A stretch of DNA of 64,000 nucleotides from Bacteroidetes bacterium GWF2_40_14 (lineage in GTDB: Bacteria > Bacteroidota > Bacteroidia > Bacteroidales > UBA932). The notes beneath the pieces are model-generated. The model was given only the letters and a program-made list of their open reading frames with translations, was not told the DNA's origin and ran no database searches. Shown here in pieces: positions 1 through 64,000 of this stretch. Made by a program: the position numbers and the translations under genes. The stretch is from the NCBI GenBank assembly GCA_001769195.1, contig MEOK01000020.1, positions 66,797-130,796 on the forward strand, read 5' to 3'. Within the stretch, counting starts at the first letter, position 1; each line of letters begins with the position of its first letter.

Positions 1-1099
1 TGAGCAGTTTGTCGCCAAGCAGCAACTCAATTGCATTTTTGTCATTTCCCGATTCATATTTTCCTTCCAGAAAAACAAATTCCTTGCAATTGTCAGCTAC
101 AAAACGCATGATTCGCAAATTGTGTGCCAGTGAATGATATTGCACACCGGGTACAGGATGCAACTGGAAACCAAAGCAGGTCTCACCCATGTGTTTATGA
201 AAAACAGGGATGAATTTCTGCCAACGTACGTATACAGCAGGGTCAGAAAGCGGATTCTCAGGGTCGTTCCATCCTTTTAGCCCTTTTTGCTTGTTGTAGC
301 TCATCAGGTTTGACATGAAAGGTGCACCAAACTGTTCAAACGGACGTGTTGTTCCCCGTCCCTCACTCACATTTGTTCCCTCCCAAAGCACTTGTCCGCT
401 GTAAAAGTGGCTTGTGAAGAGGCCCGGGAAATTTGGAGAGGGTGGGATACTCCATGAAAGCAGGTCCTTGGATACTTTATCTGCACAATATGAAATTATA
501 TGCAGTGGAAATTTTGCATTTAGCTCATTATATAGAAGATAGGAAAATTCACCTATGGTAAGACCATGTCTGTGAGTAATGCCTTCTATTCCAATAAAAG
601 AGGCATACTCTTTTCTAAGCATTGTTCCCTCAACCTGGCGCCCGGCAGGATTTACCCGGTCAATAATATAGATGGGCAGGTTAAGGTTCTCTTTTTTAAG
701 CAGTTTGAAAAGATTGAAAATTGTAGAGTTGAATGTATAGCATCTTACTCCCACATCCTGAAGTTCAATCACCAATCCATCTATGTCCTTTAATTTCTTC
801 AGCTGAACAGTAAGTGACTCCTCAGAAGATCCATATAACGATACAAATTCACATTTGCCAAGTCCAAGATCTTTATAAGCCTCAGTCTTGTCTAGTTTTA
901 TCTGATCCTGAAGTTCGCCGAAAAGGCCATGCTCAGGCATAAATACTCTCTTTAGAACACCTTTTTTGAAAAGAGTTTCAAAAAGGTACTCACCTGTTTC
1001 AGGATGCCACGCAACCTGATTGCAAAGTAGTGCCAACTTGCCGCTTCTTAGAATTGTATCCGGCTGTTCAAGCAGGGGTGATGTTCTGAACGAAAACAT
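1..1099 (-). CDS. namZ: NamZ/DUF1343 family exo-beta-N-acetylmuramidase, C-terminus cut by window edge
   Basis: The frame opens at ATG 1097-1099 and runs off the left edge, giving 366 of roughly 400 expected residues. Visible family motifs are MPEHGLFG near residue 55, QDVGVRCYTF near 115, and VLWEGTNVSEGRGTTRPFE in the second half. These match the DUF1343 family that includes YbbC/NamZ, which releases terminal MurNAc from peptidoglycan fragments. The protein starts directly with the catalytic fold (MFSFRTSPLLEQ) and has no signal peptide, so a cytoplasmic recycling role is inferred. It lies 5 bases after the glmM stop and is probably cotranscribed, linking muropeptide recycling with amino-sugar activation. 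Family assignment is confident; location and exact substrate are inference. Confidence 0.85.
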   Translation of the reverse strand, partial: MFSFRTSPLLEQPDTILRSGKLALLCNQVAWHPETGEYLFETLFKKGVLKRVFMPEHGLFGELQDQIKLDKTEAYKDLGLGKCEFVSLYGSSEESLTVQLKKLKDIDGLVIELQDVGVRCYTFNSTIFNLFKLLKKENLNLPIYIIDRVNPAGRQVEGTMLRKEYASFIGIEGITHRHGLTIGEFSYLLYNELNAKFPLHIISYCADKVSKDLLSWSIPPSPNFPGLFTSHFYSGQVLWEGTNVSEGRGTTRPFEQFGAPFMSNLMSYNKQKGLKGWNDPENPLSDPAVYVRWQKFIPVFHKHMGETCFGFQLHPVPGVQYHSLAHNLRIMRFVADNCKEFVFLEGKYESGNDKNAIELLLGDKLL

Positions 1100-1104
1100 A
1101 ATGC

Positions 1105-2502
1105 TTATATTTTATTAATAATCTGATGTATCTTCTCAATAACCTCATTAGCTATTTTATCAGCAGCCTCTTCGGTTGGAGACTCTGCATAAATTCTTAT
1201 TATAGGTTCTGTATTTGACTTACGCAGATGAACCCATTTTCTTTCACTGTCAAAGTCAACCTTAACTCCGTCAATATCTGTAACCCTGTAATCTTTATAC
1301 ACCTCTTTCACCTTTAACAAAATCTCATCTACATTTACCTTATGTGATAGTTCAATCTTGTTTTTTGATATAAAGTAAACAGGATATTGGGCCTTTAGTT
1401 CGGTAACCTTACATTTTTTGTTGGCAAGGTGGCTTAAAAACAATGCTGTACCAATCAGGGAATCCCTCCCATAATGAAGATCAGGAACAATAACACCTCC
1501 ATTACCCTCTCCTCCAATTACAGCGGATACCCTTTTCATCTCTGTAACAACATTAACCTCACCTACTGCCGACGGATGGTAATTGCATCCTGCTTTCTCT
1601 GTTATATCCCTTAATGCCCTGGACGATGAAAGGTTAGATACCGTATTCCCTTTTTTGTGCTGCAGAATATAATCTGCAACTGCAACCAATGTATACTCTT
1701 CGCCAAAGGGAGATCCGTCTTCACATATTATTGCCAGCCTGTCAACATCGGGGTCAACTGAAATTCCCAAATCTGCACTCTCTGCAACAACCTTGGCCGA
1801 CAATTCAGTAAGATGTTCCGGTAGTGGTTCAGGATTGTGGGCAAAATGACCGGTAGGATCGCAGTTTACCTTTATACAACTTACTCCCAAAGCCTCCAGA
1901 AGGGCCGGCATTACTACTCCACCAACTGAGTTCACTGCATCCAGCACAACTGTAAATCCAGCCCTGTAAATGGCCTCTGTGTCTACTAATGGATGGGAAA
2001 GGACGGCCTCTATATGCTGTCTTGTAAAATCTTTGGTCGTCAGATATCCAAGAGCATCTACTTCTGAAAAACAGAACTCCTCATTATCTGCGACCTTTAA
2101 AAGCAATTCGCCCTCGGCAGCATCGAGGAACTCACCCTTTTCATTTAAAAGCTTAAGGGCGTTCCATTGCTTAGGATTGTGTGATGCTGTAAGGATAATT
2201 CCTCCGTCGGCATTATCAAATACCACTGCCATTTCAACGGTGGGAGTGGAGGCAAGTCCTGCATTCACTACGTCTATGCCACACGCAAGAAGGGTTCCGC
2301 AGACAATCTGATCCACCATTTGTCCGGATATTCTTGCATCCCTTCCAACAACAACTTTATACCTCTCTCTGGGACCAGTTCTTATCTTAAGACGAGTGGA
2401 ATATGCTGCAATGAACTTTACAGTATCAATTGGTGTAAGAGCATTACCGGCCTCTCCGCCGATTGTGCCCCTGATACCGGAAATAGATTTTATTAACGTC
2501 AT
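1105..2502 (-). CDS. glmM: Phosphoglucosamine mutase
   Basis: This 465-residue alpha-D-phosphohexomutase should interconvert glucosamine-6-phosphate and glucosamine-1-phosphate for UDP-GlcNAc synthesis in the cytoplasm. The phosphoserine loop TASHNP has its serine at residue 107, the metal loop DPDVDR is at 250-255, the sugar-binding GEGNGG loop follows near 333, and the phosphate-binding RKSNTEP motif is near the C-terminus. The order and length fit GlmM of Bacteroidota. A second mutase of this superfamily at 57816-59555 is longer and of the PgcA type, so the two probably have different substrates. The gene follows atpK after a hairpin at 2541-2574 and precedes the NamZ-type gene by 5 bases. 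A phosphomannomutase role cannot be excluded from sequence alone. Confidence 0.9.
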   Translation of the reverse strand: MTLIKSISGIRGTIGGEAGNALTPIDTVKFIAAYSTRLKIRTGPRERYKVVVGRDARISGQMVDQIVCGTLLACGIDVVNAGLASTPTVEMAVVFDNADGGIILTASHNPKQWNALKLLNEKGEFLDAAEGELLLKVADNEEFCFSEVDALGYLTTKDFTRQHIEAVLSHPLVDTEAIYRAGFTVVLDAVNSVGGVVMPALLEALGVSCIKVNCDPTGHFAHNPEPLPEHLTELSAKVVAESADLGISVDPDVDRLAIICEDGSPFGEEYTLVAVADYILQHKKGNTVSNLSSSRALRDITEKAGCNYHPSAVGEVNVVTEMKRVSAVIGGEGNGGVIVPDLHYGRDSLIGTALFLSHLANKKCKVTELKAQYPVYFISKNKIELSHKVNVDEILLKVKEVYKDYRVTDIDGVKVDFDSERKWVHLRKSNTEPIIRIYAESPTEEAADKIANEVIEKIHQIINKI

Positions 2503-2540
2503 AGAGAATTAATTACTGTCTTTTTTGATAGAATAAATAT

Positions 2541-2574
2541 GGGTGTTAAGGTAACAAATTTTACCCTAACACCC
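2541..2574 (-). terminator. Long hairpin between atpK and glmM
   Basis: Arms GGGTGTTAAGGTAA and TTACCCTAACACCC pair over 14 positions with one A-C mismatch around a 6-base loop. Read on the minus strand it follows the atpK stop by about 20 bases; the tail after it (ATATTTATTC) is only moderately U-rich. It is a likely V-ATPase operon terminator or attenuator, and glmM would then rely on read-through or on a promoter I cannot identify. Confidence 0.65.
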
Positions 2575-2592
2575 AATACTTCAAAAAACTTA

Positions 2593-3057
<465 letters not shown>

Positions 3058-3097
3058 TTAATTTATTTATCTGATTTTATTAATGATTATTATATAT

Positions 3098-4894
3098 TTA
3101 TTTGCTTAATGGTCTGAATGCCTTGCCACCCCCGGTGAAACCTGCATTTTTATAAAATTCCACGAATGTAAGACGCATGGGGTGAACAAAAGCACCCAGG
3201 CAAGATAAGGCAAGTACGGCGGTATGCCCAATCAGAAGGAATAGCCCTGCAAACAGCCAGCCAACATATGGCAGACCAAGCATACCCATAGCCACAGAGT
3301 TGACAACCATTCCAAGGATGCCTCCCGATGTTGCCAGACCAAAAAGACGGATATATGAAAGCATATCGCCAAAAACTCCTGTTATGTCATAGAAAGATAC
3401 TGTGCCCTTAAGTATCCTAATGAAAAAATTGCCCTCTACCGATGAAAAAAGGAGTATCAGGAGCGCCCCAAAAAAGCCTATGAATTTAGCAAAAGGAGGA
3501 AGCACCAATTCCGGCACCATTGTACCGGCATAGGCAAGAGAGGCCCAAATTATGACAATAGTCCAGCCTATGTTGCTCATTCCATACTGCCACCCCTTTC
3601 TTATCATCGAATCAATTGCTGTTATAATCCTTGCTGTTATAATATGCACAAGGCCAAAGATTATGGCGAACCAGAACATCTTTAAGTCGGTGAAGAAAAG
3701 AGCTTTTGCTGAGTCTGTAAGAGGTAGTATTTCAGCCAGTTTTGCTCCAAAAAAAGTCCCTGAAAGTGAAGCCATTATTACAGCGCCTAAACCTAAAAGC
3801 TGAACTAATGTAAGATAGGATTTCATCTTTGGCATCTTGAATTTAGCAAGACCGGCCCCTACCAGCAATACCAGGCCATAGCCCATGTCACCAAGACAAA
3901 AACCGAAAAATAACATATAAAATGGAGCAAAATATGGTGTGAGATCAAGCTCTCCATATTTCGGCAGCATGTATAGCTCTCCTATTGGTTCGTATAACTT
4001 AGCAAAAAAATTGTTTTTCAATTTTATTGGAGGATTGTCTTCATCAACTGCCTCTTTTGACAGGTAATAAACACCTTCGTTGTCCAGAAAATCTGCTACA
4101 ACCCTGTTCTCGTTTATTGGGGCATACCCGGTGAGAACAGCTATAGTACCTTCCGCCTCTTTTTGAGAAGATGTGTTGGCAAGATATAGGTCCAGCTCTC
4201 CTCCAACCTCAATTGATCTTTTATCAAGTAATTCAATAAAATGTGTTAACGCTTCAACTCTCCTATTATTTGATTCAATATTCTTTTGAAGTGCATCTAT
4301 TTTGATATCCAGAAGGTTGAATGATGTCTGTGGAAACTTGCTTTCCGGAATGTCAAATTTGAAATCTTCACCAACCGGGGTAAGAATTACAAAATATGTC
4401 TTTCCCTTACTCTGGTTTAGTTTATGGATAAGATAAACGGAACTCCATTCCTGATTAAACCGCTTATCTGAGGTAGAGTAGAAATGCATGTCGTAGCCCA
4501 GCATTTTAATTTTCTCAATATCTTCCCGGTTGTATTCTCCCCATTCAAATGCTTCTGTTCTCTCCCTGTCAGCATTTTGAAGTTCTTGTTCCCATAACGA
4601 GCCGTTATTAAAGCACTCTTCTGCAGCCTCAAGCAATTCTTCTGCAGTTTTTCTCTTGTCTACAAGTGATAGATCAATTTTTGTCTTGTCTGCAATACTC
4701 TCGCGAACCACTCCCAATTTCTTTATAATCTGTCTGTACCTGTGGGTTTGTTCGTAAAGTTCTTTTGAGTGACTGTCAACAGCTCTGTTTTCCCTTTTAA
4801 TATCAACCATTCCAAGATTCTGCAGCCTTTCCAGAAAAGAGGAGAGGTCTGCATGATAAATTATCATGGAATATTTGTTCATTCTTGTAATCAT
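3098..4894 (-). CDS. atpI: V-type ATPase subunit I (membrane stator, a-subunit homologue)
   Basis: The 598-residue protein has a long, partly coiled cytoplasmic N-terminal half (about residues 1-320) and a C-terminal half with seven or eight membrane segments, starting near LTPYFAPFYMLFFGF. The conserved arginine needed for ion release lies in SYIRLFGLATSG. It forms the ion half-channels against the K ring and anchors the peripheral stalk. The first ATG overlaps the atpD stop by 4 bases (ATGA), implying translational coupling. The length is at the low end for this family but no domain is missing. Confidence 0.93.
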   Translation of the reverse strand: MITRMNKYSMIIYHADLSSFLERLQNLGMVDIKRENRAVDSHSKELYEQTHRYRQIIKKLGVVRESIADKTKIDLSLVDKRKTAEELLEAAEECFNNGSLWEQELQNADRERTEAFEWGEYNREDIEKIKMLGYDMHFYSTSDKRFNQEWSSVYLIHKLNQSKGKTYFVILTPVGEDFKFDIPESKFPQTSFNLLDIKIDALQKNIESNNRRVEALTHFIELLDKRSIEVGGELDLYLANTSSQKEAEGTIAVLTGYAPINENRVVADFLDNEGVYYLSKEAVDEDNPPIKLKNNFFAKLYEPIGELYMLPKYGELDLTPYFAPFYMLFFGFCLGDMGYGLVLLVGAGLAKFKMPKMKSYLTLVQLLGLGAVIMASLSGTFFGAKLAEILPLTDSAKALFFTDLKMFWFAIIFGLVHIITARIITAIDSMIRKGWQYGMSNIGWTIVIIWASLAYAGTMVPELVLPPFAKFIGFFGALLILLFSSVEGNFFIRILKGTVSFYDITGVFGDMLSYIRLFGLATSGGILGMVVNSVAMGMLGLPYVGWLFAGLFLLIGHTAVLALSCLGAFVHPMRLTFVEFYKNAGFTGGGKAFRPLSK

Positions 4895-5493
4895 ACCTTT
4901 GCCTCCTCTGCTTCATGTCTGTTCTTCACAATTTTCTGCGATGCCTTGGAAAGGTTCTCTTCGTCCTCCATAAATCGTTTTATCTTAAGAATCGCCTCCT
5001 GATATCCCGGAATCTGAACCTTCTCGTACAGGTTTACCTTTTGCGTGGTTTTCTTTCTGGAATTTTCCAGCAAACGCATTTTCTCAAGATAAATTTCCGA
5101 TTCTATACCAAGCTGGGCCAATTGTTTGAGTATTTGGATACCATCTGTATACCACACTGGTTTTGCAAACAGGTTATATGGCTTGACCTCATATACTACC
5201 TCTTTAAGCGAAGGGGTCTTTACTCCTGCAATTTTAACTATCTCAATATCTACGTTCAGAACTGAAATCAACCCCGGCTGAAACTCATTCCAGAGACCTG
5301 CAAGGTAATCGTACGATTTTAAAGAAGCGGCTAACTTTTCCATGAGCTCATCGGAACGGGACTTTGCTCTTTTAACTTCAAAACGAAGGGCTGATTCCTT
5401 GTTTTTTAGTGTAGGCAAAGCGTTTGTTCTGATCTTCAACTGTTTGTTAAGATCATTCAGAGATGTTTTATTAAACTGGAATTTAATAGCCAT
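4891..5493 (-). CDS. atpD: V-type ATPase subunit D (central stalk)
   Basis: This 200-residue, mostly alpha-helical protein fits subunit D, the rotor shaft that turns inside the A3B3 head. The N-terminal stretch FQFNKTSLNDLNKQLKIR and the lysine/arginine-rich helix that follows are typical, and both ends are predicted to form the long antiparallel coiled coil. It lies 9 bases after the atpB stop and overlaps atpI by 4. No subunit F gene follows, although D normally pairs with F in archaeal and enterococcal enzymes; this absence is shared by the chlamydial and Bacteroidota operons as I know them. Confidence 0.92.
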   Translation of the reverse strand: MAIKFQFNKTSLNDLNKQLKIRTNALPTLKNKESALRFEVKRAKSRSDELMEKLAASLKSYDYLAGLWNEFQPGLISVLNVDIEIVKIAGVKTPSLKEVVYEVKPYNLFAKPVWYTDGIQILKQLAQLGIESEIYLEKMRLLENSRKKTTQKVNLYEKVQIPGYQEAILKIKRFMEDEENLSKASQKIVKNRHEAEEAKV

Positions 5494-5502
5494 AATGTGG
5501 AT

Positions 5503-6825
5503 TTATGCTTTTTTCCAATATTTGTTCATAATTGACTCCTTGATACCAAGTTCTGTTGGTGTGTAATACTTCTGGAAAAGTTCCCATGCAGTGTCCAACA
5601 TCTCTGTGGTATTGATATTCACGTCTATCGCAAGAAGTTTGGTAGAATATGCCTTGGCAAATTCGAGACAACGCATATCGTAGTCACTAAGGTCAAAACC
5701 ATTTTCAAGTTTTGTCTTGGCGTTTGCTGCATCTGCGTAAAGACGTACAGCAGCATTCATAACGTAGTTGTGGTCCTCGCGAGTCTTTATGCCAATAACA
5801 AGTTGTTTCAGTCGTGAAAGAGAGCGGAAAGGGTCTACAATAACCTTTCCTGTATCGGAGTCTGTTCTGAGGAACAGCTGACCTTCTGTAATATATCCTG
5901 TATTATCCGGAATGGCGTGTGTTATGTCGCCACCACTCAGTGTTGTAACTGCGATGATGGTGATAGATCCGCCATCGGGTAGCTGTACCGCCTTTTCGTA
6001 AATCTTTGCCAGATCTGAATAGAGTGAACCGGGCATAGAATCTTTTGACGGAATCTGGTCCATACGGTTACTTACAATACTCAGGGCATCTGCATAGAGC
6101 GTCATATCTGTAAGCAATACAAGTACCTTTTCGTTTTTGTCTACAGCAAAATATTCAGCAGCAGTAAGCGCCATATCGGGAATAAGAAGACGTTCAACAG
6201 GAGGTTGCTCTGTTGTATTTACAAAACTGATGATTTTGCTGAGTTTACCTGCATTCTCGAATGTCTGCTTGAAAAACAGATAATCATCATTGGAAAGGCC
6301 CATTCCACCTAGAATGATTTTGTCTACATCTGCCCTTAGGGCAACCATAGCCATAACCTGGTTATATGGTTGATCGGGGTCGGCAAAGAATGGAATCTTC
6401 TGTCCCGACACCAATGTGTTGTTTAGGTCGATTCCTGCTATACCGGTAGGAATAAGTTCCGACGGTTGTTTTCTGCGGAAAGGGTTCACTGACGGACCGC
6501 CAATATACCTTCTCTCTCCCTCTACTTCCGGCCCGTTGTCAATAGGCTGTCCGTAAGCATTGAAAAACCTTCCGGAAAGGTCTTCGCTTACATTCAATGC
6601 TGGTGGTTCCCCGAAGAAAACGACCTCGGCATTTGTTGCTATTCCTTCTGTACCTGAGAATACCTGCAGGGTTATCATGTCGCCCTTTATCTTTACAACC
6701 TGGGCAAGACGTCCGGCAACTGTTGCCAGCTCCTCGTTTGCTATCCCTTTTGCCTTGATGGAAATTGTAGCCTTGGTAATAGCCTCAAGTTGTGTGTATA
6801 TCTTCTGAAATGCTCTACCTGCCAT
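5503..6825 (-). CDS. atpB: V-type ATPase subunit B (non-catalytic head subunit)
   Basis: The 440-residue protein has the beta-barrel start (MAGRAFQKIYTQLEAIT), a RecA-like core without a Walker A motif, and the family stretches IPFFADPDQPYNQ, GLSNDDYLFF and GYITEGQLFLRTD. It alternates with subunit A in the head and supplies arginine residues to the catalytic sites. The ATG overlaps the atpA stop by 11 bases. No other methionine would give a complete N-terminus, so the overlap is probably real and implies coupled translation. Length matches the family. Confidence 0.95.
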   Translation of the reverse strand: MAGRAFQKIYTQLEAITKATISIKAKGIANEELATVAGRLAQVVKIKGDMITLQVFSGTEGIATNAEVVFFGEPPALNVSEDLSGRFFNAYGQPIDNGPEVEGERRYIGGPSVNPFRRKQPSELIPTGIAGIDLNNTLVSGQKIPFFADPDQPYNQVMAMVALRADVDKIILGGMGLSNDDYLFFKQTFENAGKLSKIISFVNTTEQPPVERLLIPDMALTAAEYFAVDKNEKVLVLLTDMTLYADALSIVSNRMDQIPSKDSMPGSLYSDLAKIYEKAVQLPDGGSITIIAVTTLSGGDITHAIPDNTGYITEGQLFLRTDSDTGKVIVDPFRSLSRLKQLVIGIKTREDHNYVMNAAVRLYADAANAKTKLENGFDLSDYDMRCLEFAKAYSTKLLAIDVNINTTEMLDTAWELFQKYYTPTELGIKESIMNKYWKKA

Positions 6826-8566
6826 TGTTAATCTCCTTATTTAATTGTTCAAGATATTTATTGAAATTTTCACCTTTGAACTCAGAATAGTTCATCTGGC
6901 GCATTATATTTATCAACCCTTTGTAGAATGTCGCGCACTCTTCAAAATTATCAAATTCAAAGTCTTTCTCGCAAACATCAATCACCAGGGAATACATGAA
7001 CTCCTGACGTACCATAGGAGTTGAAGAGTCTACCTTGTCATAGGCATCCTGCTGAAGGATAATGAAGTCTATCAGTTCTGATTTCCAGAATTTACGGTGG
7101 TATTCGATAGGAACACCGTCATCTCCAAGAATGTTTATCTGCTCATATGCCTCTTTTCCTCTTAGAACGATTGTTTTTCCCTTAAGTACCTTTTCAACCC
7201 AGTCGGCACTGACCCTTTTTTTCAAGTCTTCTACTATCTCAGGGTATTCAAGATACTTGGAATAAGAATCTATAGGGTCCACTGCTGGGTAGCGTTTTCT
7301 GTCTGCACGACTCTGCGAGAGGGCGTAGAAGCATCTGGCGGCCTTCTTTGTAGACTCAGTGACAGGTTCCTTAAGATTACCTCCGGCAGGAGATACTGTT
7401 CCAATAAATGTTACAGAACCTGTGTTGCCATTATTGAGGTTAACCAATCCGGCCCTTGCATAGAAATTTGAGATAATTGCCGGAAGGTCCATCGGAAATG
7501 CGTCTGCTCCGGGTAACTCCTCCATACGGTTGCTCATCTCGCGGAGAGCCTGTGCCCATCTCGAAGTTGAGTCAGCAAGAAGAAGAACTTTAAGTCCCAT
7601 GGCTCTGTAATATTCGCCAATGGTCATTGCTGTGTATACAGATGCCTCTCGAGCTGCAACGGGCATGTTGGATGTATTACATATAATAGTGGTTCTCTCC
7701 ATAAGTTTCCTGCCTGTACGTGCATCAATCAACTCCGGAAACTCAGTGAATATCTCTACAACCTCATTTGCACGTTCTCCGCATGCTGCTATTATAATAA
7801 CATCAGCTTCAGCCTGTTTTGATATTGCGTGCTGAAGAACTGTCTTCCCGCATCCAAAGGGTCCCGGTATGAATCCCGTACCACCTTCAGCTATAGGGTT
7901 AAAAGTATCGATACACCTTACCCCGGTTTCCATGATTTTAAACGGTCTTGGCTTATCGTGATATGATGTTATTGCAACTTTCGCCGGCCATTTCTGCATC
8001 ATAGTGATGTCCATATCAACACCATTTTCATCTGTAATAGTGGCAATTTTCTCGGTAACATTGTATTCGCCGGCAGCTGCTATTGATTTGACTATATAAC
8101 TACTTTTTAATGAGAATGGAACCATGATCTTGTGAGGCAACCATCCCTCCTTTACTTCGCCAAGCCAATCTGCGGCCATCACTTCATCCCCGACTTTGGC
8201 TATAGGTTCGAACTCCCATTTTTTTTCCAGATCCAATGGAAGAGTGTAATCTCCTCTTCTGAGAAATACTCCGTCCATTGTTTCAAGATTGTTCTGCAGA
8301 CCGTCATAATTACTTGAGAGGATGCCCGGACCTAGTGTGACTTCGAGCATGTGTCCTTCGAACTCTGCAATATCACCTGTCTTTAAACCTCTGGTACTTT
8401 CATATACCTGAACAAAAGCCTCTTTGCCGGTAACTTTAATCACCTCTGCTATCAGTTTTGTTCCCGAAAGGCTTATGTAGCAGATTTCATTCTGAGCAAC
8501 GGGACCATCTACCTCTATGGTAACCAGATTGGAGATAATCCCTGTAACTTTTCCTGTGGTTTTCAT
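6815..8566 (-). CDS. atpA: V-type ATPase catalytic subunit A
   Basis: This 583-residue protein hydrolyses or makes ATP in the A3B3 head. It has the N-terminal barrel, the bulge domain characteristic of subunit A (about residues 110-200), the P-loop GPFGCGKT at 235-242 with K241, and the stretches SNMPVAAREASVYT and DSTSRWAQALREMSNRMEELPG typical of V/A-type enzymes. The P-loop has cysteine where many A subunits have serine, which in eukaryotic V-ATPases is the basis of redox sensitivity; whether that applies here is unknown. It lies 10 bases after the DUF2764 gene. Confidence 0.97.
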   Translation of the reverse strand: MKTTGKVTGIISNLVTIEVDGPVAQNEICYISLSGTKLIAEVIKVTGKEAFVQVYESTRGLKTGDIAEFEGHMLEVTLGPGILSSNYDGLQNNLETMDGVFLRRGDYTLPLDLEKKWEFEPIAKVGDEVMAADWLGEVKEGWLPHKIMVPFSLKSSYIVKSIAAAGEYNVTEKIATITDENGVDMDITMMQKWPAKVAITSYHDKPRPFKIMETGVRCIDTFNPIAEGGTGFIPGPFGCGKTVLQHAISKQAEADVIIIAACGERANEVVEIFTEFPELIDARTGRKLMERTTIICNTSNMPVAAREASVYTAMTIGEYYRAMGLKVLLLADSTSRWAQALREMSNRMEELPGADAFPMDLPAIISNFYARAGLVNLNNGNTGSVTFIGTVSPAGGNLKEPVTESTKKAARCFYALSQSRADRKRYPAVDPIDSYSKYLEYPEIVEDLKKRVSADWVEKVLKGKTIVLRGKEAYEQINILGDDGVPIEYHRKFWKSELIDFIILQQDAYDKVDSSTPMVRQEFMYSLVIDVCEKDFEFDNFEECATFYKGLINIMRQMNYSEFKGENFNKYLEQLNKEINNGR

Positions 8567-8576
8567 ATATTATTAA

Positions 8577-9215
8577 TTATTCTTTATTCAATTTATAAGT
8601 ACCCTTTACCTCTTCTACCAGTTGTCTGAACAAGATGGCTCCTCTTTTTTTATCGAGATCGTTCCATCTTTTGAGAATATGTGCCTTTAAAATAAAGGAT
8701 AGAATAACATTATTGTCGAAATAATTGAATTTACATATCTCATTGGCTTTGTTCCATCTTAGCTGATCAAGTAGTTGTTCTTTTTCCAATATATTTGGAT
8801 TCTCCAGAATCTGTATAAGTCTTGAAGCAAATTCAATATCGCCTGAAAGTCCAAAATCAGATGCCTTACTTGTTAGTAATGATTCTGTTATGGGTGATTT
8901 TCCTACAAGAAAAAGTTCGGGGTTAAAGTGTGACTTTCTTGCTAAATAGGCTGCTTGAATGTTTCTAAGGGTCAAGTCAAACCGGAAATACTCCCTTATA
9001 AATTTATTCTTGCTTTTTGAGGCTCCTCTATAGAAGTGGTTGCAAAGATTCTCCTCCTTAAGCCCAAATTCCACCCATTCTATCAGTCTGCTATCCTCTT
9101 TGGTTGAGTGTTCAAGGATATGGCTCTTTACAACATTGATGTCAAAGCTGCTGCTTTCAAAATCCAATGCAATATCCGGAAGACCAGCTATGATGTATTG
9201 ATAATTTCTCATCAC
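8577..9215 (-). CDS. DUF2764 family protein, putative V-ATPase subunit C counterpart
   Basis: This 212-residue soluble, helix-rich protein sits between atpE and atpA, where archaeal and enterococcal operons carry subunit C. It looks like the DUF2764 family found at this position in Bacteroidota and, as a related hypothetical, in Chlamydia. Repeated helical stretches with conserved aromatic residues (NHFYRG, REYFRFDLTLRNIQAAYLARK) recall the helical bundles of subunit C. By position it should link the rotor to the K ring. The start codon overlaps the atpE stop by one base. The role is inferred from operon position and fold impression; no catalytic motif is visible. Confidence 0.75.
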   Translation of the reverse strand: MMRNYQYIIAGLPDIALDFESSSFDINVVKSHILEHSTKEDSRLIEWVEFGLKEENLCNHFYRGASKSKNKFIREYFRFDLTLRNIQAAYLARKSHFNPELFLVGKSPITESLLTSKASDFGLSGDIEFASRLIQILENPNILEKEQLLDQLRWNKANEICKFNYFDNNVILSFILKAHILKRWNDLDKKRGAILFRQLVEEVKGTYKLNKE

Positions 9216-9829
9216 TATTCAGAAAAGAGGAATTCACGTGTTTTTGGTCTCAGATAACTACCAATAAGCTCCTGAAAATCTTTATCCGTGAAGCTGACAA
9301 CATAACTGTGGTCTTTAGGCCCGATTTTAAATCCTGTTGCCATTTTTTTGTCAAACTTAATTTCGATCTCCCCATTGAACTCGTTTTGTATCTCCTTTTT
9401 GATAAATGAGTCAAGTTGTTTCTGCATTGAGTCGGGAAGAAGAATTGACAAGTCGGCAGATGATTCTGAATCAGGTCTGAAAGCTGCAACTGCAGCTTTA
9501 ACTATATTCTTTATAAGATCAATATCAGCGAGAGCATTATTGGTTTGGCTATCAATGGCTTTGCTTATTACTGCCGTTTCGATTTGTTTTTTCAGAGCTG
9601 ACATGCTCTGTCTGGAAGCCATTTTTACCTCATTCAGAAGTTTTACTTTTAAATCCTCTGCCTCTTTATGGGCATTGGCAATAATCTGCTTCGACTCCTC
9701 CTTTGCCATCGAAATGATATCCGCAGCCTCTTTCTTGGCTTTGGCTTTCATCTCTTCTGCCTCTTGTTTCCCTTTGGAAAGTCCTTCGGAGTAGAGTTTT
9801 TCAGTAAGCTCTTGCAATTTGTTCTGCAT
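9215..9829 (-). CDS. atpE: V-type ATPase subunit E (peripheral stalk)
   Basis: The chosen start at 9827-9829 gives a 204-residue protein beginning MQNKLQELTEKLYSEG. An upstream in-frame start at 9943 would add 38 residues that read through a terminator hairpin and have no family likeness, so I reject it. Residues about 5-95 form a charged coiled coil (KAKAKKEAADIISMAKEE) and the C-terminal 100 residues form the globular head-binding domain. It links the head to subunit I. It is the first gene of the seven-gene ATPase operon, with a -7 type promoter box 33 bases upstream. Confidence 0.9.
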   Translation of the reverse strand: MQNKLQELTEKLYSEGLSKGKQEAEEMKAKAKKEAADIISMAKEESKQIIANAHKEAEDLKVKLLNEVKMASRQSMSALKKQIETAVISKAIDSQTNNALADIDLIKNIVKAAVAAFRPDSESSADLSILLPDSMQKQLDSFIKKEIQNEFNGEIEIKFDKKMATGFKIGPKDHSYVVSFTDKDFQELIGSYLRPKTREFLFSE

Positions 9830-9862
9830 ATCTTTGACTACTTTTTTAGTTAAATTTCGCGT

Positions 9863-9870
9863 CAAAGATA
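9863..9870 (-). promoter_or_regulatory. Predicted promoter (-7 box) of the V-ATPase operon
   Basis: On the minus strand these bases read TATCTTTG, a full match to the Bacteroidota -7 consensus TAnnTTTG. Initiation would fall near 9859, giving a leader of about 30 bases before atpE. No good -33 TTTG is present at the usual spacing; that stretch is occupied by the terminator hairpin of the upstream operon. Confidence 0.45.
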
Positions 9871-9907
9871 AAAAAAAAATAAAAGCACCCGCATATGGAG
9901 TGCTTTT
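9871..9907 (-). terminator. Intrinsic terminator of the methylmalonyl-CoA decarboxylase operon
   Basis: Read on the minus strand, AAAAGCAC and GTGCTTTT form an 8-bp stem around an 11-base loop and are followed by A plus nine U. It lies about 45 bases after the oadB stop and separates that operon from the V-ATPase operon. Confidence 0.8.
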
Positions 9908-9951
9908 TATTTCGAAAGTTTTTAAGTTTCGATTTGAAACCACATAAAAGA

Positions 9952-11109
9952 CTAGGTAAGGAATCCTAAAAGTATACCCGCTGCTACTGCGCTTCCTATT
10001 ACGCCAGCAACATTTGGTCCCATAGCGTGCATCAAGAGATAGTTTGTCTTATCATACTCAAGCCCGACATTATTTGAAACCCTGGCAGAGTCAGGTACAG
10101 CGGATACTCCGGCATTACCGATGAGTGGATTGATTTTATTGCCCTCTTTTAGGAAGACATTGAAAAGTTTAACAAACAAGACTCCTGCTGTAGTAGCAAT
10201 AACAAATGAAGCTGCTCCTAGAATGAATATATAGACTGAAGTCAGCTGTAAGAATTTGTCTGCCTGTGTAGATGCACCAACGGTAAGACCAATCAGAATT
10301 GTAATAACATCAATAAGTGGTCCCCTTGCTGTCTCTGCCAAACGACGTGTTACTCCGCTTTCCTTAAGTAAATTACCAAAGAACAACATTCCAAGTAACG
10401 GGAGGCCAGATGGAACTATGAACCCAGTTAAAAGGAATCCGATTATAGGGAACAGTATCTTTTCCAGTTGCGAAACGGCTCTTGGAGGTTTCATCCTGAT
10501 CAGCCTCTCCTTATGAGTAGTAAACAGTCTCATTACAGGAGGCTGAATTACAGGAACCAGTGCCATATAAGAGTAAGCCGACACGGCAATTGCACCAACA
10601 AGGTTTGGAGCCAGTCTCGATGACAGGAAAATTGCAGTAGGTCCGTCTGCACCTCCGATAATACCTATTGCGCCCGCATCAGAGGCCGAAAATCCCATCA
10701 GCAAGGCAATTGCATAAGCACCAAATATACCAAATTGTGCCGCAGCTCCTATAAGAAGTAGTTTAGGATTGGATATGAGTGCTGAGAAGTCTGTCATAGC
10801 CCCAATTCCAAGGAAAATCAACGGAGGATACCAGCCTTGAATCACACCTCCATATAAGATATTTAAAACAGAACCCTGTTCGTATACGCCAATTTGCAGA
10901 CCTGGAAAAAATGGGATATTGCCCACGATTATACCAAACCCAATTGGAACCAGTAACATTGGTTCCCAGTCTTTTTTTATTGCAAGATAAATAAACAACA
11001 GTCCGATACAAATCATAAGAATATGACCCCAGGATGCATTTGCAAACCCTGTGTATTGTATGAACTGTTGCAGATTACCTGCTAAAAGTGAAAATATACC
11101 TTTCTCCAT
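9952..11109 (-). CDS. mmdB: Na+-translocating decarboxylase beta subunit (methylmalonyl-CoA decarboxylase type)
   Basis: This 385-residue integral membrane protein (about nine to eleven helices) is the OadB/MmdB/GcdB carboxybiotin decarboxylase that couples decarboxylation to Na+ export. The conserved GGADGPTAIF motif is at residues 152-161, with the essential aspartate at 155. The C-terminal repeat contains NPLIGNAGVSAVPDSARV and HAMGPNVAGVIGSAVAAG, also typical. The neighbours mmdA and mce point to methylmalonyl-CoA rather than oxaloacetate or glutaconyl-CoA as the substrate. It is the last gene of its operon, 1 base after the biotin carrier gene and before a strong terminator. Confidence 0.93.
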   Translation of the reverse strand: MEKGIFSLLAGNLQQFIQYTGFANASWGHILMICIGLLFIYLAIKKDWEPMLLVPIGFGIIVGNIPFFPGLQIGVYEQGSVLNILYGGVIQGWYPPLIFLGIGAMTDFSALISNPKLLLIGAAAQFGIFGAYAIALLMGFSASDAGAIGIIGGADGPTAIFLSSRLAPNLVGAIAVSAYSYMALVPVIQPPVMRLFTTHKERLIRMKPPRAVSQLEKILFPIIGFLLTGFIVPSGLPLLGMLFFGNLLKESGVTRRLAETARGPLIDVITILIGLTVGASTQADKFLQLTSVYIFILGAASFVIATTAGVLFVKLFNVFLKEGNKINPLIGNAGVSAVPDSARVSNNVGLEYDKTNYLLMHAMGPNVAGVIGSAVAAGILLGFLT

Positions 11110-11110
11110 A

Positions 11111-11551
11111 TTATCCGATTATTAAAAGGGTGGTTCCCTCCATTACAGAGTCCCCTTTGTTAACTTTAATACTGATTACTTTACCATCGGAGCTTGCTTC
11201 AATCACATTTTCCATTTTCATAGCCTCAAGAACCATCATTTTTTGTCCCATTTTTACTAAATCACCCTCCTTAACATTGACTTCCAGAATGACACCCGGA
11301 AGTGGTGATGTTATTGCTGTCTGATGTCCTCCAGAAACCGGCGGGGTAACTGAAGCTGTAGGTTTTGAAACAGTGTTGATTATTGATGAATTGAGAGGTC
11401 TGGGAGCTGTAGACACAGACTTCTTTACAGGTCGGTCAATCTCTACTTTAAAGGGAATTCCATTAACTTCTACCTCTGCAATGGTATCCTCAATGTCGGT
11501 AATACTAACTGTGTATTCGTTACCGTTAATTTTTAATTTATATTCTTTCAT
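11111..11551 (-). CDS. mmdC: Biotin carboxyl carrier protein of the methylmalonyl-CoA decarboxylase
   Basis: The 146-residue protein has an N-terminal docking part (residues 1-45), a flexible linker rich in proline, serine and threonine (about 46-78), and a C-terminal biotinyl domain. The biotin attachment motif EAMKM places the modified lysine at residue 112. It shuttles the carboxyl group from the MmdA carboxyltransferase to the MmdB membrane decarboxylase. It sits between oadG and oadB, as expected of this complex, 20 bases after oadG. A stand-alone fatty-acid BCCP is unlikely because accC does not accompany it. Confidence 0.93.
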   Translation of the reverse strand: MKEYKLKINGNEYTVSITDIEDTIAEVEVNGIPFKVEIDRPVKKSVSTAPRPLNSSIINTVSKPTASVTPPVSGGHQTAITSPLPGVILEVNVKEGDLVKMGQKMMVLEAMKMENVIEASSDGKVISIKVNKGDSVMEGTTLLIIG

Positions 11552-11571
11552 AACTTAATATACTTTTTGAA

Positions 11572-12480
11572 TTATTTTTTATGAGGAGTTTCCCTTAATG
11601 TATAAATCTTTGAACTCCATGGAGAGTAATTTTTTGTAACCTTAGATATTGTCAGTATGGTATTCTCGATATCGTGGGATTCATTGTCCTGGCTGTAAAC
11701 ATGAAGAGCGGTGGCAATAGCTGCATATATTTCTGCCGAAACATTGGCAACCTGAGGTTTGCCACTTGCTGCTGCTGCTACTTCTGATCTCTGTCTGTTT
11801 TTCCTGATATTATATTTACCGATATTTTTAAAAACGACATAGAGTAAAATCAATGCCAGAAAAACGACGGACATTGCAGTAAATGCCATGATGACACCAT
11901 AAGGGTCTACCTTTTTAATCAGAACACCGGGAGGAATCCTGTCGACGCCTTCGTTATTTGTACTGGGAGAGGTTCTCTCCATAACCTGCCATCCCTCTTT
12001 CCCGATTTTGTCGCCAACTCCATCAAATGTACGACCGTAAGACACATTGGAATCAAGCAAGTCGTGGGAAATATTAACTCTGTCAATTATAGTATGTCCG
12101 TCCGAAGCAATAAACAATATCTCTTTTGAATCCATCAACTCGAAGTTCAAATGGAATGTTCCTCGGAATGGTTTATTGTCTGCCCAGAATAGTATATGCT
12201 GCCTCGGACTGATTTTTGTCAATACGTCACCTTTGGGTATAACGTATTTTGTGAGGTTGTTTGGATCGTTAGTCAGGTAGCACCCTCCAATGTTTACAGT
12301 GCCGTATGAAGAGTTGAACAGTTCAATCCATCCGCTTTTGTGTCCAAAGTCGTCCTCGAAGTCATTTGTATTTAATACCAGAAACTCATTCAGACGCATA
12401 TCTTCCTGACTTTGGGCACTAAGCTTGAGTCCCGCAAACAAAAAACCAAGCAACAAAAATATTTTTAATGTTTTTTTCAT
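11572..12480 (-). CDS. OadG-like gamma/delta subunit with an N-terminal lamin-tail-like domain
   Basis: The 302-residue protein starts with a signal peptide (residues 1-22, ending LSAQ). Residues about 28-140 resemble a lamin tail domain (RLNEFLVLNTNDFEDDFG, SGWIELFNSS, GGCYLTNDPNNLTKYV). A single membrane helix lies at about 192-217. The cytoplasmic tail ends in NYSPWSSKIYTLRET, close to the C-terminus of OadG/MmdD subunits, which hold the carboxyltransferase to the membrane decarboxylase. Standard OadG proteins are about 80-120 residues and lack a large exported domain. Its place between mmdA and the biotin carrier supports the subunit role; the function of the exported domain is unknown. 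Confidence 0.8.
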   Translation of the reverse strand: MKKTLKIFLLLGFLFAGLKLSAQSQEDMRLNEFLVLNTNDFEDDFGHKSGWIELFNSSYGTVNIGGCYLTNDPNNLTKYVIPKGDVLTKISPRQHILFWADNKPFRGTFHLNFELMDSKEILFIASDGHTIIDRVNISHDLLDSNVSYGRTFDGVGDKIGKEGWQVMERTSPSTNNEGVDRIPPGVLIKKVDPYGVIMAFTAMSVVFLALILLYVVFKNIGKYNIRKNRQRSEVAAAASGKPQVANVSAEIYAAIATALHVYSQDNESHDIENTILTISKVTKNYSPWSSKIYTLRETPHKK

Positions 12481-12499
12481 CTTTTTGTTGATTTATAAA

Positions 12500-14053
12500 T
12501 TATAGAGGCAGGTTATCGTGTTTTTTTGAAGGATTTACCAATTTTTTTGTTGATAGTTGCTGCAGTGCCCTGATGATACGGAAACGAGTATTTCTTGGTT
12601 CAATAACATCGTCAATATACCCATAACGGGCAGCATTAAATGGATTGGCAAATGCATCTCTGTATTCCTTCTCCTTCTGAGCAGAAAGTGCTGCCGGGTC
12701 TTCAGAGGCTGCTACCTCCTTACCATAAAGGACTTCAATTGCGCCGGATGGTCCCATAACTGCTATTTCTGCTGTGGGCCATGCATAATTGATGTCTCCG
12801 CGAAGGTGCTTGCTGCTCATTACGCAATATGCACCACCATAAGATTTACGAAGAGTGACAGTCACTTTTGGAACAGTTGCCTCACCATAAGCATAAAGCA
12901 GTTTGGCACCATGGAGGATAATTCCGCCATACTCTTGTTGTGTTCCGGGCAGGAACCCTGGTACATCCACTAATGTTACTATAGGAATATTGAATGCATC
13001 ACAGAAACGCACGAAACGTGCAGCTTTTCTTGAAGAGTTAATGTCAAGCACACCAGCCAGTACTCTAGGCTGATTTGCCACCATTCCTACTGAAGTGCCA
13101 TTAAAACGGGCAAATCCGACAATAATGTTTGTTGCATAATCTTTGTGAACCTCAAGAAACTTTCCATCATCAACTATTGAGCCGATAACTTCGAACATAT
13201 CATAAGGTTTGTTAGGACTGTCGGGGATTATCTGGTTAAGAGAGTCGTCCAGACGATCAAAAGGATCATTAGTAGGAACCACAGGAGCCTCTTCAAGGTT
13301 GTTCTGAGGCAGGTAACTTAGTAAATCACGTATTACCCTTATGCCATCTTCTTCATTTTCAACAGCAAAGTGTGCAACACCGCTTTTTGTTGCATGGACC
13401 GATGCTCCACCAAGTTGCTCCTGGGTTACATCTTCTCCGGTTACGGTTTTTACTACCTTTGGACCTGTCAGGAACATGTAACTTGTTCCTTTTGTCATTA
13501 TATTAAAGTCGGTGAGAGCAGGAGAGTAGACAGCACCACCTGCGCAAGGGCCGAATATTCCTGAAATCTGAGGAATAACGCCGGATGCAAGAATGTTGCG
13601 CTGGAATATCTCTGCATAACCGGCAAGGGCGTTTACCCCTTCCTGGATACGTGCCCCACCGGAATCGTTGATGCCAATTACCGGTGCTCCCATCTTCATT
13701 GCCTGATCCATAATTTTACAAATTTTCATTGCAAAACTCTCAGAAAGAGAGCCTCCGAATACTGTGAAATCTTGTGCAAATACATAGACAAGTCTTCCGT
13801 CAATGGTGCCATATCCTGTAACAACTCCATCACCCAGGAATGTCTCTTTTTCCATTCCAAAGTTTGTGCACCGGTGTGTTACAAACATGTCAAACTCTTC
13901 GAAGCTTCCTTCGTCAAGTAACATTCCTAGTCTTTCACGAGCTGTGAATTTCCCTTTTTGGTGTTGTGCATCAATTCTTTTTTGACCACCTCCCAAACGC
14001 GCTTTCTCACGTAATTGAATCAGCGCTTTAACTTGTTCAAGTTGTTGGCTCAT
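12500..14053 (-). CDS. mmdA: Methylmalonyl-CoA decarboxylase alpha subunit (carboxyltransferase)
   Basis: The 517-residue protein belongs to the acyl-CoA carboxylase beta / carboxyltransferase family, with two crotonase-like halves. Oxyanion-hole and CoA-binding stretches are visible ([59 protein letters not shown]). It moves the carboxyl group of methylmalonyl-CoA to biotin, giving propionyl-CoA. Propionyl-CoA carboxylase beta is the main alternative, but the adjacent OadB, OadG and epimerase genes and the lack of a biotin carboxylase favour the decarboxylase. It is 28 bases after mce. Confidence 0.93.
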
Positions 14054-14081
14054 TGTATATATTTTATGTTTATAATATTAA

Positions 14082-14504
14082 TTAGCAGTTAACTTTATTG
14101 GGATCTTCACACAACTCAGTTAATACACCTATTGTTGATTTTGGGTGAAGAAATGCAATGTTTAAGCCCTCAGCACCTTTTCTTGGAGATTTGTCGATTA
14201 GTTGAACCCCTTTTGATTCAAGCTCGTCAAGAGAATTCTGGATCCCGCCCTCTGTTGCAAATGCAATATGGTGAACACCTTCTCCCTTTTTTTCAATAAA
14301 TTTTCCAATAGGTCCTTCGGGATCTGTACTCTCCAGCAGTTCAATTTTGGTCTGGCCAACTTTAAAAAATGCTGTTTTAACTTTTTGTTCTGTAATTTCT
14401 TCTACAGCGTAACACTTTAGTCCAAGCATATTCTCGTAGTAGGGAATGGCGGCTTCCAATGACTTAACAGCAATACCGATGTGCTCAATATGCGACAATT
14501 TCAT
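14082..14504 (-). CDS. mce: Methylmalonyl-CoA epimerase
   Basis: The chosen start at 14502-14504 gives 140 residues beginning MKLSHIEHIGIAV, the normal family start; an in-frame upstream start at 14552 falls inside the promoter -7 box and is rejected. The protein is a vicinal-oxygen-chelate fold enzyme with metal ligands in HIEHIG, GVHHIAFAT and GVLTELCED. It converts (R)- to (S)-methylmalonyl-CoA, the form used by MmdA. It is the first gene of the propionate operon, with a complete promoter upstream at 14550-14580. Confidence 0.93.
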   Translation of the reverse strand: MKLSHIEHIGIAVKSLEAAIPYYENMLGLKCYAVEEITEQKVKTAFFKVGQTKIELLESTDPEGPIGKFIEKKGEGVHHIAFATEGGIQNSLDELESKGVQLIDKSPRKGAEGLNIAFLHPKSTIGVLTELCEDPNKVNC

Positions 14505-14549
14505 AAAAAATATAATTTGTTGATTGTAATTTATAATGCAATTATCCCG

Positions 14550-14580
14550 CAAATGTAAACATTAATAAGGATGGTGCAAA
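14550..14580 (-). promoter_or_regulatory. Predicted promoter of the mce-mmdA-oadG-mmdC-mmdB operon
   Basis: On the minus strand a -33 box TTTG (14577-14580) is separated by 19 bases from a -7 box TACATTTG (14550-14557), matching the Bacteroidota consensus in both sequence and spacing. Initiation is predicted near 14546, leaving a leader of about 42 bases before mce. The -33 box overlaps the end of the yebC terminator. Confidence 0.65.
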
Positions 14581-14614
14581 AAAAAAAGTGACTGGTTCTG
14601 CAATCACTTTTTTT
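14578..14614 (-). terminator. Intrinsic terminator of the TPR-yebC operon
   Basis: On the minus strand the arms AAAGTGATTGCA and AGTCACTTT fold into a hairpin (core AGTGA/TCACT, extended by A-U pairs) and are followed by a run of ten U. It lies about 13 bases after the yebC stop. Confidence 0.8.
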
Positions 14615-14626
14615 GCTTTCAGGCAT

Positions 14627-15343
14627 TTAATTTGCCATTGTGCTGTATACGTTTTGAACATCATCGTCACTTTCGAACTTCTCTGTCATCTTGTCCAGTT
14701 CTGCCTTCTGATCATCGGGAAGCTGCTTTAGCTCAACAGTCGGTATTCGTTCAAATGCTCCTGAAACAAGTTCAAATCCACGTTCTTCAATAAATTTCTG
14801 AATGTTGCCATAGGACTCAAATGATCCGTAAATTACAATCTCCTCCTCTTCCTTGAATACCTCCTCTGCCCCAAAATCGATTAGTTCCAATTCCAACTCT
14901 TCAATATCGACTTGCCCAGATGATTTTATTCTGAAAACACATTTTCTTTCGAACATGAACTCGACACTTCCCTGTGTGCCTAAAGATCCGCCAAACTTAT
15001 TGAAGTAGCTTCTCACGTTGGCAACGGTTCTTGTGGAGTTGTCTGTTGCAGTTTCAATCAGAAATGCAATTCCATGAGGGCCATAGCCTTCATATACAAT
15101 CTCTTTATAGTCGTTGTGGTCCTTTTCTACTGCTTTTTTTATTGCCCTTTCTACATTCTCCTTAGGCATGTTCTCAGAACGTGCAGTAGAAATTAATGCT
15201 CTAAGGCGTGGGTTGTTGTCAGGATCAGGGCCACCGGATTTGGCAGTCATTGTAATCTCTTTACCCAATCTTGTAAACACGCGGGACATATTGCCCCAGC
15301 GCTTCATCTTTCTCTCTTTACGAAATTCAAATGCTCTTCCCAT
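14627..15343 (-). CDS. yebC: YebC/PmpR family protein (translation or transcription regulator)
   Basis: The 238-residue protein carries the YebC signature at its N-terminus (MGRAFEFRKERKMKRWG, then FTRLGKEI, GGPDPDNNPRLR, MPKENVERAIKKA) and is full length. Family members were first described as DNA-binding regulators; more recent work links them to relief of ribosome stalling at proline-rich sequences. It is 15 bases after the TPR gene and ends at a strong terminator, so the pair forms a two-gene operon. Confidence 0.93.
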   Translation of the reverse strand: MGRAFEFRKERKMKRWGNMSRVFTRLGKEITMTAKSGGPDPDNNPRLRALISTARSENMPKENVERAIKKAVEKDHNDYKEIVYEGYGPHGIAFLIETATDNSTRTVANVRSYFNKFGGSLGTQGSVEFMFERKCVFRIKSSGQVDIEELELELIDFGAEEVFKEEEEIVIYGSFESYGNIQKFIEERGFELVSGAFERIPTVELKQLPDDQKAELDKMTEKFESDDDVQNVYSTMAN

Positions 15344-15358
15344 TCCAAGAAAATTTTG

Positions 15359-16036
15359 TTATTTAATTCGAGAGATATACTTGTCTATCTCGTAACCTTC
15401 AACTGATTGAGGGTACTTAACTTTTATCTCTTCATATGCTTTAATTGCGCTCTCTTTGTCACCAAGTTCTTCGTACATAATGCCAGCTTTAAGAAGGTAA
15501 GCGGCTGCGAACTGGTTGTCTACATGCTTAGCTGCTTTCATGTAATAGTTAACTGCTTCTTTATTTTCCTGTAGCCCGGCATAAGCATCGCCAATGTTGC
15601 AAAGAGCACGTGCCTGGAGAATCAAATCCTCACCATCATACTTTTTTAAATAATCTATGGCTTCTTTGAAATTACCTAGTTGAAGTTCGCTGATACCGGC
15701 ATATAAATAGATAGCTTCGCCGGCATTAGAACCATATTCATCAATAATTTGTTTGAATCCAAGGGCGTTGCCATCTCCATTAAGTGCAAGGGCAAATGAA
15801 TCTGCACGAAAGTATTGTTCTGCAACAAAAGTTTGTGCCTGAGCCTCATTAATCTGCGGCTTGCGATAAAGGTGCTGATAAGCAAAACCAATCGCTGTAA
15901 TTGCGATAATTGCAACTACAGAGTAGATTAAAGGTTTTTTGTATTTCTCAATAAAGTGCTCGGTTTGGTTAAGCGCTTCTCCTACTGATTCTTCGGCTTC
16001 GTGATGTTTGATGTTCTTTGACATTTCTTTTTTCAT
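15359..16036 (-). CDS. Membrane-anchored tetratricopeptide repeat protein (YfgM-like)
   Basis: The 225-residue protein has a charged cytoplasmic N-terminus, one membrane helix at about residues 36-52 (LIYSVVAIIAITAIGFAY), and about three TPR units in the exported part (for example NFKEAIDYLKKY, NKEAVNYYMKAAKH, DKESAIKAYEEIKVKYP). This layout resembles YfgM-type periplasmic scaffolds linked to the Sec translocon. Starts at residue 1 or 5 are both possible; I keep the first ATG, which leaves a leader of about 12 bases from the predicted promoter. It is divergent from recF. The specific partner is not visible from sequence. Confidence 0.8.
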   Translation of the reverse strand: MKKEMSKNIKHHEAEESVGEALNQTEHFIEKYKKPLIYSVVAIIAITAIGFAYQHLYRKPQINEAQAQTFVAEQYFRADSFALALNGDGNALGFKQIIDEYGSNAGEAIYLYAGISELQLGNFKEAIDYLKKYDGEDLILQARALCNIGDAYAGLQENKEAVNYYMKAAKHVDNQFAAAYLLKAGIMYEELGDKESAIKAYEEIKVKYPQSVEGYEIDKYISRIK

Positions 16037-16051
16037 TTTTTATGCAGGTTG

Positions 16052-16081
16052 CAAAATTACAATATTTTGTCTAATCTCAAA
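16052..16081 (-). promoter_or_regulatory. Predicted promoter of the TPR-yebC operon
   Basis: On the minus strand TTTG (16078-16081) is followed after 18 bases by TAATTTTG (16052-16059). Both boxes fit the Bacteroidota promoter; the spacing is one base short of the usual 19-21. Confidence 0.5.
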
Positions 16082-16101
16082 TTATTAATTGATAAATGTC
16101 G

Positions 16102-16109
16102 TAACTTTG
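16102..16109 (+). promoter_or_regulatory. Predicted -7 box upstream of recF
   Basis: TAACTTTG matches TAnnTTTG. Initiation would be near 16113, giving 16 bases of leader to the preferred recF start at 16129. No clear -33 box is seen at the usual distance. Confidence 0.4.
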
Positions 16110-16128
16110 TCATATAAACATGTACATA

Positions 16129-17217
16129 ATGTATCTAAAGAAGATTTCAATTACCAATTTCAAGAATATTCCGGAGGCACAAATATGTTTCTCGCCTAAA
16201 ATAAACTGTATAACAGGTATTAATGGTTCCGGGAAAACGAATCTTTTAGATGCAGTTTACTATTTGTCAATGACAAAAAGCTTCTTCTCAGGTTTGGACC
16301 TCTATACAATCAGGTACAGTACCCAAATGGCAACCCTTCATGCCGAATATGTAAAAGAAGACGGAACAGAGGAGAATATATCGCTTTCGCTTGACATAGA
16401 AGGAGAGAAGCATATAAAGAGGAATTCAAAAAGTTACAACAGACTGTCTGACCATGTGGGTTTAATTCCAATCGTAATGGTTTCACCTGCAGACACATGT
16501 CTTATAAATGAAAGTGGGGAGGAGAGGAGAAAGTTCCTTAATGCGATACTATCGCAGCTTGACAGAGAGTATCTGCGCAGACTTCAGAATTACAACCAGC
16601 TTCTTAATCAGAGAAACAGACTACTCAAGGGAACATACATTTCTGATGAACTTCTCTCTACATTTTCTGAGCAGCTATCATCAAATGCATCCTATATTTA
16701 TAAAGCAAGAAGGGAATTCTGCGATAAACTGCTGCCTCTGGTCGCTGATTATTACAAAATGCTCTCTGGTGGCAGGGAAGATGTAGACATTGAGTACAAA
16801 TCAGATCTGGAGACAGCTCCATTAGCAGACCTTCTTGAACAAAACATTCAGAAGGACAAAGCATTCAAGTATACTACCACGGGTATACAAAGAGATGACC
16901 TGCTTTTTTTAATGAATGGCTTTCCAATAAGAAGATGTGGGTCTCAGGGTCAGCAGAAATCATTTCTGATATCTCTCAAGCTTGCTCAGTTTTCAATAAT
17001 GAAGGAGATACATTCTGTGCCTCCGGTATTGCTTCTGGACGATGTATTTGATAAGCTTGACATGCAGAGGGTTGAATATCTGCTCAGGTTGGTTGCGTCC
17101 GATTTCTTTGGCCAGATATTCATAACTGACAGCAGCAAGGTAAGAATTTCTACTATATTGGAATCAATCAACGGAAACTCTGTCTCTATGGAGATTGAAG
17201 ATGGAAGAATTATATGA
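16129..17217 (+). CDS. recF: DNA replication and repair protein RecF
   Basis: RecF is an SMC-like ATPase that loads RecA at gaps with RecO and RecR. Visible motifs are Walker A GINGSGKTN near residue 31, the signature GSQGQQKSFLISLKLAQ, and Walker B VLLLDDVFDKLD in the last quarter. I prefer ATG 16129 (MYLKKISITNFKN), which matches the family N-terminus; ATG 16120 adds only three residues and would lie about 7 bases from the predicted transcription start. The stop overlaps the downstream DciA-like gene by 4 bases. Length (about 362 residues) is normal. Confidence 0.95.
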   Translation: MYLKKISITNFKNIPEAQICFSPKINCITGINGSGKTNLLDAVYYLSMTKSFFSGLDLYTIRYSTQMATLHAEYVKEDGTEENISLSLDIEGEKHIKRNSKSYNRLSDHVGLIPIVMVSPADTCLINESGEERRKFLNAILSQLDREYLRRLQNYNQLLNQRNRLLKGTYISDELLSTFSEQLSSNASYIYKARREFCDKLLPLVADYYKMLSGGREDVDIEYKSDLETAPLADLLEQNIQKDKAFKYTTTGIQRDDLLFLMNGFPIRRCGSQGQQKSFLISLKLAQFSIMKEIHSVPPVLLLDDVFDKLDMQRVEYLLRLVASDFFGQIFITDSSKVRISTILESINGNSVSMEIEDGRII

Positions 17218-17504
17218 AGAGAGAGAATTATATTAAAATTGATGAACTTCTGGGACGTTTTATCAAGGAGTCAGGACTGGAAAACGGATTGCAGAGAACA
17301 AAAGTCTTTAATGCATGGGACGAGGTAGTGGGAATAAAGTTCTCAAGACTAACTACAAATAAATTCTACAAAGACAAGAAACTCCATTGCTCATTCAGTT
17401 CGTCTGTTGCAAGAGATCAGATTTTTGTAAGAAGGGTCCAGATCAAGGACAAAATCAACGCAGCTCTAGGAGGAGAATATGTAGATGAGCTCATAATAAG
17501 ATAA
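17214..17504 (+). CDS. DUF721 / DciA-like protein
   Basis: The 96-residue protein has the DUF721 pattern: an N-terminal helix (IDELLGRFIKESGLE), the WDEVVG motif near residue 35, and a KH-like part ending VDELIIR. DciA proteins of this family load the replicative helicase DnaB in bacteria without DnaC. The start overlaps the recF stop (ATGA), so the two are translationally coupled, which fits a replication and repair role. It is shorter than typical DciA, and the helicase-loading function is inferred from the family. Confidence 0.8.
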   Translation: MKRENYIKIDELLGRFIKESGLENGLQRTKVFNAWDEVVGIKFSRLTTNKFYKDKKLHCSFSSSVARDQIFVRRVQIKDKINAALGGEYVDELIIR

Positions 17505-17525
17505 TTGAGGACATTGATAAATTTT

Positions 17526-18665
17526 ATGAAACATAGAATTAAAGTAGTTATTGACAGCGATATACCGTTTATCAAAGGTGTCTTGGAACCATATGCTTCA
17601 GTTGTCTATTACAAAGGGAAGAATATCGGACCTGAGGAGGTAAAGGATGCAGACGCAATGATTATAAGGACTAGAACAAGATGTGACGCTTCTCTTCTTG
17701 ATGGTAGCCATGTCAGGTTTATAGCATCTGCAACAATTGGAAGTGATCATATAGATCTTGATTATTGCAGAAAAAACTCAATAACCTATACAAATTCTGC
17801 AGGATGCAATGCATGGGGAGTTGTTCAGTACGTCATTGCCACCATATTTGCTGTTGCACATGAAAAGAGAATGTCTGTTGCAGGTAAGACCATCGGAATA
17901 ATCGGGGCCGGAAACGTAGGGGAGAGGTTGGCAAGAACAGCTGACAAACTAGGATTCAAAGTACTCAGGTGTGACCCTCCTGTAAAAAGCAGTATTGAAA
18001 ACGGCGAAGATATGACTGCAAAAGGACGATTTTCGATTGACAGGTCACAATTGACACCGGCAGATTTTTTCGACCTTTCTTATGTGCTTGAAAATGCAGA
18101 TATAATATCCCTTCATGTTCCGCTGAACAATGAGACCAAAGGATTTTTCAACAAAGAGTTATTATCCGGAGTTCCAAAAAATGCCCTCTTTATAAATTCA
18201 TCAAGAGGCGAAGTGGTGGATGAGCAGGCACTTATTGATTCAAAAGGAAAATTGTCGGCAATTGTAGTGGATGTCTGGAATAATGAACCGAATATCAACA
18301 TGGAACTGATGAATGCTTGTGATATTGCAACTCCGCATATAGCAGGATACTCGCTTGAGGGAAAGATTAATGCAACTGTTTTAGCGGTAAATGCCTTTGC
18401 AGACTTTTTCGGTTTGGAAGATCTTTCCGGCTTTACAATAGATTACCCAGCTCCGGAACCTGTCAGAACTACCATAAATTTGACAGATTCCTTTGAAAGC
18501 AACATGTTTTTGTTGCTGAACGAATCCTTTCCCGTATTTGAAGAGGATAGAAAACTTCGAGATAATCCTCTTGATTTTGAGCAGATAAGGTCGGATTATA
18601 TTTACAGAAGAGAGATTTCACAAGAGATGTTCAATATAATTGATACTATTAAACCAAAGATTTAA
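17526..18665 (+). CDS. pdxB: Erythronate-4-phosphate dehydrogenase
   Basis: PdxB oxidises 4-phospho-D-erythronate in pyridoxal phosphate synthesis. The 379-residue protein has the D-2-hydroxyacid dehydrogenase layout: an N-terminal catalytic part, the Rossmann motif GIIGAGNVGERLA, the substrate arginine in NSSRGEVVDEQAL, and the catalytic histidine in TPHIAGYSLEGK. The C-terminal extension specific to PdxB is present. ATG 17526 (MKHRIKVVIDSDIPF) fits the family start better than TTG 17505 directly after the upstream stop. It is in the recF cluster and 6 bases before DUF4301. Confidence 0.92.
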   Translation: MKHRIKVVIDSDIPFIKGVLEPYASVVYYKGKNIGPEEVKDADAMIIRTRTRCDASLLDGSHVRFIASATIGSDHIDLDYCRKNSITYTNSAGCNAWGVVQYVIATIFAVAHEKRMSVAGKTIGIIGAGNVGERLARTADKLGFKVLRCDPPVKSSIENGEDMTAKGRFSIDRSQLTPADFFDLSYVLENADIISLHVPLNNETKGFFNKELLSGVPKNALFINSSRGEVVDEQALIDSKGKLSAIVVDVWNNEPNINMELMNACDIATPHIAGYSLEGKINATVLAVNAFADFFGLEDLSGFTIDYPAPEPVRTTINLTDSFESNMFLLLNESFPVFEEDRKLRDNPLDFEQIRSDYIYRREISQEMFNIIDTIKPKI

Positions 18666-18671
18666 TAAGCC

Positions 18672-20153
18672 ATGCTAAACCATTTTGACATTAAACAAAT
18701 TGAAGAGAGAGGAGGTTCTGTGGAGTCGGTTTTGAGAGAGATAGAGTTTTTCAAAAACGGATTTCCATACCTTAAAATTGATGCTCCTGCAACCCCGGAA
18801 AGAGGAATTAAGCAACTGAAAAAGGAAGAACAGGATATGGCCGTCCAGCAGTTTGAGGAGTTTACCGGGAGTGTATGTAAATTCGTACCTGCGTCAGGAG
18901 CAGCATCCAGAATGTTCAAGGAGTTGTTTGACGGACTTACATTGCTGGAGAAAGGTGAGGATATAGATCCGAAATCTTCTGTTAATCACTTTTTTGAAAG
19001 AACGGACAGTTATGCATTTTACAGCGACCTTATAAAGATGTCTGATTTTAATGCTGCTGACAGATTGTCGGTTATCAGAAAAACATTGTCTAGTCCCGGT
19101 CTGAACTATGCTTCAATGCCAAAGGGATTGATAAAATTTCATAAATATACAGAGGAGACACGGACTGCATTTGAAGAACATCTGGTTGAAGCAGCTCTCT
19201 ATGCAAAAGGTAAGAATGGTATAGCGAAACTGATTGTGACAGTATCTCCTGAACATGTAACAGGCTTCAAATCCCTTTTCGAAGAGGTAAGGAGCAAATA
19301 TGAGAATAGGTATGACGTAACCTACGATGTAATATTTACTCTTCAAAAACCTTCAACAGATACTATTGCTGTAGATGAGAACAACGAACCATTCAGAAAA
19401 ACTGACGGATCATTGTTGTTCAGACCCGGCGGGCATGGGGCTTTGATAGAAAACCTTAATGATATAAATGACGACATCGTAATTATAAAGAATATTGACA
19501 ATGTGGTCAAAGAGAAACTTTTATCTGATACAATAAAATGGAAAAAAGTATTGGGAGGGGTTCTTTTATACTATCAGGAAAAGATATTCAACTATATAAA
19601 TATATTGGACGGAGAACTTGATAGTCAGATTACAACTGAAATAAAAGATTTTTTAGAAAGGGAGTTCTGCATTAAGCTTCCATCTGTACCAGATTCAATT
19701 TTCACAGAATTTCTGCGGGCAAAACTAAACAGGCCACTAAGGGTTTGCGGTATGGTTAAAAACCTTGGTGAACCAGGAGGGGGGCCATACATCGTTTACG
19801 ATGCAGACGGCTCCACATCGCTCCAGATTCTCGAAAGCGCCCAGCTTGACATGAATAATCCGGTAACAGCACATCTGATGGAACGGGCCACTCATTTTAA
19901 TCCGGTGGACATTGTCTGTTCATTCAAGGATTACAAGGGAGAAAAGTTTGATCTGAATAAATTTGTAGATCATGAGACAGGCTTTATCTCATATAAAAGT
20001 CTTGAAGGACGTATCCTAAAGGCTCAGGAACTACCGGGTTTATGGAATGGTGCAATGAGTCAGTGGAACACTCTCTTTGTTGAGGTTCCGGTATCAATTT
20101 TCAACCCGGTAAAGACAATATTCGATCTTTTAAGACCTGAACATCTGGATTGA
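18672..20153 (+). CDS. DUF4301 family protein
   Basis: This 493-residue soluble protein fits DUF4301, a family I know mainly from Bacteroidota. Notable conserved-looking stretches are FVPASGAASRMFKEL near residue 75, which resembles the glycine-rich nucleotide loop of sugar nucleotidyltransferases; LFRPGGHGALIENLNDI near 250; and LGEPGGGPYIVYDADG near 370. A nucleotide-dependent transferase activity is plausible but unproven. It lies 6 bases after pdxB, so a link to vitamin B6 or cell-wall precursors can only be guessed from position. It ends 5 bases from the convergent gene at 20159. Confidence 0.75.
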   Translation: MLNHFDIKQIEERGGSVESVLREIEFFKNGFPYLKIDAPATPERGIKQLKKEEQDMAVQQFEEFTGSVCKFVPASGAASRMFKELFDGLTLLEKGEDIDPKSSVNHFFERTDSYAFYSDLIKMSDFNAADRLSVIRKTLSSPGLNYASMPKGLIKFHKYTEETRTAFEEHLVEAALYAKGKNGIAKLIVTVSPEHVTGFKSLFEEVRSKYENRYDVTYDVIFTLQKPSTDTIAVDENNEPFRKTDGSLLFRPGGHGALIENLNDINDDIVIIKNIDNVVKEKLLSDTIKWKKVLGGVLLYYQEKIFNYINILDGELDSQITTEIKDFLEREFCIKLPSVPDSIFTEFLRAKLNRPLRVCGMVKNLGEPGGGPYIVYDADGSTSLQILESAQLDMNNPVTAHLMERATHFNPVDIVCSFKDYKGEKFDLNKFVDHETGFISYKSLEGRILKAQELPGLWNGAMSQWNTLFVEVPVSIFNPVKTIFDLLRPEHLD

Positions 20154-20158
20154 TTTCA

Positions 20159-20542
20159 CTACTTAATTTTCTTTGAAAATTTTTTGGACAGGAGCTGTTC
20201 CAAAAGAATAAGTATGACAGTGTTGACTCCTATAATTGACCAACGGGAAACATATTCGTTGCGGAACATTATTGCAAAATCATTTATATAACCTTTTATC
20301 GCAGATGTCATGGCATCTGCCTTGATATGAAAGAAATACCTGTTAAGCAGAAACATGCTTGCAATAAATGCAAGGGTGCAGAAAATCAGAAAGAGAGACT
20401 GAGTTATGTTCTCATTTCTTTTCTCTCTTCTATTTTTTTCTTCTTCAATCCTTTTCATGACATCGGTAGAAAAATTATAATTCATCTGGTGGGTTTTTAG
20501 CCGAGAGAAAACGTCACTAAGTTGTTGGTCAAGATTATCCAT
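20159..20542 (-). CDS. Small membrane protein cotranscribed with an ECF sigma factor; possible anti-sigma factor
   Basis: I do not recognise a named family. The 127-residue protein has a cytoplasmic, charged N-terminal segment of about 45 residues, a first membrane helix at about 47-67 (SLFLIFCTLAFIASMFLL) and a second near 101-118. The gene overlaps the end of the sigma gene by 8 bases, the arrangement usual for ECF sigma/anti-sigma pairs. The N-terminal segment could bind the sigma factor, but it has no zinc HxxxCxxC motif. Function is inferred from position only. Confidence 0.65.
   Translation of the reverse strand: MDNLDQQLSDVFSRLKTHQMNYNFSTDVMKRIEEEKNRREKRNENITQSLFLIFCTLAFIASMFLLNRYFFHIKADAMTSAIKGYINDFAIMFRNEYVSRWSIIGVNTVILILLEQLLSKKFSKKIK
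20165..20185 (+). terminator. Weak AT-rich hairpin after DUF4301
   Basis: AATTTTC and GAAAATT form a 7-bp stem with a 3-base loop followed by four T. It lies inside the 3' end of the convergent gene. The stem is weak, so termination is uncertain. Confidence 0.3.
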
Positions 20543-21098
20543 AAACTACCTCCCTGGTATCATTAATAATAAGATTGAGCTGCTTTTTTATTCGGTGTAG
20601 CCGGGTCTTGACGTTTGATTCGCTCATTCCGGTAATTTCCATAAGCTCCTTTATTGTTTTTTCATTCATATAAAAAGAGAGAATGAGAAATCTGTCTTTT
20701 GGTTCCAGCTGTACGAGCGCTTTTTGCAATATTACGTACAAAATCTCGCGTTCATCCCTCTTTTCCGAAACAGAATCATCATCAGAGAGTATCTCACAGT
20801 TGTTGCCATCGATAGAAACATTATTCCTCTTTTGTCTTCTTGTTCTTGAAATAGCCATGTTATATGCTATTCTGTATACCCATGTAGAAAAGGAGCACTC
20901 TCCCCTGAAGCTTTTGAGTGAGAAAAATGCTTTTACAAAAACATCCTGTGAAACCTCCTCTGCATCCTCCCTACCCGAAACGACACCCAGCACCAAATTG
21001 TAAATATTGGATGAATGCCTCTCTACAAGTTCTTTGTAAAGATGTTCCTCACCCGATATAATTCTTGTGATAAGCAGTTTCTCCTCTTCTCTTGTCAT
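20535..21098 (-). CDS. ECF-type RNA polymerase sigma factor
   Basis: The 187-residue protein has sigma region 2 (LVERHSSNIYNL, DAEEVSQDVFVKAF, FSTWVYRIAYNMA) and region 4 with a helix-turn-helix (KTIKELMEITGMSESNVKTRLHRIKKQL), and no region 3 - the ECF layout. It should direct transcription of a small regulon. A TGTAAC-N16-CGTC motif directly upstream suggests it activates its own gene, and the same motif faces the divergent gene at 21221. The start at 21098 is only about 11 bases after the CGTC element, so the transcript is nearly leaderless. The stimulus is unknown. Confidence 0.93.
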   Translation of the reverse strand: MTREEEKLLITRIISGEEHLYKELVERHSSNIYNLVLGVVSGREDAEEVSQDVFVKAFFSLKSFRGECSFSTWVYRIAYNMAISRTRRQKRNNVSIDGNNCEILSDDDSVSEKRDEREILYVILQKALVQLEPKDRFLILSFYMNEKTIKELMEITGMSESNVKTRLHRIKKQLNLIINDTREVVYG

Positions 21099-21108
21099 AC
21101 GTTTATAA

Positions 21109-21134
21109 GACGCAACTATTTATGTAAAGTTACA
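21109..21134 (-). promoter_or_regulatory. ECF-type promoter of the sigma gene
   Basis: On the minus strand TGTAAC (21129-21134) is separated by exactly 16 bases from CGTC (21109-21112), the usual form of ECF-dependent promoters (AAC in the -35 and CGTC in the -10). An identical motif with identical spacing faces the other way at 21158-21183. Confidence 0.7.
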
Positions 21135-21157
21135 CGAAAATCCGCAACAAAGGAAAA

Positions 21158-21183
21158 TGTAACCTTTTATTGATACCCTCGTC
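21158..21183 (+). promoter_or_regulatory. ECF-type promoter of the divergent membrane protein gene
   Basis: TGTAAC (21158-21163), 16 bases, CGTC (21180-21183). Initiation near 21190 would leave about 30 bases of leader before the ATG at 21221. Identity with the motif on the sigma side makes a shared regulator very likely. Confidence 0.7.
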
Positions 21184-21220
21184 ATATTAGCAAAACATAA
21201 ACAATTTAACATTTACTATT

Positions 21221-21649
21221 ATGATGGAATTTATCTCGATCCCCCTTACATTCGGCATAGGTGCATATGCTTTCTACAAAATCGTAGAGCTTTTCGTAAG
21301 GAAAAAAGAGCGTCTGCTTATTGTGGACAAACTCTCCTCTCTGGAAGGTATTTCAAGTGAAAAACTTGATTTTTCCAAATTATTTCCTCAGGAAAAAAGC
21401 GATAAAGGTCAGTATCTCGCTCTAAGATTCGGATCCCTCATCGTTGGTCTTGGCCTTGGTTTGTTGGTCGGATACTTTTTAGGTCTTGCTTCATATTCAG
21501 GTTATTCAGTAACATCCAATAATGAAATGTATTACCGAGTAAGAGATAATCTGGAACTGATTTATGGTGCTTCTACTTTGTTATTTGGAGGGCTTGGTCT
21601 TATAGCGGGATTTCTGATGGAATACAAGATACGGAAGAACAACAAGTAG
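21221..21649 (+). CDS. Small membrane protein (DUF6249-like), predicted ECF sigma target
   Basis: The 142-residue protein has an N-terminal membrane helix (about residues 5-22), a charged cytoplasmic stretch (KKERLLIVDKLSSLEG), and two further helices (about 68-92 and 113-133). It resembles small DUF6249-type membrane proteins that often accompany ECF sigma genes in Bacteroidota; this naming is tentative. Its promoter has the same ECF motif as the divergent sigma gene, so it is probably a regulon member and might take part in signal transmission. It ends at a good terminator. Confidence 0.65.
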   Translation: MMEFISIPLTFGIGAYAFYKIVELFVRKKERLLIVDKLSSLEGISSEKLDFSKLFPQEKSDKGQYLALRFGSLIVGLGLGLLVGYFLGLASYSGYSVTSNNEMYYRVRDNLELIYGASTLLFGGLGLIAGFLMEYKIRKNNK

Positions 21650-21667
21650 ATTTGTAATATAAAATGA

Positions 21668-21714
21668 GGGGCATGACGCTGATTCTCTAGAACCAAGCTC
21701 ATGTTCCTTTTTTT
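21668..21714 (+). terminator. Intrinsic terminator after the ECF target gene
   Basis: GGGGCATGA pairs with TCATGTTCC (two G-U pairs), extended by GCT/AGC past a bulge, and is followed by seven T (21708-21714). Confidence 0.7.
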
Positions 21715-21729
21715 ATTTGGAATAATTCT

Positions 21730-21737
21730 TATATTTG
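21730..21737 (+). promoter_or_regulatory. Predicted -7 box of the LruC lipoprotein gene
   Basis: TATATTTG matches TAnnTTTG, directly after the preceding terminator. Leader to the ATG at 21773 would be about 32 bases. No -33 TTTG at standard spacing. Confidence 0.4.
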
Positions 21738-21772
21738 CCGAAAATAGCGAAAAACTGCATAATATATTAATT

Positions 21773-23782
21773 ATGAAAACTTCTGCATCAAAGAAAATCT
21801 TCTTTCTTTCTTTTTGTATTTTTGTATTGTCATCATGCTTGAAATTGTCACCAAATAACCAGGAAGATCCAAAAGTATATTTCGATTTTGCCACGACCGG
21901 CAACTATTCATTCTCTCTTGATTACAAGACATCATTCAATTCTCCTATAGTATTTTACATATATGATGAATACCCCTTTGTTCCTGTAGCAAATGATCCG
22001 GACAGAGAGGTTTTTAAAACCGGACTTAATCCAATCTTAAAGGGTATTACTGAAAACTTCGGCAAATATACTGGAATAGTCAACATTAAAAAGACAGTAA
22101 ATCAATTGTATGTGTATAGCACTACCTTGGGGGTGCCGCAACTACTTAAGTCTTCCTTTGCAAACAACAAGTTTACTGTAGATGCAAGCAGCACTGCAAG
22201 CTATATTACTGCAGCTGTTGATGTGAAGAGCAGCGAAATGATAACCCTTAATGGTTCAATACCCGGATACACAACATTGGGAACATGGAACAGTTCTGGC
22301 AGACCCAACTATCTTATGTCGCCAAATGCAACCATATCTGCAGGACTGATAAATGTAGTGAACTCATCTTTGCCGGAAGGCACACGGGTACCGGAAAGAA
22401 ATCCCCAATTCATTACAAACGGGGCAAGTTCAGCGTTACGAATTATTGAAGATGCAACAGTAGAGGTTGTATTCATTCATGAAGGTGCTGATTATAGAAA
22501 TGCGCTTGGGTACTTTCATTATCCTACAAGCAGTCCTCCATCAAGTATTAGTTCTATAAGCAGAATCATCGCATTTCCAAATGTTTCTTATTCAGGCAGC
22601 GGAGGTGGACTTGCATCGGGCAACAGAGTACAGTTACAGTATTGGAACGGCACTACCTTGACTAATGTATTTCCGGCTGGCACTAGTATTGGCTGGTTCA
22701 TTGCTGCCAATGGTTGGAATTCAAATGGGACAATCAATCAAAGTGCGCAACATTATTATTCTCTTGAGCAGTTTAACCCGGAGACAAACTCACTGTTGAG
22801 ACCTCATAATGTTCTGCTTTATGACCCCCAAAGACAGTTAGTAGTGCTTGGTTTTGAAGATCTTAATAGAGCTTTTGGTTCTGATGACGACTTTAACGAT
22901 GCCGTTTTTTATGCTGTTGGCACTCCTGTGACAGCTATAGATTATGATGACCTACCTGTAGTTGTTGATCCTACGGATACTGACGGAGATGGAATTCCAA
23001 ATGACAGGGATGAATTTCCAAACGATCCTGATGTTGTCTATTCAACACATTATCCATCTCTTAACACATATCATTCAGTGGCTTATGAAGATTTATGGCC
23101 AAGCAGGGGTGATTATGACATGAACGACGTGGTTGTTTCATACAACTCTACCCATTTCCTTAACGGAGCAAACAAAATTGTGAAAATTACCGACAGAATC
23201 AAACCATTGTGGTCGGGAGGTATTCTAGACGTAGGCTTCGGTTACCAGATGGGAGTTTCTTCTTCTTCTGTAAGCAGTGTTAATAAAACCAGTACATTTA
23301 CAGATAACAGTTTCAGATATCAGCTGTCGGCAAACGGTACTGAACAGTCACAATCCAAAGCCACTATTATGGTATTCGACAACGTAACCACATTGGGTCT
23401 GACAGGGACTGGGGCAAAACCGGTTTTCAACATCGATATAAGATTCACATCTCCTGTGACAATTGACCAGGTAACTACTCCGCCTTACAATCCGTTTATA
23501 GTTGTCAACAATAATAGCAGGGGGAGAGAAGTACACCTGCCGAATTATCTTCCTACTGAATTGGCTGACAGCAGACAACTGGGAAGTGCCAATGACAAAT
23601 CGGACCCTTCTCAGAATCGCTATTACGTTTCTGACGATGCAATGCCTTTTGCAATCCTGATTCCGGAGAATTTTGAATGGCCTACAGAATCAGTGAACAT
23701 TGGTGTCTATTATCCGAAATTCCTTCAATGGGCAAAATCACTTGGAGTAGATTATCCCGACTGGTACCTGTATCCGAGGTAA
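21773..23782 (+). CDS. LruC domain lipoprotein with DUF4114 and DUF4842 regions
   Basis: The chosen start at 21773 gives a 669-residue protein with a lipoprotein signal (MKTSASKKIFFLSFCIFVLSSC; lipid-modified cysteine about residue 22). An upstream ATG at 21701 lies in the terminator and promoter region and is rejected. The middle holds a DUF4114-like part (VLGFEDLNRAFGSDDDFNDAVF), then a calcium-binding thrombospondin-3-like loop (DTDGDGIPNDRDEFPNDPD), then the LruC/DUF4842 part with DYDMNDVVVSYN. Members are exported or surface-anchored in Bacteroidota; the ligand is unknown. The gene stands alone and ends 8 bases from a convergent gene. Confidence 0.85.
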   Translation: MKTSASKKIFFLSFCIFVLSSCLKLSPNNQEDPKVYFDFATTGNYSFSLDYKTSFNSPIVFYIYDEYPFVPVANDPDREVFKTGLNPILKGITENFGKYTGIVNIKKTVNQLYVYSTTLGVPQLLKSSFANNKFTVDASSTASYITAAVDVKSSEMITLNGSIPGYTTLGTWNSSGRPNYLMSPNATISAGLINVVNSSLPEGTRVPERNPQFITNGASSALRIIEDATVEVVFIHEGADYRNALGYFHYPTSSPPSSISSISRIIAFPNVSYSGSGGGLASGNRVQLQYWNGTTLTNVFPAGTSIGWFIAANGWNSNGTINQSAQHYYSLEQFNPETNSLLRPHNVLLYDPQRQLVVLGFEDLNRAFGSDDDFNDAVFYAVGTPVTAIDYDDLPVVVDPTDTDGDGIPNDRDEFPNDPDVVYSTHYPSLNTYHSVAYEDLWPSRGDYDMNDVVVSYNSTHFLNGANKIVKITDRIKPLWSGGILDVGFGYQMGVSSSSVSSVNKTSTFTDNSFRYQLSANGTEQSQSKATIMVFDNVTTLGLTGTGAKPVFNIDIRFTSPVTIDQVTTPPYNPFIVVNNNSRGREVHLPNYLPTELADSRQLGSANDKSDPSQNRYYVSDDAMPFAILIPENFEWPTESVNIGVYYPKFLQWAKSLGVDYPDWYLYPR

Positions 23783-23794
23783 TAAACTTATTAC
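23779..23794. other. Inverted repeat spanning two convergent stop codons
   Basis: GTAATAA and TTATTAC are perfect 7-base arms around 2 bases and contain the TAA stops of both convergent genes. It may act as a bidirectional RNA end or be partly a by-product of facing TAA codons; there is no T-tract. Confidence 0.3.
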
Positions 23795-24855
23795 TTGAGC
23801 ATTATTCCGGAACCGATTGTCCCATTCTTGAATATTTCAGTATGATTTTTGCGTACTCTGGCTTTCCAGTCACCCTTGTGATAAGCATAACTGACAATCA
23901 TTGGTACTACTGTTGTGGCCTCTGCATAAACCATTTGTTCATGAGCAGTATTTACCTTACCCCATGAATTAGCTTCTTTAAGTGTTGAACTTGAACATGC
24001 TCCGTCACGAACATCTGCTACAGTAATCTGAACAGCGTATTGATGCATAGGAACGTCGAATCCCAGACACTCTGCACATACAACTGTATCCTGAGCGAAA
24101 TTCTTTGGAACTCCACCTCCAATCATAAACAGACCACTTGTTTTTGCAGCAAGTTTTACATCTGTAAGTTCGCGGAAATCTGCAACTGAATCTATAGATA
24201 GATATGGCTTACCCTCCTTCATTCTCTCTACCTGATGCATTACAAGACCAAATCCGGCACTGCAATCGCTGAATGCAGGAACAAAAATTGGAATGTTCAA
24301 TTCGTACGCAGTCTGGATTAGAGAATTTTTCTTCACGGAGTTCTTCGAAAGCCACTTGCCAATTTCGAATATGAATTCACGCGAAGAGTAAGGACGCGGT
24401 TCCAATGAGTCGGCAATTGTCTTTATTGTTGAATCACAAGCCTGAAGCTCTTCTTCATCTATGAAAGTATCGTATATTCTGTCAATATAATTGCTTCTAA
24501 GAAGTGTGTCATCTATAAATTGAGATCCCTTGTAATGTTTATAACCTAATGCCTCAAAAAAGTCCATGTCAATAATTGAGGCTCCTGTTGAAACAATTGC
24601 ATCAATCATATTAAAGCGAAGCATGTCCACATATACCTGCATGCATCCACCTGCAGATGTGCTGCCTGCAATAATGAGCCAGTTTGTGGATTCCTTGTCT
24701 TTAATCATAAGTTGAAGAATGTCAGCAGCAGCAGCTGTATCGCGTGAGGTGAAAGACATATCACGCATTGCGTCTATAATGGGAGTGGAATCAATCTTTG
24801 TGATATCGATGTGCTTAATGGTATCCTTCAATAGATCTTTCTTTTTCGGTTTCAT
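23791..24855 (-). CDS. Deoxyhypusine synthase-like protein
   Basis: From ATG 24853-24855 the product is 354 residues. An upstream in-frame TTG at 24879 lies within the promoter -7 box and is rejected. The fold is recognised from GSTSAGGCMQVYVDMLRF and AIVSTGASIIDMDF (NAD-binding part), GGGVPKNF (the position of the active-site lysine that carries the aminobutyl group) and SSTLKEANSWGKV near the C-terminus. Bacteria lack eIF5A; bacterial relatives have been tied to polyamine synthesis such as homospermidine formation, so a polyamine aminobutyl transfer is a reasonable guess. It is divergent from lysA. The substrate is not decided by sequence. Confidence 0.82.
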   Translation of the reverse strand: MKPKKKDLLKDTIKHIDITKIDSTPIIDAMRDMSFTSRDTAAAADILQLMIKDKESTNWLIIAGSTSAGGCMQVYVDMLRFNMIDAIVSTGASIIDMDFFEALGYKHYKGSQFIDDTLLRSNYIDRIYDTFIDEEELQACDSTIKTIADSLEPRPYSSREFIFEIGKWLSKNSVKKNSLIQTAYELNIPIFVPAFSDCSAGFGLVMHQVERMKEGKPYLSIDSVADFRELTDVKLAAKTSGLFMIGGGVPKNFAQDTVVCAECLGFDVPMHQYAVQITVADVRDGACSSSTLKEANSWGKVNTAHEQMVYAEATTVVPMIVSYAYHKGDWKARVRKNHTEIFKNGTIGSGIMLK

Positions 24856-24876
24856 TTTTGTATTTTTAATTTTCCG

Positions 24877-24884
24877 CAAAGATA
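24877..24884 (-). promoter_or_regulatory. Predicted -7 box of the deoxyhypusine synthase-like gene
   Basis: Minus-strand TATCTTTG matches TAnnTTTG fully. A near -33 (CTTG) lies 18 bases upstream. Leader to ATG 24855 is about 18 bases. Confidence 0.45.
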
Positions 24885-24914
24885 GATAATTTCAGTTAAG
24901 AACAAGTTTTTTAC

Positions 24915-24922
24915 TACTTTTG
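24915..24922 (+). promoter_or_regulatory. Predicted -7 box of lysA
   Basis: TACTTTTG matches TAnnTTTG, with about 25 bases of leader to the lysA ATG. The -33 region has no TTTG. The two divergent -7 boxes are 30 bases apart, so their polymerase footprints overlap. Confidence 0.4.
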
Positions 24923-24950
24923 AACTCTAATCCCAAACATCTATAATCCT

Positions 24951-26099
24951 ATGTTTGATAAACAAACCTTAAAAAAATTCGAAACTCTCGAGACTCCTTT
25001 TTACTACTATGATCTGGACTTGTTGAAAAAAACTCTTGACAGGTATTCAAATGAACGGGACAGATACAGTTATCATGCTCACTACGCATTAAAAGCTAAT
25101 GCCAACGAAAGGATACTATCAATTATTAAGAGTTACGGATTCGGTGCCGACTGTGTAAGTGGAAATGAGGTTTCATTGGCTCTTAAAATGGGATTCAACA
25201 GCAAAGACATTGTATATGCAGGTGTCGGTAAGTCAGACAAAGAGATTATAACTGCCCTTAACGGAGGAATATTCAGCTTTAATTGCGAGTCCATACCAGA
25301 AATAGAAGTAATAAACAACCTGGCTGTTGGTTTAGGTAAGAAAGCCAGTATTTCGCTTAGAATCAACCCCGATATTGATGCACATACTCATAAATACATT
25401 AGCACCGGAAGAGCCCAGGATAAATTTGGAATCAGCCCCTGGATGTTCGAATCTGTAATAAGAACAATAGACAACTGTCCCGGTATTGAACTGACAGGTC
25501 TTCACTTCCATGTAGGGTCGCAGATTACCGATTTGAATGTCTTTGAATTGCTTTGTATAAGAATAAACGATTTGCAAGGTTGGTTCAGAGAAAAAGGGCT
25601 TCTTTTGAAGAATATTAATCTTGGTGGTGGTCTTGGTGTTGATTATTCCGACCCGGATGCCTTCCCAATACCAGATTTTACCGACTATTTCAAAATAATA
25701 AACAAAAACCTAGAAGTTTATCCGGGACAGTCAGTTCATTTTGAACCGGGCAGAGCTCTTGTTGCTCAGTGTGGAACGCTGGTATCGAGAGTTCTTTATG
25801 TCAAAATGGGTAAAGGAAAGAAGTTTGCGATTCTAGATGCTGGTATGAATGACCTTATCCGGCCGGCTCTTTATCAAGCCTCTCACAAGTTGCAAAACCT
25901 GACATCGAATGGTAGGTTAATGAAGTACGATGTTGTTGGCCCGATTTGTGAATCCAGTGACAGGTTCGGTAAAAATATCCTGATGCCAGAGACTGGCAGG
26001 GGAGATATTGTTGCGATACGGTCAGCAGGAGCCTACGGCCAGGTTATGAGCATGAGATACAATCAAAAGCCGCTTGCACCGGAGTATTATTCTGAGTAA
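24951..26099 (+). CDS. lysA: Diaminopimelate decarboxylase
   Basis: This 382-residue PLP enzyme of the alanine-racemase fold makes L-lysine from meso-diaminopimelate. The PLP lysine is K48 in HYALKANAN. Further motifs are GLHFHVGSQI, the phosphate loop NLGGGLGVDY, FEPGRALVA, the catalytic cysteine in GPICESSDRFG and GAYGQVMSMRYN at the end. Carboxynorspermidine decarboxylase is a related alternative worth considering because of the deoxyhypusine synthase neighbour, but the GPICESSD and YGQVMSMRYN motifs favour LysA. It precedes tetR by 31 bases. Confidence 0.92.
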   Translation: MFDKQTLKKFETLETPFYYYDLDLLKKTLDRYSNERDRYSYHAHYALKANANERILSIIKSYGFGADCVSGNEVSLALKMGFNSKDIVYAGVGKSDKEIITALNGGIFSFNCESIPEIEVINNLAVGLGKKASISLRINPDIDAHTHKYISTGRAQDKFGISPWMFESVIRTIDNCPGIELTGLHFHVGSQITDLNVFELLCIRINDLQGWFREKGLLLKNINLGGGLGVDYSDPDAFPIPDFTDYFKIINKNLEVYPGQSVHFEPGRALVAQCGTLVSRVLYVKMGKGKKFAILDAGMNDLIRPALYQASHKLQNLTSNGRLMKYDVVGPICESSDRFGKNILMPETGRGDIVAIRSAGAYGQVMSMRYNQKPLAPEYYSE

Positions 26100-26130
26100 A
26101 ACAATTATATATTAAGAAAATCAACTATCT

Positions 26131-26739
26131 ATGAGCAGGTTAAGTTCAAAAGAAAAATATGTTAATCAGGTATATCAGCTTTTCAGACAGAAGGGCTTAA
26201 GATTGACAATGGATGATATTGCGAACGAGTTAAGACTTACCAAAAAAACTCTTTACAATAATTTTTCCAGCAAGGATGACCTTATGCGGACTGTTATGCA
26301 ACATGTGCTTGAAGATATAGAGTTTAAAATCAATATCGCACTCAATCAGGGAAAAAATGCGATAGAGGCTCTCTACCTTACTAGTTCTATGATGAATAAA
26401 TCCTTAGAGGACATTGGTCCACTTTTGTTGAGCGACTCTTCGGTATGTCTTCCTGACCTTAAAGTTCTGGACCATACTAACCGCATGAGTTTTTATTCAA
26501 GGATTATTTTTGAAAATCTGGAGAGAGGACTCTCTGAGTCTTTGTATAGGGAGGATATAAACAAAGAGCTTACAACTCTCTTTTTTACCTCAGCAATGGC
26601 AAAAATTTATTCGTGGAACGGATCATATATATTTTTGAAAGATCCATATATCTTTCATTCAGAGCTTGTAAGATATCATCTTGAGGCTATCGTAAACGAT
26701 GAAGGGAGGACCATCCTTAAGAATTTCATCAAAAAATGA
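26131..26739 (+). CDS. TetR/AcrR family transcriptional regulator
   Basis: The 202-residue protein has an N-terminal helix-turn-helix (RLTMDDIANELRLTKKTLYNNFSSKDDL, residues about 21-48) and an all-helical ligand domain without a recognisable specificity. It lies between lysA and ffh in the same direction and may share the lysA transcript. No palindromic operator is obvious nearby, and no transporter is adjacent, so the target and ligand are unknown. Confidence 0.87.
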   Translation: MSRLSSKEKYVNQVYQLFRQKGLRLTMDDIANELRLTKKTLYNNFSSKDDLMRTVMQHVLEDIEFKINIALNQGKNAIEALYLTSSMMNKSLEDIGPLLLSDSSVCLPDLKVLDHTNRMSFYSRIIFENLERGLSESLYREDINKELTTLFFTSAMAKIYSWNGSYIFLKDPYIFHSELVRYHLEAIVNDEGRTILKNFIKK

Positions 26740-26740
26740 C

Positions 26741-26748
26741 TATTTTTG
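26741..26748 (+). promoter_or_regulatory. Predicted -7 box of ffh
   Basis: TATTTTTG matches TAnnTTTG and starts 2 bases after the tetR stop; leader to the ffh ATG is about 20 bases. No -33 TTTG at standard spacing. Confidence 0.4.
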
Positions 26749-26771
26749 CCGTCTGAAAAATAATCGAAGAG

Positions 26772-28106
26772 ATGTTTGAAAATTTAATTGACAGATTAGA
26801 AGGCTCGTTTAAGCTCCTCAAGGGAGAAGGTAGAATTACAGAAATCAATATTGCCGAAACTTTAAAGGATATCCGCAAGGCATTGCTGGATGCCGATGTC
26901 AGTTACAAGATAGCCAAGACTTTTTGTGACGATGTCAAGCAGAAGGCACTTGGGCAGGATGTACTTAGAGCTGTACGTCCGGGTCAAATGATGACAAAGA
27001 TTGTCCATGATGAATTGACTCTTCTGATGGGAAGTGAAGCAGAGGACATATCTGTTAAAGGCAACCCGGGCATAGTCTTGGTTTCCGGACTTCAAGGCTC
27101 CGGAAAGACCACATTCTCCGGCAAACTGGCACTCAACTGCAAAACCAAGAGAGGTCTAAAATGCTTGCTGGTAGCTTGTGACGTTTACAGACCTGCTGCT
27201 ATAGAACAGCTTAAGGTTCTTGGCGAACAGGTAGGAGTCACTGTATATTGGGAGGAAGGTTCCACAAATCCGGTACAAATTGCAAAGAATGCAGTAACTA
27301 AAGCAAAACAGGAGGGTTATTCCCTTGTAATTGTAGATACAGCAGGTCGTCTTGCAGTTGACGAACAGATGATGAACGAGATTGCAGCAATTAAAAAAGC
27401 TATCAATCCTACAGAAACACTGTTTGTTGTAGATTCAATGACAGGACAGGATGCAGTTGAGACAGCAAAGACATTCAATGAAAGACTGGATTTTGATGGT
27501 GTCGTCCTGACTAAACTCGATGGTGACACCCGCGGTGGAGCTGCATTATCTATTAAAGCAGTAGTTAACAAACCAATAAAATTTGTCTCTGCCGGTGAAA
27601 AGATGGAGGCGCTGGATGTTTTTCACCCCAAGAGGATTGCCGACCGGATACTTGGCATGGGAGACGTTGTCTCTCTTGTGGAAAAGGCACAGGAACAGTT
27701 TAATGAAGAGGAGGCAAGAAAACTTCAGAAAAAACTTGCAAAGGACCAGTTTACCCTTGACGACTTCTATTCCCAGATACAGCAGATAAAAAAGATGGGT
27801 AACATAAAGGATCTTGCTTCAATGATTCCAGGTATGGGTAAAGCTCTTAAGGATATCGATATAGATAATTCATCATTCAAGAATATAGAGGCGATAATCC
27901 AGTCCATGACCCCTCAGGAAAAGGGAAACCCCAATATTTTAAATGGTAACCGCAGAAAGAGAATTGCTATGGGTAGCGGAACATCCATTGCTGAGGTAAA
28001 CCGTCTTGTCAAACAGTTTGAAGATACCAGGAAGGTTATGAAAAACATGGCGGGAGGCGCAGGGAAGAATGCAATGAAGGCACTTGGTTCTCTTAAAAGA
28101 AGATAA
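26772..28106 (+). CDS. ffh: Signal recognition particle protein Ffh
   Basis: The 444-residue GTPase binds signal peptides and 4.5S RNA and delivers nascent chains to FtsY. The N domain (1-85) is followed by the G domain with G1 GLQGSGKTT, G2 DVYRPAAIEQL, G3 DTAGRLAVDEQ and G4 TKLDGDTRGGAALS, then the methionine-rich M domain (KMGNIKDLASMIPGMGKAL) and the RNA-binding SGTS-like segment (IAMGSGTSIAEVNRLVKQF). Full length. It lies 26 bases before folD. Confidence 0.97.
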   Translation: MFENLIDRLEGSFKLLKGEGRITEINIAETLKDIRKALLDADVSYKIAKTFCDDVKQKALGQDVLRAVRPGQMMTKIVHDELTLLMGSEAEDISVKGNPGIVLVSGLQGSGKTTFSGKLALNCKTKRGLKCLLVACDVYRPAAIEQLKVLGEQVGVTVYWEEGSTNPVQIAKNAVTKAKQEGYSLVIVDTAGRLAVDEQMMNEIAAIKKAINPTETLFVVDSMTGQDAVETAKTFNERLDFDGVVLTKLDGDTRGGAALSIKAVVNKPIKFVSAGEKMEALDVFHPKRIADRILGMGDVVSLVEKAQEQFNEEEARKLQKKLAKDQFTLDDFYSQIQQIKKMGNIKDLASMIPGMGKALKDIDIDNSSFKNIEAIIQSMTPQEKGNPNILNGNRRKRIAMGSGTSIAEVNRLVKQFEDTRKVMKNMAGGAGKNAMKALGSLKRR

Positions 28107-28132
28107 ATAAACCATCAAAATTTTAATGAAAT

Positions 28133-28999
28133 ATGGTAATTCTTGACGGAAAGGCAACAGCAGACCAAATTAAGATAGAAATAGCTGAAAAGGTTGAGGA
28201 TATTATTAAAAAAGGGGGCAAAAGACCTCATCTTGCAGCCATTCTGGTGGGTGATGATGGTGCTTCACAAACATATGTAGGACACAAGGAAAGGGCCTGT
28301 GTACAGGCTGGCTTTAAATCTACAATACTTAGATTCCCAGCTGAGACCTCCGAGGAAAAGCTACTTGAGGAGATTGCATTAATAAATGCTGACAACGACA
28401 TCGATGGACTGATTGTTCAGTTGCCGTTACCCAAGCATATCAATGAACAGAAGGTTATTGAAGCTATTGACCCAATGAAAGATGTTGACGGTTTTCACCC
28501 TGTGAATGTTGGCCGTATGGTACTCGGGCTTCCATCATTTGTGTCAGCAACTCCCGACGGCATTATGGAACTGATTTCACGATATAAAATTGAAACAGCA
28601 GGTAAACATTGCGTTATTATTGGGAGAAGCAACATTGTCGGAAGGCCAATGGCTAACTTGCTTTCACAAAAATCAAACCCGGGAGACTGCACCGTTACCA
28701 TGTGTCACAGCAGGACAAAAAATCTAAAGGAACACACACTTCAGGCAGACATTATAATTGCTGCACTTGGAGTGCCGGGATTTCTCAAGGGTGATATGGT
28801 TAAAGAGGGTGCAGTAGTTATAGATGTCGGTATAACAAGAGTGAAAGCCGATACTAAGACCGGCTTTCGTTTGGCAGGGGATGTTCTGTTTTCTGAAGTT
28901 TCACCTAAATCATCTTTTATAACTCCCGTACCTGGTGGCGTTGGACCAATGACAATAACGTCATTGTTGAAGAATACCCTAAAGGCTTCCGGAAACTAG
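28133..28999 (+). CDS. folD: Bifunctional methylenetetrahydrofolate dehydrogenase/cyclohydrolase
   Basis: FolD interconverts 5,10-methylene-, methenyl- and 10-formyl-tetrahydrofolate. The 288-residue protein has the catalytic lysine in [15 protein letters not shown], the substrate motif GLIVQLPLP, the aspartate in [11 protein letters not shown], and the NADP-binding [11 protein letters not shown]. The C-terminal [15 protein letters not shown] signature is intact. The TAG stop shares the tetranucleotide CTAG with the stop of the convergent receptor gene. Confidence 0.96.
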
Positions 29000-29006
29000 T
29001 TACCGG
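28989..29006. other. Near-palindrome centred on a shared CTAG double stop
   Basis: The 18 bases form CCGG-a-AACTAGTT-a-CCGG, symmetric at 16 of 18 positions, with the two convergent TAG codons sharing the central CTAG. No T-tract follows on either strand, so a role in 3'-end formation is only a possibility. Confidence 0.3.
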
Positions 29007-31425
29007 CTGACACCCTCGTGGCCTCTTCCGATATTCCAACCTTTCTTGCCTTGGCAGCTTTTCCCTGTCCGAACCTGTAGCTGAAACTCAGCACAATCTG
29101 TCTGCTTCTGTAGGAAGAGTGGAATTCATACCCGTTAAGTATACTATTGCTAAGATCTGCCCTTGTAGTCTGAGTGTTTAGTATATCGGTCATATTCAGT
29201 GATAAAGTGGCTTTGTTGTTCATCATGTTCTTCTTTGCACCAATTGAGAGATCTCCACTAGGTTTAACAACAAAATACCCGTAAGGAATACCCGATTGAA
29301 AATTACCTGTAATCTCAACTTTATAGTTTTTTGGCAGAAGAAATGCAGCATTGGCTGTTCCTTGTGCGAACAAAGAACTTCTAGTATAATCAAGATCCTT
29401 GTTTGAAACATTGGCAAGGAAACAGTTAGCATTCAATACCAGCCATTTTGTCACAACCAATTCTGTAAGAGATATTGTGGCACCAACAAAGGACTGATGT
29501 CCGAAATTCTCCCACTTAAGCATTTTTTCTCCTGTCGATGGATTGAAATATGGATTCTGAATTATTACACCATTAGAAAACTGTCCATCTATGCTTACTG
29601 TAAGGTTTTTCATAATTCCAAGTGACAGGCTCAATCCATGACTGAATTCAGGGTCAAGGTCCGGATTTCCCTCCAGTGAACTGCTTGCATCAACGTACAT
29701 TCTGAACGGATTAAGCTGGTAGAAACTTGGTCTTTTTATCCTGTATGTATATGAAAGCCCGAATCTCAAGTTGTCGTTGGGAGTATATCCCAAAAATGCT
29801 GTTGGAAACAAGTCAAGATATTTTTTTGATGTAAGAGTGTCGGCACTTATCCATTCTCCCTTTGCATTAGTGAGTTCTGCCCTTATTCCTGCTTTTGCCG
29901 TCCATTTAGTGCTAAATTGTTTAGCCAAAGAGAGATATGCTGCCGATACATCCTCGGTATAATTGAACTTGCTACTGAGTAGGTTGTTTTTTGTCCAAGC
30001 ATTATTTATTTTGTCTTCTCTTACAAGGTCGTTGTCTGTCTTACTTTCTGCCCATTTTATCCCAGCTTCCAGCTTTGCTTTCTTCCATAGTGTCTGTTCA
30101 AAGTCTGCCTTTACAGATTTTATATTGATATATTGAGCCGAATTGCTTTGAAAAATATCAGGAACCCTTGTCTGGTTATTTGCTGCATTTAAAAATTCGT
30201 TTGTCTGGAAACTATAGTTGCCTATATCATAATAGCCCCAGTCTGCATTAACCGTAATCTCCTGATTATCCTTGAAAATATGGGTGTAATTAAGATTACC
30301 CGAGAAGTTGCCAAAGTTTCCCTTATTGTCTATACCTGTATTTATCTTCTCTGTTAAAGTGCCGTTTTCGTACAACTTACTGCCGGTGACAGGATCATAT
30401 GTGTTATCCTCTGAGTTCCTTATAAAACCTGAGAGAATTACACCAAATGTGTTTTGTTTGTTTATAAATATATCATTTGAAACCTTGAAAGAGTTATTAT
30501 GTACAATTCTGTCTACTTCTGTGTTTCCTTTCAATATTTTACCGCCTCCAAGATTGGTTGTGGAGTTAAATATGTTGAATGTCTCATTGTATCTGGGACT
30601 GTATGAAACAGAAGTACTGGTCTTTTCTCCTCTGTAATTCAGATTTAACGTTCCATCTGCTCCCTGATAATATCTGGTATATGGAGCAGATGTATAACCA
30701 GCTCTCATGGAACCATTTATACCCTTTACGAAGTTCTTCTTTGTCCGAATGTTTATTATGCCACCGCTACCCGATGCATCATATTTTGCTGAAGGATGCG
30801 CAATTATCTCAATTTTATCTATTGTGGCACCATCTGTTCCGTTGAGTAACGATTCAAGTTCCTGGCCTGAAAGGTAGGAGGGTCTGCCATCGATCCAAAC
30901 CTGCACTGCTGAACCGTTCAACAGTATATTTCCATCGGGATCTATGCTGATACCAGGAGCCTTCCTCAAAACGTCGAGTGCATTGCTACCCTGAGTGGCA
31001 ATTGCATCGGCGACATTCATCACAATCTTATCTAGTTTTTGCTCAATAACCGGAATCCTTGCAGTCACTACTGCAGATTTAAGAGTCACTGCATCGGTCG
31101 CAAGAGCAATCGTTCCAAGATCGATGTTGGTTGCATTTTCTGCAATCCTTATGTTTAAGGTTGTATCCTTAAATCCTATGAATGATACCTTGACATTACA
31201 AACACCAAAAAGAATATTGTTAACAGTGAATTTCCCATCCTCTCCCGATGTAGCACCTCCGATGATTTTCTTTTCGTTGTTTAAAATACTTACTGTTGCA
31301 AAAGGGAGAGCATTTCCATTCTCCTTTTCAATTACTTTGCCATAAATTATGCCGCTGTTTTTTGCAGCAAAAGCACTGCTGAATATTAAAATTGTCAGTA
31401 ACAGGCTTAAAAATTTGTTATACAT
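28996..31425 (-). CDS. TonB-dependent-type outer membrane beta-barrel receptor
   Basis: From ATG 31423-31425 the protein is 809 residues with a clear signal peptide ([20 protein letters not shown]); an upstream ATG at 31449 adds eight residues before it and is less likely. Residues about 25-105 are a carboxypeptidase-regulatory-like repeat ([21 protein letters not shown]). A plug domain follows ([29 protein letters not shown]), then a barrel of alternating strands ending in [10 protein letters not shown]. The barrel is of the outer membrane beta-barrel family common in Bacteroidota; there is no SusD partner, so the substrate is unknown. It lies downstream of the GntR-ABC operon in the same direction. 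Confidence 0.87.
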
Positions 31426-31529
31426 AGATTGTTTAAAATATAAATACATTGTTATACATAGTTGTTCTTACACACTTTTAGACGCAGAATATTGTCAAAT
31501 AGTTGCACTCTTCTGAATATTTTTTTAAT

Positions 31530-31874
31530 TTATTTGCAGTTAAAGACTTCAGACGGCTCAATTCCGAGCAAACTCATCCTTGTAACTATTTTGGGGAGTT
31601 CCTCCTTTATAAATTGTTCCTTTTGAATTTTTATTATTGAATTCCTGGATCCAGGTGAGATAAAGTATCCAACTCCGCGTCTGTTGTAAATCACTTCTAT
31701 AGACTGAAGATGATCGTAAGTTCTCATTATAGTGTTAGGATTGACTCCAAGGGCAACTCCAAGCTCCCTTACAGAGGGAATTCGGTCTTCCGTTACCCAC
31801 TCTCCGGTCAGAATCTTGTCGCACAAGGTATCTGCTATCTGGAGGTATATCGGTTTATGTTCGTTGAATTCCAT
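31530..31874 (-). CDS. GntR family regulator, short YtrA-type
   Basis: The 114-residue protein is a winged-helix domain (YLQIADTLCDKILTGEW, RIPSVRELGVALGVNPNTIMRTYDHL, GVGYFIS) plus a short C-terminal helix, with no ligand domain. YtrA-type GntR proteins repress ABC transporter operons in which they are encoded. Here the gene comes last, 2 bases after the permease, rather than first as in ytrABCDEF. An inverted repeat AGTGTA-N12-TACACT over the operon promoter (33542-33567) is close to the described YtrA operator, supporting autorepression. Confidence 0.88.
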   Translation of the reverse strand: MEFNEHKPIYLQIADTLCDKILTGEWVTEDRIPSVRELGVALGVNPNTIMRTYDHLQSIEVIYNRRGVGYFISPGSRNSIIKIQKEQFIKEELPKIVTRMSLLGIEPSEVFNCK

Positions 31875-31876
31875 GA

Positions 31877-32683
31877 TTAGTATTGCTGGGTTTTCATTTT
31901 ATAAAAGGTGCCGGTAAGGAATCCGATTGGCATAAATACATAAAATGTAGTCATAGCCAAATAGTACAACGCTTTAATAGCACTGCCCAGTCCATCAGCA
32001 GAACCTAGCTTCCCTAATTGAGATAATGAATTCTGACCTATTACAATATGAGTATTTGTAGTATCAATATTAATGAACTGATCTCTTGCAACTACTGTCA
32101 GAAAGAAAACTACAATAAGAGCTAATACTAGATACAATGCAGCCCCTGACATTATGGTTTTTGACACCTTGTTCTTTTTAAACAGGAAATTGCCAAATAT
32201 GCATCCTTGTTGAAAGATCAGCGCGTCTGCTATACTTTCCAGTATTCTCTGTGTATTTAGGACAGAGTTTATTGCATAACCAGAAAACGATGATGGAGAT
32301 AATGTTGATATTATTGTATCAGTAAAAAGAATAGCACAAAATGTAACTAGTGGTAATATAATTACGGTGTTGATCAACATACTAAGATACTTCTCGGTTA
32401 CAGATGCCGGGAGCAATACGTAATCGATGCCCTTTTTAGGATGATTATAGCTTTTGTACAAGTTGAACGGAGCAATTACCATAGTGATAAAAGTAGCAAT
32501 AAATACATAGGTTGCTCTTGAAGTCGCAGATGAAGCACCACCGTCAAATATTAAAATACTCACCCAGTATCCAACCAAAATCAAAGAAAACGTTCCTGCC
32601 ATTTTGATAATCATAGGAACCCTCTCTGCCAACTCCTTTTTTAGAAGTTTAAAAAATCTGTTTGATGAAAATATTTCGTTCAT
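31877..32683 (-). CDS. ABC transporter membrane protein
   Basis: From ATG 32681-32683 the protein is 268 residues (MNEIFSSNRFFKLLKKELAERVP). A start at 32740 inside the ATPase gene would add 19 residues and is not needed. It has about six membrane helices with a cytoplasmic N-terminal amphipathic helix, and matches ABC-2-like permease subunits in general shape; no substrate motif is visible. It follows the ATPase gene by 4 bases and precedes gntR by 2, so the three act as one unit, probably an exporter for membrane-active or cell-wall-active compounds by analogy with YtrA-type operons. Confidence 0.75.
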   Translation of the reverse strand: MNEIFSSNRFFKLLKKELAERVPMIIKMAGTFSLILVGYWVSILIFDGGASSATSRATYVFIATFITMVIAPFNLYKSYNHPKKGIDYVLLPASVTEKYLSMLINTVIILPLVTFCAILFTDTIISTLSPSSFSGYAINSVLNTQRILESIADALIFQQGCIFGNFLFKKNKVSKTIMSGAALYLVLALIVVFFLTVVARDQFINIDTTNTHIVIGQNSLSQLGKLGSADGLGSAIKALYYLAMTTFYVFMPIGFLTGTFYKMKTQQY

Positions 32684-32687
32684 AACC

Positions 32688-33518
32688 TTATTTGCTGTTA
32701 AAAATTTCGCGTATTTCTTGTTTATTAATAAGCACTGCATTAAACAGAGCTTCTATGTTCACTTTGCTCTCCTGGTTGGTGGTGTTTCTTTGAACCACAA
32801 GATACCCTCCCAATGTAGCTTCGCAATAAAGGGCATCGTTTGCAGGTGTGTTGCTAAAGCTGAAACTTAGTTCCTTGCTTATGTTCTCAATCGATTCATT
32901 GAGCAGTACGGCATTCTTGTCAAGTATGATAATCGGATCGATGAGGTTCTCCAGGTCCCTTACCTGATGTGTGGAAATCACTATACAACTCTCTTCTGTC
33001 GAAGCCTGAGAAATAACTTTTCTTAATTGTGATTTTGAAGGAATATCAAGACCGTTACTCGGTTCATCAAGTAGAATCAGCTTTGTGTTTGTAGAGAGAG
33101 CAAATGCTATGATTGCCTTTTTCTGCTGACCGAATGACAGTTGTGTGAATTTTGAATTTCCTTTAACCTCAAAGTCGGTCATTAGTCTGCTAAACTTGTT
33201 AGTGTCATAGTTAGGATAGAATTGGCCACGGAGTCTTGCAAAGTCGTTTACGATAATGTCTGGTCCAACAAAGTCCTCAGGAATGAAGAACAGCTCTTGC
33301 AGAAAACCGGGATTTCTGTCAAAAGGATTATAACCCATAATGGTGCAGCTTCCTGACTTAGGTTTAAGAAGACCACTCATAATTTTGAGAAGAGTAGTCT
33401 TGCCAACGCCGTTTTGTCCCAGCAGACCATATATCTTCCCTGCCTTCAGAGTAAGGCTGATATCCTTGAATACCAGATGTTTTGAATAATTAAAATTCAG
33501 ATTTTGAATATTTACCAT
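32688..33518 (-). CDS. ABC transporter ATP-binding protein
   Basis: The 276-residue protein has Walker A GLLGQNGVGKTTLL near residue 32, the Q-loop region, the signature LSFGQQKKA near 145, Walker B LILLDEPSNGLD near 164 and the switch histidine in STHQVRDLE near 196. The C-terminal 70 residues are an extension common in the YtrB/BcrA group. It is the first gene of the ATPase-permease-GntR operon, with a consensus promoter and a YtrA-like operator upstream. Confidence 0.92.
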   Translation of the reverse strand: MVNIQNLNFNYSKHLVFKDISLTLKAGKIYGLLGQNGVGKTTLLKIMSGLLKPKSGSCTIMGYNPFDRNPGFLQELFFIPEDFVGPDIIVNDFARLRGQFYPNYDTNKFSRLMTDFEVKGNSKFTQLSFGQQKKAIIAFALSTNTKLILLDEPSNGLDIPSKSQLRKVISQASTEESCIVISTHQVRDLENLIDPIIILDKNAVLLNESIENISKELSFSFSNTPANDALYCEATLGGYLVVQRNTTNQESKVNIEALFNAVLINKQEIREIFNSK

Positions 33519-33541
33519 AATATTTATTATTGTTTTTGCCT

Positions 33542-33567
33542 TAGTGTATTAGTGAAGTAGTACACTA
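33542..33567. promoter_or_regulatory. YtrA-like GntR operator of the ABC operon
   Basis: TAGTGTATTA and TAGTACACTA are inverted arms (9 of 10 pairs) around 6 bases; the core reads AGTGTA-N12-TACACT. The Bacillus subtilis YtrA operator is AGTGTA-N13-TACACT as I recall it. The repeat lies directly downstream of the -7 box and covers the predicted initiation site, an ideal position for a repressor. Confidence 0.7.
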
Positions 33568-33598
33568 CAAAGGTAAGTGTGTTTTTTTAACCACCAAA
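33568..33598 (-). promoter_or_regulatory. Predicted promoter of the ABC-GntR operon
   Basis: Minus-strand TTTG (33595-33598), 19 bases, then TACCTTTG (33568-33575): a full match to the Bacteroidota promoter in both boxes and spacing. Initiation is predicted near 33564, within the operator. Confidence 0.7.
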
Positions 33599-33606
33599 TT
33601 TTTTTG

Positions 33607-33614
33607 TAATTTTG
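33607..33614 (+). promoter_or_regulatory. Predicted -7 box of the M28 peptidase gene
   Basis: TAATTTTG matches TAnnTTTG; leader to the ATG at 33640 is about 22 bases. The -33 region is a T-run without an exact TTTG. Confidence 0.4.
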
Positions 33615-33639
33615 TATAAAATATTTTAGAAAAATAACG

Positions 33640-35247
33640 ATGAAATATAAATTTATATTCACTATTATTCTGATAATAAGCTTTATAAATCTTTTTTCTC
33701 AAGAAAAGGGTGCAGATGAAAAAGAGATCAGGAATAATCTCACATATCTGTCAGGAGATAAGCTTAAAGGTAGAGAACCCGGTACTAAAGAGGATAAAAT
33801 TGCAGCACAATTCATTGCTTCAAAATTAAAATCCTATGGTCTAAAGCCACTTATTGGTAATGATCCTCTCGTCCCGTTTAAGTTTACCCTTTACAGGGAA
33901 AAGAAAGGAAAAGCCTCAATAAAGATTGGCAGTATCACATTAAAAGAGGGCATTGATTTCTCTGTTTTACCAATTTCTCCATCAGCAGACATCGTGGGTA
34001 ACCTGGTATTTGGAGAAAGTGAAAAAGGAGAACCGGTGGCGGACCTTAACGGGAAAGTTGTTGTAATAAAATCTTTAAGAGATAGTATACCCTTTAAAAT
34101 CACTACTTTAAAGGACAAGGGTGCAGTTGCTGTACTGTTTTACTCAAATGAGATACTCAACCGGGAAACAAGAACAGAAAACAGGGGAATATCTCTGCCC
34201 GTTGCTCAGATTTCTATGCAGACATTAAAACAAATATCTTCGATGCAGGGAGAAAGTGTCAGAATAGAGACTGATATTCAGATTATAAAAGGCAAATCAT
34301 ATAATGTGGTAATGCATACCGGCCAACTAAACTCAAATATGTCAATACTGATTGGAGCGCATTATGATCATCTTGGATTTGGTGGGAATGGCTCATCCAG
34401 CATGAGTCCCGCGAAAAAAGAGATACATAACGGTGCCGATGATAATGCAAGTGGAGTAGCAGCGGCAATGGAGATAGGCAGGTTATTGGCAAAAAACAGT
34501 ACTTACCTAAAGAAAGACATAGTAATTGTAGCATTTGGAGGGGAGGAGAGAGGTCTGCTAGGATCAAAAATTGTAGCAGATACTTTAAAAAAGCTTAATC
34601 TCTCGCCCTCTCTCATGATAAATCTAGACATGGTGGGCAGACTATCAGATAACAAGCTTCAGGTAGGAGGAGCCGGAACATTTTCAGAGGCCGATTCAAT
34701 TATCCGCAAAAGCAACAGTAACTTTGACTTCAATCTGTCAGTCACCAGAGAGGGAAACGGGCCTTCCGATCACTCTTCATTCTATTCCACAGAAGTTCCT
34801 GTGTTATACTTTACAACAGGTGTTCACAAGCAGTATCATACTCCACAAGATGATGTTGAATTGATAAATTTCCCCGGAATGGTTGCAGAAATCAACTATA
34901 TTGCTACAATAGCCAATGAATTGGCAGGTAACCCTGATAGGCCGGTATTTATAAAGACATCATCACCATCATCACCTGCAAGAGCTAATTTCAAGGTTAC
35001 TTTAGGACTTATTCCTGACTTTACTTACGAAGGCGGAGACGGATTTAAGGCTGGCCCCGTAACTGACGGCAAACCTGCTCAAAAGGGAGGAATGTTGACG
35101 GGTGACATAATAACAGCGATAAATGGTAAAAAAATCTCAAATATCTATGAATATATGTCACGTCTGGGAGAACTTAAAGCGGGTGATGTTATACAGGTAG
35201 ATATTAGAAGAGACGGACAAGCAATGAAGTTGACAATTAAATTGTAA
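33640..35247 (+). CDS. Exported M28 family zinc aminopeptidase with PA and PDZ domains
   Basis: The 535-residue protein has a signal peptide (residues 1-20), a protease-associated domain (about 105-215), an M28 peptidase domain (about 222-430) and a C-terminal PDZ domain (about 450-535). All five zinc ligands are visible: H241 in GAHYDHLG, D268 in GADDNASG, E303 in FGGEERGLLGS with catalytic E302, D330 in INLDMVGR, and H400 in QYHTPQDD. It should remove N-terminal residues from peptides in the periplasm or outside. It lies 11 bases before an unknown membrane protein gene. Confidence 0.93.
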   Translation: MKYKFIFTIILIISFINLFSQEKGADEKEIRNNLTYLSGDKLKGREPGTKEDKIAAQFIASKLKSYGLKPLIGNDPLVPFKFTLYREKKGKASIKIGSITLKEGIDFSVLPISPSADIVGNLVFGESEKGEPVADLNGKVVVIKSLRDSIPFKITTLKDKGAVAVLFYSNEILNRETRTENRGISLPVAQISMQTLKQISSMQGESVRIETDIQIIKGKSYNVVMHTGQLNSNMSILIGAHYDHLGFGGNGSSSMSPAKKEIHNGADDNASGVAAAMEIGRLLAKNSTYLKKDIVIVAFGGEERGLLGSKIVADTLKKLNLSPSLMINLDMVGRLSDNKLQVGGAGTFSEADSIIRKSNSNFDFNLSVTREGNGPSDHSSFYSTEVPVLYFTTGVHKQYHTPQDDVELINFPGMVAEINYIATIANELAGNPDRPVFIKTSSPSSPARANFKVTLGLIPDFTYEGGDGFKAGPVTDGKPAQKGGMLTGDIITAINGKKISNIYEYMSRLGELKAGDVIQVDIRRDGQAMKLTIKL

Positions 35248-35258
35248 AAATATTAGTA

Positions 35259-36119
35259 ATGAATAAAAATACGCAATACTGGATTCTGGCAATATTAATA
35301 ACGTTATCCGCTGTTTTCTATCAAAGATTGACAGGCCCGACAAACCCTAAAAGGGTGAAATTTGAACTTGCAGGAAAAGAGTACTCAACTAAACTGCCGA
35401 GAAGCCTTGAGACTACAGTAACACTAAGTGAAGCAGGGGGCGATTACGAGTCACTGGGTAAGATGTCGGTGATGGAAATTGCAGTTCCTGAATCACCCAA
35501 AGATATGAATGTGATTATTTACTATCGGATATATCCTGGTAATGATACAATAAGAACAGTTCCAGCATCAAAAACTGGAGATACCTATTCTGTTTTACTT
35601 CCATCACAGCCACCTGCCGGTAAGCTGGCTTACTTTGTGGAATTTAATGATGGATATCAGGCAAATACATTAGGAATGAGACAGAATGTAATAATGCGCT
35701 TTAAAAATCCTGTGCCACCATATGTCCTTATTCCGCATATTCTTCTTATGTTTCTGACAATGCTTTTATCTACATATGCAGGTGTAATTGCCTTTACAAA
35801 ATCTAAAAAGACAACAAAGTATGCACTTATGGTTATAATTACCCTGGGTATAGGTGGATTGATTCTTGGTCCGGTTGTTCAGAAGTACGCTTTTGGAGCC
35901 TATTGGACAGGGTGGCCTTTTGGTGAAGATCTAACAGATAATAAAACCCTTGTAGTGTTCCTGTTCTGGCTCACTGCTTGGCTAGTCAACATGAAAAAAT
36001 CAAGGAAGTGGCTCTATGTTTTAGCTGCTGCAGTAATGCTGATGGTTTACACAATACCGCATAGTACAGCGGGATCTGAATATAACCATGAAAAGGGTGA
36101 GATTGTGACGGGCAAATAA
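35259..36119 (+). CDS. Unknown membrane protein with an exported beta-rich domain
   Basis: I do not recognise this 286-residue protein. One membrane helix (about residues 7-22) is followed by an exported domain (25-150) that looks beta-rich and Ig-like (NVIIYYRIYPGND, AGKLAYFVEFNDGY), then four helices (about 153-177, 186-206, 229-244, 251-267). Between the third and fourth lies the striking motif FGAYWTGWPFGEDLTDNK (212-229). Histidines at 160 and 268 sit at the ends of helices and could bind haem, but this is only a guess. It follows the M28 peptidase gene and ends 1 base from cydB. Confidence 0.7.
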   Translation: MNKNTQYWILAILITLSAVFYQRLTGPTNPKRVKFELAGKEYSTKLPRSLETTVTLSEAGGDYESLGKMSVMEIAVPESPKDMNVIIYYRIYPGNDTIRTVPASKTGDTYSVLLPSQPPAGKLAYFVEFNDGYQANTLGMRQNVIMRFKNPVPPYVLIPHILLMFLTMLLSTYAGVIAFTKSKKTTKYALMVIITLGIGGLILGPVVQKYAFGAYWTGWPFGEDLTDNKTLVVFLFWLTAWLVNMKKSRKWLYVLAAAVMLMVYTIPHSTAGSEYNHEKGEIVTGK

Positions 36120-36130
36120 ATCAGTATTTG
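36113..36130. other. Small hairpin over convergent stops (unknown gene / cydB)
   Basis: CAAATA and TATTTG form a perfect 6-bp stem with a 6-base loop that contains parts of both stop codons. No T-tract; weak support. Confidence 0.25.
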
Positions 36131-37269
36131 TGAGAATCTGCTTTGCCTATCTCATCTGTGCTTATTTTTACCTTTGTCAGAGCCCTCCATACATAAACGA
36201 TATACCCTAATACAAAAGGAATCATCAATGAGGCGAAAGCCATAACTTTAAGTGTAAACTCGCTGGAAGAGCTATTGTACAAGGTAAGCGAATTCTGGAT
36301 ATTAACCGTAGAGACAAAAAATGCTGTATCGTTGAAAGCTGCACAAATAAGAATACTCCAGACAGCCACAACCACACCTCCACCGGTAATGTAGAAACTG
36401 TATCTTCCTTTGGCAAAGAAAGATGTCCCTAATCCCCATAATACCAGAATCACTCCCATTAACAGCATTGCCAAGGGCCAGATAAGCTGGGTCATGTTGA
36501 AGAAATACTTATATCTCACAGGACTTATAAGTCCGTTTTCCTGGCTGACTGAGTAACCTGTCATTGTAAAGAGCACCAGTAGAAGTAATACAAAGCCAAT
36601 GACGAATGCGGTACCTGTCACCTTTACCTGCGATTTGCATCTTGTGATGAACGCGTCAGAGTCAATCTGCATGATTATATACAGAAGACCAAGAGTCCTG
36701 GCGGCAAGAAAAACAACAATACCCATTGTTAGGTTAAACGGATTAGTTATTGCATCGAGGCCATGCCATCCATTTGTCCAGTAGGATATTGTGGGCTTAT
36801 AAATATCTGTGATACTCATTTTGTCCATTACAAAAGAACCTCCTGTAAAGAAAGTGCCCACAGCAACGCCAATTAATATGGTACCAACCATTCCGTTAAG
36901 GAAAAGGAATGTTTCGTATGTTTTGGCTCCGAGTAAATTCCCTGCCTTGCCGCGAAACTCATAGGATACGGCCTGTATCACAAAAAGAAAAAGAATTGCT
37001 GTCCATAACCAGTAGGCACCTCCAAAACTTGTAGAGTAGTATAACGGGAACGAAGCAAAAATTGCCCCTCCAAATGTGACAAGAGTAGTGAACGTAAGCT
37101 CCCACTTATGTCCCAGAGCATTTATTAGTAGAGTTTTTTCCTCCTTGTTTTTTGTGGACCATATCAATAGTGATTGTCCGCCCTGGACAAACATCAGAAA
37201 AACAAGAATTGCACCAAGAAGAGAGACGAGTATCCACCAATAGTGTTGAAGAAAATATAACATAATCAC
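36121..37269 (-). CDS. cydB: Cytochrome bd ubiquinol oxidase subunit II
   Basis: The 382-residue membrane protein has about eight to nine helices and the CydB features QHYWWILVSLLGAI near the start and a conserved SFGGAYW stretch. It pairs with CydA to form the quinol:O2 oxidoreductase that allows growth at very low oxygen. It lies 36 bases after cydA and is last in the operon. Its stop is 1 base from that of the convergent gene. Confidence 0.94.
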   Translation of the reverse strand: MIMLYFLQHYWWILVSLLGAILVFLMFVQGGQSLLIWSTKNKEEKTLLINALGHKWELTFTTLVTFGGAIFASFPLYYSTSFGGAYWLWTAILFLFVIQAVSYEFRGKAGNLLGAKTYETFLFLNGMVGTILIGVAVGTFFTGGSFVMDKMSITDIYKPTISYWTNGWHGLDAITNPFNLTMGIVVFLAARTLGLLYIIMQIDSDAFITRCKSQVKVTGTAFVIGFVLLLLVLFTMTGYSVSQENGLISPVRYKYFFNMTQLIWPLAMLLMGVILVLWGLGTSFFAKGRYSFYITGGGVVVAVWSILICAAFNDTAFFVSTVNIQNSLTLYNSSSSEFTLKVMAFASLMIPFVLGYIVYVWRALTKVKISTDEIGKADSHKY

Positions 37270-37305
37270 TGAATTTTAGTTATGTGAATTATAGATTATT
37301 ATTAA

Positions 37306-38880
37306 TCAGGCACCCGGGCCTTTCTTGATAACTTTGAAAAGAATAGCAAGTTCGGCAATAAGCAAAACAGAAAACAGTACAAAGAAAAGAATGATGGTTA
37401 CAAGCACCGAAGAGGAACTCACTCCTGATACGGAAGCCTGTACAGGAAGAAGATTCTGAATTGTCCATGGCTGACGTCCCACCTCGGCAACTATCCATCC
37501 TGCCTGAGAACATATATAGACAAGGGGAACACTTGTAATTGCCATATACTGGAACCAACGGCTCTTACCAATCAGAGACTTTCTCTCCATAAAGATTGTT
37601 AAAAGAAAGAGTAGAATAAAGTAACCGCCCAGAATAACCATAACCCTGAAAGCATAGAACGTAAGAGGGACATTAGGGACAATATCCTGAGGGTTTTTAA
37701 TAAAACCATATCCAAAATGTTCAAAGTTATCCATAAGCTGTTTTCTGGCAATCTCCTTGCCTTCATCATCACCGGCCTCTTTAGCTTTGTTGTAGAGAGC
37801 CAGTGCTGCGATAGCACTTTTTCCCCTTACGATTTTCTCCTCTACAGACAACGCAACTTGCTGCTCACCATTGACATCGGTATAGGTGTATCCACCTTTA
37901 AGGATATCTTCAATCCCGGGAACAAATGAGTCGAATTTTCTGTTGGCCAGAAGTGATAGCCCCTGAGGTATGGAAATGTTGAAAATATATGGTTTCTCGA
38001 GCTCGTAACCTATGGAGTCATCTACCATGGCAGATACGTTTTTCTTTGGATTAAGAATGCCAAATGCTACAAGAGGAGTGCCATTGGAACTCCTGTATAA
38101 CCCTTCCATTGCAGCTAGTTTCATGGGTTGCTTTTGTGAGACCTGGTAGCCTGACCCATCTCCTGACCATATAAGAACGACAAGTGATATCAGCCCGAAT
38201 ATTGCAGCTATCTTTATACTTCTTCTGGAAAATTCCTCCTCTCTTTTTTGCAAAAGGTACCACGAACTAATTCCAATCACAACAACCGAACCCAACACAT
38301 AGGCATTGGTTATTGTGTGGATGAACTTGTTAAGGGCAACAGGTGAGGTTGCAACAGCCCAGAAATCTACCATCTCATTTCTTGCTGTATCCGGATTGAA
38401 TTCCATACCAATGGGGTATTGCATCCAGGCATTGGCAACAAGTATCCAGAGAGCAGATAGTGCGGTGCCAAAAGCAACTAGCCATGTAGATAAAAGATGG
38501 GCTTTTTTACTCACTTTGTTCCATCCGAAGAACATTATTGCAAAGAATGTGGTTTCCATAAAAAATGCAAGAATCCCTTCAATAGCCAGAGGAGCACCAA
38601 ATATATCACCTACAAACCACGAGTAGTTGCTCCAGTTTGTTCCAAATTGAAACTCTAAAATAATGCCCGTTGCCACGCCAATTGCAAAATTGACCGCAAA
38701 GATCTTCATCCAGAATTTCGTTGTCCTTTTCCAAAATTCATTCCCGGTACGGACATAGTATGTCTCCATAATTGCAATTATGAAACCCAGTCCTATAGTG
38801 AGGGGAACGAATATCCAATGGAACATAGCTGTTAGGGCAAATTGTAGCCTTGACAGATCTACGAGTGAAGCTAAAAGCAT
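37306..38880 (-). CDS. cydA: Cytochrome bd ubiquinol oxidase subunit I
   Basis: The 524-residue protein carries the haem sites of bd oxidase: H21 in MFHWIFVPLTIG, H188 in NKFIHTITNAYVLG and M414 in YAFRVMVILGG, with the haem-b595/d acidic residues E101 and E109 in AIEGILAFFMETTFF. The GRQPW motif of the quinol-binding side is present (VAEVGRQPW). The Q-loop between helices 6 and 7 is moderately long (about 255-400). It is 29 bases after the DUF4492 gene. Confidence 0.97.
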   Translation of the reverse strand: MLLASLVDLSRLQFALTAMFHWIFVPLTIGLGFIIAIMETYYVRTGNEFWKRTTKFWMKIFAVNFAIGVATGIILEFQFGTNWSNYSWFVGDIFGAPLAIEGILAFFMETTFFAIMFFGWNKVSKKAHLLSTWLVAFGTALSALWILVANAWMQYPIGMEFNPDTARNEMVDFWAVATSPVALNKFIHTITNAYVLGSVVVIGISSWYLLQKREEEFSRRSIKIAAIFGLISLVVLIWSGDGSGYQVSQKQPMKLAAMEGLYRSSNGTPLVAFGILNPKKNVSAMVDDSIGYELEKPYIFNISIPQGLSLLANRKFDSFVPGIEDILKGGYTYTDVNGEQQVALSVEEKIVRGKSAIAALALYNKAKEAGDDEGKEIARKQLMDNFEHFGYGFIKNPQDIVPNVPLTFYAFRVMVILGGYFILLFLLTIFMERKSLIGKSRWFQYMAITSVPLVYICSQAGWIVAEVGRQPWTIQNLLPVQASVSGVSSSSVLVTIILFFVLFSVLLIAELAILFKVIKKGPGA

Positions 38881-38909
38881 ATTTATTAAGTATTTAGGTT
38901 TAGTCTAAT

Positions 38910-39119
38910 TTATTTTGTCAACTCTTGTATGACATGCCGGCTCTTCTCTTCATTGGTATTGTAAACCCCCAGCTCGTTTTTAAAAAAGAAAAGCTTGAGT
39001 ATAAAAAACATAATGAAAAGTTTAATGATAACAATCAACCAGAGTGTCTTTCCAAGAGTCATGCTCCTGAAACCATCATAGTAAAAAAACCAGATTCTTT
39101 TTAGCAATGATTCTTTCAT
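38910..39119 (-). CDS. DUF4492 small membrane protein, putative cytochrome bd accessory subunit
   Basis: The 69-residue protein has an N-terminal amphipathic segment with FYYDGFRSMTLGKTLW and one membrane helix (about residues 25-47). DUF4492 proteins precede cydA in Bacteroidota and some Campylobacterota. Because single-helix subunits (CydX, CydS/CydY) stabilise bd oxidases elsewhere, a similar role is inferred. A weak -7-like TATCTTTA is present on the minus strand at 39136-39143. Confidence 0.82.
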   Translation of the reverse strand: MKESLLKRIWFFYYDGFRSMTLGKTLWLIVIIKLFIMFFILKLFFFKNELGVYNTNEEKSRHVIQELTK

Positions 39120-39193
39120 AGAATAAAATTCTCATTAAAGATAGCGTTTTTTTTGGTTATTTAAAAAACAGGTAAGATGTTTGTCAGAATTTC

Positions 39194-39201
39194 TATCTTT
39201 G
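39194..39201 (+). promoter_or_regulatory. Predicted -7 box of the DUF362-ferredoxin operon
   Basis: TATCTTTG matches TAnnTTTG; leader to the ATG at 39223 is about 18 bases. No -33 TTTG at standard spacing. Confidence 0.42.
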
Positions 39202-39222
39202 TAAAAAACAAAATAAACTCAT

Positions 39223-40152
39223 ATGGAACGTAGAAATTTTCTCAAAACTGCTCTTCTTGGAGGAATTGCGGGAGTAGTACAACTAAAGTCAAATGTTCTT
39301 TCGGCAAGTGAAAGCATCTCTGTAAAAAAGGAGAATGATATTGTTGCTGTGATGGGCGGAGAACCGGAAGTCATGTATGCTAAAGCTATTAAAGCAATGG
39401 GTGGCATCTCGGCATTTGTAAAAAAAGGTCAGAAAGTTGTAGTTAAACCAAATATCGGCTGGGACAAAAAACCTGAAATGGCAGCAAATACAAATCCCAA
39501 ACTTGTTGCTGCAATTGTCAAGGATTGTCTGGCTGCCGGTGCATCTGAGGTTGTTGTATTCGATCATACATGTGACGAGTGGCAATCTTGTTATAAGAAT
39601 AGTGGTATTGAAGAAGCAGCAAAAGCTGAAGGAGCAAAAATGGCTTTCGCACATGACGAGAAATATTACAGGGATGTTCAGATAACAAAAGGGTTGAGAC
39701 TAAAAAATGCCAAGATTCATGAATCAATTCTTGATTGTGATGTATGGATTAATGTTCCTGTCCTAAAAAATCATGGAGGAGCCAAAATGTCAATAGCCAT
39801 GAAAAATTTCATGGGGATAGTTTGGGACAGAAGGTTCTGGCATGCAAATGACCTGCAGCAGTGTATAGCAGATTGTACAACCATAGCAAAGATGCCTGTT
39901 TTAAATATTGTGGACGCATACCGGGTCATGACACAGAATGGACCAAAAGGCAAGTCAGCTGAAGATGTACAAATGGGAAAAGCTCTTTTCATGTCATCGG
40001 ATATAGTAGCAGTAGATACGGCTGCAGTGAGGTTTTTCAACCAATTCAGAGAGATGAAGCTTGAGGATGTCGGACATATAGGACAAGCAGACAAGTTGAA
40101 AGTTGGAACATCAGACATAGATAAATTAACAATAGAAAGGATTAAAATATAA
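39223..40152 (+). CDS. DUF362 domain protein with a twin-arginine signal
   Basis: The 309-residue protein begins MERRNFLKTALLGGIAGVV, a close match to the Tat motif (S/T)RRxFLK, so export in a folded state is predicted. The rest is a DUF362 domain (KAIKAMGGISAFVKKGQKVVVKPNIGW, VFDHTCDEW, VPVLKNHGGAKMSIAMKNFMG). DUF362 proteins often accompany iron-sulfur proteins, but no ferredoxin cluster is present in this one. It lies 5 bases before the large ferredoxin gene and should work with it in an electron-transfer role that is not defined. Confidence 0.85.
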   Translation: MERRNFLKTALLGGIAGVVQLKSNVLSASESISVKKENDIVAVMGGEPEVMYAKAIKAMGGISAFVKKGQKVVVKPNIGWDKKPEMAANTNPKLVAAIVKDCLAAGASEVVVFDHTCDEWQSCYKNSGIEEAAKAEGAKMAFAHDEKYYRDVQITKGLRLKNAKIHESILDCDVWINVPVLKNHGGAKMSIAMKNFMGIVWDRRFWHANDLQQCIADCTTIAKMPVLNIVDAYRVMTQNGPKGKSAEDVQMGKALFMSSDIVAVDTAAVRFFNQFREMKLEDVGHIGQADKLKVGTSDIDKLTIERIKI

Positions 40153-40157
40153 AAATC

Positions 40158-41702
40158 ATGTACAAATTTCTGAAAAGGACAAGAGTCGCTCTCTCATTAC
40201 TGTTTCTTGTACTTATTACCTTGAGTTTTCTCTTTTTTTCTAACAGAGAGACTCAGTTTTTCTCTTTTTTTCTGAAGCTTCAGTTTGTACCATCTGTGCT
40301 TGGAGCCATTACAGGAAGCGTAATTTTCCTTGTAATACTGTTATTACTGACACTTCTTTTCGGAAGAGTATATTGCTCAACTCTTTGTCCGATGGGTACT
40401 CTTCAGGATTTTGTAACTTGGTCAGCAAAGTATGTAAAAACTAAAAAGAATAACAGGTTCAAATATGATAAACCTTACAACTGGCTTAGATATTCTGTTC
40501 TTGCACTTGTAGGGCTCCCTTTTATTTTTGGAATCACTCTTCCTTTGGCCTACCTTGATCCATATTCAAACTACGGCAGAATTTCAAATGAAATATTAAG
40601 TCGGACAGAACAGTTTATCCATAATGGTTTTTCACAGATCTTTCCTGATACGGTTTTTTTTAGAAGTTACTCTGTTTTTGTTGCTGGTTCTTTTGCCTTT
40701 GCCTTGATTTATCTTTTGATGGTTTTGATATTCAGTGCTTTAAAAGGACGTCTTTATTGTAATACATTATGTCCCGTAGGGTCAATTCTTGGTTTAATTT
40801 CCAGATTTTCTATCTTCAAGCCAACAATAAATGAAAATTGCAACCATTGCATGGCCTGTGTCCAAAAGTGTAAGAGCCAGTGCATAGACATTAAGAACAA
40901 AAGTGTAGATGAAACAAGGTGTGTAGCATGTCTTGATTGCATGCAGATATGCAAAAGAGGTGCTATTTCATATAAGTTCTCATGGGGGAAAACTAAAAAA
41001 TCAACTATTGAAGTGGACTCGGCAAAACCTGACATGATTGAGTCTAAGGACAGAAGACGGGCAATAATTGCACTTGGCCTGGTAGGAACAGCTCTGGCAG
41101 CGAGAGCTGCAAACTTCGGTCCTGTATTGACATCTAAACCAAAAATCACAGGTATTGCACCTCCCGGTTCACAAAGCATAGAGCATCTGAAAAAAAATTG
41201 TACTGCCTGCCATGCATGTATTGCAGCATGTCCTAACGGAATAATCAAACCTGCAACAGGTGAGTACGGTCTGGACGGAATTTTGCTCCCTGTCCTTAAC
41301 TTCAAAGATCATTTCTGTGGTTATGAATGTAATATCTGCACACAGGTTTGTCCAAACGGAGCCCTTCAGCCTATGACAGTAGAAGATAAACAGTTGTGTC
41401 AGATTGGAAAGGCTCATTTTTCTCTAAAAAGCTGTATAGTCTTTACCGACAGGACCGATTGCGGAGCATGTGACGAACACTGTCCTACAAAAGCAATCAC
41501 AATGGTACCATATAGGGACTTCGGATTGTTCATCCCAAAGTTGAACAAAGATATCTGTATAGGATGTGGCGGATGTGAATACATCTGTCCTGCTGTTCCA
41601 GTAAAGGCAATGATTGTTCATGGCAACGAAATTCACTCACTGGCACAGAAACCTACTCGTGATGAACAGAAAAAGGTAAAGGTAGATGAATTCGGATTCT
41701 GA
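40158..41702 (+). CDS. Membrane polyferredoxin, NapH-like half fused to NapG-like half
   Basis: The 514-residue protein has a NapH-like N-terminal half with four membrane helices and two GRxYCxTLCPxG motifs (cysteines 73/77 and 201/205), then two 4Fe-4S motifs (C228-C231-C234-C238 and C255-C258-C261-C265). A second half begins with an RRRAIIALGLVGTALAARAA segment (about 299-318) resembling a Tat signal, followed by four more CxxCxxCxxxC-type motifs (348-358, 387-398, 435-442 with C426, 467-477). This equals the NapG layout. It probably passes electrons from quinol to a periplasmic acceptor; the partner is unknown. No nap genes are nearby. Confidence 0.85.
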   Translation: MYKFLKRTRVALSLLFLVLITLSFLFFSNRETQFFSFFLKLQFVPSVLGAITGSVIFLVILLLLTLLFGRVYCSTLCPMGTLQDFVTWSAKYVKTKKNNRFKYDKPYNWLRYSVLALVGLPFIFGITLPLAYLDPYSNYGRISNEILSRTEQFIHNGFSQIFPDTVFFRSYSVFVAGSFAFALIYLLMVLIFSALKGRLYCNTLCPVGSILGLISRFSIFKPTINENCNHCMACVQKCKSQCIDIKNKSVDETRCVACLDCMQICKRGAISYKFSWGKTKKSTIEVDSAKPDMIESKDRRRAIIALGLVGTALAARAANFGPVLTSKPKITGIAPPGSQSIEHLKKNCTACHACIAACPNGIIKPATGEYGLDGILLPVLNFKDHFCGYECNICTQVCPNGALQPMTVEDKQLCQIGKAHFSLKSCIVFTDRTDCGACDEHCPTKAITMVPYRDFGLFIPKLNKDICIGCGGCEYICPAVPVKAMIVHGNEIHSLAQKPTRDEQKKVKVDEFGF

Positions 41703-41726
41703 GAGGGTGTCAATCTTCACTCTCTT
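41701..41726. terminator. Hairpin between convergent polyferredoxin and trmD genes
   Basis: GAGAGGGTG and CACTCTCTT pair over 9 positions (G-U allowed) with an 8-base loop and occupy the space between the two stops. No T-tract follows; it could still define 3' ends for both transcripts. Confidence 0.35.
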
Positions 41727-42402
41727 CCTTTAAAAGTTCCGGCCTCAAATCTCTTGTCCGTTTCATTGCCTGGTTATCCTGCCAATCTTTTATAAGTTTA
41801 GGATTTCCTGATAGAAGAACGTCGGGGACCTTCCATCCGTTGAAATCTGCAGGTCTGGTATATACCGGAGGAGCGAGCATGTTATCCTGAAATGAGTCAC
41901 TTAATGCAGATGTTTCATCTGATATTGCGCCCGGTATGAGCCTTATTATAGCATCACAAAGTACTGCCGCAGGTAGTTCCCCTCCGCTGAGAACATAATT
42001 TCCTATTGATATCTCCCTTGTGATAATGTGTTCACGTATCCTGTGATCGATTCCCTTAAAGTGACCACACAAGATTATTAGATTTGTTTTGCAAGAGAGA
42101 CTATTTGCAAGTTGTTGGCCTAAAAGCTCTCCATCTGGGCTCATGTAAATTATTTCATCATAATCCCTCTCTTTTTTTAAATGGGAAATAAGCTTGTAAA
42201 CAGGTTCAACCATCATTATCATACCGGCATCACCACCGAATCCGTAATCGTCCACCTGCTTGTATTTGCCTTTACCATATTCACGCAAGTCATGTATATG
42301 CAGTTCTACCAATCCTTTATTTTTAGCTCGCTGTATTATAGAGTGATTAAGCGGACTATCAAGCAGTTCAGTTACTATACTAAGAATATCTATTCGTATC
42401 AT
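41710..42402 (-). CDS. trmD: tRNA (guanine-37-N1)-methyltransferase
   Basis: TrmD methylates G37 of tRNAs reading CNN codons and prevents +1 frameshifting. The 230-residue SPOUT protein starts [10 protein letters not shown] and has the knot motifs [24 protein letters not shown] and [12 protein letters not shown], with the catalytic aspartate in the later segment. The -7 promoter box lies 4 bases before the ATG, so the mRNA is predicted to be leaderless. The gene stands alone, not in the usual rpsP-rimM-trmD-rplS cluster. Confidence 0.96.
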
Positions 42403-42406
42403 GGTG

Positions 42407-42414
42407 CAAATTTA
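42407..42414 (-). promoter_or_regulatory. Predicted -7 box of trmD, leaderless arrangement
   Basis: Minus-strand TAAATTTG is followed by CACC and then the trmD ATG. With the box centred at -7, transcription would begin at or one base before the A of ATG. Confidence 0.5.
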
Positions 42415-42445
42415 CATAAATCACTGCTTTAGCAAACTTTTTTTG

Positions 42446-42453
42446 TATATTTG
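42446..42453 (+). promoter_or_regulatory. Predicted -7 box of the DUF349-yidC-yggS operon
   Basis: TATATTTG matches TAnnTTTG; leader to the ATG at 42480 is about 23 bases. No -33 at standard spacing. Confidence 0.4.
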
Positions 42454-42479
42454 CGAGTTATTAATCTATTAGTCTTGTA

Positions 42480-44327
42480 ATGATGAGTCAAGAATTGAAC
42501 ACTACTGCTCCGGAGGAGCAATTCAAGGAAGGAGATATCCTTGAAAATACGTCGAGTAAAGAGTCTTTAACAGAGTATCCAGATCACTCCAGCAAAAGTC
42601 TTAAGGAAATAGTACAAATCTTTCAGGAACTTCTTGACAGAGGTGACCAACAGGAGATGTACAAATATGCAGAAGGAATAAAAGCTGCATTTTATAAGGC
42701 CCTTAAGAGAGAAAAAATTGCTGCAGGTTTCCACATCTCTGCAGAAACCACTGAGGAGCATCTTGTAGATTCTGAAGAAAATCTTGTTTCCAACAACCCT
42801 TTTGCAGAGCTGGAAAGAGGCTTCAAAGAGTTGTATTCGAGGTATAAAACAGTGAGACTCAGTTTTTTACAAACACTTGAGAAACAGAAGGAAGAGAATC
42901 TGCACAAAAAAGTTCAGATTATAGAGGAGTTGAAAAGCCTATTGGAAAAACAGGAGGACCTGCATCAGACTTTCCCTGCATTCAGAGAACTGCAGAACAG
43001 ATGGAAGTCGGTTGGCCCTGTTCCTCAGGCAAATAACAAGGATACATGGGACACATATCAGTATCTTGTAGAAAAATTCTATGATTTTGTCAAGATTAAT
43101 AACGAGCTCCGCGATTTGGACCTTAAGAAGAACCTTGAGATTAAAATTGAGTTATGCAATAAAGCCGAAGCTCTTGTAAACGAGCCAAATATTGTGGTTG
43201 CTTTCAGAAAATTACAGAAATTGCATGAAGAGTGGAGAGACCTTGGCCCTGTGAGCAAGGAGCAACGGGAAGAGATATGGGAGAGATTCAAGAAGGCTAC
43301 ATCTAACATTAATAAAAGACAACAGGATTATTTTGAAGGTCAAAAAGATGACCAAAAGAAAAATCTTGACCTTAAAGCTGAACTTTGCGATAAGGTTGAA
43401 GCAATTGCAAATGTTCCCAATGATGAGAATAAAGACTGGAATACACTTACCAAAGAGATAGAGCAACTCCAGAACCAATGGAAGAACATCGGTTTTGCTT
43501 CCAAAAAGGATAATCAGAGGATTTATGATAGATTCAGAGCTGCTTGTGACCTATTCTACAACTCAAAGAGAGAACACTATTCTCAATTCAAGGGCGTCAT
43601 GCAAGAGAATCTGGATTTGAAGATATCACTTTGTGAACAGGCCGAGGCATTAAAGGATAGTCAGGACTGGAAAAAAACGACAGATCTTCTTATAAACCTT
43701 CAGAAAAGGTGGAAAGAGATAGGGCCAGTTGCGCGAAAACAATCAGATATAGTATGGAAAAGATTCAGAGCTGCTTGTGATGCGTTTTTCGATAACAAAG
43801 CAAAGCATTTTAGTTCAGTGGATGATTCGTATGAGCAGAACCTGAATAAAAAACTTGAACTTATACAAGAGATAAATGACTACAAAATTGATACTAAGGC
43901 ATCTGAAAATGCGGAAGCATTAAAAGACTTTCAGTCAAGATGGAGTGAAATTGGATTTGTTCCAATCAAAGATAAGGAGAGGGTGCAGGCTGCTTACAGA
44001 CATGCTATAGAGACCAAGTTCGGTGACGTCAGGAATCCTGAACAGGAAAACAGGATCAATAAATTCAAGAAGCACATAAAAGAGGTTCAATCTTCATCAA
44101 AAGGGGAGTGGGGTATCCGTGCAGAGAGAGACAAGCTGGTACAGAAGTTCCGCCAGATGGAGTCTGACATTGCTGTTTGGGAAAACAATATCGGTTTCTT
44201 TGCAAAATCAAAGAATGCAGACAGTTTATTGATTGACATCGAAAAGAAAATTGTTAATGCAAAAGAGGAGCTGGCTCAGCTTGAAGAGAAGATAAAATTA
44301 ATAGATAAACAAAACGAGCAGATTTAA
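42480..44327 (+). CDS. DUF349 repeat protein
   Basis: The 615-residue, highly charged helical protein contains about five DUF349 repeats between residues 135 and 500. Each has the pattern LxxLQxxWKxIGPVxxxxxxxxWxRFxxAxDxFF (for example RWKSVGPVP, EWRDLGPVS, QWKNIGFAS, RWKEIGPVA, RWSEIGFVP). The C-terminal 80 residues form a coiled coil. No enzyme motif is seen; a scaffold or nucleic-acid-related role is possible and not proven. The stop overlaps the yidC start by one base (TAATG), so the two are coupled. Confidence 0.85.
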   Translation: MMSQELNTTAPEEQFKEGDILENTSSKESLTEYPDHSSKSLKEIVQIFQELLDRGDQQEMYKYAEGIKAAFYKALKREKIAAGFHISAETTEEHLVDSEENLVSNNPFAELERGFKELYSRYKTVRLSFLQTLEKQKEENLHKKVQIIEELKSLLEKQEDLHQTFPAFRELQNRWKSVGPVPQANNKDTWDTYQYLVEKFYDFVKINNELRDLDLKKNLEIKIELCNKAEALVNEPNIVVAFRKLQKLHEEWRDLGPVSKEQREEIWERFKKATSNINKRQQDYFEGQKDDQKKNLDLKAELCDKVEAIANVPNDENKDWNTLTKEIEQLQNQWKNIGFASKKDNQRIYDRFRAACDLFYNSKREHYSQFKGVMQENLDLKISLCEQAEALKDSQDWKKTTDLLINLQKRWKEIGPVARKQSDIVWKRFRAACDAFFDNKAKHFSSVDDSYEQNLNKKLELIQEINDYKIDTKASENAEALKDFQSRWSEIGFVPIKDKERVQAAYRHAIETKFGDVRNPEQENRINKFKKHIKEVQSSSKGEWGIRAERDKLVQKFRQMESDIAVWENNIGFFAKSKNADSLLIDIEKKIVNAKEELAQLEEKIKLIDKQNEQI

Positions 44328-46195
44328 TGAAGAAAAATTCCATTCTTGGTTTTGCACTGATAGCAGGAATCCTGATTATCTTCAGTTGGTATAATTCAAA
44401 AGTCATCAACGAACAACAAAAGAATATTCCCGTAGCTGATTCAATCGAATCAGCAAAGAATCCTGCTGCACCGGCAAATAGTGTTTCGGATTCTCTTTCA
44501 GATGCAAATAAAGTTGCTTCTTTAACAGATTCCCTCAAACAGAAAGACTCATCATTCTCAATTTACAAGGACTCTTTGCTTATAAAGGCAAGTGACCAGC
44601 CAGAGGAGTTTACAACACTGGAAAATGAAAAAGTTAAGATAGACTTTACCAACTTAGGTGCCCAGGCATACAAAGTACAGATAAAGAATTACTTTACATT
44701 TGATAGTCTGGATCTTAACCTGATTAGGGAAAAAACCAGTAAGTTTTCGCTGATATTTTTTACCAACCAGCAGATTTCTACTTCAAATTTTGCATTCGAA
44801 AAGGCAGAATTAACCGATAGTTCACTGACATACAGACTATTTTTAGATTCAACCTCATTTGTAGAATATAAATATATACTTCCTGCAAACAGTAACCTGT
44901 TGAAATTCAACGTAAGAATGGTAGGAATGGGAAAACATATCCCAAGAAACATAACTACTTTGGATATTAACTGGAATCTGGATTTGCCAAGACTTGAAAA
45001 AGGTTATGACAATGAAAAAAACTATTCTACAATTGTTTATAAGTTCCCTAATTCAAACGGAGTAGAGGATCTGGGTTTAAGAAAAGATGATGCAGAAAAG
45101 GATATCAGAACCAAGGTTTCCTGGTTTGCATTTCAACAACAGTTCTTCTCTGCCATTCTTGTTGCAAAGGATAACTTTAATGTAGGTCTGCTAAACTACA
45201 GATTCTATCCCTTAGGTGATTCCGACGGGAACCTTATGCATTGTGAGGCAAAGATGCAGGTTTCATATAACGAAGCAGAAGAGGTTAACATACCTTTTGA
45301 ATATTATTATGGTCCTAACCATTACAAGACATTAAAGTCTTACGACCAAGGTTTTGAGAAAATCGTACCACTTGGTGGCTGGCTTATTGGATGGATCAAC
45401 AGATACATAATTATCCTCATGTTTGACTTCCTTGGTAAATTCATGACAAATTATGGTCTTATCATTCTGATTCTTACATTACTTATCAAGATAGTCATCT
45501 CTCCCTTAACTCTCAAATCATATATGTCCTCGGCTAAAATGAGGGTGCTCAAACCGGAGATTGACAAGATTGCAGAGAAGTTTCCAAAACAGGAGGATGC
45601 TATGAAGAAACAGCAGGAGACTATGGCTCTCTATAGTAAAGCCGGGGTAAGTATGTTTGGAGGGTGTCTTCCTATGCTGCTTCAGTTTCCTATTCTCTTT
45701 GCAATGTTCAAATTCTTCCCGGCATCATTCGAGTTGAGACAGCAGGGATTTTTATGGGCTACTGACCTGAGTGCTTTTGACTCTGTTCTTGATCTTCCAT
45801 TCACCATTCCTTTGTACGGTGACCATGTGAGTTTGTTTGCTTTATTGATGGCAATTTCTATGTACTTCTATTCAAGGATGAACATAGACCAGATGACTAC
45901 TGGTGGTCCTCAGATGGCGGGAATGAAATATATGTCGCTCTATTTTATGCCTATTTTCCTTCTTGTACTCTGTAACAACTTCTCAAGCGGTCTTAGTTAC
46001 TACTATATGTTGTCCAACCTTATAACTATGGCTCAGACCTGGGTAATAAGAAAGTACTTTGTGGATGAAGATAAGTTGTACGCGAAGTTAAAGGAGAAAG
46101 CTGCTTCTAATACCCCTAAAAAGAAATCTAAGTTCCAGGAGAGACTCGATGCTGCATATAAAGCGCAACAACAGCAGGTTAAAAAGAAAAAATGA
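44327..46195 (+). CDS. yidC: Membrane protein insertase YidC
   Basis: The 622-residue insertase has an N-terminal membrane helix (about 5-22), a large periplasmic beta-sandwich domain (about 80-345), and the conserved five-helix core starting near residue 365 (LIILILTLLIKIVISPLTLKSYMSS). The core contains the membrane-facing arginine-like position and the LPMLLQFPILFAMF segment; the C-terminus is lysine-rich (KKKSKFQERL, QQQVKKKK), suited to ribosome binding. It inserts proteins into the inner membrane alone or with Sec. It is coupled to DUF349 upstream and to yggS downstream (4-base overlap). Confidence 0.96.
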   Translation: MKKNSILGFALIAGILIIFSWYNSKVINEQQKNIPVADSIESAKNPAAPANSVSDSLSDANKVASLTDSLKQKDSSFSIYKDSLLIKASDQPEEFTTLENEKVKIDFTNLGAQAYKVQIKNYFTFDSLDLNLIREKTSKFSLIFFTNQQISTSNFAFEKAELTDSSLTYRLFLDSTSFVEYKYILPANSNLLKFNVRMVGMGKHIPRNITTLDINWNLDLPRLEKGYDNEKNYSTIVYKFPNSNGVEDLGLRKDDAEKDIRTKVSWFAFQQQFFSAILVAKDNFNVGLLNYRFYPLGDSDGNLMHCEAKMQVSYNEAEEVNIPFEYYYGPNHYKTLKSYDQGFEKIVPLGGWLIGWINRYIIILMFDFLGKFMTNYGLIILILTLLIKIVISPLTLKSYMSSAKMRVLKPEIDKIAEKFPKQEDAMKKQQETMALYSKAGVSMFGGCLPMLLQFPILFAMFKFFPASFELRQQGFLWATDLSAFDSVLDLPFTIPLYGDHVSLFALLMAISMYFYSRMNIDQMTTGGPQMAGMKYMSLYFMPIFLLVLCNNFSSGLSYYYMLSNLITMAQTWVIRKYFVDEDKLYAKLKEKAASNTPKKKSKFQERLDAAYKAQQQQVKKKK

Positions 46196-46848
46196 CAATA
46201 GTCGAAGCAATATCTGAAATTCAAAAAGAACTGCCGCCAACCGTAAAATTGGTGGCAGTTTCCAAATTCAAGTCAAATGAAGCCATTCTTGAGGCCTATG
46301 CAGCTGGGTTAAGAGATTTTGCAGAGAACAGACCTCAGGAGCTAAAAAATAAAATGTCAGATCTTCCAGGTGATATCAACTGGCATTTCATAGGTCATCT
46401 TCAGACAAATAAGATAAAGATGATCATAGATAAAGTTTTTATGGTTCAATCGATAGACAATCTGCGCCTTGCAATGGAAGTAAATAAGGAGGCAGAAGTC
46501 AGGCATATTGTAAAGGATTGTCTGATACAGATTCATATAGCAAGAGAGGAGACCAAACAAGGTTTTTCCGAAACGGAGTTGCTGGAATCAATAATTGAGC
46601 TTAAAGCACTCTCAGGTATCAGGATTTGTGGTTTAATGGGGATGGCCTCTTTTATTGATGATTCCCTAAAGGTAAAATCCGAATTTTCTACACTCAGAAC
46701 ACTATTTTTAAAGCTTAAAGATCTTTATTTTAAAGATTGTGATTACTTTAGGGAAATTTCAATGGGAATGTCGGGTGATTATAACCTGGCAATTGAGGAG
46801 GGGAGCACTATAGTAAGAATTGGGACCAAAATTTTCGGTAACAGATAA
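46192..46848 (+). CDS. yggS: YggS/PROSC family PLP-binding protein
   Basis: The 218-residue protein binds pyridoxal phosphate and keeps B6 vitamers and amino acids in balance. The PLP lysine is in LVAVSKFKSNE near residue 25; other family motifs are FAENRPQELKNK, WHFIGHLQTNK, GLMGMASF, SMGMSGDYNLAIEEGST and VRIGTKIFG. The start overlaps the yidC stop by 4 bases. It ends 1 base from the convergent ung gene. Confidence 0.95.
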   Translation: MTIVEAISEIQKELPPTVKLVAVSKFKSNEAILEAYAAGLRDFAENRPQELKNKMSDLPGDINWHFIGHLQTNKIKMIIDKVFMVQSIDNLRLAMEVNKEAEVRHIVKDCLIQIHIAREETKQGFSETELLESIIELKALSGIRICGLMGMASFIDDSLKVKSEFSTLRTLFLKLKDLYFKDCDYFREISMGMSGDYNLAIEEGSTIVRIGTKIFGNR

Positions 46849-46849
46849 A

Positions 46850-47512
46850 TCACCAGTTGATAGCCTCTTTATTTGAATTCCTTAATATTTCATTGGTTTG
46901 GGAAAAATGTCTGCACCCGAAAAAAGCACCCCCGGCAAGTGGTGAAGGATGTGCCGCTTCAAGAATGTAGTGTCTGGAACTATCAATCAGCTCTCTTTTA
47001 CCTTTCGCAAAATTACCCCACAGCAGAAACACCACTCCATCATTTTTGGCCGATATAGTTTTAATGACAGAATCAGTGAATTCTATCCACCCTATCTTAC
47101 TGTGGGATGCTGCCTCTCCCGCTCTTACAGTAAGTACAGAATTCAACAGGAAAACGCCCTGTGAGGCCCATCTGTCCAGACATCCGTTATCCGGAGGCAT
47201 AAGTCCAAGATCAGTATGTAGTTCCTTGAAAATATTTGACAATGAAGGTGGAAACTTAATACCCGGGGGAACAGAAAAGGAGAGTCCATGTGCTTGTCCG
47301 GGGCCATGATAAGGATCCTGACCAAGTATGACAACTTTGACTTTATGCAGAGGAGTGGAATTAAAGGCGTTAAATATCAGAGGTCCTGCTGGATATACAG
47401 TTTTACCTGAAGAAATATCTGTGCGTATAAACTCTGTCAGCCTGATAAAATAATCCTTCTGAAACTCATCTTTAAGCACCTCCTTCCAGGAGTTTTCTAT
47501 TTTAACTTCCAT
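46850..47512 (-). CDS. ung: Uracil-DNA glycosylase
   Basis: The 220-residue family 1 enzyme removes uracil from DNA. The water-activating motif GQDPYHGPGQAHGLSFSV is near residue 66, the DNA-intercalation loop HPSPLAGGAFFGCRHFSQ near 190, and LLNSVLTVRAGEAASH is in between. All catalytic residues are present. The gene is 14 bases after the lon stop and probably cotranscribed with it. Confidence 0.97.
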   Translation of the reverse strand: MEVKIENSWKEVLKDEFQKDYFIRLTEFIRTDISSGKTVYPAGPLIFNAFNSTPLHKVKVVILGQDPYHGPGQAHGLSFSVPPGIKFPPSLSNIFKELHTDLGLMPPDNGCLDRWASQGVFLLNSVLTVRAGEAASHSKIGWIEFTDSVIKTISAKNDGVVFLLWGNFAKGKRELIDSSRHYILEAAHPSPLAGGAFFGCRHFSQTNEILRNSNKEAINW

Positions 47513-47526
47513 CAGTCATAATTGGG

Positions 47527-49935
47527 CTAGAAGATAAAGGAGAGAACCTCAGAAATATTCTTGACATATTTGAAATTCAACCCTTTTACATATATCTCCT
47601 TGATTTCTTTTATATCTTTTTTGTTATCTTCAGACAAGATTATGGTAGTTATACCAGCTCTCTTGGCTGCAAGAATCTTCTCTTTTATACCTCCGACAGG
47701 CAAAACACGCCCTCTAAGTGTAATCTCACCGGTCATTGCAATCCCGCTTTTTACGTTTTTTTTGAGGAACGCAGATGCCATCGAACTTACCATTGTTATA
47801 CCGGCAGATGGTCCATCTTTAGGGATTGCCCCCTCTGGAACGTGTACGTGAATGTCCTTGTCAGAAAACTCCTTATAATTCATTGAAAGAAAATGAGGAT
47901 TGGCTTTAAGATACTGATATGCAATTATTGCTGATTCCTTCATGACGTCACCCAGGTTACCTGTAGTTGTCAATATCCCTTTGCCTTTACTCAGACTGCA
48001 CTCAATAAAGAGAATATCTCCGCCATTTTCTGTCCAGGCTAAGCCTGTAACCACACCGGGAGCCTCATTCCCTTTCTGCATATCGTGCTGATTTGTAGGC
48101 ATACCTAACATCTCTCTAATCTGCTGGGCACCGAGCGATTTCTCAATCTGTTCATCAAGCGCAATTTTCTTTGCTGTAAGTCTTGCAACTCTTGCTAACT
48201 GCTTATCCAGACCCCTAACACCTGACTCACGTGTATATTCATCTATGATAGTATCAATTCCTTCTTTTGTAATTTTTAGTTGAGATTTTTTAAGTCCATG
48301 AATATCAATTTGTTTAGGAATAAGATAATCCTTTGCTATTGAGCGTTTCTCTTCTGCAAGATAACCACTTACGTTAATCATCTCCATCCTGTCCCTGAGG
48401 GCCGGATGAATGGTACTTATGTTATTTGCTGTTGTAATAAAAAGTACTCTTGAAAGATCATAGTCTATATCAAGATAATTGTCATGAAAGGCTGTATTCT
48501 GTTCAGGGTCGAGCACCTCCAGTAATGCAGACGCAGGATCTCCTCTGAAATCGTTGCTTACTTTGTCTATCTCATCCAGAACAATCAATGGGTTGGATGT
48601 ACCTGCCTTCTTTATGGAGTTTATTATCCTTCCCGGCATTGCACCAATATAGGTTCTTCTGTGTCCTCTTATCTCCGATTCGTCGTGTAGTCCCCCAAGA
48701 GATATCCTGCCGTAGTTTCTTCCAAGAGCCTTGGCAATGGACTTTCCAAGAGAGGTTTTACCAACACCAGGAGGCCCATAAAGGCATAGGATAGGTGATT
48801 TCATATCTCCTTTAAGCTTAAGAACTGCAAGGTGTTCAATTATTCTGTCTTTTACCGTTTCAAGGCCAAAATGATCTGAGTCCAGTACCTTTTGTGCGTG
48901 TTTAAGGTCAAGATTGTCTTTGCTTGTCTCGTTCCATGGCAGGTCAATAAGAAACTTCACATAAGATAGCTGAATATTGTAATCAGGCGAATTAGGATTC
49001 GATCTTTCCAGTTTTTGCAGTTCAACTTCAAAAGTATCGGCAACACTTTTTGACCATAACTTGTTTTTTGCAAGTTGTCTCAGATCACTGAACTCCTGAA
49101 TATTTCCATTTATGCCCAGCTCCTCTTGTATGGTTTTGAGCTGATTGCTAAGGTAATACTCTCTCTGCTGCTGATCGATTTCTGTCCTTACCTTTTGCTG
49201 AATGTCGTCCTTAATCTTTAGAAGGTCAATTTGTTTGTTAAGTAATTCCAATAACTTTAGGGCTCTCTGTTTGAGCCTGCCTTCCCTTAGCAGTATTATC
49301 TTGTCCAAAGGATTATCCAGCTCAATGCTGGAGGCAATGAAGTTAACCAGGAATGCATGACCCTCAATGTTCTTAATTGCAAAAACAGCCTCTTGCGGAA
49401 GATGAGGAGACATTTTTATTATATAAAGTGCCGCATCCTTAATTGAACCAGTTATTGCATCAAGTTCTTTAATGTTTTTCTTGCTTACTTCATCTTCCAG
49501 GTATTTAACCGAGGCAATGAAATATGGTTCAGTATTAAGAATATCAAGTACCTTGAACCTCTTTATCCCTTGAAGGATTATTGTTATGCCACCATCTGGC
49601 ATTTCTACTATTTTAATTATTTTTGCTAATGTACCTATGTCATAAAGATCTCCTGGCTGAGGATCTTCCTGTTTGGCAACTTTCTGAGATACAGCTCCAA
49701 TAATCTTCATTTTGCTGTATGCCTCTCTTACTAGCTTTATTGATTTCTCCCTGCCTACAGTTATTGGAATGATTGTTTCAGGAAACAGGACAGCGTTACG
49801 TAGTGCAATAATTGGCAAAGTGTCGGGTAAGTCGGAATCCCTTAATTCTTGTCCATTGTCAATATTCATGACAGGGATAATATTTACCTCTTCAGAGACC
49901 GAGTGTTGCAGATATATATCAGAAAATTTCATCAT
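47527..49935 (-). CDS. lon: ATP-dependent protease Lon
   Basis: The 802-residue protease has the N-terminal LON substrate domain ([19 protein letters not shown] at about 38-56), a coiled coil, the AAA+ module with Walker [10 protein letters not shown] and Walker B VLDEIDKV, and the protease domain with the catalytic dyad S710 ([11 protein letters not shown]) and K753 ([10 protein letters not shown]). It degrades misfolded and regulatory proteins in the cytoplasm. The upstream gap of 88 bases contains three copies of ATGTC, two forming ATGTC-N9-GACAT, of unknown meaning. Ung follows closely. Confidence 0.97.
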
Positions 49936-50023
49936 CGTTTTAATATGTCATTTTGTCAGACATTGATACACTCGCAGGAAGTATATATAATGTCGGTTAT
50001 AGGTGTCCAATCTCTGTGCCAAA

Positions 50024-51406
50024 CTAGAACAATAAACTCTTTATGGAGAAAAAGAGACCATGTTCCTTTAATTGATTGAAAGAATAATCGATTGAAAGAT
50101 TAATATTGTAGTAGGTGATAATATCAAGTCCTAATCCCCCGCTGCAAAGAAATTTGTTACTCAGGAAATTACTGAAATTAGGATAAGAGTGGTGCGAATA
50201 GCCCATGTCAAAGAAAGCCTTCCCATAGATTGTAAAGTGAATCTTCTTAAACTTAGGTAAAAATGACAGGAAGTTCAAAACCGTGACTTTTGTTGGCAAA
50301 ATATTATATTTGATAGTAGGATTTAGAGTCACAAATTGCTGTCCATCATTTACATAAAATTCATACCCCCTTAAAGTTGCATCCTCGTATCCAATGGCTC
50401 GGTCAAAGATATATGCCTGTAAGTTTTTCATGGAAATTCCGGATGACAGATTTGCACATACATTCCATCTTTCTGAAATAGGAAGGTAATACTGAAGATT
50501 GGTTCTAAACTGACCATATCTTACAGAAAAGTCGTTATTGACATATCCTCTTAATTCTCCTTTAATAAGATAGCCCTCTAGAGGATATTGGTAGTTGTCT
50601 CTTTGATCAGAAATGAAGATGTAATTCAATGATAAGCTATTACGGGCTGTATCGCTGTTACCCCAGTACTTTGGATTAAGCACAAGAATTGTATCAGAGA
50701 TACTAGTGTTCTCATATTTAATCATAACCGTATGACTGACTCTAATTTCAGGACGGTATGTGTAATTGATGCCTGCCGAAATCTTTTTAACAGCAAATTC
50801 CATGACCGATCTGTTATATACAGGGGAATTGAAGAGAGATATGAAATTTTCTGTTTTTGAAAACTGTCCAAACAACACAAAACCTAAAACGTGCATTCCA
50901 CTTTGTCCCAGAGAAATATTTTCATAACCAATACGGAATCCTTTATGGTATCCAAACTTATAACTGCCGCTTACCGTATGGTTCAATCCCCACAGGTTGT
51001 AAATCCTGAATCCTGCGTCCAATGTTATTCTGTTGCCGTCGGATGTTCTTATCCAGTTGCTTAAATTACGGTCTTCAAATTTAATGTCGATTAATGGCCA
51101 AACGTACCATCTCTCTTCTACATTTATTATAATGTCCAGATTTGAATTATTCTCTGAATTGCTGTTTTTTGTAACGTATACAAAATTAAAAAGCGAGAGA
51201 TTTAGCAAGTTGTTTTTAGCCATCTTCAGTAACCCTTCCAATTTGTCAGCAAGAATTGTGTCTCCTTGCTTAAAAGGAAGCTCTCTAATTAGGACCTTGC
51301 TTTTTGTGATTGAGTTACCCTTAATGTAAATATTTGAAATACAATAATTTTGCTGAGAATATAAGAAAACAGGAGCAAACAGGAAAATAAAAAAAAATAG
51401 TTTCAA
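50024..51406 (-). CDS. Outer membrane protein of the BamA/Omp85-like superfamily, single POTRA
   Basis: The 460-residue protein has a signal peptide (residues 1-17), one POTRA-like domain (about 20-95: ISNIYIKGNSITKSKVLIREL, LLNLSLFNFVYV) and a C-terminal barrel (about 110-460) with surface-antigen features (GYEDATLRGYEFYVNDGQQF, GLGLDIITYYNINLSIDYSF). It is much smaller than BamA (usually 750-900 residues) and may assemble or translocate a specific partner. The start codon must be TTG at 51404-51406, because an in-frame stop lies 12 bases upstream and no ATG precedes the signal peptide. The ATG of lon lies 88 bases downstream. Confidence 0.8.
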   Translation of the reverse strand: MKLFFFIFLFAPVFLYSQQNYCISNIYIKGNSITKSKVLIRELPFKQGDTILADKLEGLLKMAKNNLLNLSLFNFVYVTKNSNSENNSNLDIIINVEERWYVWPLIDIKFEDRNLSNWIRTSDGNRITLDAGFRIYNLWGLNHTVSGSYKFGYHKGFRIGYENISLGQSGMHVLGFVLFGQFSKTENFISLFNSPVYNRSVMEFAVKKISAGINYTYRPEIRVSHTVMIKYENTSISDTILVLNPKYWGNSDTARNSLSLNYIFISDQRDNYQYPLEGYLIKGELRGYVNNDFSVRYGQFRTNLQYYLPISERWNVCANLSSGISMKNLQAYIFDRAIGYEDATLRGYEFYVNDGQQFVTLNPTIKYNILPTKVTVLNFLSFLPKFKKIHFTIYGKAFFDMGYSHHSYPNFSNFLSNKFLCSGGLGLDIITYYNINLSIDYSFNQLKEHGLFFSIKSLLF

Positions 51407-51427
51407 TTTTGTTGTATTTTACACCTT

Positions 51428-51435
51428 CAAATATA
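51428..51435 (-). promoter_or_regulatory. Predicted -7 box of the Omp85-like gene
   Basis: Minus-strand TATATTTG matches TAnnTTTG, giving about 18 bases of leader before the TTG start at 51406. No exact -33. Confidence 0.4.
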
Positions 51436-51496
51436 GGTATAAAACCGCATAAATTGGTGAGAACTAAAAGAATTTATAAAAGTTTTGGCATAATGT

Positions 51497-51528
51497 TTTG
51501 AAATATCGATAAATTAATAGTAATTTTG
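51497..51528 (+). promoter_or_regulatory. Predicted promoter of the HU gene
   Basis: TTTG (51497-51500), 20 bases, TAATTTTG (51521-51528): both boxes and the spacing match the Bacteroidota consensus. Leader to the ATG at 51570 is about 38 bases. Confidence 0.65.
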
Positions 51529-51569
51529 CTCGACAAAAATTGACTAACCCTTTAATTTATTTAATTATC

Positions 51570-51854
51570 ATGACAAAAGCGGATATCGTAAATGAGGTTG
51601 CAAAGGCAACTGGCATGGAAAAAATTGCTGTTCAGAATGTTGTAGAAAGCTTCATGGATAGCGTAAAGGATTCTCTATCAAAAGATAAGAACGTTTATCT
51701 TCGTGGTTTCGGCAGCTTCATCGTAAAAAAACGCGCGAAAAAAACTGCAAGGAATATTTCAAAAAACACTACTTTGGTTATTCCAGAACACTTTATTCCA
51801 TCGTTCAAACCTGCAAAAGTGTTTATGAACAAAGTAAAAAACAACGTAAAGTAA
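51570..51854 (+). CDS. HU/IHF family DNA-binding protein
   Basis: The chosen ATG at 51570 gives a 94-residue protein starting MTKADIVNEVAKATGM, the standard HU start; a TTG at 51540 lies close to the transcription start and is rejected. Helices 1-2 (residues 1-37), the GFGSFIVKKRAKKTARN beta-ribbon (about 46-62) and the C-terminal PSFKPAKVFMNKVK segment are present. The proline at the tip of the DNA-bending arm is replaced by a stretch without the usual RNP motif (NISKNTTLVIPEH), as in several Bacteroidota HU variants. It should compact or bend DNA. Confidence 0.92.
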   Translation: MTKADIVNEVAKATGMEKIAVQNVVESFMDSVKDSLSKDKNVYLRGFGSFIVKKRAKKTARNISKNTTLVIPEHFIPSFKPAKVFMNKVKNNVK

Positions 51855-51865
51855 TAGTACTTTAC
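51846..51865 (+). other. Tetraloop hairpin across the HU stop codon
   Basis: GTAAAGTA and TACTTTAC form a perfect 8-bp stem with loop ATAG that includes the HU stop. The sequence after it is A/T-rich without a T-run, so it could be a partial attenuator or an RNA-processing and stability element between HU and the small basic gene. Confidence 0.4.
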
Positions 51866-51881
51866 TAAAAATAAATTTATT

Positions 51882-51974
51882 ATGCCTAGCGGAAAGAAAA
51901 GGAAGAGACATAAAATGGCTACTCACAAGCGTAAAAAACGCTTGCGTAAGAACAGACATAAAAAGAAAAAATAG
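51882..51974 (+). CDS. 30-residue basic protein of the AURKAIP1/COX24 (mS38/bS22-like) type
   Basis: The frame ATG 51882 to TAG 51974 encodes 30 residues starting MPSGKKRKRHKMATHKRKK and ending RLRKNRHKKKK, with no acidic residue. It resembles the COX24/AURKAIP1 C-terminal motif, which in mitochondria is ribosomal protein mS38 and in mycobacteria is bS22, so it is probably a small-subunit ribosomal protein. The conserved-looking neighbourhood (HU before, rng after) and position 27 bases after HU support a real gene. Ribosomal location is inference from family. Confidence 0.82.
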   Translation: MPSGKKRKRHKMATHKRKKRLRKNRHKKKK

Positions 51975-52001
51975 TTGCTATTTAAGTCTTCAGTGTGTGA
52001 T

Positions 52002-52044
52002 AATCTAAAGCAAGTCATTAGATTTGCTTTAGATTGTTTTTATT
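52002..52044 (+). terminator. Strong intrinsic terminator before rng
   Basis: AATCTAAAGCAA and TTGCTTTAGATT form a perfect 12-bp stem with a 10-base loop, followed by GTTTTTATTT. It ends the HU-small-protein transcript only about 12 bases before the rng start. Confidence 0.8.
52019..52026 (+). promoter_or_regulatory. Predicted -7 box of rng inside the terminator hairpin
   Basis: TAGATTTG spans the loop and the right arm of the hairpin and matches TAnnTTTG. A near -33 (TGTG, 51996-51999) lies 19 bases upstream. Initiation near 52030 leaves about 26 bases of leader. Confidence 0.4.
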
Positions 52045-52055
52045 TAATAACGTAG

Positions 52056-53606
52056 ATGGAGAAAGATTTAATAATTGATGTTAGTTCCACGGAAGTTTCT
52101 ATAGCTCTGCTGGATAATCACAGGTTGATTGAGCTGAATAAAGAGCAGAATAATGGCAATTTTTCGGTAGGTGATGTTTATATAGGAAGAGTAAAGCGCA
52201 TTATGCCAGCTCTTAATGCAGCCTTTGTAGATATTGGAGATGAAAAAGACGCATTTATCCATTATCTGGACCTTGGATTATCATTCAAGGCCCTTGATTT
52301 TTTTATCAGGCATATTGGCCAGAGCAAGCAATATAGTGCTCTGTTTTCCAGTGTTAAACTTGGAGATATTCTTGAGAAGGAGGGCAAGATTGCAGATGTT
52401 TTAAAACCGGGTCAGCATATAATGGCTCAGATAGTAAAGGAACCAATATCTACGAAGGGTTCCAGACTGACGTCTGAGATTTCCATTGCCGGAAGGAACA
52501 TGGTACTCATACCATTTGCAGATAAGGTAAATATATCGCAGAAAATTACCTCCAGAGAAGAGAAAAAAAGATTAGAGAGGCTGGTATACAGTATATTGCC
52601 TCCAAATTATGGTGTCATAATAAGAACTGTGGCAGAAGGCAAGAGAGCAGCCGTACTTGACGGAGAGCTAAAATCTCTGATAAAAAAATGGGAAGACTCT
52701 TGGCCAAAAATGGCTAAATCAAACGCGCCACAACTTCTATTTACAGAAAACAGCAGAACAACTACTATTTTAAGAGATCTGCTAAACGACTCTTTTTCCA
52801 ATATTCATATAAATGACGAAACAATTTACAATGAAGTTATTGATTATATTTCAATAATTGCCCCCGGACAGGAAAAGATAGTAAAACTATACAAGAGTGG
52901 CGAACCAATTTTTGACCATTTCGACGTCAATAAGCAGATAAGAGGAGCTTTCGGTAAGGTTGTCCCAATTAAACAGGGTGCCTATCTTGTCATTGAACAT
53001 ACTGAAGCGCTTCATGTAATTGATGTTAACAGTGGTATAAGAGCAAAATCAGGAGCAGATCAGGAGCAGAACGCATTTGATGTTAATATGAGCTCTGCCG
53101 ATGAAATCGCAAGACAACTCAGATTAAGGGATATGGGAGGCATTATAGTTGTCGATTTTATAGACATGGATTCTAACGAGAACAAAATAAAGCTGTTCAG
53201 GCATATGATGGACCTCATGCAATCTGACAGGGCTAAGCATAACATACTTCCTATAACCAAATTCGGTTTGATGCAAATTACCCGTCAAAGGGTCAGACCC
53301 GCTACAGAGATCAATACTAGTGAGAATTGTCCTTCATGTAGTGGAACCGGTAAGATTTCGTCAAGTTTGTTGATTGACGAAACAATTGAGAGACAACTTG
53401 CTTATTATGTAAAAGAAAAGGGAGTAAAATCTATTGTAATTACTGTAAATCCTATCCTTGCTTCCTATCTTACAAAAGGTTTTGCCAGTATTAAATTTAA
53501 ATGGGCACTTAAGTATAAATGCTCAATAAAGGTCCAGACAGCAACTGACAATGCATTGCTGGAGGTTAAATGGTTCAACTCAAGTGGAGAAAAACTGGAG
53601 GATTAG
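52056..53606 (+). CDS. rng: Ribonuclease G
   Basis: The 516-residue RNase E/G family enzyme cleaves single-stranded RNA and helps mature 16S rRNA. It has the S1 domain (VGDVYIGRVKRIMPALNAAFVDIGDEKDAFIH at about 37-68, extended by an insertion to about 140), the DNase I-like catalytic part with DVNSG and the metal-binding aspartates in IIVVDFIDMD, and the zinc-link CPSCSGTG near residue 426. There is no RNase E-type C-terminal scaffold, so RNase G is the better name. The gene starts just after a strong terminator and overlaps the convergent methyltransferase gene by 4 bases. Confidence 0.95.
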   Translation: MEKDLIIDVSSTEVSIALLDNHRLIELNKEQNNGNFSVGDVYIGRVKRIMPALNAAFVDIGDEKDAFIHYLDLGLSFKALDFFIRHIGQSKQYSALFSSVKLGDILEKEGKIADVLKPGQHIMAQIVKEPISTKGSRLTSEISIAGRNMVLIPFADKVNISQKITSREEKKRLERLVYSILPPNYGVIIRTVAEGKRAAVLDGELKSLIKKWEDSWPKMAKSNAPQLLFTENSRTTTILRDLLNDSFSNIHINDETIYNEVIDYISIIAPGQEKIVKLYKSGEPIFDHFDVNKQIRGAFGKVVPIKQGAYLVIEHTEALHVIDVNSGIRAKSGADQEQNAFDVNMSSADEIARQLRLRDMGGIIVVDFIDMDSNENKIKLFRHMMDLMQSDRAKHNILPITKFGLMQITRQRVRPATEINTSENCPSCSGTGKISSSLLIDETIERQLAYYVKEKGVKSIVITVNPILASYLTKGFASIKFKWALKYKCSIKVQTATDNALLEVKWFNSSGEKLED

Positions 53607-53627
53607 TTCACTTTTGTGCAAACTAAT
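53602..53627. terminator. Hairpin over the overlapping rng/methyltransferase stops
   Basis: ATTAGTT-CAC, loop TTTT, GTG-ca-AACTAAT: a 10-bp stem with a 2-base bulge that contains both stop codons. Plus-strand RNA continues ATCTTCTTT, so weak termination in that direction is plausible. Confidence 0.35.
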
Positions 53628-54817
53628 ATCTTCTTTAATCCATTCTTAACTATACATCCAAAAATATAAATATCCCCGCCATCGTGTATCCTTAGAATTT
53701 TCTTTAACTCCTCGGGACTTAATGGAAAGTTACGCGTAGATATGTTTGCTTTTGGAAATTTGTTCCTTAGAAGCTTTATTGTCTCTTTATTAAAATCAAA
53801 CACATTGTTAATCTCAAAACATCTGCCGGGAAAACTTTCCAGCTTTTTTTCTGATGTATAAAGGTGTGTGTTCTTATGTATTTTTTTTAAACCGAAGGCG
53901 TTGCCTAATATCTTGAAAGCGCCTGCTTTAAGAATGCTTGAATTTGGTTCGTACAGGAAAATGGGTAGCTCTCCATCTGCAAATTCTGATAAGCATTCAC
54001 CTTCGTCTCCAAAATTGAAATCAAAATATTCAATTTGACCATTATTGCAGAAATTTACGGTTAGTACTTTAATATCATCTATTTCTGAGATTGCAATATG
54101 GGTATTTTTTTTAAGATAAAATAGCAACTCTTTACATTCGTTATTAACAGAAAGAATGTGAATTTCAGAAATTTCCGGAATTTGTCTGATGGTTGCCGAT
54201 ATATCAACCATTGGGGAGACTTTTACAAGAATATTGCAGGACAATGAAAAAAGTGCATCTTTCAGTTCAAGAAGATTCGGTTGACATTCGGTTAAGGCAA
54301 AGACTCGGTTTTTGTTGTTGTCTCTTCTTGCAGGATCAAGGTAAATAAGATCTGCCTTGGGTATATCCAATGAATTTATATTATCAGCAGTGATTTCACA
54401 ATTCGAAACTGTTATGTTGTCTACCCCCGTATATTTGAAATTGTGCTCAGCCGACTCGCAAAGCTCCTTATTCATCTCAAAATAATATAGATGAGTTGCA
54501 TTTTTGGACATAAAGAATGAATCTACCCCAACTCCTCCGGTCAAATCAAGTACTACACCTTTTTTGACAAACCTTTGCTTGTAATCGGCAGTGAGTTCAG
54601 AACTACATTGTTCAGTTGACAACATGTCGCTGAAAATAAGCCCATCTGTATGTTGCCATGAGGGTACCTTTTTGTTAATCTTCTTTCTGGCAGATATAAT
54701 TCTGGCTGCAAGCCTGACATCAATTCCAGGATACTTGTCGGAAGAGAGAAGTAACCTCTGAAGATTGTCCTGTCTATGTGTGCTGACAAACTCAGTAAAA
54801 GTCTTGCTATACATCAC
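53603..54817 (-). CDS. Class I SAM-dependent methyltransferase with THUMP-like domain (PG_1098-like)
   Basis: The 404-residue protein has a helical N-terminal part (1-85), a Rossmann methyltransferase core with motif I VVLDLTGGVGVDS near residue 90 and motif IV LIYLDPARRD near 158, and a C-terminal part resembling THUMP-like plus ferredoxin-like modules (SPMVDISATIRQIPEI, FPKANISTRNFPLSPEELKK). This arrangement matches PG_1098 of Porphyromonas gingivalis. RNA methylation is likely from the THUMP-like part; the target base is unknown. The start overlaps the GT39 gene stop by 4 bases. Confidence 0.85.
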   Translation of the reverse strand: MMYSKTFTEFVSTHRQDNLQRLLLSSDKYPGIDVRLAARIISARKKINKKVPSWQHTDGLIFSDMLSTEQCSSELTADYKQRFVKKGVVLDLTGGVGVDSFFMSKNATHLYYFEMNKELCESAEHNFKYTGVDNITVSNCEITADNINSLDIPKADLIYLDPARRDNNKNRVFALTECQPNLLELKDALFSLSCNILVKVSPMVDISATIRQIPEISEIHILSVNNECKELLFYLKKNTHIAISEIDDIKVLTVNFCNNGQIEYFDFNFGDEGECLSEFADGELPIFLYEPNSSILKAGAFKILGNAFGLKKIHKNTHLYTSEKKLESFPGRCFEINNVFDFNKETIKLLRNKFPKANISTRNFPLSPEELKKILRIHDGGDIYIFGCIVKNGLKKILVCTKVN

Positions 54818-56370
54818 TTTTGTGTTATGGGGAAGAGTGTTTCTGCCGGAACTCTTATTAATTCCTTGAATCGGTAAATTGTATATCTTACAACAGGATT
54901 GTTCATTCGCCTGATATAAATTATTTTTGCAACTTCAACACTACTGAAGTAAATGTTTCCAAGTTGTGTCCCGGATATCAAATCACGGGAGGACTCAATA
55001 TAATACGCACTTTCTCCAATTTTGAATCCACCTTGCTCAATTGTTGTAAAAGCATATTTTCTGGTTTCATTTAGATTCCCTATTGTTTTTACAGCTATTT
55101 TGTTGGGTCTTGCCAAATAGTATTCATAATGTGCAGCAGCGAGATAATTGTTAGAAATAATATAGGAGTGATTTGAAATATTGCCAAGAGCAACATCCAT
55201 AAATCTTAGCTTATTGAACTCTTTGGCCAGTTTTCTCCATCCGTATCGGTCTATTGAGATATCATCTGCCCCTATTTTAACTTCAGGGGGTTTTTTTACC
55301 TCAAAGTTGAATACACCACTATAAATCTGTGTTATCATAATCATTACAATTACAACAATTGAATAGAAACTGTTTTTTAAAACCTCGGGGAACCGGACTC
55401 TTGTTGAACTGTATTTTGTTTCCAGATATGCTGCAGAAAACAGAATAAGAGAGAAAAAACCAATCGGTATTATACCGGTTAAAATGAAAGGCAATGAGAA
55501 TGCAATGAGTAGTTTGTACTGGTTTTCCTTTAGATACTTTATTTTTTTAAAGGAAAATAAAGCAATAAATGCCAGGACAATATTAACCGGGTTATTATAG
55601 ATAATCTGATGTATTATTTGGTTAATGATAACGACAAAACCGGCATTTTCTGAAAGAGTGAAAATTTTGGAATAAAGAAACTTGAACCCGATTAAGTCAT
55701 ATTTTACGTTCCACATAACAACAGGTGAGAAGACAAGAAAACTGATAAAAACAGAGAGCCAGAACTGTGGTTTTTTTAAAAATTTTCTATCAAAGAGCGA
55801 GATGTATGCTATAGCTCCTACCCATAATAAAACTGATGATATGTTGGAAAGCATAGCCAAACCAACAAAAACTCCTGCCATTATAAGCGAGATTGAACTC
55901 AATAATCTTGATTCCGGACAATCTTCGTGTTTAGTAATAAATCCTTCATGGAGAAAATAGATAGAAAGCAGGATAAACAGTACCTGAGGAGTATCCGGAC
56001 TTAAAAGTGTTCCGGTTAAAATGCTGCAATATATAGAAGTAGTATATAAAATGGCTGCATATAAACCAGTTAGCTCATTTTTAATTCTCCTCCCCAGTAC
56101 AAATATCACCCAGGTATTTATAGATCCCAGAAAAACTGAGACAAGACGGATAAGGAACTCACTATTAAGAAAAAGGTTATTTGTGAACAACTGTATCATC
56201 CACCCTATCATAGGGGGTTGGTCCAGATGGCTTAATTTGGGATGAAGGGCGAAGGTCCAGTAATATGCCTCCTCGCCACCCAGTTCAAGTGTATATGCAA
56301 TAATAAACCTTATGATAGTTGAGAATGCTATCAGGTATAAAAGATAAATTTTATTATTAGACATTTTCAT
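54814..56370 (-). CDS. GT39/ArnT-like membrane glycosyltransferase
   Basis: The 518-residue protein has 11-13 membrane helices and the PMT/ArnT-type first periplasmic loop GGEEAYYWTFALHPKLSHLDQPPMIGW (about residues 31-57). Such enzymes move a sugar from a polyprenyl-phosphate carrier to a lipid or protein on the periplasmic side. In most relatives the loop reads DExYY; here the first acidic residue is glutamate, which may be tolerated. A soluble C-terminal tail of about 150 residues follows. It is 1 base after the MATE gene. Donor and acceptor are unknown. Confidence 0.85.
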   Translation of the reverse strand: MKMSNNKIYLLYLIAFSTIIRFIIAYTLELGGEEAYYWTFALHPKLSHLDQPPMIGWMIQLFTNNLFLNSEFLIRLVSVFLGSINTWVIFVLGRRIKNELTGLYAAILYTTSIYCSILTGTLLSPDTPQVLFILLSIYFLHEGFITKHEDCPESRLLSSISLIMAGVFVGLAMLSNISSVLLWVGAIAYISLFDRKFLKKPQFWLSVFISFLVFSPVVMWNVKYDLIGFKFLYSKIFTLSENAGFVVIINQIIHQIIYNNPVNIVLAFIALFSFKKIKYLKENQYKLLIAFSLPFILTGIIPIGFFSLILFSAAYLETKYSSTRVRFPEVLKNSFYSIVVIVMIMITQIYSGVFNFEVKKPPEVKIGADDISIDRYGWRKLAKEFNKLRFMDVALGNISNHSYIISNNYLAAAHYEYYLARPNKIAVKTIGNLNETRKYAFTTIEQGGFKIGESAYYIESSRDLISGTQLGNIYFSSVEVAKIIYIRRMNNPVVRYTIYRFKELIRVPAETLFPITQK

Positions 56371-56371
56371 G

Positions 56372-57724
56372 CTAAAAGTGATGAGATTTTATCAGTTGAT
56401 TACTAATTTTGTTAAATCGCCACAAAAATAAAAGAGCTGCAAATACAAGACCCAGAAGCAGGCCAATCCATACTCCCACGGCTCCCAGACTAAATACGGT
56501 ACCACATATATATCCAAGAGGAAGACAAATGAAATAGTAGGATATGACTGAAAGCAAGAGCGGTATCTTTACGTCAGAAAGTGCCCTCAGACAAGCCAGA
56601 CAAGATAGTTGGATAGCATCAAATATTTGAAAAAGAGCAGAAATAATTAAAAGCCTGGCTGCAAGTGACCTTACTGCCGGATCACTTGTAAATATATGAG
56701 GTATCTCATTATTGAACACAATATATGCGATGCCGCTAATCGACATCAAGGCAACGCTAAGGTGTATGGCTGCAAAACCTGCTATCCGCATAGATTTGAA
56801 ATCGCCATACCCGTATTGATGCGAGACCCTGATAGTTGCAGCAGCGCCAACCCCTAGGGCAAGCATGAAAGAGAAGCTGCTCATGCTCATTGCAACCTGA
56901 TGTGATGCAAGAGCAATCTCACCATTCCATCCAATCATTATTGCGCTAAGACTAAATGCAGTAATCTCTACCAGATTCTGAAATGACAATGGGATTGATG
57001 TGTTAAGCACCTCTCTTACAAGTTTCCAGTTAATAAAGGGCCGGGTAAAATATTTAAGATATCTCTTGTAACTGTCAATTTTGCAGAAGATTACAAGAAA
57101 AGAAGCAAGCATGACGAAACGGCTGATTGTAGTGGCCAGAGCTGCTCCCTTTACACTCATAGGTTCGATTCCAAAATGGCCGTAAATCAATACCCAGTTA
57201 AGGAATATGTTCAGGAGATTTGCAAATATGGTAATAAACATTGCATATTTGGTAATTCCTATCCCTTCTGAGAATTGCCTCATTCCAAAAAATATCAGGG
57301 CCGGAAACATTGAGAACAGTATAGTGAAATAGTACTCTTTACCGAAGGATACAACCATGTCGGTCTGTCCCATGGAGCTCATAAAAAAGCTTAAGCCGAA
57401 CATTGTCATTGTGAGAAGTATGGATGCGGCAAAAACCATAATCAATGAGTTTTGGAGTAACTGTCCGACTCTATTGTGGTCGCCTTTCCCAAAACTCTGG
57501 CCAATATGTGGCGTAATTCCCTGAGTGAATCCAATCCCAAAGACAAGGCCAAGTACTATTATTGAATTCGCAAATGAGACACCGGCCAGTTCTGCTGTTC
57601 CAAGATGACCGACCATAATATTGTCCGCAAGCTGCACTGTTATCTGTCCAGCATGGGTTAGCATTACAGGAACAGCAACCTTAAGATTTCTTTTGTAGAA
57701 TGGTATATACTCTCTGAAATTCAT
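56372..57724 (-). CDS. MATE family multidrug/Na+ antiporter (NorM-like)
   Basis: The 450-residue protein has 12 membrane helices in two related halves and MATE stretches (PVMLTHAGQITVQLADNIMVGHLG at the start, SIPLSFQNLVEITAFSLSAIMIGW at the second half). It should export cationic compounds in exchange for Na+ or H+; with the Na+ pumps in this window, Na+ coupling is a fair guess. The ATG lies 4 bases after a full -7 promoter box, so the mRNA is predicted to be leaderless. It heads the MATE-GT39-methyltransferase operon. Confidence 0.92.
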   Translation of the reverse strand: MNFREYIPFYKRNLKVAVPVMLTHAGQITVQLADNIMVGHLGTAELAGVSFANSIIVLGLVFGIGFTQGITPHIGQSFGKGDHNRVGQLLQNSLIMVFAASILLTMTMFGLSFFMSSMGQTDMVVSFGKEYYFTILFSMFPALIFFGMRQFSEGIGITKYAMFITIFANLLNIFLNWVLIYGHFGIEPMSVKGAALATTISRFVMLASFLVIFCKIDSYKRYLKYFTRPFINWKLVREVLNTSIPLSFQNLVEITAFSLSAIMIGWNGEIALASHQVAMSMSSFSFMLALGVGAAATIRVSHQYGYGDFKSMRIAGFAAIHLSVALMSISGIAYIVFNNEIPHIFTSDPAVRSLAARLLIISALFQIFDAIQLSCLACLRALSDVKIPLLLSVISYYFICLPLGYICGTVFSLGAVGVWIGLLLGLVFAALLFLWRFNKISNQLIKSHHF

Positions 57725-57728
57725 GGTA

Positions 57729-57736
57729 CAAATATA
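57729..57736 (-). promoter_or_regulatory. Predicted -7 box of the MATE operon, leaderless arrangement
   Basis: Minus-strand TATATTTG, then TACC, then ATG. A near -33 (TTTC) lies 20 bases upstream. Initiation would fall at the start codon. Confidence 0.5.
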
Positions 57737-57753
57737 CTCTTCTTTGTCTGATA

Positions 57754-57784
57754 TTTGAAAATCGTCTATTATTCATTAAATTTG
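57754..57784 (+). promoter_or_regulatory. Predicted promoter of the phosphohexomutase gene
   Basis: TTTG (57754-57757), 19 bases, TAAATTTG (57777-57784): full match in boxes and spacing. Leader to the ATG at 57816 is about 28 bases. Confidence 0.65.
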
Positions 57785-57815
57785 TATATACGAGCATAAT
57801 AATTATTATAAGTCT

Positions 57816-59555
57816 ATGAATTATTTAAAAATAGCGCAATCCTGGCTAGATAAAAGCTACGATATTGAGACAAGAGAACAGGTTAAAAAGATGATTAATA
57901 ACGATCTTAAGGAACTGGAAGATTCATTTTACAGAAACCTTGAGTTCGGTACCGGTGGGTTGAGAGGAGTAATGGGAGTAGGGACCAATAGAATGAACAG
58001 GTATACTGTTGGTATGGCAACTCAGGGTCTTGTAAACTACATGAAGCATTCCTTTAAGGGGAAAAGACATTTGTCTGTTGCAATAGCATTTGACAACAGG
58101 AACAATAGCAGGTATTTTGCCCGGATAACTGCAGATGTGTTTGCTGCAAACGGATTTGTGGTTTATCTTTTTGATGAACTCAGACCTACACCCGAACTTA
58201 GCTTTGCTATAAGACATCTTGATTGTGCAGGGGGAGTTATGATAACAGCATCGCATAACCCAAAGGAATACAACGGGTACAAGGCATATTGGAGTGACGG
58301 AGCTCAGATAACTGCACCACATGATGTCAATATAATTGACGAAGTTCTTAAAATTGAGAAAATTTCTCAAGTCAAATTTAGCGGAGGAGAACAAAATATA
58401 AAGCACATTGGGAAAGATATGGATGAATTATATCTCAATGCTATACTCTCACTAACTCTTTCGCCCGACATTGTCAAAGATCATAATTCATTTAAGATTG
58501 TGTACACTCCTCTACACGGTACAGGTGTGAAAATTGTTCCCGAGGCACTCAAGAGGCTTGGATTCAATAATGTAATAAATATTCCGGAACAGGATGTAAC
58601 AGATGGTGATTTTCCTACAATCAGTTCTCCAAATCCCGAGGAACCATCTGCTTTGAAGATGGCAATGGAAAAAGCTGCAGAAGTACAGGCCGATCTTGTT
58701 ATGGCAACTGATCCGGATGCTGACAGACTTGGAATTGCCGTAAGGGATAATGAGGGAAGACTTATACTTTTAAACGGAAACCAAACTGCGGCAATATTGA
58801 CATATTACCTATTAGCTAGATGGAAGGAGACTGGAAGGCTGAAAGATGGACCCAATAATAAAAAGTACTATATGGTTAAGACAATTGTCACTTCTGACCT
58901 GCTAAAAAGTATAGCTGACAAATTCCAGGTAGATATGTATAATGTTCTGACAGGTTTCAAGTATATTGCTGAGGTGGTTAAGGAGAATGAGGGAAAAAGG
59001 GAATTTATCGGAGGAGGGGAGGAGAGTTACGGCTTTAATGCAGGAGAATTTGTCAGAGACAAAGATGCTGTAATCTCGTGCTGTCTTGTAGCCGAGGCTG
59101 CTGCATGGGCAGCAAGCAAGGGGAAGACTCTCTATGAAATGCTTCTTGATATTTATATTGAATTCGGTTTTTACAAGGAACGTCTTATATCTGTAACAAA
59201 GAAAGGAAAGGATGGTCTGGAGCAGATACAGAATATGATGAGGTCATTCAGGGAGATGCCACTTCAGACTCTGGCAGGTTCACCTGTCGTTCTTGTTCAT
59301 GATTATAAGCTTTCTGAAACCTTTGATATGATAAGTGACCTCAGATACAAGATTAACCTTCCGAAATCCAATGTTCTGCAATATATTAGCAGGGATAACA
59401 GCGTGGTATCTGTAAGACCTTCAGGTACGGAACCAAAAATTAAGTTTTACTTTGGTGTAAGAGGAACATTGAATAACAGGGATGAGTTTGTCCAAACCGA
59501 TGAAGCACTAAACAAGCATCTAGACAAATTAACCGAACAGATGATGCAATTATAA
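57816..59555 (+). CDS. Phospho-sugar mutase (phosphoglucomutase/phosphomannomutase, PgcA type)
   Basis: The 579-residue alpha-D-phosphohexomutase has the phosphoserine S146 in MITASHNPKEYNGYK, the TPLHGTG motif, the metal loop DPDADR, the sugar loop GGGEESYGF and the phosphate-binding RPSGTEPKIKFY. The length and the N-terminal GTGGLRGVMGVG start place it with long PgcA/ManB-like mutases that interconvert hexose-1- and hexose-6-phosphates. It is distinct from glmM in this window. The stop overlaps the convergent kinase gene by 6 bases. Confidence 0.93.
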   Translation: MNYLKIAQSWLDKSYDIETREQVKKMINNDLKELEDSFYRNLEFGTGGLRGVMGVGTNRMNRYTVGMATQGLVNYMKHSFKGKRHLSVAIAFDNRNNSRYFARITADVFAANGFVVYLFDELRPTPELSFAIRHLDCAGGVMITASHNPKEYNGYKAYWSDGAQITAPHDVNIIDEVLKIEKISQVKFSGGEQNIKHIGKDMDELYLNAILSLTLSPDIVKDHNSFKIVYTPLHGTGVKIVPEALKRLGFNNVINIPEQDVTDGDFPTISSPNPEEPSALKMAMEKAAEVQADLVMATDPDADRLGIAVRDNEGRLILLNGNQTAAILTYYLLARWKETGRLKDGPNNKKYYMVKTIVTSDLLKSIADKFQVDMYNVLTGFKYIAEVVKENEGKREFIGGGEESYGFNAGEFVRDKDAVISCCLVAEAAAWAASKGKTLYEMLLDIYIEFGFYKERLISVTKKGKDGLEQIQNMMRSFREMPLQTLAGSPVVLVHDYKLSETFDMISDLRYKINLPKSNVLQYISRDNSVVSVRPSGTEPKIKFYFGVRGTLNNRDEFVQTDEALNKHLDKLTEQMMQL

Positions 59556-62500
59556 CAAATGCTTTTGGATCATCTTAAGCAGATCATCTTTTTTTATGGG
59601 TTTTGGCAGATAGTCGTTACAACCTGCCTCTAATGCCTTCTCTCTGTCCCCTGCAAAAGCATATGCTGTCTGAGCAATCACGATAACTCCTGGATCGACT
59701 TGTTTAATATGTTTTGTTGCCTGGAAACCATCCATTTCCGGCATTCTGATATCCATTAGGATTATTCTGATGTCCCTGTTTGCTTCGAACATATCTACTG
59801 CCTCTCTGCCGTTTTTTGCGAAAAGAAGATTATAGTTAGTCTGCTTCAATATTGTGTTAAGATAGAATGCATTGGTCTCTTCATCTTCTGCAATCAGAAT
59901 TTTTACAGGTTCAGTTGATTTGTCTGATGACAAATACTGATCTTCAGTTTTATAATTCATACACTCATTTTCAGTTAATACTTCCAATCTATCCAAAGGA
60001 ATTACAAATGTAAATTTTGAACCGACACCTGGTTCTGAGTCAACATGAATAACCCCACCTAATAAATTGATATATGCCTTTACAATTGAGAGACCAAGTC
60101 CTGCTCCCTCGTGACTTCTCATTGATTCGGATTCTGCCTGGATAAATCGTTCAAATATCTTGTTTATCTTCTCTTTTGGAATTCCTATGCCATTATCTTC
60201 TACAAAAAACTCAACATACTTCTCTTTTTTTACTGCGCCTACAGTAATATTTCCCTTAATTGAGTATTTGACAGCGTTTTTTATGAGGTTTGTGAGTATG
60301 GCATATAACTTTTCCAGATCGGATATTATTGTTAGACTCTCTGCTGACTGGTCAAGATTAAGGATGATTTTCAACCCCTTTTTTTCTACTTCAGGTCTGA
60401 AAAAACATACTATATCCGATACTATCTGCTGAACCGAAACAATTGAATTTTTAACCGACACAACCCCTGCTTCAATTTTTGATATATCAATTATATCATT
60501 TATGGTATTAAGCATTCTTTGGCTGCTTTTCTCAATTATATTGAAGTAGATGCTCTGTTCCTCTCCTGTAATGTCCGGATCTTTTAAAAGTTCAATGAAT
60601 CCAATTATACCATTCATGGGAGTACGTATCTCATGACTGATATTCTGCAAAAATGATGTTTTTAATCTGTCGCTCTCTTCTGCTTTATCGCGGGCAACTA
60701 TCAGTTGTGTGATTAATTTTTTTCTGTCTGTTATATCTTCTTTAACAGCGACATAATGGCTTATATTTCCATTTTCTCCCAAAATTGGTGAAATGGATAT
60801 ATCCTCCCAGTGGAACTCTCCGTTCTTCTTTCTGTTCTTCAGTTCACCCCGCCACTCTTTTCCTGAAGTAATAGTACTCCACATGTTCCTGTAGAGTGAA
60901 ACAGGAGTGTCTTCAGATTGGAATATTCTTGGGTTGGAGCCAATTACTTCATCAAATGAGTAACCGGTAATTGAAGAAAATTTTGGGTTAACATACTCTA
61001 TATGGCCAGAAAGGTCTGTGATAATTACAGATGCAGGGCTTTCTGTTACAGCTTTTGTAAGTTTAAGGGCATTTTCCTCGGCATTTTTTTTGTCAAGGAA
61101 TATTATGATTTCATTTGCAACTAGTTCAACTACCTCTATGTCGGCCTGACAAAAGGCATGCGGATTGTCATAATTTTGAATGACGATTGCCCCTGAAATA
61201 CCTTCTTCACTGGTAAATGGAACACCCAGCCATATTTCTGCCATTGTGCCCACTTGTTGAATTTCTCCTGTCTTACAGAGGTTTAGAATCTCTTCCCTAG
61301 AAACAAACACAGGTTTGTTCTTGGTAATTGTATAACCAGTCAATGAGCCTTCTGCAGGCCAAACTTCAATATTGCTGTCTTTTTCGTCATTTCTGCCTCC
61401 AATTGTAAGCAAACCGCTCTTTTTGTCGTAGAATGCAACATATAGATTATTCAATGGAATGATGGAGTTGATTTCGTCAATCACTACTGAGCAAAAATCT
61501 TTGAAATTCTTGCAGCTGATAATTGAATATGCCAGATTTCTCTGCATTTGGAGCAACATTTCATTTTTGGTCATATTAGTAATGTCCTGCGCACTCAGCA
61601 AAACAGTTATCTCATTATCTTTTTCTTCTTTTAAAAGCCTGAACTTGTGGTCAATTAATTTGTATTCTCCTGATTTGGTGCGTACTCTTGCAGAAAACTT
61701 TACCGCGTTGTTCCTAATCAGTTGATTAAAATAAGTGTCTTTTACCAATGAAATTTCATCCGGATGGAAAAGGTCATAGCAGAGAGTTCCAAGAAGCTCA
61801 TTCTGGTTATAACCAAGAATATCTGTATAAACTCTGTTATAATATAGAAATCTTCCGTCAAGTGACATCTGTCCGATTAGGTTAAAACTATTTTCGAGGA
61901 TAGTCTTATACTTTAACTCCTTCTCTTCAGAAAGTATTTTTGCTATCTCAAGCGAGGTGTTACTCTCTTTTAAAGCTGTCGCAATTTCTTTAAGCTCTTT
62001 ATTTTGTCTCTTTTGTTCCTCCTCAAAATTCTTCAAAGATGTAACATCCTGATACATAATGGCGATTTTTTTGATTTTTCCCTTAAACTTGATAGGAAAC
62101 GATATACAGTTAAGATATTTTTCCTCACCTGAATACCCAAAATATTTTGGATCATAAAGGAAGTTTGAAAGAAATACACTTTCGCCGCTCTGAACTCGTT
62201 GCAATATTGTATTGCTACCCAGAGAGACTGATCTGGAATCGTTAAGGATATTGTATTTGCCAACAATTTTTTCTCTTGGAATCATGAACAGCGAATCGAA
62301 AGCTTTATTGACTTTTTCTGTTAATCCGTTGGTATTTAAAAATTGGATGCTTAGTGGAGACTGGTCAAAAAGGGCATTTGCATAAATTTCGCTCTCTTCT
62401 GCCTGTTCCTTGGCGGCGATAAGTTCCATCCTGTTGCGGTTTCTGTATATATACAGTCCTAAGGCTGACGCTGTATTCTGCAGGATACTTAACTCATTGT

Positions 62501-63419
62501 CATCCCATAAACCAGTCTCTATACAATCGTCCAACCCTATAAACCCCCAACATATCTCCTCAACAAATACAGGAATTGCAATAAGTGAAGCAATTCCCTG
62601 TTTTTCTAGAATGTTCCTCTCTTCCGGGGGGAAATCCCTTACATTTCCTTTGATTGTTTCGCCATTGTTTAATATGGAGTGCCATTTTGGAAGAATTTGT
62701 TTAAGTGCAATATTGTGATCATTTTGATCTGTCGAAAGAGAAATATTGTCTGCTTTTATTTTTTCAAATCTTTGATTTGCAGAGAAATTGTCGTTTGATA
62801 TACCCTGGCGAATCTCACAAATATATGTCCTGTCGTGACCTGTTGCCTTACCTATTATGTCAAGCACCTCATTTACAGCATCATCAAAGTTCTGATTTGA
62901 TATCAAGGTATGGCTTGCTTTGGCCGAAGCCTCAAGAAGTTCTCTTTTTCTGATATTTCTCTTATTCTGAACTTCCTCTTCTCTGGTTACTCTGTCTTCG
63001 TTTGCTATTAATACTCCTATGATATTCAGTAATATAAGATCTTCGTCAGTTGGTATGAAATCAACATTGTAAAATAAACAGAGAATTCCTGTAAGTACTC
63101 CTTCTGATCGGATTGCTTTTCCTATATATGTCTTTAAATTGTGATCATGTATAAAAGAATATGTGCCGGCATAGCAACTTTCTGCCAGGTTGTTAATTAC
63201 AATAGTATCGTCATCTTCAAATTCTGGTTCCAGACAATATATTTCCGTCTCGATAAGCTGATTATCTATATATCTGTTGTATGATACGGAAAATGCACCC
63301 AGCGCCTGAGAACAGAGTGCTGTCAGTATTGAAATATTCGATTTATGGTCGGGGCCGAACTCTAGAAGAGATTTATTTATATGTTCAAGTGTGTTGAATT
63401 TTCTAGCAGAATTCCCCAT
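59550..63419 (-). CDS. Hybrid histidine kinase with multiple GAF and PAS sensor domains
   Basis: The 1289-residue protein has no membrane helix. In order: GAF (about 25-145), GAF (165-330), PAS (345-465), PAS (505-615), GAF (625-780), PAS/PAC (788-900, TDLSGHIEYVNPKFSSITGY), HisKA with H929 in NISHEIRTPMNG, HATPase with the N-box NLIKNAVKYS, G1 EDNGIGIPK and G2 GAGLGLSIV, and a receiver domain with phospho-acceptor D1223 in ILMDIRMPEMDG and K1273. There is no output domain, so phosphate must pass to a phosphotransfer protein or other regulator elsewhere. Signals are probably cytosolic small molecules or redox state; none is identified. It is 2 bases after pssA. Confidence 0.92.
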   Translation of the reverse strand: MGNSARKFNTLEHINKSLLEFGPDHKSNISILTALCSQALGAFSVSYNRYIDNQLIETEIYCLEPEFEDDDTIVINNLAESCYAGTYSFIHDHNLKTYIGKAIRSEGVLTGILCLFYNVDFIPTDEDLILLNIIGVLIANEDRVTREEEVQNKRNIRKRELLEASAKASHTLISNQNFDDAVNEVLDIIGKATGHDRTYICEIRQGISNDNFSANQRFEKIKADNISLSTDQNDHNIALKQILPKWHSILNNGETIKGNVRDFPPEERNILEKQGIASLIAIPVFVEEICWGFIGLDDCIETGLWDDNELSILQNTASALGLYIYRNRNRMELIAAKEQAEESEIYANALFDQSPLSIQFLNTNGLTEKVNKAFDSLFMIPREKIVGKYNILNDSRSVSLGSNTILQRVQSGESVFLSNFLYDPKYFGYSGEEKYLNCISFPIKFKGKIKKIAIMYQDVTSLKNFEEEQKRQNKELKEIATALKESNTSLEIAKILSEEKELKYKTILENSFNLIGQMSLDGRFLYYNRVYTDILGYNQNELLGTLCYDLFHPDEISLVKDTYFNQLIRNNAVKFSARVRTKSGEYKLIDHKFRLLKEEKDNEITVLLSAQDITNMTKNEMLLQMQRNLAYSIISCKNFKDFCSVVIDEINSIIPLNNLYVAFYDKKSGLLTIGGRNDEKDSNIEVWPAEGSLTGYTITKNKPVFVSREEILNLCKTGEIQQVGTMAEIWLGVPFTSEEGISGAIVIQNYDNPHAFCQADIEVVELVANEIIIFLDKKNAEENALKLTKAVTESPASVIITDLSGHIEYVNPKFSSITGYSFDEVIGSNPRIFQSEDTPVSLYRNMWSTITSGKEWRGELKNRKKNGEFHWEDISISPILGENGNISHYVAVKEDITDRKKLITQLIVARDKAEESDRLKTSFLQNISHEIRTPMNGIIGFIELLKDPDITGEEQSIYFNIIEKSSQRMLNTINDIIDISKIEAGVVSVKNSIVSVQQIVSDIVCFFRPEVEKKGLKIILNLDQSAESLTIISDLEKLYAILTNLIKNAVKYSIKGNITVGAVKKEKYVEFFVEDNGIGIPKEKINKIFERFIQAESESMRSHEGAGLGLSIVKAYINLLGGVIHVDSEPGVGSKFTFVIPLDRLEVLTENECMNYKTEDQYLSSDKSTEPVKILIAEDEETNAFYLNTILKQTNYNLLFAKNGREAVDMFEANRDIRIILMDIRMPEMDGFQATKHIKQVDPGVIVIAQTAYAFAGDREKALEAGCNDYLPKPIKKDDLLKMIQKHLL

Positions 63420-63421
63420 AA

Positions 63422-64000
63422 CTAGCTCTTAACACATTTGACCAGATAAATAAGAATATTTATTAAAAGATAAAGGCAAAAAACAATCAGAAGCGAAACC
63501 GACCAGGTTATATTGAATATTAGAGCGGTGACAAACAATACAAGAGCGGTTATAATAAGCAGATACCTCATCTCGTTTCCCTTCCATTTGAGAGATTTGA
63601 ACTTCAATGAAAACATGGGAATGTTGCTGACTAGCAGATATGAAAGAACGAGTGATGCTACAGGAATAAAGTAATATGTATTTAATAAACCATCAAAGAA
63701 GGTGTTATATGTTGTAAAATGTAAGAACATACAGATTAACAATGCATTTGCTGGGGTGGGAACTCCTATGAAATTTACTGTTTGTCTGGTATCGATATTG
63801 AATTTTGCAAGCCTCAATGCAGAAGCTATTGTAATGACAATGGGTACAAATATCAGAATCTCAAGAAATAGTGTATCGCTGCCACCGGTTACCCTGGAGC
63901 CAAGAAGTTCATCCATCCTGTGATAAAGCAGAATTGTGGGAGCGAGCCCAAAGCTTACGAGGTCTGCAAGTGAGTCAAGCTCTTTGCCCATTGGGGAGTA
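63422..64000 (-). CDS. pssA: CDP-diacylglycerol-serine O-phosphatidyltransferase, N-terminus outside window
   Basis: The visible 193 codons read in from the right edge (YSPMGKELDSLADLVSFG), so the real start is beyond 64000 and the internal ATG at 63989-63991 is not the start. The CDP-alcohol phosphotransferase signature DGxxARxxxxxxxxGxxxDxxxD is half visible: the last G, D and D lie in GKELDSLAD. About five further membrane helices follow. It makes phosphatidylserine, the precursor of phosphatidylethanolamine. Joint transcription with the histidine kinase is likely. Confidence 0.9.
   Translation of the reverse strand, partial: YSPMGKELDSLADLVSFGLAPTILLYHRMDELLGSRVTGGSDTLFLEILIFVPIVITIASALRLAKFNIDTRQTVNFIGVPTPANALLICMFLHFTTYNTFFDGLLNTYYFIPVASLVLSYLLVSNIPMFSLKFKSLKWKGNEMRYLLIITALVLFVTALIFNITWSVSLLIVFCLYLLINILIYLVKCVKS

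Follow-up and report, generated by a model that had tools for sequence, protein, structure and literature searches.

A divergent ECF promoter pair recurring across Bacteroidota between a sigma factor gene and a DUF6249 gene suggests a private, autoregulated signalling unit

In a stretch of 64,000 nt from Bacteroidetes bacterium GWF2_40_14 (contig MEOK01000020.1, positions 66,797–130,796; hereafter the window), an ECF sigma factor gene is separated from a gene for a small membrane protein by two ECF-type promoters lying back to back. This divergent layout recurs across Bacteroidota and, judged by comparison of sequences, looks like a private signalling unit that switches itself on. We consider it highly probable that the three conserved proteins involved, namely the sigma factor, a co-encoded membrane partner and a DUF6249-family protein, constitute a private, autoregulated ECF sigma switch. 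In the proposed mechanism, the partner would hold the sigma factor until an envelope signal frees it, and RNA polymerase carrying the freed sigma factor would, on comparative evidence, fire both promoters. The sigma-side promoter would yield more sigma factor and, through the overlapping genes, more partner, thus providing gain together with a built-in brake. The other promoter would yield the membrane protein DUF6249, which, apart from the sigma operon, is the sole target with a strict match in the genus and presumably belongs to the membrane signalling unit. Although the promoters are alike, their transcripts would differ: the sigma mRNA is predicted to start almost at its AUG, while the DUF6249 mRNA would carry an ordinary 5′ leader. 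The near-leaderless start may lower the sigma yield per transcript and thereby damp runaway feedback. The scheme is built on features read directly from the sequence, namely the two conserved promoters, the gene order, the gene overlap, the co-inheritance and the distance to the start codon.

Gene arrangement and conservation of the promoter pair

The sigma factor gene (20535–21098, minus strand) encodes 187 residues and is a member of the ECF family (group IV). Regions 2 and 4, the latter with related region-4 models, were recognized by Pfam Sigma70_r2 (3.5e-13), Sigma70_r4_2 (1e-10) and TIGR02937 (2.5e-28), no region-3 model was matched in the profile search, and a sigma tree was also used for the assignment. 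The gene for the 127-residue membrane partner (20159–20542, minus strand) overlaps the sigma gene by 8 nt and is followed by a convergent DUF4301 gene (18672–20153, plus strand). On the opposite side lies the gene for the DUF6249-family protein of 142 residues (21221–21649, plus strand), assigned from a Pfam match of its alignment and an AF2 model. About 50 nt beyond it starts a gene for an LruC-domain (DUF4842) and DUF4114 protein (21701–23782, plus strand).

The first-pass annotation had placed TGTAAC-N16-CGTC promoters of identical sequence and spacing at 21134–21109 on the minus strand and 21158–21183 on the plus strand. Both were confirmed: TGTAAC-N15/17-CGTC matches the window exactly twice, on opposite strands and both times with N16, where 0.08 matches are expected (sd 0.27), and none of 100 shuffles of the window gave two matches. 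Both words and the spacing are identical, but the 16 spacer bases differ. The first promoter (21109–21134) ends 10 nt before the sigma ATG, and the second (21158–21183) 37 nt before the ATG of the DUF6249 gene at 21221; motif count and comparison support both.

The strict form TGTAACY-N15-CGTC has 49 matches across the 25 genomes of the genus, and 42 of them make up 21 divergent pairs beside the sigma gene. The pair is present at this gene in each of the 21 congeneric genomes that have a sigma orthologue, whereas no site was found in the four without an orthologue (G002, G004, G005 and G019; Fisher p 8e-5, uncorrected for kinship). The best sigma match in these four, three of which are 80–90% and one 99% complete, is only a paralogue, with E values of 1e-24 to 2.4e-17; in the other genomes the E value is 2.6e-34 or lower. 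When 393 Bacteroidales genomes were searched for the divergent pair by DNA pattern only, 14 matched, and the reversed control gave none. In thirteen of these 14, among them the window's own genome and the congener G010, an ECF sigma gene lies on one side of the pair and a DUF6249-type gene on the other. Because the pattern admitted gaps of at most 32 nt and only 16-nt spacers, little can be concluded from the lack of a match in the other 379 genomes. In the exceptional case (L186), the pair is flanked by genes that, judged by eye, are ABC-transporter-like on one side and TolC-like on the other, with no adjoining sigma gene. This pair (1501–1565 of that locus), next to a MacB-like ABC transporter gene, is a possible extra target in that genome.

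A wider set was then assembled from the best 30 sigma loci of a scan of 60 relatives, the best 80 from a scan of named genomes and the 14 DNA matches. A sigma gene was found in 123 of these 124 sources, and removal of four duplicates and 41 loci scoring below 150 bits, mostly from other phyla, left 78 listed loci. None of the 41 low-scoring loci carries the sigma-side motif. Among the 78, the DUF6249 gene is divergent in 57, its frame lying wholly within 700 nt; it is otherwise on the opposite strand in 8 and on the same strand just upstream of sigma in 4. No DUF6249 gene was found beside sigma in the remaining nine (L030, L031, L034, L035, L044, L047, L054, L056 and L061), although the contig of L047 ends 543 nt upstream. 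Both promoters are present in 54 of the 57 loci with a divergent DUF6249 gene, or in 43 of 46 once the loci chosen by DNA pattern are left out; one or both motifs are missing in L062, L073 and L080. The pair was found, for example, in Phocaeicola vulgatus ATCC 8482 (L040), Bacteroides oleiciplenus, Muricauda, Maribacter and Flavobacterium. A quick sigma tree with a midpoint root, in which 41 of the 111 inner branches stay open, places every one of the 62 rows labelled divergent in a single 77-row set (SH-aLRT 92).

Of 56 module loci, 31 have the word TAnnTTTG on the sigma strand of the intergenic region, against 2 with the word on the other strand. It is absent from the window; elsewhere it may be a basal primary-sigma promoter of the sigma gene or represent the reversed A-rich leader of the DUF6249 gene.

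The membrane partner and the DUF6249 protein

The 127-residue partner is likely the anti-sigma factor, as suggested by the presence of homologues beside the sigma loci, the gene overlap and the AF2 model (pLDDT 86, pTM 0.43). The model contains helices at residues 3–15, 22–71, 75–94 and 96–126 and fits a short cytoplasmic clamp followed by two transmembrane helices; transmembrane segments of both small proteins were assigned by eye. Besides M1, only F24 is near-invariant in the family. No Pfam family was matched by the partner, nor any common to more than one of 36 family members, its model gave no PDB fold match, and the HxxxCxxC zinc motif of class I anti-sigma factors was not seen in its sequence by eye. 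In CnrY-type class II anti-sigma factors, a short cytoplasmic two-helix part wraps the sigma factor (PMC7406223), and the predicted N-terminal layout of the partner is similar, but no sequence or fold match to this type was found.

The 142-residue protein alone matches DUF6249 (PF19762) weakly, with 28.4 bits against a cut-off of 33. However, all 34 members of its alignment match the family at E ≤ 0.01, the best at 9e-20. Its AF2 model (pLDDT 79.5) comprises helices at residues 3–41, 66–92 and 101–141, and a PDB fold search with this model gave nothing at E ≤ 0.001. An invariant E30 and a near-invariant R31 follow the first hydrophobic stretch. In the open-licence literature, no paper was found that links DUF6249 or DUF5056 with sigma factors, DUF6249 appearing only in unrelated plant work. 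Likewise, no open-licence paper was found combining ECF sigma factors, Bacteroidetes and the TGTAAC/CGTC words, the literature leads on ECF03 gave no promoter, and the excerpted texts of PMC12596196 and PMC9308784 contain nothing that matches a DUF6249–sigma–partner system.

DUF6249-like frames were also observed directly upstream of ECF sigma genes, on the same strand, in Ignavibacteriota and spirochaetes (L077, L081, L086, L093, L100 and L117). Both proteins tested, from L077 and L081, reach the Pfam DUF6249 cut-off, the one spirochaete protein tested with 33.4 against 33. A profile built only from Bacteroidota gave values near noise for three spirochaete frames (E 0.03 to 0.9) and did not list two others. 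The earlier spirochaete matches of the iterated profile were inflated, because it had learned from these frames.

Since DUF6249 accompanies the sigma factor and the partner in both the divergent and the single-operon layouts, we place it within the signalling unit instead of counting it as just one of many effectors, and it appears to be a conserved third component. The same association with the sigma gene in both layouts, together with the DUF6249-like genes preceding sigma genes in Ignavibacteriota and spirochaete loci, could instead mean that DUF6249 itself is the anti-sigma factor and the 127-residue protein an accessory. We regard this as unlikely, since it is the partner gene that overlaps the sigma gene, that has a homologue beside 76 of the 78 listed sigma loci, including all nine without DUF6249, and whose product has the N-terminal layout resembling class II anti-sigma factors (PMC7406223). 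The partner is thus retained as the candidate anti-sigma factor and DUF6249 as the third member of the unit.

Recognition by one sigma factor, targets and leader length

An ECF-type promoter precedes the operon of the sigma factor itself, as in an autoregulated pair. Its spacer is 16 nt in nearly all Bacteroidales loci (exceptions L034, L035 and L060) and 17 nt in those Flavobacteriia loci that have the motif. More importantly, the two spacers of a locus are equal in 54 of 55 cases (16/16 in 46, 17/17 in 7 and 18/18 in 1), and only L075 combines 17 with 16. Although related loci are not independent, these matched spacers are the best sequence evidence for one sigma factor reading both promoters, as we infer. 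In combination, the agreement of the spacers, the presence of the pair in genomes with the sigma orthologue and its absence from those without, and the genes flanking the DNA-found pairs support the self-amplifying circuit that the first-pass annotation had claimed, with the neighbouring sigma factor reading both promoters. The flanking genes of 13 of the 14 pairs likewise favour the second membrane protein, which it had listed as a member, as the partner output of the circuit.

ECF promoters of the general AAC/CGTC type are common to many ECF factors, and the genome contains 25 sigma-like matches, so the promoters could be real and yet be read mainly by another ECF sigma factor, with no self-amplification. 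This appears improbable for several reasons. The four congeneric genomes without the sigma gene retain 8 to 15 other sigma-like matches and have no site, the spacers agree within loci across the whole sigma tree, and a paralogous DUF6249-linked module, described below, uses a different word, TGCAAC-N17-NGTC. It is less probable still that GTTACA...TGTAAC, the inverted repeat made by both -35 words together, is an operator for a dimeric repressor rather than part of two promoters, since the gap between the words varies from 3 to 177 nt across loci, which is too variable for a single dimer site, the distance from word to CGT is 16 or 17 in each promoter with few exceptions, and no repressor gene adjoins in the window. 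The gaps cluster near 3–5, 22–26, 28–34 and 44–49 nt; helical phasing is not claimed, the kinship of the loci being uncorrected.

The reading of the pair as two promoters of the neighbouring sigma factor leads to the question of further targets. The first-pass annotation had expected the motif to find the rest of the regulon. This expectation did not hold: only 7 of the 49 sites in the genus lie outside the locus, all within open frames of 210 codons or more, although two short frames also begin 58 and 74 nt after one of them (L197). With six wrong spacings, 135 matches were counted in the genus, or 22.5 each, and two wrong spacings of the same codon phase gave 10 and 18; the off-locus strict motif is therefore without excess, with at most a mild depletion (p 0.03). 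A wider regulon defined by the strict motif was thus rejected. The scan of the window's own genome that had been proposed, allowing one mismatch at most, returned 33 sites (2 exact) against 79 in the reversed control. Of the one-mismatch sites, 28 were inspected, and three more were without a locus. Only one of them, L164, is clear of long frames and shortly followed by a long gene (490 codons, at 28 nt), and its -10 element reads AGTC; at L154 and L168, the site falls close to where one frame ends, 48–49 nt ahead of the start of another.

In six named Bacteroidales genomes, 12 of 17 sites form six pairs. Three of the other five (L204, L212 and L215) are within long open frames. The site L210, in P. 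vulgatus, precedes a gene for a CarbopepD_reg protein by 67 nt. The last, L205, precedes the ATG of a lipoprotein-like gene by 13 nt, and the open frame of this gene continues upstream of that ATG. The N17 form gave a pair at the locus in five of six other genomes, and two sites 15 kb apart in the sixth, Pedobacter. As off-locus sites are few, the sigma circuit appears to be private, although some genomes may have one or two further targets.

Nineteen of the 25 genus genomes encode another, more distant DUF6249, which adjoins a sigma paralogue and in some of them also a second partner. In all 20 loci fetched (L235, at G000:C28:56600-58900, and L236–L254), this DUF6249 gene precedes the sigma gene on the same strand, and the partner follows in 18. 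One tested partner is a DUF5056 protein, and one tested DUF6249 protein reached 81.9 bits. A promoter-like word, TGCAAC-N17-NGTC[TA]A, lies before 19 of the 20 operons; its -35 word has another third base than the first type, and the spacers of the two types differ by one base in length. The base preceding GTC is A or C in 18 and G in one, and L243 has CGCAAC. The word mostly overlaps the end of the upstream frame, whose coding could therefore explain part of its conservation; in 4 of the 19 loci the frame stops before GTC and the -10 element is still present.

Unlike the TGTAAC motif, the TGCAAC-type word does mark a regulon, as judged from its sites: 50 were counted in the 25 genomes against 1 for the reversed pattern, a control not matched for codon use. 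The genes behind 17 further sites were judged by eye: at 11 sites this is a GIN-type lipoprotein gene (one tested is DUF2807), at 4 an outer-membrane barrel-type gene and at 1 another gene, while 1 site has none. The window itself contains a TGCAAC-N17-CGTCTAA promoter (31478–31507, minus strand) 28 nt before the ATG of an outer-membrane barrel gene (28996–31449, minus strand; OMP_b-brl_3, 1e-89). We infer that the second sigma factor reads the TGCAAC-type sites, and the lipoprotein and barrel targets suggest, by analogy, an envelope role for both modules.

The two sides of the first promoter pair differ in the distance to the start codon. With the ATG nearest to the start expected by the profile, the distance from CGTC to the sigma ATG is 8–14 nt in 60 of 67 listed loci and 6, 15, 28, 37, 37, 75 and 79 nt in the other seven. 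On the DUF6249 side it ranges from 19 to 111 nt over 56 loci, none within 8–14 nt. If ECF start sites lie 6–9 nt after CGTC, the figure also used by the first-pass annotation, the sigma mRNA of the window would start about 2–5 nt before the AUG and, by this distance, should be near-leaderless. Short leaders are rare in the phylum, with about 3.7% of leaders below 10 nt in B. thetaiotaomicron (PMC7366714) and 5.5% leaderless in F. psychrophilum (PMC9723704). A precedent for a leaderless ECF sigma mRNA is promoter p1 of M. tuberculosis sigE, which differs from the sigE promoter described as SigE-recognisable (PMC4921905). The near-leaderless start offers a concrete, testable idea of how a self-amplifying switch may be damped. 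Combined, these observations lead us to propose, more tentatively than the switch itself, that DUF6249, an ECF sigma factor and a two-transmembrane partner form an undescribed three-protein membrane signalling module dating from the base of Bacteroidota or further back, and that it runs as a nearly closed loop whose gain is set by the leader asymmetry. If the loop is indeed nearly closed, the only strict outputs of the sigma factor are the sigma factor itself and DUF6249.

Comparison with known systems

The system appears to work like an ordinary autoregulated ECF sigma/anti-sigma pair. The SigW promoter of Bacillus subtilis is of the AAC-N16-CGT type, similar to the promoters in the window. 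However, RsiW is a zinc-type class I anti-sigma factor, and SigW has a wide regulon, whereas the strict motif marks two promoters here. Among PDB sequences, SigW was also the one that the sigma profile matched best (5wuq, 6e-34).

Among Bacteroidales systems, EcfO-Reo and Das/Dma (ECF21; Bacteroides, Phocaeicola) likewise combine an ECF sigma factor with a co-encoded membrane anti-sigma factor and count their own operon among the targets (PMC13114119, PMC13088901). In contrast, their anti-sigma factors span both membranes, and Dma ends in a beta-barrel, while the partner here has 127 residues and an all-helical model, without a C-terminal barrel. The excerpted descriptions of both systems do not mention DUF6249 (PMC13114119, PMC13088901). 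CirY-CirZ of Phocaeicola vulgatus is similar in being a small ECF sigma/anti-sigma operon that induces itself, but it continues with spy and two more genes (PMC13114119). The window operon ends after the partner; no spy-like gene lies downstream, the next gene being the convergent DUF4301 gene, and in the module copy of P. vulgatus ATCC 8482 (L040), too, the partner is not directly followed by a gene on its own strand. On the anatomical features tested, EcfO-Reo, Das/Dma and CirYZ were therefore rejected as the identity of the module.

One study found an adjacent class I anti-sigma factor for only 6% of Bacteroidetes ECF factors (PMC7406223), which leaves open how most of them are restrained. 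The module contributes a candidate family of anti-sigma factors, one promoter word per sigma type for two types, and a membrane protein family, DUF6249, linked to sigma control. The first-pass annotation had mentioned neither DUF6249 as a third component nor the near-leaderless start of the sigma mRNA nor the paralogous module and its different promoter; all three are added here.
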